This document shows, one piece after another, positions 1 to 34,794 of a DNA stretch of 34,794 bases. The notes under the pieces are model-generated. The model saw only the letters and a list, made by a program, of their open reading frames with translations. It did not search any database and was not told the origin of the DNA. The DNA comes from Candidatus Brocadia sp. (GTDB taxonomy: Bacteria > Planctomycetota > Brocadiia > Brocadiales > Brocadiaceae), in NCBI GenBank assembly GCA_021646415.1, contig SOEU01000029.1, forward strand, positions 1 through 34,794, in the 5' to 3' direction. Position 1 is the stretch's first letter, and the number at the start of each line of letters is the position of its first letter. The translations under genes were made by a program, and so were the position numbers.

Positions 1-51
1 TGTGATATCGATAGTCACTTATCATATTATTTCAGCTTGAAACAACTCGCT

Positions 52-95
52 TTTGAAAAATAGTGCCTGCTAGGGTTTCTTTTTCAAACTTTTTT
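52..95 (+). terminator. Weak hairpin plus T-tract, possible terminator of a gene to the left
   Basis: A 9-bp inverted repeat (TTTGAAAAA at 52-60 and TTTTTCAAA at 80-88) is followed directly by C and six T. The stem is AT-rich with a 19-base loop, so it is a poor intrinsic terminator. It may end transcription coming from outside the window. Confidence 0.2.
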
Positions 96-337
96 GTCAA
101 AGAACAGTTTCATTTGGCACAGTCTGACAGCTTGTCCGTGCCACCCCGTTAGATTATGGTGAGTCTGTATCAAGTTTATAAATCACAAATTGCGAGCCTC
201 TTGATATAGAAATATACAGACACAGATATGCTTGCCAGCTTGTAAGCCTGCAAGCTTGTCAGCTTGCATTAAAGGAAATGATAATTGAATAAGGAAGGCT
301 TGTTTCATCAATCTATTTATCTTAGGTGTAAACATAC
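96..337. other. Intergenic leader before the glycan cluster; no gene seen
   Basis: I see no coding region here. The stretch 228-268 contains several short AGCTTG/CAAGCT-type repeats in both orientations, which can fold into alternative hairpins. No JUMPstart/ops element was recognised. The sequence presumably carries the promoter of the downstream glycan operon, but I could not assign one with confidence. Confidence 0.3.
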
Positions 338-1861
338 ATGCTATCCATAGGAATTAAGAAGGCAATATACACCTGCTGCCCGGATTTTTTGCATCCGGTT
401 CTCAATCGTGTGAAGGCATCTGAGATTGGCTATCGTCTGGCAAAAGGCGTTTTCTGGTCAACTGCCGGAGCAGTGATTTCAAGGGGTCTGATGCTAGCCG
501 CATCTATCCTCGTTGCCAGAATATTAGGGAAAACTGACTATGGTGAACTGGGAATAATCCAGTCAACGGTGGGCATGTTCGGTATCTTTGCCGGGTTTGG
601 GATGGGATTAACCGCCACCAAACACGTAGCAGAGTTTCGTAAGAGCGATCCTGAAAAAGCCGGAAGGATTATTGGGCTTTCCGGATTGTTTACTCTGATT
701 ACTGGTGGGCTTATGGCTGCCGGGCTGGCTCTGTGCGCCCCCTGGCTTGCCGAGCATACCCTTAATGCCCCGCACCTTGCAGGCATGCTTCGTATTGGTG
801 CTTTCATTCTTTTCATCAGTGCGCTGAATGGGGCGCAGACCGGGGCATTATCTGGTTTTGAGGCATTTCGTACCATCGCCTATGTCAACCTTGTTGTTGG
901 TCTGATCTCGTTCCCTATCCTTGTAGGAGGAACGTATTATGCCGGCCTCACAGGCGCCGTTTGGGCCCTGGTTATCAATCTTGGTTTCAATTGGCTTTTA
1001 AACCATCTGGCGTTGCGAAAAGAAGCACGACGATATGGTGTTCCTTTCACCTTTAAGGAATGCAGACGTGAGTTGCCTGTTCTGTGGAGGTTCAGTCTTC
1101 CAGCAGTCCTCAGTGGTGCCATGGTTGGTCCTACAACTTGGGCTTGTAACGCACTGCTCGTTAACCAACCGGACGGATACAGTGAGATGGGGATATTTAC
1201 TGCAACCCTCGTTTTCCAAAATCTGTTAGTATTTGTCAGCGGAATGTTGAACGCTCCCTTACTGTCAATGATTTCCAATGCCGGAGTAAATATATCCGAA
1301 AAACTGGGGACTGTGAATATTCTCTCTACGTGGATACTTGGGGTAATAGTTGCTATACCATTATTGTGTTTTCCCGAAATAATACAAACGTTATTCGGCG
1401 CTAATTTTGATACCCGTAGTTTCACGATAACTTTTTCCATTGTTGTTTTTTATACGTCTGTTATGCTTTATAAGGCTGGGCTTGCGAGAGTTCTGGTGTC
1501 CAAGAACCTCCTTTGGTGGGGTCTCTTCAGTAATATTATTTGGGCGACTATCCTTATTGTTTCTGCAGCATTCTTTATGCGTTGGGGAGCGGCTGGTTTA
1601 TCAATGTCATTTGCCATTGCGTATGTGTTGAACACATTCATTCTTCTTCCACTGTACTACTCAAGAAATCTGGTACCAAAAGGAACGCTGTTTTCATTCG
1701 AATCGGTAATAATATGGAGCATTCTTGTTGTTTTAGTATACTTGAATATTGCCAATGTACCGTTGCGGTTTCGCGCTATGGCGTTTGCACCATGCCTTGT
1801 GATTTCGGGAGTTGTTTTTCGCAGACTCATAGGGATGGCTTTTGAAAGGAGGCTTAGATAA
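338..1861 (+). CDS. Oligosaccharide flippase (Wzx/polysaccharide biosynthesis family)
   Basis: This 507-residue protein is almost entirely hydrophobic, with about 12-14 predicted membrane segments. From about residue 35 the sequence resembles polysaccharide-biosynthesis flippases of the MOP superfamily (GVFWSTAGAVISRG, then ARILGKTDYGELGIIQS). Such proteins move lipid-linked repeat units across the inner membrane. A basic, non-membrane stretch of about 30 residues precedes the first segment. The stop overlaps the next start by one base (TAATG), so the two genes are probably translationally coupled. It is the first gene of a glycan cluster, which supports an export role. The substrate cannot be told from sequence. 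The start has only a weak upstream purine stretch; a later start near residue 30 is possible. Confidence 0.88.
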   Translation: MLSIGIKKAIYTCCPDFLHPVLNRVKASEIGYRLAKGVFWSTAGAVISRGLMLAASILVARILGKTDYGELGIIQSTVGMFGIFAGFGMGLTATKHVAEFRKSDPEKAGRIIGLSGLFTLITGGLMAAGLALCAPWLAEHTLNAPHLAGMLRIGAFILFISALNGAQTGALSGFEAFRTIAYVNLVVGLISFPILVGGTYYAGLTGAVWALVINLGFNWLLNHLALRKEARRYGVPFTFKECRRELPVLWRFSLPAVLSGAMVGPTTWACNALLVNQPDGYSEMGIFTATLVFQNLLVFVSGMLNAPLLSMISNAGVNISEKLGTVNILSTWILGVIVAIPLLCFPEIIQTLFGANFDTRSFTITFSIVVFYTSVMLYKAGLARVLVSKNLLWWGLFSNIIWATILIVSAAFFMRWGAAGLSMSFAIAYVLNTFILLPLYYSRNLVPKGTLFSFESVIIWSILVVLVYLNIANVPLRFRAMAFAPCLVISGVVFRRLIGMAFERRLR

Positions 1862-2871
1862 TGAATTCTGAACTGTTAGAGATCCTTTGTTGCCCGCTTT
1901 GTTATGGTGATGTTGTAGAAAATAGCAGGAGCCTGCACTGTAAATTGTGCGCCCATGAGTATCCCTTACTGGATGGAATTCCTGATATGAGGGTATATGA
2001 ATCAAAAAGTTACACAAACGAGTTCAATAAAGAACAAGCAATTTATGAATCTGTACTACACGACCAAGAAGCCGAATCCGATTATGAAAAAAACGTTATT
2101 AGAACCTTTGGCACCAAGACAAGGTTGATGGTCACGCATTGGGCTGATGAAATAACATCAGCAGTTACCCCCCCCCCCGCAATTCTCGATTATGGATGTG
2201 GGACGGGTCAAGTGAGTCGCGTCATGACTCATTATATTAAACCACTTTTTGCTTTTGATATATCCGAACAAAGTCTTCGCAAGTGCATGCGAGAGAATGG
2301 TGTTCTGGGAGTTTTGGCAAATTCTCTTTATCTTCCATTCAAGAAAAATGCATTTAAAATTGTCTGCATAAATGGTGTATTGCATCACATTGTAGATCTT
2401 GAAAGAGCGGTTCGTGAATTGGCACGAGTTACTGAGGAAACGATATATATATCAGAAGGCATCCCAAGAGGAAGACCCTCTTTTGCCAAGATAACAATCT
2501 ATCCAGGACTTAAACGGAAAACTGCGTATTTCTGCTACTTAGTGCTTTATTGGTTTTATATTTGTGTAGGTATAGGGAAAAGGTTAGGAAAGAAATTGAC
2601 AACTATACTTTTTTGTTTAAGCCAAAATCATACATCACTTCATGGTAGTAAATATGAACGACCACTAAATGTTTCAGAAGTAGAATCACTTATGATAAAA
2701 AACGGATTTAAACGGAATAGATTGCTTTACTATACAAATATTGATATTCCTGGCGATGGAGCTTTTAAGAATCTGTTAACCAAAATTCTAGTCAATGAAA
2801 TTGTAGGTACACATTTTGACCTAAGAATGGATAAGGATTTTACCAACTGCGTGGAATCCACTTTATGTTAG
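1861..2871 (+). CDS. SAM-dependent methyltransferase with N-terminal zinc ribbon
   Basis: The 336-residue protein begins with a Trm112-like zinc ribbon: Cys11-x2-Cys14 and Cys27-x2-Cys30, then the YPLLDGIPDM motif typical of the family. A class I methyltransferase domain follows, with the SAM-binding glycine motif ILDYGCGTGQVSR near residue 110, an acidic FDIS strand end, and LPFKKNAFKIVCINGVLHH. It probably methylates a glycan precursor or lipid-linked sugar, judging from its neighbours. The gene overlaps the flippase by one base. Just before the SAM motif there is an uninterrupted run of 11 C (2168-2178) encoding Thr-Pro-Pro-Pro. A change in its length would truncate the enzyme before the catalytic domain, so expression could be phase-variable. 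The C-terminal third is not recognised. Confidence 0.85.
   Translation: MNSELLEILCCPLCYGDVVENSRSLHCKLCAHEYPLLDGIPDMRVYESKSYTNEFNKEQAIYESVLHDQEAESDYEKNVIRTFGTKTRLMVTHWADEITSAVTPPPAILDYGCGTGQVSRVMTHYIKPLFAFDISEQSLRKCMRENGVLGVLANSLYLPFKKNAFKIVCINGVLHHIVDLERAVRELARVTEETIYISEGIPRGRPSFAKITIYPGLKRKTAYFCYLVLYWFYICVGIGKRLGKKLTTILFCLSQNHTSLHGSKYERPLNVSEVESLMIKNGFKRNRLLYYTNIDIPGDGAFKNLLTKILVNEIVGTHFDLRMDKDFTNCVESTLC
2168..2178 (+). repeat. Poly-C(11) tract inside the methyltransferase gene
   Basis: Eleven consecutive C residues lie within the coding frame, just upstream of the SAM-binding motif. Homopolymers this long are classical slipped-strand contingency sites. As given, the tract is in the ON (in-frame) length. 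Confidence 0.9.
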
Positions 2872-2884
2872 GACAGTCACAAAC

Positions 2885-4261
2885 ATGCTCAATGTAGTAC
2901 GAAATGTTGTACAAAAAGATCTTTGCTCTGGTTGTGGTGTTTGCGCTGGTGTATGCCCAACTGATGCTCTTTCGATGAAGATTCAGGAAAACGGAGATCT
3001 TACACCATCTGTGGATGTTGTATTGTGTAGGGACAAATGTCATATGTGTCTGGATATCTGCCCTTTTTCTCAAGGACTTTATAACCCACGCGAGAGAAAT
3101 ACAGAATTATTTAATCTTACCTCCGACACAAAGTACGATGCTGATATTGGCTGGTTTTCTGATTGCTTCGTAGGATACAGGAGAGATGAAACACTTCGCA
3201 AAAACAGCTCTTCAGGTGGCTTAGCAACATGGTGCCTAGAAGGGCTTCTCAAAAGAGGACTTGTTACATGTGTAGCGGTAACTCGAATTGCTCGAAATAA
3301 AGATAAAGGCTTTTTTGAGTTCTACGCTGCTTCATCTGTTGATGAACTACGACAATCTGCCGGAAGTATTTATCATCCGGTGGAATTGTCTGAGATTGTA
3401 AAAGAAATAACTGCTGATAGAAGTAAACGATGGGCTATCATAGGAGTTCCCTGTTTGTGCACTGCGATTCGCAATAGTGTACAATTGAAGAAAACAGTGC
3501 CTTTTGTTCTCGGCCTAGCATGTGGTATGTATCAAAATACTTATTATACAGAATTTCTGCTTTCCAAAAGCGGTGTGAATCGTACTAACATAAAAAAAAT
3601 TGAGTACCGGCGAAAATCGGATGGTGGACCGCCATCCGATTATCGGTTCCGCGGAACCGATAATCGAGGAACAGGAAAAGAGGTACCGTATCGGGGTTTG
3701 CCTTTCTACCTTGGCAAAAACGCATATTTTCGCCTGAATGCCTGTAATTCTTGTATGGACGTTTTCTCGGAGATGGCAGACGCATGCTTTATGGACGCAT
3801 GGTTGCCTGCTTATTATCAGGAACCGAAAGGTACCTCGCTGGTTGTAGTAAGAAACAGGAACTTGATTGAACTGCTCCGGGAAGGACAGATTAGGGGCGA
3901 AATATCGATTGATAAGATTTGCCCAGAGGAAGTGGTAGAAAGTCAACGGGGGCATGTCAGGCGTAAACGAGAACTGATCTATATGCGCCGTGGAATGCGC
4001 GAACCAGATGATACAGGACGAGCAAAACCCACGGCCATGGAGAAAATCATTTGGTTATTACAGAGGCACGCCCAGAATAGGAGTAAGAGGGCATGGGTAA
4101 AGTACGGACGCAAATACGGACGATTGGCATTTTGGCTTGCAATAGTTGATGTACTCTTTATGCAGAGTATTACAACTATTGTATGGAAGGCAAACCAATT
4201 GCCAGGTAGGTTGATTCGAAAATATCGAGACATTTTATCTCGGATGAAAGGCAAGGAGTGA
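2885..4261 (+). CDS. F420 hydrogenase/dehydrogenase beta-subunit-like iron-sulfur protein of a glycan cluster
   Basis: The 458-residue protein starts with a two-cluster ferredoxin domain: Cys14, 17, 20, 24 and Cys48, 52, 55, 59, each ready to bind a 4Fe-4S cluster. The rest resembles the coenzyme F420 hydrogenase/dehydrogenase beta-subunit family (KNSSSGGLATWCLEGLL, then IGVPCLCTAIRN and LACGMYQNTYYTEFLL). Members of this family often sit next to polysaccharide pyruvyl transferases in exopolysaccharide clusters of organisms without F420. There the role is presumably a redox step on a sugar or flavin, but it is not established. The gene overlaps the pyruvyl transferase downstream by 4 bases (GTGA). 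A 30-bp perfect palindrome lies inside the coding region at 3637-3666. The last 70 residues are basic and of unknown function. Confidence 0.82.
   Translation: MLNVVRNVVQKDLCSGCGVCAGVCPTDALSMKIQENGDLTPSVDVVLCRDKCHMCLDICPFSQGLYNPRERNTELFNLTSDTKYDADIGWFSDCFVGYRRDETLRKNSSSGGLATWCLEGLLKRGLVTCVAVTRIARNKDKGFFEFYAASSVDELRQSAGSIYHPVELSEIVKEITADRSKRWAIIGVPCLCTAIRNSVQLKKTVPFVLGLACGMYQNTYYTEFLLSKSGVNRTNIKKIEYRRKSDGGPPSDYRFRGTDNRGTGKEVPYRGLPFYLGKNAYFRLNACNSCMDVFSEMADACFMDAWLPAYYQEPKGTSLVVVRNRNLIELLREGQIRGEISIDKICPEEVVESQRGHVRRKRELIYMRRGMREPDDTGRAKPTAMEKIIWLLQRHAQNRSKRAWVKYGRKYGRLAFWLAIVDVLFMQSITTIVWKANQLPGRLIRKYRDILSRMKGKE
3616..3666. repeat. Two adjacent hairpins inside the F420-beta-like gene, one a 30-bp perfect palindrome
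   Basis: Bases 3637-3666 read the same on both strands (arms of 15, centre CCGCGG). Directly upstream, 3616-3624 (ATCGGATGG) pairs with 3632-3640 around a 7-base loop. The two structures share bases and are mutually exclusive. The reading frame runs straight through, encoding a polar DYRFRGTDNRG-type loop. Confidence 0.9.
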
Positions 4262-5481
4262 GCGCGAAATCACCAAGGGTACTTTTGATCGGCATCGGCG
4301 GCGTGTATAATTACGGTTGTGAGGCTATCGTACGGGGTACAGAAGCAATAATTCGGAAAGAATATCCTGAGGCTGACATCGTTTATGCCTCTAAACGTCC
4401 CTCTGATGACCAAAGAAGATTGGAGGGTTCAAAAGTGCAAATTATTCAAAGAGGGATGCTTAGTCGTTATTCTGTAAAAAACATTTGCAGGAAATTACTT
4501 TCTTTATGCGATATCAGATGGTCTCCCATGGAAGATTCTTTGAAGTTGCTTAAGAATGTAGATACCGTTTTATCAATAGGGGGAGATATTTATACACTTC
4601 ATCCTAAAGGTAATTATTCTTTGTCACTTCCAAAGTTTGGTAATGCTGCGCAGAAACGAGGAGTGCCATACGTCCTGTGGGGTGCTTCAGTAGGTCCCTT
4701 CTCAGATAATCCAAGAGCCGAAATGGTATTTGCAAGACATCTAAAAAAGCTGAGTCTAATCACTGCTCGTGAATCTGCTACTGTTGAATATTTACGGACT
4801 TTGGGGGTTCGTGATAATGTTGTTCCCTGCGCCGACCCGGCCTTTTTGATTGCATCTGAGATTAAGGCAAGTCATACACAGCAATGTAATGGCTTAACTA
4901 TTGGTATTAATCTCAGTCCCTTATCAACTCGCTATACCAAATATTCCCTGGAAGATTCCATTCAAATGCAAGCGAATACAATACAAGGCATTATAAAAAC
5001 GTTCAATGCACGCATTATATTGATTCCACATGTTGTGTGTAATTTTAACGAGAACGATGATGATCTCCGATACTTGCAGAGAGTCAAGGGAGCAATTGAG
5101 CCTGGATATCAGGATAAAATTAAGCTTTTGGACTCCGACGCGGGATTTGTTGGGGTCAAGAAAGAATTAGTCAAATGTGACTTGGTTGTAGCGGCGCGAA
5201 TGCATTGTGCGATTAATGCGCTCGCCGCCCATGTTCCTACAATTCTGGTCTCATACAGCCGCAAGGCCGTAGGTATGTGTCGATATGTGTACAATAATAG
5301 TGATTGGGTCGTTTCTTTGGATGAATTCTTACCTGATAACATCTCGTGGAAGGTAACCAGACTGATTGATCAAATAGAGAAAACACGTGGCTATTTGGCA
5401 AAGCGTATCCCAGAGATTCAGCAGGATGCATACAGACCAGTGCAAATATTGAAGGAAATGTTAGAAGGAAGGCGTGGGTAG
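4258..5481 (+). CDS. Polysaccharide pyruvyl transferase family protein
   Basis: The 407-residue protein matches the polysaccharide pyruvyl transferase family. It has an N-terminal NYGCEAIVRGTEAII motif, SIGGDIYTLHPKGNYS, the strand LWGASVGPF, and a C-terminal AARMHCAINALAAHVPTILVSY region. Family members transfer a pyruvyl group from phosphoenolpyruvate to a sugar hydroxyl as a ketal, adding negative charge to surface polysaccharides. Related proteins (for example CsaB) modify cell-wall glycans. The start is GTG at 4258, overlapping the TGA of the preceding iron-sulfur gene, so the pair is likely translated together and may act on the same glycan. The acceptor sugar is unknown. Confidence 0.87.
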   Translation: MSAKSPRVLLIGIGGVYNYGCEAIVRGTEAIIRKEYPEADIVYASKRPSDDQRRLEGSKVQIIQRGMLSRYSVKNICRKLLSLCDIRWSPMEDSLKLLKNVDTVLSIGGDIYTLHPKGNYSLSLPKFGNAAQKRGVPYVLWGASVGPFSDNPRAEMVFARHLKKLSLITARESATVEYLRTLGVRDNVVPCADPAFLIASEIKASHTQQCNGLTIGINLSPLSTRYTKYSLEDSIQMQANTIQGIIKTFNARIILIPHVVCNFNENDDDLRYLQRVKGAIEPGYQDKIKLLDSDAGFVGVKKELVKCDLVVAARMHCAINALAAHVPTILVSYSRKAVGMCRYVYNNSDWVVSLDEFLPDNISWKVTRLIDQIEKTRGYLAKRIPEIQQDAYRPVQILKEMLEGRRG

Positions 5482-5521
5482 AAGAATCTTTATAATTGGC
5501 GGTGAATGTAACGTTTTTGTG

Positions 5522-5540
5522 AGAAAATAAGGCATTTTCT
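5522..5540 (+). other. Small AT-rich hairpin between pyruvyl transferase and epimerase genes
   Basis: A perfect 7-bp inverted repeat (AGAAAAT / ATTTTCT) encloses a 5-base loop. It sits in the 98-bp gap that separates two runs of genes. No clear T-tract follows, so a terminator is doubtful; it may mark a weak operon break. Confidence 0.25.
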
Positions 5541-5579
5541 TAACCATAAGGCCTGATTAAACAAAGAAAATTATTAGCT

Positions 5580-6692
5580 ATGCTTACCGTCTTATCTATT
5601 TTTGGCACCCGTCCTGAAGCCATTAAGATGGCGCCGGTTATAAAGGAACTGGAAAAACACCCTGATAGATTTCGCTCCCTTGTTTGTGTTACTGCTCAAC
5701 ACCGGCAGATGTTGGATCAGGTGCTAGACCTGTTCGGCATTGTCCCGGATTTTGATCTAGACCTTATGCAGGAGAATCAGACGTTATCCCAATTAACTGC
5801 CAGGGTTTTAACCTCCCTGGAGTCTGTGTTGCGTGAGGTAAAACCAGACTGGATTTTAGTGCAGGGCGATACCACAACAACCATGGCTGCAAGCATGGCA
5901 GCTTTTTATCACGGGATACGTGTGGGGCATGTCGAAGCCGGCCTCAGAACAAATAATAAGCACGCCCCATTCCCTGAAGAAATTAATCGCCGCGTTACTT
6001 CGGTAATTGCCGATCTGCACTTTGCGCCAACAAACAGGGCACGGCAGGCGTTATTGTCAGAAGGTATTCCGCAAAATAAAATCTGTGTTACCGGTAACAC
6101 CGTCATTGATGCCCTATTGTGGGTAAGGCAGGAAGTGAGTAAAAATCTACCTCATATCCCATCTGATTTAAAAAATGCCCTCAATGGGAAAAAGATGATC
6201 CTTGTTACCGGGCACAGGAGGGAAAGCTTTGGCAAGGCTTTTGAGCAGATATGCCTCGCCATTCGCGATTTGGCTTCCCTTCATCCCGATGTTTGCATTG
6301 TGTACCCCGTTCATTTAAATCCTAACGTAAAAGAGCCTGTACACAGGATTTTAGGAAACGTGGATCGGATACATTTAATAGAACCCTTGCCCTATGCTTC
6401 TTTTGTTTGGCTAATGGATCATGCATATGCAATCCTGACCGACTCTGGTGGCATTCAGGAAGAAGCCCCATCTTTGGGTAAGCCGGTTTTCGTAATGCGG
6501 GAAGTGACAGAAAGGCCAGAAGGCATTTATGCCGGATGTGTTGCTTTAGTAGGAACGGATAAAGACAAAATCGTTGCAAGTGTCAGTACCCTTTTAAGGA
6601 ACGAAGAAATGTACAAAGCAATGTCAGAGGCGAAAAATCCTTATGGTGACGGAAAAGCAGCGGCACGCATTGTGGAGGCGCTGTTTTCATGA
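5580..6692 (+). CDS. wecB: UDP-N-acetylglucosamine 2-epimerase (non-hydrolysing)
   Basis: This 370-residue protein is a full-length non-hydrolysing UDP-GlcNAc 2-epimerase. It interconverts UDP-GlcNAc and UDP-ManNAc in the cytoplasm, feeding N-acetylmannosamine into surface polysaccharides. Family motifs are all present: [13 protein letters not shown] (residues 9-21), QGDTTT with Asp97, HVEAGLR with Glu119, PFPEEINRR with Glu133, [10 protein letters not shown] with His213, and the nucleotide-binding [15 protein letters not shown] loop (288-302). These correspond to the catalytic residues known in the Escherichia coli enzyme. The ATG at 5580 gives the canonical N-terminus, although its ribosome-binding site is weak. 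The gene starts a new run of sugar genes after a 98-bp gap. Confidence 0.95.
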
Positions 6693-6787
6693 TTGCACCT
6701 TTAAGATTACGAATAAAAGAGTTCCAAAAATTAATTGTGTCGGAATTTTCGCTTTATTTGTGCTGATTCTTGGTAGTGGCAGACAAA

Positions 6788-6826
6788 AAATCCCCCTTAG
6801 AAAAGGGGGCGTAGGGGGTTGTAAAA
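6788..6826 (+). repeat. GC-rich palindromic repeat, left copy flanking the DUF559 gene
   Basis: CCCCCTT at 6792-6798 pairs with AAGGGGG at 6803-6809, followed by GTAGGGGGTTGT. The reverse complement of this element matches 7197-7235 on the other side of the DUF559 gene. The gene's ATG begins about 10 bases after the repeat, which has no obvious ribosome-binding site other than its own G-run. Confidence 0.8.
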
Positions 6827-6836
6827 TAGCGCTATT

Positions 6837-7241
6837 ATGAAGATTTACTATAATCAGAAGCTAAAATTCCTCTCAAGAGAACTCAGAAAAAAAAGTACTT
6901 TATCAGAGGTCTTGCTTTGGAATAAATTGAAAGCACGAAAGATAAAAGGATATCAATTCATGCGGCAAAAGCCAATCGGTAAGTATATCGTAGATTTCTA
7001 CTGCAGTAAGTTGAAATTGGTAATTGAAATTGATGGTATCAGTCATAACGACAAATCTGAGAAAGATCGGGCAAGGCAGAAGCAATTAGAGTCGTTGGGG
7101 CTGTCTCTGTTACGGTTTTATGAATGGGATGTAAAAAAAGATATGAATGCTGTAGTGCAGGTAATCGAATCCTGGATTGAAGAATTTGAGAAAAAACACA
7201 ACCCCCTGAATCCCCCTTTGGGTAAGGGGGACTTAAAATGA
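6837..7241 (+). CDS. DUF559 domain protein (restriction-endonuclease-like fold)
   Basis: The 134-residue protein matches the DUF559 family, which has a Vsr/PD-(D/E)xK nuclease-like fold. Visible motifs are ARKIKGYQFMRQKPIGKYIVDFYC, the acidic strand KLVIEIDGISH (likely catalytic Asp/Glu) and LGLSLLRFYEWDVKKD. No biochemical function is established for most members, so a nuclease role is inference. The gene sits alone among glycan genes and lies between inverted copies of one palindromic element. The right copy encodes the last 13-14 residues (HNPLNPPLGKGDLK) and the stop codon, which overlaps the next gene's ATG (ATGA). This suggests the gene arrived as a repeat-bounded cassette. Confidence 0.8.
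   Translation: MKIYYNQKLKFLSRELRKKSTLSEVLLWNKLKARKIKGYQFMRQKPIGKYIVDFYCSKLKLVIEIDGISHNDKSEKDRARQKQLESLGLSLLRFYEWDVKKDMNAVVQVIESWIEEFEKKHNPLNPPLGKGDLK
7197..7237 (+). repeat. GC-rich palindromic repeat, right (inverted) copy, supplies the 3' end of the DUF559 gene
   Basis: TCCCCCTT (7211-7218) pairs with AAGGGGGA (7224-7231) around TGGGT. It is preceded by ACAACCCCCTGAA, the inverted counterpart of the left copy's GTAGGGGGTTGT. It is in-frame with the DUF559 gene and ends a few bases before the next start codon. Confidence 0.8.
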
Positions 7242-8410
7242 AAGTAGCATTTATTTACAACAGATTGTTTGACCACGATGGCGAAGAACAACTCATTGGC
7301 GGAATTGAGACGTATCTTTTACACCTCGGAGCGCTTTGTTCGAAAATGGGATGGAATCCGGTCGTATTTCAGTTTGCCAACAAACCCTTCAAAAGGACGA
7401 TCGATGCCTTGGAAATCGTTGGTGTGCCGGTTGCTGGTTTTAATCGGTCTTCTCTCCTTGCCCCACTCACATTTAAATCAAAAATACTTGAGTTGTTCAT
7501 GGCAGCAACAAGGGAAATAAATGTAACGAAAGATCTCATTGTTTTTGGTGCTGACCATTTCAGTGTAAAGACTGATAATAAAAGGTGTATCGCTATCCAG
7601 CATGGGGTATCCTGGGATCTCCCTACTCGATACCTGACCGGCAAAAAAATATTTGAATCCGGCTGGGGCGCTAGGCTCGGAAAATGGTTTTTTGTTCGTT
7701 CAGCGATGAGGGACTTTGAAAATTGCCCAAACCGTGTGTGTGTTGATTACAATTTTCTTAACTGGTATAGGACAACGCTGGGAGTGGAGACAAAGGGAAA
7801 GATATGGGTAATCCCAAACTTTACGTCATCTATAGCAAGCGTTGACCAGATAAACTCCAGAAGTCAAACCGTCGATACTATCCGGATATTATTTGCCAGA
7901 CGTTTTACTTCTTATCGGGGTGTTCACATTATGGCTCAAACTGCGAAAGAGATTCTTCGGCGCTACGCCAACGTCTATTTTACTTTTGCAGGTGAAGGCC
8001 CTGAAGGAACATGGTTAAAAGAACAGTTTTCTGATGAGAAGAGAGTCGTATTTACCAGGTACCTTCCTCATGAGGTCTTAGACATTCACTTAAGCCATGA
8101 TATTGCCGTTGTCCCATCGATTGCGTCAGAAGGTACCTCCCTATCTGTGGCTGAGGCCATGGGCGCTGGTTGTGCGGTGGTGGCTACTGCAGTAGGCGGA
8201 ATTACGAATATGATCATTAACGGTTACAACGGTATTTTGGTAATGCCGGATGTTGCTTCACTAATAGATGGATTAGAACTACTGATAAAAAACTTTGAGT
8301 TAAGAATGCAGATCATGAAAAGGGCATATGAGACGGCAAAAGAAGCCTTTGGATTGGAGATTTGGGAAGAAAGATGGAAAAAAGTACTTTTTGAAGTGGC
8401 AGATTATTAA
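7238..8410 (+). CDS. Glycosyltransferase family 4 protein
   Basis: The 390-residue protein looks like a GT-B retaining glycosyltransferase of family 4. The N-terminal half carries an acceptor-domain start (GGIETYLLHLGALC). The C-terminal half has an IRILFARRFTSYRGVHIMAQTA strand, FAGEGPEGTWLKEQF, and the EX7E motif in SEGTSLSVAEAMGAGCAVVAT, which binds the nucleotide sugar. It would add one sugar to a lipid-linked glycan at the cytoplasmic face of the membrane. Its ATG overlaps the DUF559 stop by 4 bases. The donor and acceptor cannot be told. Confidence 0.87.
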   Translation: MKVAFIYNRLFDHDGEEQLIGGIETYLLHLGALCSKMGWNPVVFQFANKPFKRTIDALEIVGVPVAGFNRSSLLAPLTFKSKILELFMAATREINVTKDLIVFGADHFSVKTDNKRCIAIQHGVSWDLPTRYLTGKKIFESGWGARLGKWFFVRSAMRDFENCPNRVCVDYNFLNWYRTTLGVETKGKIWVIPNFTSSIASVDQINSRSQTVDTIRILFARRFTSYRGVHIMAQTAKEILRRYANVYFTFAGEGPEGTWLKEQFSDEKRVVFTRYLPHEVLDIHLSHDIAVVPSIASEGTSLSVAEAMGAGCAVVATAVGGITNMIINGYNGILVMPDVASLIDGLELLIKNFELRMQIMKRAYETAKEAFGLEIWEERWKKVLFEVADY

Positions 8411-8425
8411 GCGTCCTTTATGAGA

Positions 8426-8451
8426 GAAAGAACATTTGAAAATGTTTCTTT
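8426..8451 (+). other. Hairpin between glycosyltransferase and ligase genes
   Basis: AAAGAACATTT and AATGTTTCTTT form an almost perfect 11-bp inverted repeat with a small loop. It lies in the 54-bp gap before the ligase start, which has no recognisable ribosome-binding site. It could be a weak terminator or an mRNA stability element. Confidence 0.3.
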
Positions 8452-8464
8452 AATAATTTAAAAA

Positions 8465-9823
8465 ATGTTACGTATCCAGCAATCTAATATAGTTCTCTAT
8501 TTTAGTTTTATTTTACTGGCGTTATTTTTTGCCGGAACTATACTATTTTTAAAACCCACTTATTTTATAGCCCTCGTGGGGATATTGGTGGCTCTCCCTC
8601 TTGTTGTTCTATATCCTGGAGTGGGTCTTGTTTTTTACGCTACTTCTCTTGGTTTTGTTGATCCAATCTTTGATAGCTTAGGTGTGCCTTCAGGATTAAG
8701 GGCATTACCTATCGCCTCGTTGTTAGTCATCCTGCTGGTATTTTTTATCATAAGAGAGAAAAAAGGCCTTACATTAGGCGGCGTACATTTTGTTGGAATA
8801 GGTATTGGAATTATCTTATTTACTGGATTATTGTGGACACGTTCTCCGAATTACGGTATGTGGAAGGTCCAGGCATATATGCTTTATAGCTTATTGCTTT
8901 TGTTAGGTACAGCGTTGTTTGTGGGTGAGCGTGAAAGACTAAAGAGGATAATATATACAGCCGCCTTTTTGGGTGTAGTATTTTCGTTCATGGGTTTGTA
9001 CACAATAAGCGCCGGAGAGATGCAGAAATGGGGTCGTTTAACCATAGGGAGTTTCGATCCGATTTGGCTGGCCAGGGGGATGGGGGTATTTTCCCTTGCC
9101 TTGCTTATGTTGTTTGAAATTACTCGCTCACAAATTATGAAAATATTCCTTCTTACCTTCCTTTTTTGTTTGATGTTTCTTATATTGAGTACCGCATCGA
9201 GGGGGCCCACCTTTTCTCTATTTCTCACCCTTCTCTTTTACTTCCTGTTTTTTTTTAAAAAACCTCTTGTTCAAAAGGTCGTTTTTATTGCTATCGTGGG
9301 CATTATTATCTGTGTTGCCTTTATATACATGCCTCAGGAAGTTCGAGATCGTTATAACTTCTTCACGTTCTCTGCATCAGAGCAAGGAACAGATTATACT
9401 ACGGGCCGAATGCCACTTTTCACTTCGGCATTTCATGCATGTAAATCACATCCTTTACTTGGTTTGGGTACGGGTGGGTTTTCGTCATATTATTCTTTAG
9501 TTGATGCCAGACAGTATCCCCATAACCTTTTTCTAGAGATGGGGTCTGAGCTTGGTATCCTGGGTTTGGGCTTGATTATATGCTTTCTATGCTTAAATTT
9601 CAGGATGATTTTTAGTATCTTTAGAAAACATCGCAGAATTACCCAAGATAATTTTCCCCTTGTCTGGGGCGCCCTTATTTTTTTCTTTGAGTTCTGCAGT
9701 TCAATGGTCAGCGGTGATTTGATGGCCAATAAACTATTATTTCTTGGCTCAGGCTTTATGTGGACTGCTTACATGACGGATAAAGTGAAGGAACGAACCG
9801 AAGGTTTGAAAGGTGGAAGGTAA
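8465..9823 (+). CDS. O-antigen ligase/polymerase family membrane protein (WaaL/Wzy-like)
   Basis: The 452-residue protein has about 11-12 hydrophobic segments and a large loop typical of the O-antigen ligase/Wzy_C family. That loop holds TTGRMPLFTSAFHACKSHPLLGLGTGGFSS and YPHNLFLEMGSELGILGLGLI; the conserved His-Asn-x-x-Leu stretch is characteristic. These proteins polymerise repeat units or ligate the finished glycan to an acceptor at the periplasmic side. Placed among a flippase and glycosyltransferases, it is the best candidate polymerase or ligase of this cluster. The last residues are cytoplasmic and charged. Whether it acts as Wzy or WaaL cannot be decided from sequence alone. Confidence 0.85.
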   Translation: MLRIQQSNIVLYFSFILLALFFAGTILFLKPTYFIALVGILVALPLVVLYPGVGLVFYATSLGFVDPIFDSLGVPSGLRALPIASLLVILLVFFIIREKKGLTLGGVHFVGIGIGIILFTGLLWTRSPNYGMWKVQAYMLYSLLLLLGTALFVGERERLKRIIYTAAFLGVVFSFMGLYTISAGEMQKWGRLTIGSFDPIWLARGMGVFSLALLMLFEITRSQIMKIFLLTFLFCLMFLILSTASRGPTFSLFLTLLFYFLFFFKKPLVQKVVFIAIVGIIICVAFIYMPQEVRDRYNFFTFSASEQGTDYTTGRMPLFTSAFHACKSHPLLGLGTGGFSSYYSLVDARQYPHNLFLEMGSELGILGLGLIICFLCLNFRMIFSIFRKHRRITQDNFPLVWGALIFFFEFCSSMVSGDLMANKLLFLGSGFMWTAYMTDKVKERTEGLKGGR

Positions 9824-9829
9824 AGATTT

Positions 9830-10963
9830 ATGGATCTCAAAAGGCGGTTTTTTTACCTGGGTTCTCGCCCCCACGAGGAAAAGACTGGCGGGGTTAAATA
9901 TATGAATGAGGTAATTGATTATCTAAAAGGACATGTTGGCCTTGTAATCTGGGACCCTGAGGATTCTCAAACATTTGGAACAAGGGTTAACAGGATTGGT
10001 TTCCAGCCGCTTCTGTCTCTGATTCAATCTAATATATGGGGAATTAAAAAATTGAAGGGGATGGGTAAGGGTGAAATTATAATTATGAATTCGTATCTGA
10101 GACACAGGTTCCTGTTTTTTGCCTTGTATGCCAGATATAGAAAAAAAAGTCAGCTTATCATCTTTGTGAATGCAATCTATCATCATTCCTTGGGAAGTTC
10201 ATTCTTAAACGGGCTTGACAGATTCATTACGCGCTTGCTTCTTAGGTCAGCAGTCCTTATTATTGCAAACAGTAATTCTACGAAAGAAGAACTTCAGGCT
10301 CTTGGTATTGAAGATAAGAAAATTCAGGTCATCTATCCACGGTTGGATATGCCTCCGAGTAATAACGTACAAGTAAGGAAAGATACGGGTGCCTTTCATA
10401 TCCTCTTTATTGGATACTGCGAGCCTTTTAAAGAACTTCATGTACTCGTCAACGCCATTGGAAAATTAAAGAGGATTCCCCTTTGTTTACACATAATAGG
10501 TGATTATCAAGGTGATCCGGGGTATGTAAAGAAGATAAGGGGGATAATCACAAATTTTGGCATTGAGGAAAAAGTAGTTTTTCATGGAAGAATGGGGAGA
10601 AAGGAATTGTCTGTCTGGTTTATGAAAGCAGACCTCTTTGTTTCGCCCTCAAGGGGAGAAGGGTACGGAAGGGTACTGGCTGAGGCAATGTATTTTGGTC
10701 TTCCCGTAATCGGCGCGGATAGAGGGGCATCAAAGGAGCTTATAGAGCACGATATAAATGGTTTTCTCTTTGAAAGCGGGAGTGATGAATCACTAGCGTC
10801 ATTCATTTTACTACTATATAAAAACGCGGAGTTGAGAAAACAGTTTGGCGAGAAGGGTAAAGCATTGATACATAAAAAGGCCAACTATGACCAAAACCTG
10901 GGGCAACAGTTTTATGCTATCTTAGGAAACAATAATATTATCACAAAAAACAACTCATTATGA
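9830..10963 (+). CDS. Glycosyltransferase family 4 protein
   Basis: The 377-residue GT-B protein shows an N-terminal GGVKYMNEVIDYL acceptor-domain start and an ANSNSTKEELQALGI hinge region. Its C-terminal nucleotide-sugar site contains the EX7E motif in PSRGEGYGRVLAEAMYFGLPVIGADRGASKELI. A purine-rich GGAAGG precedes the ATG. It follows the ligase by 6 bp and overlaps the next glycosyltransferase by 4 bases (ATGA), so all three are probably one transcript. It is one of three GT4 enzymes in the cluster that would build the repeat unit. Donor specificity is unknown. Confidence 0.86.
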   Translation: MDLKRRFFYLGSRPHEEKTGGVKYMNEVIDYLKGHVGLVIWDPEDSQTFGTRVNRIGFQPLLSLIQSNIWGIKKLKGMGKGEIIIMNSYLRHRFLFFALYARYRKKSQLIIFVNAIYHHSLGSSFLNGLDRFITRLLLRSAVLIIANSNSTKEELQALGIEDKKIQVIYPRLDMPPSNNVQVRKDTGAFHILFIGYCEPFKELHVLVNAIGKLKRIPLCLHIIGDYQGDPGYVKKIRGIITNFGIEEKVVFHGRMGRKELSVWFMKADLFVSPSRGEGYGRVLAEAMYFGLPVIGADRGASKELIEHDINGFLFESGSDESLASFILLLYKNAELRKQFGEKGKALIHKKANYDQNLGQQFYAILGNNNIITKNNSL

Positions 10964-12162
10964 ATATCTTAATCGTAGCTGAGGGCCGTTTCCCGGATTT
11001 TACGGGTGGGGCCGAACTTGTAATTCACCATCTTGGTAAACTTTTAGCCAAGCATGGTCATGTCATCCATACTGTTTCTCGCAAAGCAAAAGATTCGGAT
11101 AAACCTGAAGCGGTTATTGATACTATCCGTGTGCATAGATTCTCTGCTCCCAGCGTAGGAACCTCTCTTCATAAACTCTATCCACTCTTTAGTTTCTGGG
11201 GAGCGAGAAAACAATTCCTTAAACTCGCAAAAGACATTTCCTTTGATGTTATTGTCTTTAATCAACCATTTCCCGCGCTCGGTGTTTTGTCCTGTTCAGA
11301 GAATAAGAATGTCAAAAAAATATATATCTTTCATTCTTCAACGGTTGGAGAATATATGTCAGCAAAGAATCGGAAAAAATCATCTATTACCATTCCTGAC
11401 AAAATAATCATTCACCTATTAACTAAAGTTGAACGCTATGTGCTGAAAAAAAGCCAGAGAATTGTAGTTTTAAGTAAATATATGCGTGATCAGGTTACGC
11501 ATATCCACAGGGAAGACGAAAGGAGGATTGAAATCATTCCGGGCGGTGTTAACGGAGATATGTTTCAATCTCCTGAGACTGCCGAAGAAAGGATTAGGCT
11601 ACGAGAGGCATTTAAGATACCCAAAGATGTGTTTGTACTATTTACCGCTAAAAGGTTATACGGCGGAATGGGGCTTGAAAGCCTGGTAGATATGGTGGAA
11701 TTATTAGTAAACGACGGAAGAGAAAATGTGCTGCTATTCCTTGCAGGTGAGGGACCACTAAAAAAAGATTTAGAACAGAGAATACTGAAAAAGGGATTAA
11801 ACACATGGATACGGTTGTTAGGAAATATTTCCCATGAAAACATAAAATCTTATTATCAAATGGCTGATTTGTATATTTCCACATGGCAACAAGAACCATT
11901 CGGCTTGGTTGCCCTTGAGGCTTTATCTTGTGGGCTACCCGTGTTAAGTTGTTCTGAAGGTGGAACTGCAGAAATAGTAAATGGATTATCCAAAGACCTC
12001 CTTTTTCAAGATTCAAGACCTGAAATAATGGCAGAAAAGATAAAATATTTCATAGATCATCCAGGCGATCTGCACGACATAAGGAATAAGTGCCGGAAAT
12101 ACGTGGTGGATAATTATACATGGGATATAGCTGCGAAAAGGTTCGAACAGCTTTTTGTTTAA
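10960..12162 (+). CDS. Glycosyltransferase family 4 protein
   Basis: The 400-residue protein begins NILIVAEGRFPDFTGGAELVIHHLGKLLAKHGH, a clear GT4 N-terminus with the glycine-rich acceptor loop. It continues through IVVLSKYMRDQV, IIPGGVN, and AGEGPLKKDLEQRI. The donor site carries the EX7E motif in QEPFGLVALEALSCGLPVLSCSEGGTAEIV. It would transfer a sugar to the growing glycan in the cytoplasm. The 4-base overlap with the preceding gene argues for coupled translation. It ends the tightly packed run; a repeat-bearing gap follows. Confidence 0.88.
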   Translation: MNILIVAEGRFPDFTGGAELVIHHLGKLLAKHGHVIHTVSRKAKDSDKPEAVIDTIRVHRFSAPSVGTSLHKLYPLFSFWGARKQFLKLAKDISFDVIVFNQPFPALGVLSCSENKNVKKIYIFHSSTVGEYMSAKNRKKSSITIPDKIIIHLLTKVERYVLKKSQRIVVLSKYMRDQVTHIHREDERRIEIIPGGVNGDMFQSPETAEERIRLREAFKIPKDVFVLFTAKRLYGGMGLESLVDMVELLVNDGRENVLLFLAGEGPLKKDLEQRILKKGLNTWIRLLGNISHENIKSYYQMADLYISTWQQEPFGLVALEALSCGLPVLSCSEGGTAEIVNGLSKDLLFQDSRPEIMAEKIKYFIDHPGDLHDIRNKCRKYVVDNYTWDIAAKRFEQLFV

Positions 12163-12249
12163 ATAAAAATATGACGAATGGTAAAAGCCGGGAAAAAAGA
12201 TAACAATTGGGTTCTATGAAAAGATTTCATGAAAATAGCCGGTTAACGC

Positions 12250-12365
12250 GTGTACCACACACCCCTTACCCCTCAAGAGGGGAATAACACACCCCCAACC
12301 CCCTCTCAAGAGGGAGCAGAAAAAGTCCCCTCTCGGGAGGGGATGCAGGGGTGGGTCAATGTGTG
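12250..12365. repeat. Cluster of GC-rich palindromic repeats in an intergenic gap
   Basis: Three successive CCCCTC...GAGGGG-type hairpins lie between outer arms ACACACCCC and GGGGTGGGTCAATGTGTGT. The sequence type matches other elements in the window (for example 27236-27395 and 29944-30058). It fills about half of the gap between the last GT4 gene and the DUF4091 gene and could act as a bidirectional terminator. Confidence 0.75.
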
Positions 12366-12414
12366 TTTCTTTTGACGCCTTTTCAAAATATTACATTATA
12401 AAGAAAAAAACATT

Positions 12415-14610
12415 ATGCATAGCAAAAGTAAGTTAATAATCGTTGGTATATCCCTTTTGATTTTTTTTCTGTGCTTAAAAACTGCGGCTTGCAGCGATAA
12501 CCTTTTGCAAAATTCAGGTTTTGAACAAATTGATCGTAATGGAAAACCAATCGGATGGGGTGTCGGTTTGGGTAAAAATGGAAGGTTCAAAATTACGAAT
12601 GAATGTTGTGAGGGTAAACAGGGTTTTTTCATGGAAAACTTTGCGTTAGGTGATGAAGTCACCATAGTCCAACATGTTCAGGTTAAGCCCCACACAGAGT
12701 ATGTCTTCACTTTTATGGCGAAAGCAGATAGTATGCAGGAGTTGAAATATACGGTATTTGGAAAAACAAGTTACCATCCTGCGTATCCTTTCTGGCATGA
12801 GGTAAAGGAGGTATATAATTCCGGCGATCTGAACACTGCTAATATTATCATCACCTTGATCAATCGTGAGGGTATGAAGGCATGGATTGATAACGTATGT
12901 TTCGAGGAAATAAAGTATCCAAAGACCAGAGAGCAGGTGAAGGAAGAATGCCTTCAATATGCACGGGAGAAACTTTCTCTTGAGGATCCCGAATATGGAG
13001 TTGGTGTGGAGAGCCCTCTGGAGAAGGTCGTGTTGGATAGACCTTTTGCAGGAAACATCACGAATGTTGCCCAGATAGAATTAGGGAAAAACGAACACGA
13101 AGCTGTCCAAATCGTCCTGATTCCTATCAGGAAAGATCTTATAAATGTTACCGTTCATGCTGAAGATCTAAAGCTTAGGGGAGGGGATTTTACCATAAAC
13201 AGCCGAAATGTTCGTGTATTCCCCCTGGGTTATGTGTATTGTGAAGGTTCACAACATCCAAGTATATATAAAGGCTGGATACCGGATATACTCCTAAAAT
13301 TGGACTCTTTTCATGTAAAAAAGGACCAACTTCAACCTCTATGGGTGGATGTATATATACCTGAGGATGCCAAACCTGGTATCTATGAGGGAGATATCAT
13401 AATTCGTCCTTCAAATTCCCACAATTTTCCGGTGAGATTGATCGTAAAGGTATTTGATCTGACACTTCCAGAAATAAGTCATTTTGAATTTACTGTGCCG
13501 CTTCAACCCGATGCTACCCACGAGATATACGGAATGCAGGCTTCTGATCGTCTAAAAGATTTTCGACTATTTATGGCAGAGAAAAGGGCGAATACGTTAT
13601 CCATATGGGGTATCAGAAACTTTGGGGAAATAGAAGAACTTCTTCCTTTATGGAACAAGAGGTTCAATTTTTTTCATTTAGGAGGATATAAGGAGCGGTG
13701 GGGTAATGATAAAGATTTTAATGAGAAAGATAAAAAACTAACCCTCTCTGAGATGAATCCTGTCATTGAAAAGATAAAAAAAATGGGAGTTATGGATAAG
13801 GCTTATTTATTTGGGTATGATGAATTGCACTGGAATAAACCGCAAAGGTATAGAGAAATATTATTGCAAATGACAAATGCGTACGGATTCTTTAAAAAGG
13901 AATTTCCGGAACTCAAATTAGCCACAAACATAAAGGAAGTACGTCAGGAACTGGTAGGATTGGTAGATATCTGGATTCCACAGATTCAATTTCTGGAAAT
14001 TAATCACAATGATTGGCTCAAACGAAAAAAAGAAGGCGACATTCTCTGGATGTACTGTGGCGCAAATCCATTTTCGCCGTATCCCCAGTTGTATCTTGAT
14101 TATCCCTGCATATCTCAGCGAATCATTCCCTGGGTTGGCTGGAAATATGGAGCAACAGGTTTGATGTACTGGGCGGCTAATGCCTGGTGGCATATTATAA
14201 AAAGCGACCAATTCAAAAAGAAGGGATTGAATAACATGTATCAAAAGACCATGTGGTCTGATGACGTGTGGTCAGTTTATTCATCCGGAAAACATGCCGG
14301 TGGCGGATTGCTCATTTATCCAGGGCCTGATGGTCTGCCATTAAGTTCTGTGAGGTTGGAATGCTTAAGGGACGGGATCGAAGACTATGAGTATCTCTAT
14401 ATGCTCAATGAAAAGATACAGTTGCTTCATGAAAGGACAAAGGATAATCATCAATCCACAGAACTAAAAATTGCCCTGGATGAGGCCGGAAAACTTTTGG
14501 AACTAGCAGGAATTGTAGATAATGCACATACCTTTGTTCGAGAGAATAAAGATTTTTATCAATTCAGAAGCAAAATCATGCATCTGCTAGAAAAGATTTC
14601 AACAAAGTAG
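12415..14610 (+). CDS. Secreted DUF4091 glycosidase-like protein with carbohydrate-binding N-terminus
   Basis: The 731-residue protein starts with a basic and hydrophobic signal segment (residues 1-26) ending TAAC, so it could be a lipoprotein, although the -3 residue is not the usual Leu. Next comes a jellyroll carbohydrate-binding-like domain (LLQNSGFEQIDRNGKPIGW, about 29-165), then beta-rich sequence, a TIM-barrel-like part, and the DUF4091 C-terminal region. The latter shows GATGLMYWAANAWW near 580 and the hallmark RLECLRDGIEDYEYLYML near 645. DUF4091 proteins are thought to be glycoside hydrolases, but most are untested. Its place in the cluster suggests trimming or remodelling of the exported glycan. 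The next gene follows within 20 bases. Confidence 0.8.
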   Translation: MHSKSKLIIVGISLLIFFLCLKTAACSDNLLQNSGFEQIDRNGKPIGWGVGLGKNGRFKITNECCEGKQGFFMENFALGDEVTIVQHVQVKPHTEYVFTFMAKADSMQELKYTVFGKTSYHPAYPFWHEVKEVYNSGDLNTANIIITLINREGMKAWIDNVCFEEIKYPKTREQVKEECLQYAREKLSLEDPEYGVGVESPLEKVVLDRPFAGNITNVAQIELGKNEHEAVQIVLIPIRKDLINVTVHAEDLKLRGGDFTINSRNVRVFPLGYVYCEGSQHPSIYKGWIPDILLKLDSFHVKKDQLQPLWVDVYIPEDAKPGIYEGDIIIRPSNSHNFPVRLIVKVFDLTLPEISHFEFTVPLQPDATHEIYGMQASDRLKDFRLFMAEKRANTLSIWGIRNFGEIEELLPLWNKRFNFFHLGGYKERWGNDKDFNEKDKKLTLSEMNPVIEKIKKMGVMDKAYLFGYDELHWNKPQRYREILLQMTNAYGFFKKEFPELKLATNIKEVRQELVGLVDIWIPQIQFLEINHNDWLKRKKEGDILWMYCGANPFSPYPQLYLDYPCISQRIIPWVGWKYGATGLMYWAANAWWHIIKSDQFKKKGLNNMYQKTMWSDDVWSVYSSGKHAGGGLLIYPGPDGLPLSSVRLECLRDGIEDYEYLYMLNEKIQLLHERTKDNHQSTELKIALDEAGKLLELAGIVDNAHTFVRENKDFYQFRSKIMHLLEKISTK

Positions 14611-14628
14611 GTTGTGAGGATTGCTAAT

Positions 14629-15363
14629 ATGCATATTAACGAGGTGGATATTGTAAATAAATATCATCACTTAGTGTATATTGACAAAGACAATGTTCAA
14701 GCCAATCCAATAGTTTGGATCGAAGAAGAATTGATAAAGTACAAAGGTCAAAAAGTTCTTGATTTTGGTTGTGGTGACGGACGGCATCGGGAAATGATAA
14801 AAAAAGCCGATGGTAATTGGGTAGGGGTTGATTTGTTAAGTTCACCAGAAGTTGATAAAATGAAAGATAATTCTGGCCTTAGAGTAGCTTATGATGGAAA
14901 CCGACTTCCTTTTAAAGACAAAAGCTTTGACATAATTTTTAGTTGCCAGGCATTGGAGCATGTTTATGATTTACAAACTGTTTTCAGAGAATTAGCGAGG
15001 GTCTGTAAAATAGGTGGAAAATTTATTGGCAGTACGTCTCACTTAGAGCCTTATCACAGTAATTCGTTTAGAAGTATAACACCGTACGGTCTTGAGAGAA
15101 TTTTGGAAGAAACGGGTTTTAAGTTGGAAGGAATACGAGCTGGAATCGATTGCTTTTCTCTTATTTGTACTCGCATCTTTCCATATGTATTGCCAAACTG
15201 TTTGATGAATATATTGACTAGAATAATATGGTCTGAACGCGGTTCACCATTAAATCGTGTAATTAATTTGTGTGGAAGATTAAAAAGATTTGATCCAAAA
15301 ACAGTTGAATGTATAAAGCTTTTATTTAGTGGACATATTGTTTTTAAAGCTGTACGAAGATAG
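14629..15363 (+). CDS. Class I SAM-dependent methyltransferase
   Basis: The enzyme has the SAM motif VLDFGCGDGRHREM near residue 45, an acidic VGVDL strand end, and LPFKDKSFDIIFSCQALEHVYDL, followed by FRELARVCKIGGKFIGSTSHLEPYH. I chose ATG 14629 because GAGGA (14616-14620) lies 8 bases upstream. A GTG at 14614, five codons earlier, is also open but has no good ribosome-binding site. It is 244 residues from ATG 14629. It probably methylates a sugar or lipid carrier of the glycan pathway. The C-terminal 80 residues are basic and unrecognised. It is not close in sequence to the zinc-ribbon methyltransferase at the cluster start. Confidence 0.82.
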   Translation: MHINEVDIVNKYHHLVYIDKDNVQANPIVWIEEELIKYKGQKVLDFGCGDGRHREMIKKADGNWVGVDLLSSPEVDKMKDNSGLRVAYDGNRLPFKDKSFDIIFSCQALEHVYDLQTVFRELARVCKIGGKFIGSTSHLEPYHSNSFRSITPYGLERILEETGFKLEGIRAGIDCFSLICTRIFPYVLPNCLMNILTRIIWSERGSPLNRVINLCGRLKRFDPKTVECIKLLFSGHIVFKAVRR

Positions 15364-15456
15364 AGGAATTTGTGGTTCTTTTTTCACTGTCCATAGAAAT
15401 TGAAAGTAAAGATGGGGTGAATGAGGCCTTAAAATACTTGTAGAAATAACAAAAAC

Positions 15457-16470
15457 ATGAAAAATAACTGTCCCTTTGTTTCTGTCATCATCCCCATATT
15501 CAACGAAAAGAGGTATATCCGTCAATTATTGCACTCGTTATTGAAGCAGGATTATCCGAAAGATAGGCTTGAAATCCTTCTTATTGACGGTCGTTCGGAA
15601 GATGGCACGAGAGATGAAATCAATGAGATTATTGCCTCATCTCCGGAATTTTCTCACTTAAAAATTATTGTACTCGATAATTTCAAACGAATCGTTCCCT
15701 GTGCCTTAAATATTGGGATTAAGGACTCAAAGGGGGATTTTGTTATTCGTATGGATGCCCATTCGGCATATGCGCCTGATTATGTTAGCAAATGCGTTGA
15801 ATGGCTGGAAAAGACGAACTCTGCAAATGTGGGTGGGCCGATGGTGGCCAATGGCAAAGGCTTTGTTGGCAAGGCTATTGAGTTTGCCCACCACTGCCGG
15901 TTTGGTTTGGGTGGTGGAAGGTTCCATGATGAACAGTGGGCTGGATATGCAGACACCGTCTATCTTGGCGCCTGGCCAAAAAGAATATTTGAGGAAGTAG
16001 GTTTGTTTGACGAACGTTTTACACGAACCGAGGATATCGAACTTAATTCAAGGATTCGAAAGGCAGGTAGAAAAATTTATCTAACACCTGAAATAAAGTC
16101 ATATTACCACTGCCGGGATACTTTACGTGGATTGTGGCGGCAGAATTTTGCAAATGGGAAAGAAGTTGTTTATACAAAGATTGTTGCCCCGTATACACTA
16201 TCGTGGAGACATTTTATCCCATTGATATTTGTTGTTTCTTTGATAGTGCCGATGGTGTTTTTTCCCTTTTCATTTTTAGCGACAATTGCATTCGTCCTCG
16301 TTGCCGGTAGTTATGCCTTGGCAAATCTCTTCTTCTCCTTCCGGCTGGCCTGTAAAAACGGCTTCAGATATCTGTTTACCCTGCCAGTTGTTTTTGCTAC
16401 TCTTCATTTCAGTTACGGGCTTGGGTCGATCTGGGGATTGCTGACCTTGAAAAGATGGTTAAAAAAATAG
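15457..16470 (+). CDS. Glycosyltransferase family 2 protein (ExoA-like), intact copy
   Basis: The 337-residue protein is a GT-A fold family 2 glycosyltransferase. It has VSVIIPIFNEKRYIRQLL (8-25), LLIDGRSEDGT (41-51), the metal-binding Asp100 region RMDAHSAYAPDY, GGPMVANGKG, the catalytic-base-like TEDIEL (191-196), and a GLWRQNFANGK motif (225-235). Two or three hydrophobic segments follow, anchoring it to the membrane. It resembles succinoglycan-type ExoA enzymes. A second, frameshifted copy lies at 24379-25388. Homology continues past the stop into a CGCCAAGCCGCT repeat. This copy's reading frame is intact and is probably the functional one. Confidence 0.9.
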   Translation: MKNNCPFVSVIIPIFNEKRYIRQLLHSLLKQDYPKDRLEILLIDGRSEDGTRDEINEIIASSPEFSHLKIIVLDNFKRIVPCALNIGIKDSKGDFVIRMDAHSAYAPDYVSKCVEWLEKTNSANVGGPMVANGKGFVGKAIEFAHHCRFGLGGGRFHDEQWAGYADTVYLGAWPKRIFEEVGLFDERFTRTEDIELNSRIRKAGRKIYLTPEIKSYYHCRDTLRGLWRQNFANGKEVVYTKIVAPYTLSWRHFIPLIFVVSLIVPMVFFPFSFLATIAFVLVAGSYALANLFFSFRLACKNGFRYLFTLPVVFATLHFSYGLGSIWGLLTLKRWLKK

Positions 16471-16489
16471 TTATCTCGCCAAGCCGCTG
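16471..16489. repeat. Short CGCCAAGCCGCT repeat split by the group II intron
   Basis: TTATCTCGCCAAGCCGCT after the GT2 stop is identical after the second GT2 copy (25389-25406). There it continues AAGATGCCGGGAAG, while here it switches at about 16489 to the 3' end of the intron. The junction therefore marks the intron insertion point. Confidence 0.7.
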
Positions 16490-16561
16490 AGTAGGCAAGG
16501 GGGAGTTTCACCCCCAAGCCTCTCACAGAACCGTACGTGACAGTCTCCCGTCATACGGCTC
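16489..16561 (-). ncRNA. Group II intron domains V and VI (3' end of the intron)
   Basis: Read on the minus strand, 16561-16528 is a 34-nt hairpin beginning GAGCCGTATGACGGGAGACT and ending ACGTACGGTTC. This is the conserved catalytic domain V of group II introns, with the 5' GAGC and a tetraloop-like GAGA cap. About 35 further bases to 16489 form a second hairpin (GGGGGTGAAACTCCCCC) and end CCTACTC, as expected for domain VI and the 3' splice site. It lies just downstream of the maturase stop, the normal arrangement. Confidence 0.85.
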
Positions 16562-16580
16562 GTGTTATTCCTGATACGCT

Positions 16581-17598
16581 TCAACAGTACCCCATCTTCC
16601 AGTGATAAAACAACTCTGGGTAAGCTTGTCTTATCGAATTGAGTTTCACCACTGATTTCCGGTAACCAATCTTGTGCTTTTTACTGAGCCACTTGATTAG
16701 TCTCCTGTCTATCATCATCAATGTGTTTCTTAGGCTTCTTATGCTGTATTTACCATAATAAGCTATCCATCCTCGAAGTTTGGCTTTGAGTAGTTTAGCA
16801 ATATCTGATATTTCTACCTGCGTGTTACCCCACAGTTTTACCTCTCGAATCACTTCACGGATTCTCTTTTGGTTGGATCGGCTTATCTCGGCTGCAAATG
16901 CTGTGAAACTCTTGCCATCTCTGTTGCTCTTTCTTGCTCTCGGCTGATAGCTGAATCCAAGAAATTCAAACTTGACCACTTCATGCCCTCCTTTACGTCT
17001 ATAGTCCCTACAGTAAGCAATCCGTGTCTTTTCCTCTTTGATTTGCAGCTTTACTTCTGCCAGCCTCCGTTTTATCGCTTCCAGCACTTTTTCTGCCTCT
17101 GTTTTGCTCGTACAGTGTACCACTACGTCGTCTGCGTATCTCACAAAGCTCGCCTGTGGGTAGTGTTTGGATAGCCACACATCAAGCGTGAAGTGCAAAT
17201 AGAGATTTGCAAGTAAAGGACTAATTACTCCTCCTTGTGGCGTCCCTTTTCCTGCTTTTTGTTGCAGTGTGCCATCTTGCTTTTGCACTGGCATCCCCAG
17301 CCATCTCTCTACATACATCTTCACCCATTTCTCTTCCATGACATGCTCCACTGCTTTTATCATCAGCACATGGTCTATTTCATCAAAGAACTTGCTTATA
17401 TCCATATCTATCACCCAGTCCTGCCTGTAGCAGTTCTGTCTGACTTGTTCTATGGCCTGATGTGCGCTCTTCAATGGCCTATACCCATAAGAATTCTCAT
17501 GGAAAAGTCGGTCTATCCTCTTTTCCATGTAGTCCTTCACTACTTGCTGCGCTATCCTGTCTCGTAGTGTCGGTATCCCTAATTTACGCAAAAGGTTG
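16581..17598 (-). pseudogene. ltrA: Group II intron reverse transcriptase/maturase, 5'-truncated
   Basis: The 336-residue remnant starts at RKLGIPTLRDRIAQQVV, which normally lies about 80-100 residues into LtrA-type maturases, so the RT0/RT1 region is missing. What remains is good: SYGYRPLKSAHQAI, DMDISKFFDEIDH, GTPQGGVISPLLANLYLH and the catalytic FVRYADD box. The maturase-specific domain (LRGWIAYYGKY) is present, and there is no HNH endonuclease domain. The open frame starts only at a TTG (17591). Upstream, homology stops near 17598 against a GGGGTCAAATCTTTA sequence. The intron's 5' half, including domains I-IV, is absent, so it cannot self-splice or move. Loss of the 5' end fits incomplete reverse transcription on insertion, or a later deletion. 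Confidence 0.85.
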
Positions 17599-17606
17599 AT
17601 GGGGTC

Positions 17607-17715
17607 AAATCTTTACAGGTTGTCCGAGAATTCACTTTTTCGTGATTGCTTGAGTCATAAGTCCTTGTAAATCAACATCTGAAATTTTATGATTTTGCAT
17701 TCTCGGACAGCCTGT
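17607..17715. mobile_element. MITE-like element with 17-bp terminal inverted repeats
   Basis: ACAGGTTGTCCGAGAAT (17615-17631) is repeated in inverted form at 17699-17715 with one mismatch, bounding 101 bp of non-coding sequence. A 25-base copy of the left end (AAATCTTTACAGG...) recurs at 18685-18709, on the far side of the DUF433/DUF5615 pair. No transposase is present. It abuts the truncated end of the intron and may have caused the truncation. Confidence 0.6.
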
Positions 17716-17970
17716 TTATCTTTGATAAACACACAACTCCTGATTTCACGCTAAGCCGCTAAGGGCGCAGAGACAGGCAGAGGCCGGATGTCAGATACCA
17801 GATAGCAGAAGACAGACGATGGACGACGGGGGATAGAGGGTAGATGGTTCGATTGCACTCACTACAGGCAGTTCGGCAGGCTCACTACAGGACTTAGGGC
17901 GTATGCCCCTCCCATTTCAACAGTTTTCACCGTTTCTTTCTTCATGCAGTTATGATATAATTTTTGGCAC
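17716..17970 (+). repeat. Composite repeat block 1 with -10-like hexamer upstream of the DUF433 gene
   Basis: After a CGCTAAGCCGCTAAGGGCGCAG stretch, this block has GGTTCGATTGCACTCACTACAGG, CAGTTCGGCAGGCTCACTACAGG, then ACTTAGGGCGTATGCCCCTC, CATTTCAACAGTTTTCACCG and TATGATATAATTTTTGGCAC. Nearly the same order appears at 18893-19060 and 25475-25670. It leaves no room for a gene. Confidence 0.75.
17956..17961 (+). promoter_or_regulatory. TATAAT -10-like hexamer in conserved cassette (copy 1)
   Basis: TATAAT lies about 100 bp before the DUF433 start, at the end of a conserved ATTTCAACAG...GTTATGATATAAT block. Copies 2 and 3 have TACAAT at the same place. I see no good TTGACA at 16-18 bp, so a -35 box is doubtful; the conservation is the main argument. 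Confidence 0.4.
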
Positions 17971-18062
17971 CTACTTGCGAAGGAAGCCTTCTCTATGCTT
18001 ATCACCTCTTAAATATTAAGTAATTGCTTCTGTAAGTTTTTTATTTTATCAGGAGAATAATG

Positions 18063-18290
18063 ATGGAAAGAATCACAGTTAATCCAAAGATACTTGGTGG
18101 GAAACCAATCATTAAAGGAACAAGAATTACGGTAGAGTTTATTCTAGAGCTCTTAGCATCAGATGTATCCGAAGAAGAGATATTAAAGGAATATCCTCAT
18201 TTAACCGCTGAGGATATTCACGCTTGCTTACGCTATGCAGCCCGATCTTGTAAAAATGAGATTTATTTAGAGTTGGAAACTACCCCATGA
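18063..18290 (+). CDS. DUF433 domain antitoxin-like protein
   Basis: The protein of about 75 residues is a typical DUF433 protein: RITVNPKILGGKPIIKGTRITVEFILELLASDVSEEEILKEYPHLTAEDIHACLRYAAR. The family has a winged-helix-like DNA-binding fold and usually pairs with a DUF5615 PIN-like protein, as it does here with a 4-base ATGA overlap. This strongly suggests a toxin-antitoxin pair in which this protein is antitoxin and autorepressor. Two ATG codons lie in tandem (18060 and 18063); AGGAG at 18051-18055 is better spaced (7 bases) from the second. A conserved repeat cassette lies upstream. Confidence 0.88.
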   Translation: MERITVNPKILGGKPIIKGTRITVEFILELLASDVSEEEILKEYPHLTAEDIHACLRYAARSCKNEIYLELETTP

Positions 18291-18670
18291 AATTCTGTGA
18301 AATAAGGATTCTCGCAGACGAAAATATTTCCCCCAAAGTAGTTACTTTTCTAAGAGAGCGAGGCATTGATGTAATCGACTCAAAAGAACAAAACTGGTGT
18401 GGCAAGGAAGATGAAGAAATCCTTGAAATTGCATATAAAGAAAAACGATTTGTGCTTACACATGACTCTGACTTTGGAACACTTGCGATCAATGAGGGAA
18501 AGAGAAATTATGGAATTATTTATCTCAGACTAAGAAATGTTAATCCACGTAATGTAATAAAAGTACATGAACAACTTTTAGATTTGGATACATCAATTAC
18601 TCCTGGAACGATTTTAGTAATTGAGGAAACGCGAATAAGAATAAGATATTCAGAACAAACCGGTAGTTAA
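18287..18670 (+). CDS. DUF5615 PIN-like toxin candidate
   Basis: The 127-residue protein matches DUF5615. It has IRILADENISPKVVTFLRERGIDVIDS with the first acidic site, then EEILEIAYKEKRFVLTHDSDFGTL with the second acidic cluster, and GIIYLRLRN. The fold is PIN-related, so an RNase toxin is plausible, but few members have been tested. It overlaps the DUF433 gene by 4 bases, the usual arrangement. The pair lies between two copies of the ACAGGTTGTCCGAGAAT sequence, suggesting movement or insertion together with a small mobile element. Confidence 0.85.
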   Translation: MKFCEIRILADENISPKVVTFLRERGIDVIDSKEQNWCGKEDEEILEIAYKEKRFVLTHDSDFGTLAINEGKRNYGIIYLRLRNVNPRNVIKVHEQLLDLDTSITPGTILVIEETRIRIRYSEQTGS

Positions 18671-18684
18671 GAAGGGTAACGAAT

Positions 18685-18709
18685 AAATCTTTACAGGTTG
18701 TCCGAGAAT
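18685..18709 (+). repeat. Solo copy of the MITE-like left end
   Basis: AAATCTTTACAGG followed by TTGTCCGAGAAT is identical over 25 bases to 17607-17631, in the same orientation. The inverted partner is not seen nearby, so this is a fragment or a solo end. Confidence 0.8.
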
Positions 18710-18762
18710 GCAATATCTCTTGTGAGAGACGCTGGAGGAGTAAAAGGGGCAAATGTTGTAAG

Positions 18763-18892
18763 TCGGAGGTTTTAAGTCGTATGTCATAAGTCATAGGTCA
18801 TAAGTTAAAAGACATAAGATATGACGTAGCATATACAACAGAGGACGTAGGACGTAAGACTTAGGACGTGTGACGTAAGACGCAAAACGTAT
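18763..18892. repeat. Repeat rich in GTCATAAGT/GACGTAAGA units; first 84 bp recur at 26276-26359
   Basis: The first 84 bases match 26276-26359 with two mismatches. The internal pattern is a string of degenerate 8-10-base units (GTCATAAG, GTCATAGG, GACGTAGG, GACGTAAG, GACGTGTG) on one strand, with partial inverted copies. There is no open frame or known element. Confidence 0.8.
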
Positions 18893-19060
18893 GGTCGCTT
18901 GTTCGACTCGCTCACCACAGGCAGTTCGGCAAGCTCACTACGGGGTTTAGATGGTTCGACTGGGCTCACCACAGAGGTTCAGGGTTCACTGGATATGTAC
19001 CCTATTTCAACAGCTTTTACCGTTTATTTCCCGATACCGTTATGGTACAATTTCCGGCAT
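18893..19060 (+). repeat. Composite repeat block 2 with -10-like hexamer upstream of the second TA pair
   Basis: It contains GTTCGACTCGCTCACCACAGG, CAGTTCGGCAAGCTCACTACGG, GGTTCGACTGGGCTCACCACAG, then TATTTCAACAGCTTTTACCG, GTTTATTTCCCGATACCG and TTATGGTACAATTTCCGGCAT. It corresponds to blocks 1 and 3. TACAAT at 19046-19051 is 71 bp from the next start codon. Confidence 0.75.
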
Positions 19061-19121
19061 CTTTTAGAAAAAAGTAATCGGTTTTGCTTTAATATTTTGA
19101 CCATTCAACAGAGGGGTTACA

Positions 19122-19364
19122 ATGCAAAAGACAAAAAAGTTTTCTGAGAAAGAAATTTTAAACATATTCAAAATTCTTCCAGAAAATAAAAAAATAGAGG
19201 CTATGGATTTTCTGCAATTCTTGAATCAGAAATTTAAAAAAGAGAAAAAACACGATATTAAAAAAGCAGTATCAGCAGTTAAAAAAACCTGGGGAAGTAT
19301 AAAATTAGATAAAAAAACCTTAAAATATATTGCTGAGGATAAAGAAATAGAGTATGACCTTTAA
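19122..19364 (+). CDS. Small helical antitoxin-like protein paired with a PIN toxin
   Basis: The 80-residue protein is very Lys-rich and predicted helical. Its N-terminal half (EKEILNIFKILPENKKIEAMDFLQFL) resembles DUF2281-type antitoxins. Its C-terminus (VKKTWGSIKLDKKTLKYIAEDKEIEYDL) looks like the tail of VapB-like antitoxins that occupies the PIN active site. It overlaps the following PIN gene by 11 bases. A GAGGGG ribosome-binding site precedes the ATG. Function is inferred from context and tail; I cannot name the family firmly. Confidence 0.75.
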   Translation: MQKTKKFSEKEILNIFKILPENKKIEAMDFLQFLNQKFKKEKKHDIKKAVSAVKKTWGSIKLDKKTLKYIAEDKEIEYDL

Positions 19365-19860
19365 CGACTTGAAGAAAGGAGATAGCATTTTTATCGATGC
19401 AAATATCTTTGTTTACAACTTTGGTGCACAATCAGCCGAATGTAAAGACCTCCTTTTGAAGTGTGCCAGAGGAGAACTTGTAGGATACACTTTAACCTCC
19501 ATTTTGTCAGAAGTCTTGCATAGATTGATGATAGCAGAAGCTATAGAAAATGGGTATATTACAGACAAAAATCCCGTAAAGAAATTAAAAGAAAATCCTG
19601 AAATAATCAAGAAACTTACGATATATATCAATAATGTTGAAAAAATCATGGAGATGAATATAAACGTTGTCACTCTAACGACTGAATTGATAAAGAAGAG
19701 CTCTCATATTCGACAGACAGAAGGTCTTTTAACCAATGATTCCATAGTTGTTGCCGCAATAAAGAATTTAGGTTTATCAAACTTAGCGACTAACGACACA
19801 GACTTTGACCGTATACAGTGGCTTTCTGTATATAAACCATCTGATTTACAAACCATTTAA
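19354..19860 (+). CDS. PIN domain toxin (VapC-like)
   Basis: The 168-residue protein has the PIN-domain acidic residues in order: Asp in FIDANIFVY (about 21), Glu in SILSEVLHR, Asp in LLTNDSIVVAAI, and Asp in ATNDTDFDR. This fits a Mg-dependent RNase of the VapC type, which would stop translation by cleaving tRNA or rRNA. It is longer than many VapC proteins (about 130 residues) because of a Lys-rich insert around residues 70-95. It overlaps the upstream antitoxin-like gene by 11 bases, so the two are co-translated. Confidence 0.87.
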   Translation: MTFNDLKKGDSIFIDANIFVYNFGAQSAECKDLLLKCARGELVGYTLTSILSEVLHRLMIAEAIENGYITDKNPVKKLKENPEIIKKLTIYINNVEKIMEMNINVVTLTTELIKKSSHIRQTEGLLTNDSIVVAAIKNLGLSNLATNDTDFDRIQWLSVYKPSDLQTI

Positions 19861-20029
19861 ATATAGAAAGTGTTTTCCTTATCCTCCCGATTAATGAAAA
19901 CAGTTGAAAATATACTTAGTTACCTTGTCACAACAGAATTAAAAGGAGACAAATCACAGAAGAATACGGATGGTACAAATGCACACTCAACAGATAAATG
20001 TTCCAAGGGAAAGCAAAAGGACATACATT

Positions 20030-21859
20030 ATGTTTATTGTGGCGAGGTTTGTCCTTCTCCTCTTTGTTGCGTTTTTATCAACGACAGCGCTTGCTTACGC
20101 CAAAGATAACGAAACTGTTGCAGCGCCACAAGAATATTTTAGCGACTGTAACATAACCGTTGTTTCCACCCTAGCGGGAAATACCATACAACTTGCCAGA
20201 CAGCGGGATGTTTTACTCTTCGAGGGTTTTGATGCATCTGTTAAACCTGAAAGAGGCCCATCAAGGAATGCTTCTCAGAAGATTTCAGACTGGAGATATA
20301 TCCCTAAAGATGGCTGGGGGTTTGAAAATTTCAGAAACGCACTTACTCCTTTTGTTTTAAGGGAAAAGGATGCGCAGAATACCTGCCTGATTATTCGCGG
20401 TAAAGAAGGCGACACCGCCTTTGAGCTTGCTTCCCCAAAAATCCCTGTTGTGCCAGAGAAAGAATACACCCTGAGTTTTCGATGCAAGTTTAATAAACGT
20501 ATGGTGAGCCACTACGGACACAAAGGAAAGTATGAGACCGGTATTATCTGGTTTGACTCAAATCACAAGAAACTGAACGATATGCCCATCACCCTGCTCT
20601 GTGAAGAGGGTGATGAAAAAGACTGGTACAGAAAGGCGATTACCGTGGTTTCACCTGAAAAGGCAGCAATGGCGCTTATTCGCTTCGGTTTTGACCTTCC
20701 GAATCTTGGCCCCGAGGATTTTGTATGCCTCGATGATATTCAATTCGACTCGGCAAGTAACAGGCACGAACCCGAAGGCGAGTTTGTTTCAAGGCCGTTG
20801 TCAATCGAACCAGGCGAATTTTCTCTCACCGCAAATGCAGACATACCAGCAGGAACCTCCATTCGATTCCAGGTAAGGTTTGCCGGGGATAACGATGGTG
20901 TGCCTGGCACCTGGTCATCGTTTGTAAATTACAATCAAACAACCACCCCTCAGTCCCCTCCTTCACAAGGAGGGGATTTTGCCGTGAGCACTCAGCAGAA
21001 CGACAAAAGGGATATGAAATCAAGGCTTTCCAGTTCACTACCTTCACAAGGGAAAGGGGAAGGATTGTTGATTTCCTCCTTTGCGAGGGAAAGAGACAGT
21101 GTTATTAATTACCCCCCTTTCGTTCCCCCCTTCGTAAGGGGGGACACAGGGGGGTGTAAAATAAACTTTCCGGAAAAAGAAGTTTTTGCACAGAAAGCCT
21201 ATAGATGGCTGCAATACCGGGCTATCCTTCATACAACCAAACCCGAAACAACTCCTGCGCTCCATAGTGTGACAATTAATAACTCTGGTCGCGTCGCTAT
21301 TACAGATACTGGATGGACCGGTCACGATACGACACCGCCTGAAATTATTTGGCGAAGCCCGACAAGAACTGAGAATGCAGATATCCCGATCTCGTTCCGC
21401 CTTTGTGACAATCCTGGCGGGCTTGGCGTCAAGAGTGTAGAGGCGTATCTTGATGGAGAGAAAGTGGAATTATTACAGGATAAATCCCATGGGAACGAAT
21501 ATACTCTCAAGACCAATGGCCCACTCAAGCCCATCGACCGCAGCAGAAGTCTTTCAGCATGGCGCACTGAGAATTACCAGGATGCACTAGCGGTGGAACA
21601 TACGCCAGAAGTGATTACGGTGAGGAGCAAGAGTAAGGATGATACTTACGTGGATACTGCCTTTAAATTACCGTCACCACAGATTCCTGTTCGAGAAAAT
21701 TCGAAGTATGTGCTTACCTTTTTTGTGCAGCATACTATGGAACTCACACAATTACAACATTGGGGAGAGCTTTCAAGCGGTATACGCTGGAAGGATTTTA
21801 GGGGGAATGATGTAGGCGCTCCATACAGGATGAGTTTTGGAACCCGTGATATAAACTAG
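20030..21859 (+). CDS. N-terminal part of a broken secreted carbohydrate-binding/glycosidase-like protein
   Basis: I chose ATG 20030 because AAAAGGA lies 8 bases upstream and the frame then begins with a clear signal peptide (MFIVARFVLLLFVAFLSTTALAYA). The frame is also open from 19970, but that start lacks both. The 609-residue part holds a jellyroll-like binding domain (about 65-240), a beta-sandwich (TSIRFQVRFAGDNDG), an Ig-like segment (TTPPEIIWRSPTRTE), and most of a second jellyroll-like domain. It ends at an in-frame TAG (21857-21859). Similarity continues in the same frame, and the parallel position in the first jellyroll is Trp, so TGG probably mutated to TAG. About 75 residues (20939-21165) come from palindromic repeats inserted in frame. 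As read, the product lacks its catalytic domain. Confidence 0.7.
   Translation: MFIVARFVLLLFVAFLSTTALAYAKDNETVAAPQEYFSDCNITVVSTLAGNTIQLARQRDVLLFEGFDASVKPERGPSRNASQKISDWRYIPKDGWGFENFRNALTPFVLREKDAQNTCLIIRGKEGDTAFELASPKIPVVPEKEYTLSFRCKFNKRMVSHYGHKGKYETGIIWFDSNHKKLNDMPITLLCEEGDEKDWYRKAITVVSPEKAAMALIRFGFDLPNLGPEDFVCLDDIQFDSASNRHEPEGEFVSRPLSIEPGEFSLTANADIPAGTSIRFQVRFAGDNDGVPGTWSSFVNYNQTTTPQSPPSQGGDFAVSTQQNDKRDMKSRLSSSLPSQGKGEGLLISSFARERDSVINYPPFVPPFVRGDTGGCKINFPEKEVFAQKAYRWLQYRAILHTTKPETTPALHSVTINNSGRVAITDTGWTGHDTTPPEIIWRSPTRTENADIPISFRLCDNPGGLGVKSVEAYLDGEKVELLQDKSHGNEYTLKTNGPLKPIDRSRSLSAWRTENYQDALAVEHTPEVITVRSKSKDDTYVDTAFKLPSPQIPVRENSKYVLTFFVQHTMELTQLQHWGELSSGIRWKDFRGNDVGAPYRMSFGTRDIN
20939..21165 (+). 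repeat. Palindromic repeat cluster inserted in frame in the glycosidase-like gene
   Basis: Several CCCCTCCTTCACAAGGAGGGG-type hairpins form a block of about 225 bp that keeps the reading frame open. It encodes a low-complexity peptide (TTTPQSPPSQGGDFAVS... and PPFVPPFVRGDTGGCK) between two conserved beta-strand regions. The first 55 bases resemble the second insertion at 22138. The behaviour recalls Rickettsia palindromic elements, which also insert within genes. Confidence 0.8.
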
Positions 21860-22366
21860 CGCCGAAATGTGCATACCGTGAAATCTCCTGCCGGCGCTGC
21901 TTCAGCAGAACTCTGTTTTGGATGGGATTCACCGAATCTGAAAAGCGGGGATTTCTTTTCGATAAAAAATGTCAGCCTTGAAGGTCCGAAACCTGAGTTA
22001 ACGTATGCGCCAAATTTACACAAGATTGAAGTCAAGGCCTGTGACCTTGCCGGAAATAGCATGCAGAAAACATGGTATTTGTTTGTAAAAGAATTTCCGA
22101 TAGAAAACATCATAGGGCCGCACGGTCGCAAACAATTAACCACCCCTCAGTCCCCTCCTTCACAAGGAGGGGACTTCGTCGTGAGCGCTCAGTCGAACGA
22201 TAAAGGGGAGGTAATAAAAGATACCCTACCTCATGAAAGTATGCCACCCACCCTTAATCCCTCCCATCGTTCGACTGAGCGCTCACGACGAAGTCAAGGA
22301 GGGAAAGTTCCTCGCCCTTTGCGGGAGAGGGTCAGGGTGAGGGGTATTTTCGTGCCAATACGATAA
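21860..22366 (+). pseudogene. Middle segment of the broken glycosidase-like gene, beyond the TAG
   Basis: Read in the same frame as the upstream part, this continues as RRNVHTVKSPAGAASAELCFGWDSPNLKSGDFFSIKNVSLEG. It matches, position for position, the end of the first jellyroll in the same protein. A linker strand follows (HKIEVKACDLAGNSMQKTWYLFV), then the gene is interrupted from about 22138 by a second palindromic repeat insertion. That insertion changes the frame. There is no independent start codon with a ribosome-binding site, so this stretch is unlikely to be translated on its own. Confidence 0.75.
22138..22345. repeat. Second palindromic repeat insertion, with 30-bp perfect inverted repeat
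   Basis: It begins with the CCCCTCAGTCCCCTCC..GGAGGGG hairpin. Then come two 30-base arms that are exact reverse complements (22172-22201 and 22266-22295), separated by 64 bases. Arm content includes GAGCGCTCAGTCGAACGA, related to the GTTCGACTGGGCTCACC repeats elsewhere in the window. The insertion shifts the frame of the host gene by one step relative to the 3' part. Confidence 0.85.
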
Positions 22367-23460
22367 GACTGCGTGACGATGGGATGACGCTCATTGATAA
22401 TAAGCCATTTTTCCCTATCGGCATCTATGCCGTACAGAAGAGCAAGGTAAATGATTACAATTTCAATAACGCTTTCAAGGAACTTAAAGAAGCGGGTTTT
22501 AATACTGCCCACACCTATATGAAAGAACGGAATCATGATTTTCGTGAATTTTACTCCACAGCAGCACAGTTTGGAATAAAGGTTATGGTCATGGCATCGA
22601 CCGGACATAACAGTGCTGATATTGATACCATTGTCCGTGATGTAGCATCTGAAGTAAATCAACCGGCGTTGCTCTCGTGGTATCTGGCCGATGACACCGC
22701 AAGCCATATCGGATCAAGCGACCTTAAACGCGTGCATGAGGCAGTGAAGGACATTGATCCGTTTCACCTGACCGGTCAGGCAGATTGGGTTGGCAATGAA
22801 AACAGGTATAAAGGATATGGAAAGGCAACGGATATCTTTTTGCCTGAGCTGTATCCCGTTGGCAAAAAAGGAAGAGGTGGCGTTCCGGAAGTGATACGTG
22901 ATATGAATACTGTAAAGGAGGAGTTAAGAAAAGCAGGACAGAGCAGAGGGGTATGGGCGATTGTTCAGGCGTTTAAAGGATGGGGATGGGAACGCTACCC
23001 GACGAACGAGGAACTGCGCGCCATGACGTATCTGTCCATTATTCACGGCGCTACCGGTATTACCTATTATACCTATGGAGGCTGGGGGAACAACTTTGGC
23101 GCTCCCTATGACAAAGGTGTGTGGAATAATCTGAAAAAGGTTGTGGGAGAACTTGCATCCCTGCACGACGTGCTGGCAGAAAGGAATACAACGGAAATCT
23201 GTGCTTTCCAGATAGGCAGAGGAGCAACGAAAGACGACCTGGTCTATCCGGCAATAAATACCTTGTTCAAGGTTCATCAGGAGAAACAGTATCTGTTTGC
23301 TGTCAATTCTGCAAGGGAAAAGACCGTCGGTCGGTTTCAACCTCCAGGAAAGAGTATTCCGGAAATTACTGTCTTGTTTGAAGGTCGATCATTGCCGGTG
23401 AAAGACGGGGTGTTTGTGGATGATTTTAAGCCGTATGAGGTGCATGTGTATCAATGGTAG
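22351..23460 (+). CDS. C-terminal glycoside-hydrolase-like part of the broken gene
   Basis: The frame resumes at 22351 with RANTIRLRDDGMTLIDNKPFFPIGIYAV; the first ATG is 22384, giving 358 residues. The sequence looks like a TIM-barrel glycosidase: FPIGIYAVQ start, NAFKELKEAGFNTAHTY, IKVMVMAS, LLSWYLADDTA, FLPELYPVG, GVWAIVQAF, and GATGITYYTYGG, ending with a small beta domain. Such barrels follow carbohydrate-binding domains in secreted glycan-active enzymes. The specificity is unknown. No ribosome-binding site or signal peptide precedes the ATG, so this is most likely the stranded catalytic end of the gene that starts at 20030. Confidence 0.7.
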   Translation, partial: RANTIRLRDDGMTLIDNKPFFPIGIYAVQKSKVNDYNFNNAFKELKEAGFNTAHTYMKERNHDFREFYSTAAQFGIKVMVMASTGHNSADIDTIVRDVASEVNQPALLSWYLADDTASHIGSSDLKRVHEAVKDIDPFHLTGQADWVGNENRYKGYGKATDIFLPELYPVGKKGRGGVPEVIRDMNTVKEELRKAGQSRGVWAIVQAFKGWGWERYPTNEELRAMTYLSIIHGATGITYYTYGGWGNNFGAPYDKGVWNNLKKVVGELASLHDVLAERNTTEICAFQIGRGATKDDLVYPAINTLFKVHQEKQYLFAVNSAREKTVGRFQPPGKSIPEITVLFEGRSLPVKDGVFVDDFKPYEVHVYQW

Positions 23461-23615
23461 TTTTTTCAGGCAAAGGGGTATAGAGGCAGAAGACAAATAC
23501 TTTTTGTCAATTGAATTATTTATCAATTGATGGTAATTTAAAGAAAAGGTTACATGCAGAATATAAGAGCATGATTGATAAGAAGTCAAAAGAACAAGAT
23601 ATAGGAGGTTTTAAT

Positions 23616-23858
23616 ATGTCACACGCACGAAAATATAAAGCTATTTATAAAAATGGGGTTTTGATACCCTTTGAAGAAATAAACCTGGACGAAGGGGAAA
23701 ATGTGGAAATCGAGATAAGAAAGGTGAAAAATAAAAAAAATATTTCTCTTCGGGGATTATGGGAAGGGGTTGATATAAAAGAAGAGGATATTGATAAAGC
23801 TAAATTTATTTGGAAAAAAGGACTCAAAAAACAAATAAAAATTTTACATGATAAATAA
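23616..23858 (+). CDS. AF2212/DUF104-type antitoxin
   Basis: The 80-residue protein contains the signature of the AF2212/PG0164 (DUF104) antitoxins: RKYKAIYKNGVLIPFEEINLDEGENVEIEI, then a charged tail (LWEGVDIKEEDIDKAKFIWKKG) that would wrap a PIN toxin. I chose ATG 23616 because AGGAGG at 23603-23608 is 7 bases upstream. An open frame extends back to 23511 but lacks such a site. The stop overlaps the next ATG by one base, and that next gene encodes a PIN protein, a common pairing for this family. Confidence 0.85.
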   Translation: MSHARKYKAIYKNGVLIPFEEINLDEGENVEIEIRKVKNKKNISLRGLWEGVDIKEEDIDKAKFIWKKGLKKQIKILHDK

Positions 23859-24265
23859 TGCGTGAGAGTAATTTACCTATTTACGTTACAGATACTCACA
23901 GTCTGATTTGGTATCTTCTTAATTCCACAAAACTCAGTTTTAAAGCCAGCAGGGCATTTAGAGAAATTGAATCTGGAAATGCACGGCTTATTATTCCTGC
24001 AATTGTAATTGCTGAAATTGTTTACCTTACTAAAAAAAGTAAACTTGAAGCCGATGTAAATGTCTTAATTCAAAAGATTCAAGAGTCAAACAACTTTGAA
24101 GTGTGTCCTCTGAATATGGATGTCCTTCAATGTTTGAAGAATCAGAAAGAAATATTGGAAATGCATGATAGTTTGATTATATGCGAAGCAATTATTAACA
24201 GAGCAAAGATTATCACAAATGATAAGGAAATAACAAATGCCAGGCTTGCTGATGTAGTATGGTGA
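23858..24265 (+). CDS. PIN domain toxin (VapC-like)
   Basis: The 135-residue protein has the expected PIN length and acidic residues: Asp in YVTDTHSLIWYLL, Glu in IVIAEIVYL, Asp in MHDSLIICEAI, and Asp in IITNDKEI. These form the Mg-binding RNase site of VapC toxins. It follows the AF2212-type antitoxin with a one-base overlap (TAATG), so the pair should be one operon. No repeat cassette like those at 17.9, 19.0 and 25.6 kb lies upstream of this pair. It looks intact. Confidence 0.86.
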   Translation: MRESNLPIYVTDTHSLIWYLLNSTKLSFKASRAFREIESGNARLIIPAIVIAEIVYLTKKSKLEADVNVLIQKIQESNNFEVCPLNMDVLQCLKNQKEILEMHDSLIICEAIINRAKIITNDKEITNARLADVVW

Positions 24266-24378
24266 AAACCCATTGATATCGACAATTCTAAAATTCAAAC
24301 GCTAATAAGTTTGGTGCGATACCTTCTCCATTACAAAAATTACGGCCGTATTAGTGGTTATCTTTTATCTGCGAAAGA

Positions 24379-25388
24379 ATGTATAACAATAAACACGTTT
24401 CCGTCATCATCCCCATATTCAATGAAAAGAGATATATCCGTCAATTATTGAATTCATTATTGCAGCAGGATTATCCGAAAGACAGGCTTGAAATCCTTCT
24501 TATTGATGGGCGTTCGGAAGACGGCACGAGAGAAGAGATAAATGATGTTATTGCCTCATCTCCGGAATTTTCTCATCTTCGTATTACTGTACTCGATAAT
24601 CCCAAAAGGATCGTCCCCTGTGCCTTAAATATCGGGATTAAGGAGTCAAAAGGGGATTTTGTTATCCGCATGGATGCACACTCGGCATATGCACCTGATT
24701 ATGTTAGCAAATGCATTGAGTGGTTGGAAAAGACGGGCGCTGCAAATGTGGGTGGGCCGATGGTGGCCAATGGCAAAGGCTTTGTTGGCAAGGCTATTGA
24801 GTCTGCCCACCACTGCCGGTTTGGTTTGGGTGGTGGAAGGTTCCATGATGAACAGTGGGCTGGATATGCAGACACCGTCTATCTTGGCGCCTGGCCAAGA
24901 AAGACCTTCAAAAACGTGGGGTTGTTTGATGAACGGCTCATAAGGAATCAGGTATTGAGTTTAATGCCAGGATCAGGAAGAACGGCGGGCTGATTTATCT
25001 GACGCCGGAAATACGGTCAAATTACCACTGCCGGGATTCTATAAAAAAGTTATGGAAGCAGAATTTCGAAAACGGGAAATGGGTGGTGTATACAAAGGCA
25101 ATTGCCCCGTATACACTATCGTGGAGACATTTTATCCCATTGATATTTGTTGTCTCTTTGATAGCGCCGATGGTGTTTTTTCCCTTTTCATTCTTAGCGA
25201 CAATTGCATTCGTCCTCGGTGCCGGTAGTTATGCCTTGGCCAATCTCTTCTTTTCCTTCCGGCTGGCCTGTAAAAACGGTTTCAGATATCTGCTTACCCT
25301 GCCAGTTGTTTTTGCTACTCTTCATTTCAGTTACGGTCTTGGGTCAATCTGGGGATTGCTGACCTTGAAGAGATGGTTAAAAAAATAG
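24379..25388 (+). pseudogene. Second copy of the GT2 glycosyltransferase, frameshifted
   Basis: This copy matches the gene at 15457-16470 over its whole length. The first part reads openly to 24993. At 24952/24953 the sequence CAGGTATTGAG replaces an expected CAGGATATTGAG, a one-base deletion just at the TED/QD-I-E catalytic motif. After restoring one base, the frame continues as EFNARIRKNGGLIYLTPEIRSNYHCRDS to 25388. The C-terminal 101 residues are also open from ATG 25083. Segments 24740-24898 and about 25090-25388 are almost identical to the other copy, while the first third and the part around the deletion are more diverged. That pattern suggests patchy gene conversion. The product would lack the acidic catalytic motif and the membrane anchor. 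Confidence 0.88.
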
Positions 25389-25406
25389 TTATCTCGCCAA
25401 GCCGCT
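25389..25406. repeat. CGCCAAGCCGCT repeat after GT2 copy 2
   Basis: Identical over 18 bases to 16471-16488 after GT2 copy 1. Here it is uninterrupted and shows what the intron insertion site looked like before insertion. Confidence 0.7.
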
Positions 25407-25474
25407 AAGATGCCGGGAAGATAAAAGACAGAAGCAAGACGATGGACGACAAAGAACAGAGGACAGATACCAGA

Positions 25475-25594
25475 TGGTTCGACTGGGCTCACCACAGGTG
25501 GTTCGACTGGGCTCACCACAGGTGGTTCGACTGGGCTCACCACAGGTGGTTCGACTGGGCTCACCACAGGTGGTTCGACTAGGCTCACTACAGG
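25475..25594 (+). repeat. 24-bp tandem repeat, five copies
   Basis: TGGTTCGACTGGGCTCACCA followed by CAGG is repeated head to tail; the first four copies are identical and the fifth has two changes (TAGG, ACTA). Single related copies occur at about 17843, 18905 and 18950. The 24-base period keeps a minus-strand frame open, but that frame has no support as a gene. Confidence 0.92.
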
Positions 25595-25670
25595 ACTTAG
25601 GGCGTATGCCCCTCCCATTTCAACAGCTTTAACCGTTTATTTCCCCATGCCGTTGTGATACAATTTGTGA
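25595..25670 (+). repeat. Composite repeat block 3 with -10-like hexamer
   Basis: ACTTAGGGCGTATGCCCCTC, CATTTCAACAGCTTTAACCG, TTTATTTCCCCATGCCGTTG and TGATACAATTTGTGACG follow the tandem array. The first 36 bases are the same as in block 1. TACAAT at 25659-25664 lies 122 bp before the start of the next gene. Confidence 0.75.
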
Positions 25671-25786
25671 CGTCACTTATTTTATCTTTCATTACATTAT
25701 TCATTTTAATGAATGACCGTCAAATAAATTTTCAAACAATACTCTTTGTATTAAATTTATAGGATTATGCTTAAAGGAGTTTTAGA

Positions 25787-26076
25787 ATGGCTGACATCAG
25801 ATTGATTTCCAGACAGAACCGACAAATAAAGCCATTGGTGGAAGCAGCGCTGGCAAACGAATTGCGCCTATTAGAAACAGGCATAAGACAAACTGAAGAA
25901 AGACTAAAGGAATTTGAAAAAAATATCAGATGCTCACAGAGGATTTTCTCTCTCGTTATGAAAATGATGAATTTGAAGAAACTATGGATTTTGTGGAATG
26001 GATTGGCGAGTCCAGACTGTTAAAATGTTTAAGAGAAAAGGCAGAGACTATAAGGGATATCCAATTTGCGAATTGA
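25787..26076 (+). pseudogene. Frameshifted antitoxin-like gene (probable TumE-partner family)
   Basis: AAAGGAG precedes the ATG. The first 45 residues (MADIRLISRQNRQIKPLVEA, then a coiled coil of ELRLLETGIRQTEERLKEFEK) are well formed. At a run of seven A (25917-25923) the frame is lost; adding one A restores KYQMLTEDFLSRYENDEFEETMDFVEWIGESRLLKCLREKAETIRDIQFAN to a TGA at 26074-26076. That full sequence resembles small helical proteins I associate with DUF6516 (TumE-type) toxins, but this is from memory and uncertain. No toxin follows. As read, the frame ends at 26023 with an unrelated tail. Slippage on the A-run could still give some full-length product. Confidence 0.65.
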
Positions 26077-26100
26077 AAGAATGAAAAGGGGGTGATATAA

Positions 26101-26214
26101 ATGCAAACATTAGAGGATCTGATTAAACAACTACCACCAGCACTACAGGAAGAGGTAAAAGATTTTACGGGCAGTAGCAAAGGGGTCAAATCTTTATCTT
26201 TGACAAACAAATAG
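26101..26214 (+). pseudogene. DUF2281-like antitoxin truncated by a repeat
   Basis: An excellent ribosome-binding site (AAGGGGGTG, 6 bases upstream) leads into MQTLEDLIKQLPPALQEEVKDF, the typical start of DUF2281 antitoxins. The expected IEFL continuation is replaced by a 15-residue tail encoded by a GGGGTCAAATCTTTATC repeat, ending at TAG 26212-26214. The rest of the antitoxin and any toxin are missing. The product, if made, is 37 residues. Confidence 0.65.
26180..26208. repeat. GGGGTCAAATCTTTA-type short palindrome (REP-like)
   Basis: GTCAAA and TTTGAC form the arms of a small imperfect palindrome around TCTTTATC. The same GGGGTCAAATCTTTA string occurs at 17601-17614, at the break point of the group II intron. 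In both places it marks the end of a truncated gene. Confidence 0.6.
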
Positions 26215-26275
26215 TCGCAACAGTTGACACAGTTCAGGAAAACAGGCTGAGAAGTCAAATGTCGTACGTCGTAAA

Positions 26276-26359
26276 TCGGAGGTTTTAAGTCGTATGTCAT
26301 AAGTCATAGGTCATAAGTTAAAAGACATAAGATATGACGTGGGATATACAACAGAGGAC
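26276..26359. repeat. Second copy of the 84-bp GTCATAAGT-rich repeat
   Basis: It matches 18763-18846 in the same orientation with two mismatches. The surrounding 26215-26713 has no credible gene; a tiny frame at 26527 (MSNPKYWRKQKALEWRGD) is too short to support. Confidence 0.85.
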
Positions 26360-26636
26360 ATAATATGTTAATTTTTATTGGTTGAATTGGTCTGAAAATA
26401 GTGGTAACTTCAAGGATAATAATTAGGAAGTGCTGAAATTTAAGAAGATGTGAAAAATAGTAGGTTGAAAGAATCGGGATTTTGGTTAAATAATTATTTA
26501 GAGACGAGATTATTAATGGAGGTTGATGAGTAACCCAAAATACTGGCGTAAGCAAAAAGCATTGGAATGGCGGGGGGATTAAATATGTATTTTACGAACA
26601 TATTGCTTAGACTGCTTTTAGAGAGGCTGAAACAGT

Positions 26637-26667
26637 TTGACAATTAATTATAAGATGTATCTTATAA
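26637..26667 (+). promoter_or_regulatory. Promoter with overlapping palindromic operator for an AbrB-type antitoxin
   Basis: TTGACA (26637-26642) is followed by a near-perfect palindrome with 9-base arms TTATAAGAT and ATCTTATAA (26648-26667). The palindrome spans the spacer and the likely -10 region. The antitoxin start lies 47 bp downstream. AbrB/MazE-type antitoxins usually repress their own operon at such sites, so this is probably the operator. Confidence 0.5.
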
Positions 26668-26713
26668 AGTAAGATAATGTTAATACGTCATATATAAATA
26701 TTGAGGTAAGACC

Positions 26714-26956
26714 ATGAAGACATTGGTAAGCTAACGAGGACAGGTTGTTATTCCAAAAAAGATACGGGAAATAATCCATATCGGTAAAGGAGATGAGTTG
26801 GAGATTGAGGTTGTTGGAGAGACTGTTGTCTTAAAACCAATCAGGAGATTTAAAGCCAATAAATGGCAGGATTATGCAGGAATAGGCGAAGGAATCGTTG
26901 ACGCTCATCTTAAGGACAAGAAAAAGGAAAAAAACGATGAAGATGTTTATCCTTGA
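26714..26956 (+). pseudogene. AbrB/MazE-type antitoxin with nonsense codon
   Basis: GAGGTAAG precedes ATG 26714. The frame reads MKTLVS, then TAA at codon 7, then RGQVVIPKKIREIIHIGKGDELEIEVVGETVVLKPI and a tail ending WQDYAGIGEGIVDAHLKDKK. This is the SpoVT/AbrB swapped-hairpin domain of MazE/VapB antitoxins. Codon 7 is usually Ser or Thr (S-S/T-K/R-G-Q), so TCA probably became TAA. The 3' end overlaps the start of a PIN remnant, the normal order for vapBC. A restart after the stop would remove the first strand of the DNA-binding fold. Confidence 0.82.
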
Positions 26957-27160
26957 TAGTTATGCCCTGCTTTGTCTTTTTGACAAAAAAAGAAAATCAG
27001 AAAAAGAGGCAACCCCAGTGATCAAGGCGCAATACCCATGTCCGACGCCGATGCCTTCTGTATAGAACTTGCAAAAGATATGAATCTGCCTATTATAACC
27101 AGCGATCCTGAATTTGAGAGTGTCGGAAATATTGTTAAAATTATGCCATTATCACCATAA
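26937..27160 (+). pseudogene. PIN toxin remnant with internal deletion
   Basis: It starts well (MKMFILDSYALLCLFDKKRK), with the first PIN Asp. It then skips the central two helices and resumes in another frame as IPMSDADAFCIELAKDMNLPIITSDPEFESVGNIVKIMPLSP. That tail contains the last PIN acidic residues (SDADAF and TSDPEF). About 60-70 residues are missing and the frame is shifted. It overlaps the antitoxin above by 20 bases. Loss of both partners shows this module is dead. Confidence 0.78.
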
Positions 27161-27229
27161 GGGAGTTAAGGGGATAGGTTTTGATTCCTGGAATGTCCAG
27201 TTAAGGAGTTCTTCGAAAAGTCACCTATT

Positions 27230-27395
27230 ACCTTGTAAAAATTCTTTTTTTAGCAAGATTTTTTACCTCCCTTTATCCACTCCTTACGAAGGAGAAATTG
27301 GAAGCACTTTAATTCTTTACCTCCCCTTCATCCCCTCCTTGCTAAGGAGGGGAAAGAGGGGGTTAATTTGGTTGCGACGGTGCTGCGTTATGATA
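27230..27395 (+). repeat. Palindromic element, left copy (with internal duplication)
   Basis: It starts TTGTAAAAATTCTTTTTTTAG, contains CTCCTTACGAAGGAG and CCCCTCCTTGCTAAGGAGGGG hairpins, and ends GGTTGCGACGGTGCTGCGTT. The same edges and order occur at 29944-30058, in the same orientation. The element is specific enough to be a mobile repeat family rather than a chance hairpin. Confidence 0.82.
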
Positions 27396-27428
27396 TGATT
27401 TTAGAAATAATCTTGAAAGGAGAAAGAT

Positions 27429-27697
27429 ATGCCTATAGTAAAAGGAATTAAACATCCTTACAGGAATCCTGTACCTCATATAAGCCGTGGCACGGCAAGA
27501 ATACCCACAAGATGTTTTTCAAACACGATCCAAGCGGGAAGTGTTTTCATTATTATTTCTACTTTATCCATGAAATTTCAGGGCTGTGTTCTGTCCGTGG
27601 TGAGTTCAACATCCGGGGTTTTCAAAACAAAAACCTTCGGACAAAACTGACAGAGAAAACCACGAGCCAAATTTGCCGTATCATAAAGCGGCTTTAG
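27429..27697 (+). pseudogene. Degenerate remnant of an unrecognised ORF
   Basis: An AGGAGAAAG site precedes ATG 27429 (PIVKGIKHPYRNPVPH), but the coherent sequence lies in another frame: WHGKNTHKMFFKHDPSGKCFHYYFYFIHEISGLC, then GEFNIRGFQNKNLRTKLTEKTTSQICRIIKRL. The second part looks like a winged-helix end. The middle appears deleted and frames change at least once. I do not recognise the family with confidence; it resembles widespread uncharacterised proteins of anaerobes. The rest of the gap to 27922 shows no gene, apart from a run of eight G at 27893-27900. Confidence 0.4.
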
Positions 27698-27922
27698 ATA
27701 CTAAATCCCTCTCAAATTATTTTTCAGGAATTCTAAGGATTTTTCCTAAGAAACGGAGAAAGATAGAAGGTCAAATGGGGGTCTTCATTCTTGCTAGTAA
27801 GAAGGTAAAAGGTGGACAAGTCTTTTTTGTTGTCAAACAATGTATCTCAGGTATGCCCTTGTAATTGCAAGACCTTTTCACTACGATATGCAGGGGGGGG
27901 AGAAAAAGCGTCTGTACCTGGA

Positions 27923-29923
27923 TCAGGTGTGCTTCTGTACCCAGCGGAGATGGAGGGTATCGAGCTTGTAATGATGCAACATCTGCGCCTTGTGTTCGGG
28001 AAAGCCGAGGAAGTTGCTGAAGTAAAAGAGGAAGACTAGCAGTGTGTCCAATTTAATGATAAAGAATCCCTTTACGACCATATAGGGTGCGACCTGCGCG
28101 GTATAGTGGATGAGATATTCCCAGGCAAGGACAATGCCGAGACCAGGCACACCTACGATGGCGAGACCGGCGATAAACAACAGTAAGTTTGCAAGGGTAG
28201 AACGAGAAAGCTTTGCGGTATAGCTTGAGTAATTCTCACTGCCACTTGAGGAAGTGTACACCGAGAAGAAGGCTAGCCCCGAAAAGGCAATGGCAAAGAC
28301 AATTACAGACAACCAGTAAAGCTGATTTGATGAGTCCATATGCTTTACCAATAGTAGTGTGTGTTCGATTCCTACCGTGGCTGCTGAGCAAGCAAGGGTT
28401 ACAAAAAACATGCCCACTTTGCGGATATTGTAAAAGGTTAGTACGCAGAAACCCACCGCCAGAGCCAGTAATATCTCATCTTTGGCATAGAAATGTTTCC
28501 AATTGATAATGAAAGCTGTGACGGCATTCCCGCTGCCGCCTGCGGTATATTCCACGTTGAAAAGATTCCTGTTGAGAAGGAACATCACAATGCTAAAGAC
28601 TACCCATACCAAAGCAACCATGAGGGTGAAGCGTCTCGCCGCTTTCTTATCGAAACGCAGGAATTTTAGGCCGAGAAACTGATCGATGAAATCGAAGGAG
28701 CGCTGAAAAAATCCAAATTCGTTAATCGTCAGTGAGTAAAGCCAATTTCTCAATCCCTCGGGAAGAATAGCTTTGAAGTGTCTCCCGGTGCTCGTCACCC
28801 TTGGTCGCCGCGTTTCAATGGTGTGATAATGATGGAGTAATGATGGTGTGCGCAGGAATTCAAATGTGCGATAGATCCCGTGGGATACCACGTGAACCAG
28901 GGCAAGAGTACGTAGTCCGAAAAATATCTCGATGTAGATGATGGCTAACTGTGTTATGGTGGCATACGCTATGGTATTCTTGGCATCGGAAACCTGCCGG
29001 CTCATGTGGGTCGTGATGATTGCAGAAAACACGCAAATGGCAATCGCAACGGCAATGGCATTGGCTGGATGTGAGATTGACCACACTTCGGGCCAATATG
29101 CCGGAAGTGACCACTCCCTGGGCCAGAAGCGCAGGAGGAGAAAAATGGGGATATGGGTCGATAACGAACCATAGAAAACCGCACTCGATGGTGTGGGTCC
29201 CTCCATTGCCCGTGGCAGCCAGATCCACGGAAAAAGGCCAGACTTGAAGAAGCATGCAAGAATCAATAAGACCATCGCCCACTCGCAGCCATGTCTCTCC
29301 AGTATCAATTCCATCTTGGTGATATCTTCGGTGTGGAAGAAGAGCAGCAGTACGATCAGGGAAAGCAAGAAGATGTCCCCTAACTCGTAAATAAACAGCA
29401 CCCGCATGGCGTTCTTGAGCGGATTGGAACGATGCTCATAGAAAGCGATAAGAAGCACGGAAGAAAAGCCCAGGAGTTCCCAACCCATGAAAAAAAAAGT
29501 GGAACCTGAACTGAGAACGATAAGCTTTATGGACAAATGAAAGATAAAATAGAGGGAAAAGAACTTATGATAATACGCGTCGCGGTGCAGGTAGAAGAGA
29601 GAAAAATGGCCGATGGTCGCAATGATTATCGTCGTAAAGGCCAAAAAAATAAACGTAAGGATGTCCCAATGCACAATGAATGGCCAACCAAGGAAGCAGA
29701 AGGATTCGATCTGCACGGTAACCTCACTAAATCCCAGGAAATACAAGGCAGTTGCGACGTGAATGAAATCACTGATGTTTCCCCATTGAACCAGTTTCCG
29801 AACCATGTACTCCTCACGTTCCTGCCTGCTGGTAAAGTACTGGATGTTTACAAAAAGTATCTTGGCAATCGGGAACAGTATGAAGTAATGTGCAAGGTAT
29901 GTAATCAAAGATTTTTCGTCCAC
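27923..29923 (-). CDS. dabB: DabB-like proton-conducting membrane protein (NuoL/NdhF family)
   Basis: The 666-residue protein is a NuoL/NdhF-type antiporter-like protein with about 14-16 membrane segments. Key family sites are visible: the Glu in FMGWELLGFSSVLLIAFYEHR, the Lys in LACFFKSGLFPWIWLPRAMEGPTPSSA with its WLPxAMxGPTP signature, and His in LVHVVSHGIYRTFEF. In DAB-type carbon pumps this subunit passes cations down their gradient and powers DabA. The start is GTG with AGGAG 6 bases upstream; no in-frame ATG is better placed. It lies 127 bp downstream of dabA and has no other complex I genes nearby, which favours DabB over a respiratory subunit. The gap holds a palindromic repeat that could tune expression. 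Confidence 0.88.
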   Translation of the reverse strand: MDEKSLITYLAHYFILFPIAKILFVNIQYFTSRQEREEYMVRKLVQWGNISDFIHVATALYFLGFSEVTVQIESFCFLGWPFIVHWDILTFIFLAFTTIIIATIGHFSLFYLHRDAYYHKFFSLYFIFHLSIKLIVLSSGSTFFFMGWELLGFSSVLLIAFYEHRSNPLKNAMRVLFIYELGDIFLLSLIVLLLFFHTEDITKMELILERHGCEWAMVLLILACFFKSGLFPWIWLPRAMEGPTPSSAVFYGSLSTHIPIFLLLRFWPREWSLPAYWPEVWSISHPANAIAVAIAICVFSAIITTHMSRQVSDAKNTIAYATITQLAIIYIEIFFGLRTLALVHVVSHGIYRTFEFLRTPSLLHHYHTIETRRPRVTSTGRHFKAILPEGLRNWLYSLTINEFGFFQRSFDFIDQFLGLKFLRFDKKAARRFTLMVALVWVVFSIVMFLLNRNLFNVEYTAGGSGNAVTAFIINWKHFYAKDEILLALAVGFCVLTFYNIRKVGMFFVTLACSAATVGIEHTLLLVKHMDSSNQLYWLSVIVFAIAFSGLAFFSVYTSSSGSENYSSYTAKLSRSTLANLLLFIAGLAIVGVPGLGIVLAWEYLIHYTAQVAPYMVVKGFFIIKLDTLLVFLFYFSNFLGFPEHKAQMLHHYKLDTLHLRWVQKHT

Positions 29924-29943
29924 ATTACGCTCCTATCGTGTTG

Positions 29944-30058
29944 CTGTGTAAAAACATCTTTTTTAGCAAAATTTTTTACCACCCCTTCACCCCCTCCTTC
30001 CGAAGGAGGGGGTGAAGGGGTGGTTGTTAGGTTGATGCGGCTGTGCTGCGCTATGTAA
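29944..30058 (+). repeat. Palindromic element, right copy, between dabA and dabB
   Basis: It begins TGTGTAAAAACATCTTTTTTA, has the CCCCCTCCTTCCGAAGGAGGGG hairpin within longer ACCCCTTCAC/GTGAAGGGGT arms, and ends GCGGCTGTGCTGCGCTATG. It matches the copy at 27230-27395. The dabA stop codon (TAG on the minus strand, 30051-30053) lies within the conserved right edge. Confidence 0.85.
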
Positions 30059-32699
30059 TTTGGCCAAACAAAAGATGATCTTGTTCAAGGAAAAACCGTG
30101 GATCGTCTCCCTTGTATTCGGGAACATCTGCCGTTTCTTCAAACGGTACAAACCGGCCTTCCAACCCGCCCTTCCATAAAAATATCTTTTCCTGATCCTG
30201 ATCGTGAACCGCGAGGGTAATCCAATTGTGTTTCACCAGACACTGAAAGTGTCCGGGTTGGCCGGTATATCCCAATGCCTCATCGAGGATGGTTTCCATT
30301 GTCCCGACCTTACAGCAGACGAGCAGAATCAACCGGGTGGGTTCGTGAACCTCCACCATCTGCCACGGCAGTCCCAACTGCAGGTCGCTGAGGTGGCCGT
30401 TCATCACACCCAACAGGGAGGTGACGTTGTGGGGCAGTTTGGTACCGCAGCCATAATGCTCGTTGTCGATAAAGCTGAAATAGTATTCAAGATTGATCCC
30501 GGCACATACCGGTCCGACCGCACCAAGGATGTTTCTCAGGAACCGCCCTTCGGGATCCACTTTATAATTATAGGAAGTCAAAAACGCGCGCCTGTCTAAG
30601 AAAAGGTTTCGTGTCAGATACCTCGGACCCACAATGGCAATTGCATTGGTGCAGTGACCGTACTCAGGGCGCGGCTGGGTAAGGTCCATCGCACGGCCGT
30701 GTGCATAATCGGCAAATGCCTTTTCCGACTGGTCCGTCTTGACCTCGTCAAAACGCCGGCAGCGCTCTTTTGCATCCAATGCCGCCGCACGACGAATCGT
30801 GTCGATATATTTTTGAAGGTGCGGCTCTATAGTGTTTGGAAGGTCAAAAAGAAGCACCTCGTCGCTGCAGGTGTTGTGGTATCCGCCGATGAACAGAGTT
30901 GAATCCGGGATGATTATGCCGTTTTTCGCCAGCCCCGCACGAACTTCCGGTTCATTGCAGATGGTTGCAAAAAGACGCCCGTTGGGTGCGCCTCGTCCCC
31001 CGGCACATGCCCCACAATCGTGGGCGGCTTCGTGGGGGTTATTGAGACTGCTCGATCCGTGACCAAGTATGAACACATAGGGTGAAAAGTTGTCTGACAA
31101 CCCGGCGCCTTTGAGTATCGCCGTGGCGCGGGCGATACGGCCTTGCAGATCCCATCCTTTTTCATTCTCATGGGTTTCTTTCTTGTAAACCAATCGTGTT
31201 TTGGGTTCATGGGCTGCCAGGTACCGTCGCAACTTAGAACTGTACTTCGGCGAAAGAACGTCCAGGATATACGGCAAGAAATTAAGGAGACCGATGAAAA
31301 TCGTATGGACAAAGCCTCCCAAAAGGGTCTTGGAAGATTGCGTAATCACCCACTGCACTTCCCCGTAAATCTGCAGTTTTTTCGGCATTGCATCTTCGAG
31401 CTTCACTGCCTCTTCATAGACTTGTACCGATGGCGTCACCAGAGGATGAGGACACATCTTGCGGTAATGCTTCTCCGGAGGAGCTTTAAATCTCATGTCG
31501 AGTGCATAATGCCCTGCAGCGCTTAAGGTCTCGGCACCGGGATCGATTTGCTCCATATGGCGGCGGAAAGACTCCTCCCGGTCGTCGATGCAACAAAAGA
31601 CTTGGTAATTCGGAAGCTTGTATTTCGGCTTTGCATCGATAGCGCACTTGCGATACGCTGAGAGAAATTGATTGTAGAGGGTATCCTCATAGGCACGCTG
31701 CCAAATCTCCAGGCGATTTTCGTCGGTAAAATGGGTGACTTCCCTGGGAAATTCACCGTCATTTTTGATGCCCAAAGCACTCACAATGGAAGCGACAAAA
31801 TACGGATCATACAATAGCTCTGGTTTATAGACCGGGATCTTCAGGCTTGGTAGCTCGCATATGGATTCGATGGCCGCTAATTCGAGGACGAGAATAACGG
31901 GAATGAGTTCTTTAAAAACTGCTTTGATATCGTGATTTGGAATCCATTCCGGTGTCATTTCCAGCGCTTTAATGGTTCCCCCCCACCCCTTGTAACGATA
32001 CAGGGTGCGGAACATATAGTCTTCAATGTGTTCCTCGGGGATAGCTAAACGTTGAAGCAAAAGTGCCGTGGCATCATCGTATTGATACCGTTTCATCCCG
32101 ACGATAATTTGCTTCAGGGTCTTGAGGAATTTTGTGCTGAGGAAACCGCTTTTCGAGTAGATTTCACAGAAGCACTGCCACATCCCTTTCTCCCGATTTG
32201 GCATGGGCCAATACGCCAGGCCGAAGTCGAAATAGGATGACAAAAACCGAAAGAGAATCTGTCCCATTAGCTCGTCAATGTCCTGATTGTAGGTGATTTG
32301 GACCGCCTCTTTGTAATAACCAGGGCGCAGATATGCAGTGTCATTTACGAACTGCAGAATCCACGCGTCCGGTTCCGGTCGAAGATAGGGCTTCTCTGTC
32401 AAGAGTTTAAACAGAAGATCCGGCTGAATAGTAAGCTTGTGATACTCAATATATTCTTTGATATTCTTTTGAAGAACGGCCGCCGTAATGCGTCCCCGTT
32501 CATACGCCAAAAGAAACTCTTCTTCTGACATGAAAGCTTTGGCGCCATAAACACGCCCAGCTTGCTTAACGCCTTCAAAAAAGTCGTATGTTTCGAAGTG
32601 GTGAATGGTATTGTGGTGAACGAAGAATGGTAGTGGACCTTGATCAGGCATCAAATGTTTTGCATGCTCAATAGCGTGCTCAATCTTGTCAGACATCAT
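30051..32699 (-). CDS. dabA: DabA inorganic-carbon transporter subunit (DUF2309/UPF0753)
   Basis: This protein of about 880 residues covers the full DUF2309 family. DabA is the zinc-containing, carbonic-anhydrase-like subunit that, with DabB, drives energy-dependent uptake of CO2/bicarbonate. The zinc-site residues are visible (numbered from the GTG at 32705): Cys372-x-Asp374 in FCCIDDREESFRRH, and His549 with Cys564 in FILGHGSSS...HDCGAC. The His-Cys spacing (15) equals that reported for the Halothiobacillus protein. Other family stretches are HHNTIHHFE near the start and YGCGTKLPHNVTSLLGVMNG near the end. I placed the start at ATG 32699; GTG 32705 and ATG 32696 are also open and the ribosome-binding site does not decide clearly. 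It would supply bicarbonate for autotrophic carbon fixation. Confidence 0.93.
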   Translation of the reverse strand: MMSDKIEHAIEHAKHLMPDQGPLPFFVHHNTIHHFETYDFFEGVKQAGRVYGAKAFMSEEEFLLAYERGRITAAVLQKNIKEYIEYHKLTIQPDLLFKLLTEKPYLRPEPDAWILQFVNDTAYLRPGYYKEAVQITYNQDIDELMGQILFRFLSSYFDFGLAYWPMPNREKGMWQCFCEIYSKSGFLSTKFLKTLKQIIVGMKRYQYDDATALLLQRLAIPEEHIEDYMFRTLYRYKGWGGTIKALEMTPEWIPNHDIKAVFKELIPVILVLELAAIESICELPSLKIPVYKPELLYDPYFVASIVSALGIKNDGEFPREVTHFTDENRLEIWQRAYEDTLYNQFLSAYRKCAIDAKPKYKLPNYQVFCCIDDREESFRRHMEQIDPGAETLSAAGHYALDMRFKAPPEKHYRKMCPHPLVTPSVQVYEEAVKLEDAMPKKLQIYGEVQWVITQSSKTLLGGFVHTIFIGLLNFLPYILDVLSPKYSSKLRRYLAAHEPKTRLVYKKETHENEKGWDLQGRIARATAILKGAGLSDNFSPYVFILGHGSSSLNNPHEAAHDCGACAGGRGAPNGRLFATICNEPEVRAGLAKNGIIIPDSTLFIGGYHNTCSDEVLLFDLPNTIEPHLQKYIDTIRRAAALDAKERCRRFDEVKTDQSEKAFADYAHGRAMDLTQPRPEYGHCTNAIAIVGPRYLTRNLFLDRRAFLTSYNYKVDPEGRFLRNILGAVGPVCAGINLEYYFSFIDNEHYGCGTKLPHNVTSLLGVMNGHLSDLQLGLPWQMVEVHEPTRLILLVCCKVGTMETILDEALGYTGQPGHFQCLVKHNWITLAVHDQDQEKIFLWKGGLEGRFVPFEETADVPEYKGDDPRFFLEQDHLLFGQIT

Positions 32700-32705
32700 T
32701 TCCAC

Positions 32706-33258
32706 TTTTGTGAGAAAAAAAACCTACGTCCATTGATGAGTTTCTGAGTAATGACAAGACAGCAGAGCACATTTACTATTGCAAAACCCTTCGCTTTGTG
32801 TATAAGGAAGGCAATTGATCCAATGAAAAACAAAATATGCTTCTGTTAAAAAACCCCTACTTTTCACAGAATCATAATAATAAAGGAAACAAAATGCGCG
32901 GGCACAGGTGAAATGAAATTTTACTGCTTGCCACCTGAGGATGCATAATGCTCAAACTCCCCTGCCACATACAGGAGGCCAGATAGAATGAAAAACCTTT
33001 CATAGCTGAACGCGCAACACGTGCAAAACCAGAATTTTTTCTGTAAAGCCGGGTTATTGAAAAGGCAATTATTCTGTTTGCCTCTGAACCATCAATGAAC
33101 TATTAAGCATAATAAACTAAGTCTGTATAATATAAGAAAGATCATGAAAACTCAAGTCTTTTTATCAAATATTACATTTTTAAAGAAATAGTATAAAAAA
33201 CCTCTTTGTGTTGTAACAGAAAGATTACATCCTCTTTGGCGGGTGCACAAATCTCTCG
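32706..33258. other. Intergenic region upstream of dabA; no gene seen
   Basis: This AT-rich stretch of about 550 bp has no credible open frame. On the minus strand it must hold the dabA promoter; TTGCCTTCCTTATACACAAA around 32800 is a weak candidate but poorly spaced. On its right end, ATGTAA/TTACAA arms near 33220 followed by a T-run could help to end the FG-GAP gene's transcript. No repeat of the families seen elsewhere was noticed. Confidence 0.3.
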
Positions 33259-34635
33259 CTATTCCACCGCATGCCCGAAGGAGTCGTTCGTCTCGGCAGT
33301 GTTTCTGATACCAGGACTGTCCTGGTGCCAAATCTGGTTGTCTGTGGAGGAAAGGCCTGCGGCAGAACCGTACAGGGAGTTCACAGCACCAGCATCGACG
33401 CCAACCCCAATATCCTCGTCGGGGACCCCCACGGCCAGATCGTCGAAGCCATCGCCATTAAAGTCGCCCGCAGCCAGGGCAGACCCGAAGGCATCGAACA
33501 ATTCGACTGTGCCCCGGATACCGGGACTATTCTGGTGCCAAATCTGGTTGTCCGTGGAGGAAAGGCCTGAGGCAGAACCGTACAGGACATTCACCGCACC
33601 GGCGCCGACAGTGCCCGCAATGTCCTCCCCGGGAACTCCCACGACCAGGTCATCGAAGCCATCGTTATCATAGTCGCCCGCAGCCAGGGCAGACCCAAAG
33701 AAGTCACCCTCCTCGACGGTGTTCCTGATATCAATACTGTCCTGGTTCCAAAGCTGGTTGTCCGTGGAGGAAAGGCCAGCGGCAGAACCGTACAGGACAT
33801 TTACCGCACCGGCGACGACGATGTCCCCCGTAATTTCGAAGGGAACCCCCACTGCAAGGTCGTCGAAGCCGTCTCCATTGAAGTCTCCCGCAGTCAGGGC
33901 CGACCCGAAGGCATCGAACAATTCGGCTGCGCCCAGGATATCAGTGCTGTCCTGATGCCAAATCTGGTTATCTGTGGAGGAAAGACCAGCGGCAGAACCG
34001 TACAGGACGTTCGTCGCACCGGCATCGATGTCCCCGATGTCCTCGTCGGGAACCCCTACGGCAAGATCATCGAAGCCGTCTCCATTGAAGTCACCTGCAG
34101 TAAGGGCGAACCCGAAGGCATCGAACAATTCTGCTGTATCCAGGATACCCGTGCTGTTCTGGTGCCAAAGCTGGTTGTCCGTGGAGGAAAGACCTGCAGA
34201 AGAACCATACAGGACGTTCACCGCACCGGTGTTGACGATGTCCGCAATATCCTCCCCGGGAACCCCTACTGCCAGGTCGTCGAATCCGTCGCCATTGAAG
34301 TCTCCAGCAGCAAGGGCAGACCCGAAGGCATCGAACAATTCGGCTGTATCCAGGATATCCGTGCTGTTCTGGTGCCAAATCTGGTTGTCCGTGGAGGAAA
34401 GACCGCCGGAGGAGCCGTAAATAACGTTCACAGCACCAGCGTTTACGATGCCTGCAATGTCCTCCCCGGAACCCCCCACAACCAGGTCGTCGAATCCGTC
34501 GGCATTGAAGTCTGCATGAATGGTTGGAGGCGCTGCACATGCATCGAAAATCCCCATGCCGAGCAGCCCACACATCGCCACCAAAACGCTCAGCATCAAT
34601 GAGATAACCGTGAAATTTTTGGTTCTGATTTTCAC
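33259..34635 (-). CDS. Secreted FG-GAP repeat (integrin-like beta-propeller) protein
   Basis: After a signal peptide (MKIRTKNFTVISLMLSVLVA, continuing to about residue 35) the protein is six repeats of 70 residues. Each carries a calcium-loop motif DFNGDGFDDLAVG, a VNVLYGSSAGLSSTDNQ strand pair and an FGSALAAG end, the FG-GAP unit of integrin-like propellers. I chose GTG 34635 because AAGGTG lies 6 bases upstream; GTG 34644 is also open. The protein ends abruptly at SFGHAVE, in the same place where a seventh blade would start, so the propeller is one blade short or closes with another partner. It is probably exported and may bind a surface partner or glycan. DNA repeats are 210 bp. Confidence 0.88.
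   Translation of the reverse strand: MKIRTKNFTVISLMLSVLVAMCGLLGMGIFDACAAPPTIHADFNADGFDDLVVGGSGEDIAGIVNAGAVNVIYGSSGGLSSTDNQIWHQNSTDILDTAELFDAFGSALAAGDFNGDGFDDLAVGVPGEDIADIVNTGAVNVLYGSSAGLSSTDNQLWHQNSTGILDTAELFDAFGFALTAGDFNGDGFDDLAVGVPDEDIGDIDAGATNVLYGSAAGLSSTDNQIWHQDSTDILGAAELFDAFGSALTAGDFNGDGFDDLAVGVPFEITGDIVVAGAVNVLYGSAAGLSSTDNQLWNQDSIDIRNTVEEGDFFGSALAAGDYDNDGFDDLVVGVPGEDIAGTVGAGAVNVLYGSASGLSSTDNQIWHQNSPGIRGTVELFDAFGSALAAGDFNGDGFDDLAVGVPDEDIGVGVDAGAVNSLYGSAAGLSSTDNQIWHQDSPGIRNTAETNDSFGHAVE
33290..34560. repeat. 210-bp tandem repeats of the FG-GAP gene (six units)
   Basis: On the + strand, CCAAATCTGGTTGTC-type and GAAGCCATCGCCATT-type strings recur every 210 bases. Long blocks are identical between units, which suggests recent expansion or homogenisation. 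The bias also keeps opposite-strand frames open for several hundred bases. Confidence 0.88.
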
Positions 34636-34671
34636 AAGCCACACCTTTTTTATAGAATTAAACGCAACGTA

Positions 34672-34770
34672 ACACTTTAGTTTTTTGAAAAACTATCAAG
34701 GCAAAGCCTTGTGCTGATTTCGCCCCGGAGGGGCAAATTGCTCATAGGCAGGCAATTTATTGCCTGTGTT
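34672..34770. repeat. Short palindromes upstream of the FG-GAP gene
   Basis: CAAGGCAAAGCCTTG (15 bp), GCCCCGGAGGGGC and AGGCAGGCAATTTATTGCCT occur within 75 bp. They lie in the leader of the FG-GAP gene on the minus strand or between it and the next gene outside the window. Their role is unknown. Confidence 0.55.
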
Positions 34771-34794
34771 AAGAGAAAGATAAAAATAAGCCCT

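Follow-up and report, generated by a model that had tools for sequence, protein, structure and literature searches.

An eleven-cytosine tract in a surface-glycan methyltransferase gene of Candidatus Brocadia is probably an incidental homopolymer

Overview

A run of eleven cytosines (C11) that lies in frame in a methyltransferase gene of Candidatus Brocadia sp. is probably a chance homopolymer in an accessory glycan gene, that is, a mutable site for which an evolved switch is not indicated. We base this reading on comparable in-frame proline and glycine tracts (PPP/GGG) in conserved enzymes of relatives and on a C9 run in the PNPase gene of the same genome, as well as on the prolines being unshared by homologs and the gene being without an ortholog in congeners. 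Counting against it are the length of the tract, which is the longest C/G run of its genome, and its placement in a surface-glycan modification gene.

If the tract were a true switch, homopolymer phase variation would be extended to an environmental lineage from which our open-access literature searches retrieved no report of it, and mixed surface states would occur within the biofilm of a free-living planctomycete-type bacterium. Since like tracts occur in essential genes of this genus, the length of a tract is by itself a poor guide to such loci, and cut-offs made for Campylobacter would over-call here. The window analysed comprises the whole 34,794 nucleotides of contig SOEU01000029.1 (assembly GCA_021646415.1), read on the forward strand.

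The tract, its gene and the glycan cluster

The sequence-only reading had placed the poly-C run in frame directly before the SAM-binding motif, and this was exact in position, frame and motif (Table 1). The codons across the tract are ACC CCC CCC CCC GCA (T103-P104-P105-P106-A107), so that C11 consists of the last two bases of the threonine codon and the whole of the three proline codons, and SAM motif I (ILDYGCGTG) begins at residue 108, base 2182, directly after this TPPPA stretch. With 11 C, a length taken from one assembly of 42 contigs, the frame is open through the tract and the gene is intact. The proposal that slippage by one base would turn the enzyme off agrees with the translation of slipped sequences, in which both alternative frames end about 10-20 codons past the tract: loss of one C is predicted to give a product of 117 aa and gain of one C a product of 126 aa, both lacking the SAM/methyltransferase domain and keeping the Trm112-like domain, which is encoded upstream of the tract. 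A length change of three C preserves the frame, and only tract lengths of 2 mod 3 (C8, C11, C14) give the full-length protein.

Both domains score above their curated Pfam cut-offs (Methyltransf_11, 58.5 bits against 21.2; Trm112p, 27.1 bits against 22), and the prolines of the tract fall between them in a non-conserved linker. This placement is taken from the alignment and the Pfam boundaries; a single-protein structure model was uninformative (mean pLDDT 31).

The surface-glycan setting proposed earlier was likewise recovered, with a flippase, an FrhB-like protein, a pyruvyl transferase, a UDP-GlcNAc 2-epimerase, glycosyltransferases and a Wzy-like ligase in the cluster, and all glycan genes inspected in the window have open frames. 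Judging solely by this neighbourhood, the substrate of the methyltransferase would be a surface glycan. The same cluster holds a second Methyltransf_11 gene (14614-15363), which is free of C/G runs of 8 or more, and a DUF559 (endonuclease-like) gene sits between glycan genes at 6837-7241. Directly after the cluster, on the minus strand, follows a group II intron reverse transcriptase/maturase (RVT_1 and GIIM, 16581-17591), and two further ORFs (19970-21859, 629 aa; 22384-23460, 358 aa) had no Pfam match at 1e-6.

Table 1. Features of the C11 locus and its neighbours, in window coordinates.
Feature	Position	Strand	Basis
Polysaccharide flippase-like protein (Polysacc_synt)	338..1861	+	Pfam
Trm112-like zinc ribbon and class I SAM methyltransferase, 336 aa	1861..2871	+	ORF, Pfam
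Trm112-like N-terminal domain, residues 4-39	1870..1977	+	Pfam
C11 homopolymer, ACC-CCC-CCC-CCC	2168..2178	+	Sequence read directly
SAM motif I region ILDYGCGTG, start of Methyltransf_11 domain (residues 109-192)	2182..2208	+	Pfam, alignment
FrhB/FdhB-like 4Fe-4S protein, next gene after the methyltransferase	2885..4261	+	Pfam
Polysaccharide pyruvyl transferase-like protein	4258..5481	+	Pfam
UDP-N-acetylglucosamine 2-epimerase	5580..6692	+	Pfam

Homologs and a possible origin of the tract

No ortholog of the methyltransferase was found among 98 relatives from the genus and family (comparison genomes were one per species), where the best matches were partial with 24-42% identity, and a sample of 392 genomes from the phylum gave nothing better. 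A pattern scan of the contigs of 85,000 genomes revealed no related locus, a tblastn search against plasmids gave no match, and a scan of genome contigs of the same type found no locus related to the next gene, encoding the FrhB/FdhB-like protein. In the congeneric genomes searched, the pyruvyl transferase, two genes downstream, was without a match. As neither it nor the methyltransferase has a congeneric ortholog, the cluster is lineage-specific, at least in part. When nine homologs were aligned, the segment before motif I was variable and gapped, and PPP was present in this protein only.

These features suggest how an incidental tract could have arisen. Thr-Pro-Pro-Pro would have come to be written in CCC codons within a variable, indel-tolerant linker that leads from the zinc ribbon to the first methyltransferase strand, in a lineage-specific and probably horizontally acquired gene that is presumably under weak constraint. 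Like codons could have drifted neutrally into a tract, a possible origin discussed for other tracts (e.g. three Gly codons becoming nine G; PMC6321876), and growth may have proceeded by slippage in frame-keeping steps of three. The four proline codons are used about equally in this DNA (CCC in 81 of 328), and runs of CCC can therefore form easily. Slippage by one base, if it takes place in vivo, would yield truncated null alleles as a passive mutational liability, and some such alleles of the methyltransferase may be present in the population.

Long C/G runs in the genome and its relatives

By k-mer counts, C/G runs that reach 7, 8, 9, 10 and 11 bases number 192, 33, 3, 1 and 1, respectively, in the 3.81-Mb genome, which makes C11 the longest run and the sole one of 10 or more. 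A first-order Markov model with parameters taken from the window sequence predicts 328, 84, 22, 5.5 and 1.4 runs per genome for the same classes, so that long runs, as counted by pattern searches, are rarer than modelled (33 versus 84 for at least 8; 3 versus 22 for at least 9). Extrapolation of the observed decay, which is steeper than that of the model, lowers the expected number of runs of 11 or more to 0.02-0.17. C11 is thus a real outlier, though a modest one, and mildly to moderately unexpected. The shortage of long C/G runs agrees with the general underrepresentation of poly-C and poly-G tracts in prokaryotic genes (PMC2831843), and in a genome depleted in such runs the survival of an 11-mer asks for either weak constraint or selection.

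Within the same genome, a C9 run in the PNPase gene (contig C23) encodes PPP, and a further C9 tract lies on contig C3. Runs of 8 were found in MnmE-like, MnmA-like, RnfC-like, riboflavin-synthase-like and L15-like frames; a glycosyltransferase frame has one too, right where the open frame begins. For each run of 8, the longest open frame across it was assigned by Pfam; a few of the runs lie close to an end of their frame, and the gene proper may then begin downstream of the run or stop ahead of it. In nine congeneric genomes we counted 43 C/G runs of 10 bases or more, many of them within C-rich palindromic interspersed repeats. In-frame PPP or GGG tracts of 10-11 bases occur there inside conserved enzymes: MoaA (LPPPMIG), MurG (AGGGTGGH, its glycine-rich motif), AspRS (LGGGSIRIH), RecO, a class-III aminotransferase (IITPPPEYF) and a PDDEXK nuclease. 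FliK has an in-frame tract of this kind as well, and so has PheS of another genus in the family. No bias of runs towards surface genes was visible, either among runs of at least 8 in the own genome, which are distributed across metabolic and translation genes, or among those of at least 10 in relatives, many being in housekeeping genes or repeats.

The repeat of the congeneric genomes has a C-rich palindromic core (ATAATCCCCCCGTTTACGGGGGGATTAT) with flanks GCCTTCGGC and TAATTGAAATTCCT-like ends, and single genomes yielded as many as 19 strand-matches, a figure in which most palindromic copies count twice, once for either strand. Its strict core was present in 6 of 11 genomes, the window's genome not among them, and congeneric repeat loci include L035 (around 1441-1560), L063, L071, L073, L075, L080, L081, L084 and L086. 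The own genome contains at least one degenerate copy (L123). We rejected the possibility that C11 is part of this repeat, as the window holds no copy and the own genome none at up to 3 mismatches. In one congener, a run of 28 G lies two bases away from the end of a contig (L037:1501-1528), which is probably a sequencing or assembly artefact.

Alternative explanations

According to the sequence-only reading, slippage at C11 would turn the methyltransferase off and could make glycan methylation heterogeneous within a biofilm or granule. As a contingency locus, the tract would serve by slipped-strand mispairing as a selected, reversible on/off switch of surface-glycan methylation, e.g. against phage. 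We consider this unlikely. For Campylobacter, in which expression is switched by tracts of eight or more, the cut-off is at least 7 G/C; the tract does exceed it, and its 11 C surpass the length of about 7-8 at which tracts become hypermutable (PMC6321876); a one-unit slip is predicted to switch expression, giving the short products without SAM site described above, the gene lies within a surface-glycan cluster, and no other C/G tract of the genome reaches 10. Yet the tract stands by itself and not as part of a phasome, the Campylobacter cut-off would flag 192 runs in this genome, and long tracts, instead of being concentrated in surface or modification genes, are spread over housekeeping genes of the own genome and essential genes of sister species (PNPase, MnmE-like, MnmA-like, L15-like, MoaA, MurG, AspRS, RecO, PheS) and over intergenic repeats. 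The own genome moreover encodes MutS (880-aa open frame) and MutL, which also led us to reject loss of mismatch repair as the cause of tract growth. Many phase-variable species also have MutS and MutL; their presence is compatible with phase variation, but it removes one cause of tract instability. In mismatch-repair-deficient Vibrio mutants, indel rates climb with homopolymer length (PMC5854121), and C11 should accordingly mutate more readily than the sequence around it. The positive support for a contingency locus is thus tract length and gene class alone, and mutability differs from selected switching; with a single tract, similar tracts in housekeeping genes and mismatch repair genes present, the claim of a phase-variation locus was not upheld. 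In one open-access full-text library, no paper combined slipped strand mispairing with anammox, and the few that mention phase variation alongside anammox, or together with homopolymers and Planctomycetes, seemed incidental by title and occurrence counts.

A comparably small chance is given to an error of assembly or sequencing, with a real tract of another length, e.g. 8-10 C. Some read types err most often in homopolymers, the length comes from the single 42-contig assembly, and the 28-G run of the congener looks like such an artefact; against this, a tract of exactly 11 C leaves the frame open, which only lengths of 2 mod 3 do, and the inspected glycan genes of the window have open frames as well. 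It is very improbable that the prolines or the poly-C act in translation, as an EF-P-dependent pause between the domains or as a ribosomal frameshift site. EF-P-dependent stalling is classically associated with PPP, the genome encodes EF-P and the motif is placed between the two domains, but it is unconserved in homologs, and the alternative frames close within about 10-20 codons and encode no second product. Programmed frameshifting or slippage with a second product was rejected for that reason, both alternative frames closing within about 20 codons.

Comparison with known systems

The locus resembles the poly-G/C contingency loci that PhasomeIt catalogues in Campylobacter, in genes for capsule and LOS (PMC6321876), in having a C/G run of at least 8 in a surface-glycan gene, where a one-base slip truncates the product. 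Strains of C. jejuni have 18-39 phase-variable genes with tracts mostly 9-10 long and observed length variation (PMC6321876), whereas here a single tract is known from one assembly, in a genome with mismatch repair genes. The protein itself shares domain order and motifs with Trm112-fused class I SAM methyltransferases (Pfam Trm112p and Methyltransf_11), and differs from them in that no ortholog was found, matches are partial (24-42% identity) and the PPP stretch is unshared. The closest likeness of the tract is to chance homopolymers from like codons (PMC6321876): the CCC-CCC-CCC here resembles the tracts of PNPase in the own genome and of MoaA, MurG and AspRS in relatives, and differs from most such housekeeping tracts in being one or two bases longer and in its setting, which is a non-conserved linker and not a conserved motif.

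Follow-up and report, generated by a model that had tools for sequence, protein, structure and literature searches.

In-frame palindromic repeats in genes of Candidatus Brocadia and their likeness to Rickettsia palindromic elements

In the papers we found, Rickettsia and Wolbachia are the main bacteria in which palindromic repeats have been described lying in frame within conserved genes. Rickettsia palindromic elements (RPEs; Ogata et al. 2000, via PMC2229807, PMC3767692, PMC10969869) form in-frame inserts in conserved genes, and for Gmk both translation and activity of the product have been demonstrated (PMC2229807). Their sites are recurrent and solvent-exposed (PMC3767692). A 2024 review regards the level reached by RPEs as unusual and similar protein evolution elsewhere as 'conceivable' (PMC10969869). 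WPE-like in-frame inserts are reported for addA, addB and priA of Wolbachia, where relaxed selection is considered in connection with genome reduction (PMC4224334). A literature search outside subscription papers found no report of such repeats in anammox bacteria or Brocadia.

How does the repeat of Brocadia compare with these systems? Like RPEs, it is a dispersed palindrome found both between and within genes, unrelated conserved genes apparently survive its in-frame insertion, its orthologous sites are either filled or empty, and it shows recurrent insertion hotspots; RPE sites are exposed or disordered, and for the PriA insert of Brocadia disorder is predicted. Unlike RPEs, which are found in obligate intracellular Rickettsiales, the Brocadia copies occur in free-living anammox Planctomycetota and mostly in one codon phase. 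The Wolbachia inserts are in a different lineage, while the Brocadia genomes have 3-5 Mb; since priA and addA were targeted in both (PMC4224334), shared tolerant linkers are indicated. REP/BIME and MITE-type repeats (ERIC, RU-1/2/3, Correia; PMC2229807, PMC2759123) are likewise short, dispersed, hairpin-forming and non-autonomous, and are also sometimes found with ORFs fused in frame to other ORFs. By this comparison, the view that the Brocadia repeat acts like the Rickettsia and Wolbachia elements appears well supported; the likeness is one of behaviour, and membership of RPE-1 to RPE-10 is not claimed.

The window gene and its two repeat blocks

The window, the whole stretch of 34,794 nt that was analysed, is contig C29 of a 42-contig, 3.81 Mb Candidatus Brocadia genome (G000). 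It carries a gene for a secreted protein with two repeat blocks, as well as further copies outside this gene (Table 1). In G002 and G003 the orthologous gene is one uninterrupted ORF, coding for 1005 and 1054 aa, respectively. The first-pass annotation had described a GC-rich hairpin block lying in frame in this gene, and this was borne out: the ORF 19970-21859 is stop-free across site 1, the orthologues are without the block, and its fold of -93.7 kcal/mol has a z of -4.6, with 0 of 200 shuffles as good. The size of about 75 residues given there has to be lowered, since in the alignment the window gene has 82 residues where the G002 and G003 orthologues have about 20, a net gain of about 62.

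Table 1. Repeat copies and related features in the window
Feature	Position	Strand	Details
Related hairpin at gene end	7205..7241	+	encodes last residues of DUF559 ORF 6837-7241; C-terminus ...HNPLNPPLGKGDLK (stop)
Host gene, secreted protein	19970..23460	+	one ORF of about 1005-1054 aa in G002/G003; broken here by amber codon and frame change
Site 1, in-frame repeat block	20935..21165	+	translates TTTPQSPPSQGGDF...YPPFVPPFVRGDTGGCK; absent from both orthologues
Hairpin unit type 1, CCACCCCTCAGTCCCCTCCTTCACAAGGAGGGG	20943..20975	+	core CCCTCCTTCACAAGGAGGG at 20956; codon phase 2
Lesser hairpins of site 1 (two)	21038-21059, 21072-21092	+	
Hairpin unit type 2, TTACCCCCC...GGGGGGTGTAA	21109..21159	+	core CCCCCTTCGTAAGGGGG at 21126; codon phase 0, peptide PPFVPPFVRGDTGGCK
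In-frame amber TAG	21857..21859	+	Trp at same position in both orthologues
Site 2, second repeat block	22137..22350	+	entered in phase 2, left in another frame
Parts of site 2	type 1 unit 22140-22172; sub-repeats 22173-22201, 22266-22295; further repeat 22315-22344	+	
Intergenic copy	27310..27392	+	core 27333
Copy downstream of dabA	29940..30056	-	core 29992; dabA stop TAG within element end

That reading had missed the amber codon and the frame-shifting second block. Both orthologues read on beyond the stop at 21859. Site 2 opens with a type 1 unit in the same codon phase as at site 1, with the peptide LTTPQSPPSQGGDF, and the C-terminal part of the gene (22384-23460) is in a different frame; at this site the G003 orthologue has another in-frame insert, NHEEHEGHEE...KKFLPGNTI. 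Because of the amber codon and the frame shift after site 2, the window gene is probably a pseudogene, so that the in-frame state of site 1 proves little alone; the gene was therefore dropped as the prime example, being no proof of frame selection. An Rfam search of 19900-23500 gave no match.

Might the repeat segments be missing from the protein, through RNA removal, translational bypass or an assembly artefact? The strong hairpins and the frame break at site 2 would agree with this, but the same inserts are found in independent assemblies, the amber codon of the window gene lies outside the inserts, and segments that were skipped would have no need to be free of stops, to keep the frame and to prefer one phase, as these do. 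We hold it to be extremely unlikely.

The repeat had also been said to supply the ends of two other genes. For the DUF559 gene this stands, as its C-terminus is coded by a related hairpin; for dabA only the stop codon lies within the element, and the protein is not repeat-coded. The window further contains about five tandem copies of TGGTTCGACTGGGCTCACCACAGG (25476-25596) and an ORF for a group II intron-type reverse transcriptase/maturase (16581-17591, minus strand).

A dispersed family and its host genes

The core CCCTCCTT-N3-9-AAGGAGGG has 44 matches in the genome, 43 of them with a 3-nt loop. A related CCCCCTT core has 30 matches, about 10 with the 3-nt loop of the family (CCCCCTT-N3-AAGGGGG), while reversed control patterns gave 0 matches in the same genome scan. 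This exact-core census was used because nhmmer, run on a systematic sample of 400 kb, recovered two copies only, both intergenic. The unit is a GC-rich hairpin of about 45-50 bp with C/G arms, often grouped in multi-hairpin blocks of 100-230 bp, whereas an RPE is one element of 105-146 bp; as in protein-coding palindromic elements, the repeat is dispersed and has the capacity for long stem-loops. The DNA family was detected, with varying copy number, in 48 of 59 genomes of the order, and the assemblies compared are mostly MAGs; common descent of the copies in all 48 is not claimed because similar C/G-arm hairpins could arise independently. Mobilisation by RAYT, as for REP, was considered and set aside with no consistent link: one of 12 Y1 loci, a transposase fragment, has copies about 1 kb away. 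At the second site of the YfhO-like gene, TA-rich ends are suggested (TATAG...CATA), with no clear target duplication at this one site.

When 51 cores were viewed in context, 14 were crossed in frame by long ORFs with coding signal (in one of them, in the HprK-related gene, the core is near the N-terminus and the upstream coding signal is weak), and one more belongs to the disrupted portion of the window gene. With degenerate cores included, the host genes, named via Pfam/NCBIfam, are those of TruD, a PDZ protein, a U32 peptidase, AddA, Cas6, PriA, a TPR membrane protein, a YfhO-like protein, a spermidine-synthase-like protein, an HprK-related kinase, Lnt and the window gene. Thus at least 12 genes have in-frame inserts, and 11 of the 12 listed keep an open ORF, among them unrelated conserved genes; empty orthologous sites were found in relatives at the sites compared. 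The hosts include enzymes of DNA repair, tRNA modification and lipoproteins. It is in this sense, as elements that work alike, that the likeness to RPEs proposed in the first-pass annotation holds. The linkers concerned differ between species, either in length or in whether an insert is there at all, in Lnt, in TruD and the YfhO-like protein (two sites each), in the spermidine-synthase-like protein and in the TPR protein. In free-living planctomycetes with genomes of 3-5 Mb, such natural pairs of empty and filled sites (PriA, TruD, Lnt) make the tolerance of inserts directly testable. The same peptide is also found outside the genus, in TruD (G029), UvrA (G034), a UvrD-family helicase (G048) and others.

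Gene depletion and codon phase

Copies are strongly depleted from genes. In this genome 15 of 53 (28%) lie in genes, counting the cores examined in context plus two cores placed in no ORF, against a coding density of 0.80 (p about 7e-16), and in G001 and G005 together the number is 11 of 40 against the same density. Among 19 intergenic copies with same-strand neighbours, a control that takes in part of the intergenic copies, none interrupts a gene that four relatives have in one piece.

The copies that do lie in genes show a marked preference for one codon phase. Phase 2 is found in 14 of 16 intragenic cores of this genome, in a set that is defined by open ORFs and hence favours in-frame copies, and in 10 of 11 cores of G001 and G005, a sample picked by DNA pattern rather than by peptide and independent of the first. 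Cases outside the genus were left out of the count because they were retrieved by peptide. Since several sites are shared by descent, the independent insertions are fewer than the copies, and at the level of distinct sites the phase bias is about 2e-4. The preferred phase reads T-P-L-S-P-P-S-Q-G-G-D; on our reading of the sequence, phase 1 appears closed by TAA at unit ends, and phase 0 would yield a basic, aromatic peptide. The two signs by which the first-pass annotation had proposed to judge the repeat thus came apart, depletion from ORFs being strong and frame-keeping far above chance.

Does this preference belong to the element itself or to the fate of its insertions? The first-pass annotation had suggested that selection keeps the sequence of the repeat translatable in at least one frame; such a repeat would be a 'gene-friendly' selfish element. 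In favour of this, intergenic copies are somewhat more open in phase 2 within 30 nt on either side (0.64 against 0.45 in shuffles), stops are hardly possible in hairpins with a pyrimidine arm and a purine arm, and the same peptide recurs across an order. However, the openness of the core follows from base composition, the copies are depleted from genes, and beyond 45 nt on either side intergenic copies are near the shuffled level, with no preference for phase 2. Over 60 nt on either side, the stop-free fraction of intergenic copies is 0.18 in phase 2 and 0.18-0.26 across the three phases, barely above the 0.13 of dinucleotide shuffles, whereas for intragenic copies phase 2 reaches 0.60. The bias in phase and frame therefore arises mainly after insertion, and as intergenic copies are not specially translatable, a filter acting on inserted copies is favoured over selection of the element for translatability. 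The latter we regard as improbable, and the claim is not supported.

What seems very likely to us is that a dispersed palindromic family has spread, that its insertions into genes were mostly purged, and that the survivors are in-frame, one-phase, nearly neutral translated linkers. In this scenario, GC-rich palindromic repeats would have spread in Ca. Brocadia and across the order to which it belongs, and most of those entering genes would have been lost. The remaining ones would sit in flexible linkers or loops with the frame kept, almost always in the phase giving a hydrophilic, probably disordered Pro/Ser/Gly-rich peptide (TPLSPPSQGGDEGEVK), and would be translated as near-neutral linkers and retained through speciation. 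The window gene itself fits this scenario, as a probable pseudogene that carries one of these insertions. A bolder extension, which we consider doubtful, is that across the anammox order translatable palindromes repeatedly entered core enzymes in one fixed phase and continue to supply disordered linkers; Rickettsia-style elements would then have arisen a second time, independently, in free-living bacteria, and the element would be partly shaped by life inside genes.

A palindromic sub-repeat of G000, GTGAG(N0-2)CTCAGTCG, occurs in versions of 25 and 27 nt. The genic copies identified all have the frame-neutral 27 nt and the intergenic ones are mixed; as a signal of frame this length difference was set aside, the copies being too few. 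In G005 the truD frame is split into two overlapping ORFs at the repeat site, possibly a frame-breaking insertion, in a near-complete genome.

The PriA insert and tolerance of the host proteins

In species with an empty site, PriA reads ICKK-LTQPKPGVILLHG... without interruption by the repeat. The insert adds about 40-90 residues with TTP-x-SPPSQGG just before the Walker A motif, and it is present in four Brocadia genomes (G000, G003, G006, AMX1) and one lake MAG. Its dN/dS is 0.46-0.68 against 0.10-0.15 for the host protein, at similar dS. The insert is under relaxed constraint, about five times weaker than that on its host, and this contrast at similar dS indicates that it is old and was kept in register. 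In a structure model which matches solved PriA structures, residues 259-322 have a pLDDT of 25-32 within a confident PriA fold, with Walker A close after; the value is partly low through the few homologues that cover the insert. The insert is thus predicted to be disordered.

Are the inserts adaptive, domesticated linkers useful to their host proteins? The retention of the PriA insert in these four genomes and the MAG and its dN/dS below 1 would fit such a role, as would the repeated targeting of one linker by differing repeat families at TruD site 2, in the TPR protein and at site 2 of the window gene. On the other hand, the hosts are unrelated enzymes, the inserts vary widely in length and sequence, intact proteins without inserts exist in other Brocadia species, and the constraint on the PriA insert is weak as given above. 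Domestication is therefore quite improbable in our view, and near-neutral linkers filtered after insertion are preferred.

These linkers also hold in-frame copies of other repeat families, with the peptides PLRERVRVRG, NHEEHEGHEE and CHSERSEESH; they were seen in this genome or its relatives, in AddA, in TruD and in the window gene, there at 22315-22344. For annotation the inserts call for caution, as they can pass for domains or frameshifts. For TruD with two inserts, the score falls short of the cut-off in each of the seven listed TruD equivalog models of NCBIfam, and its automatic naming may fail as a result.
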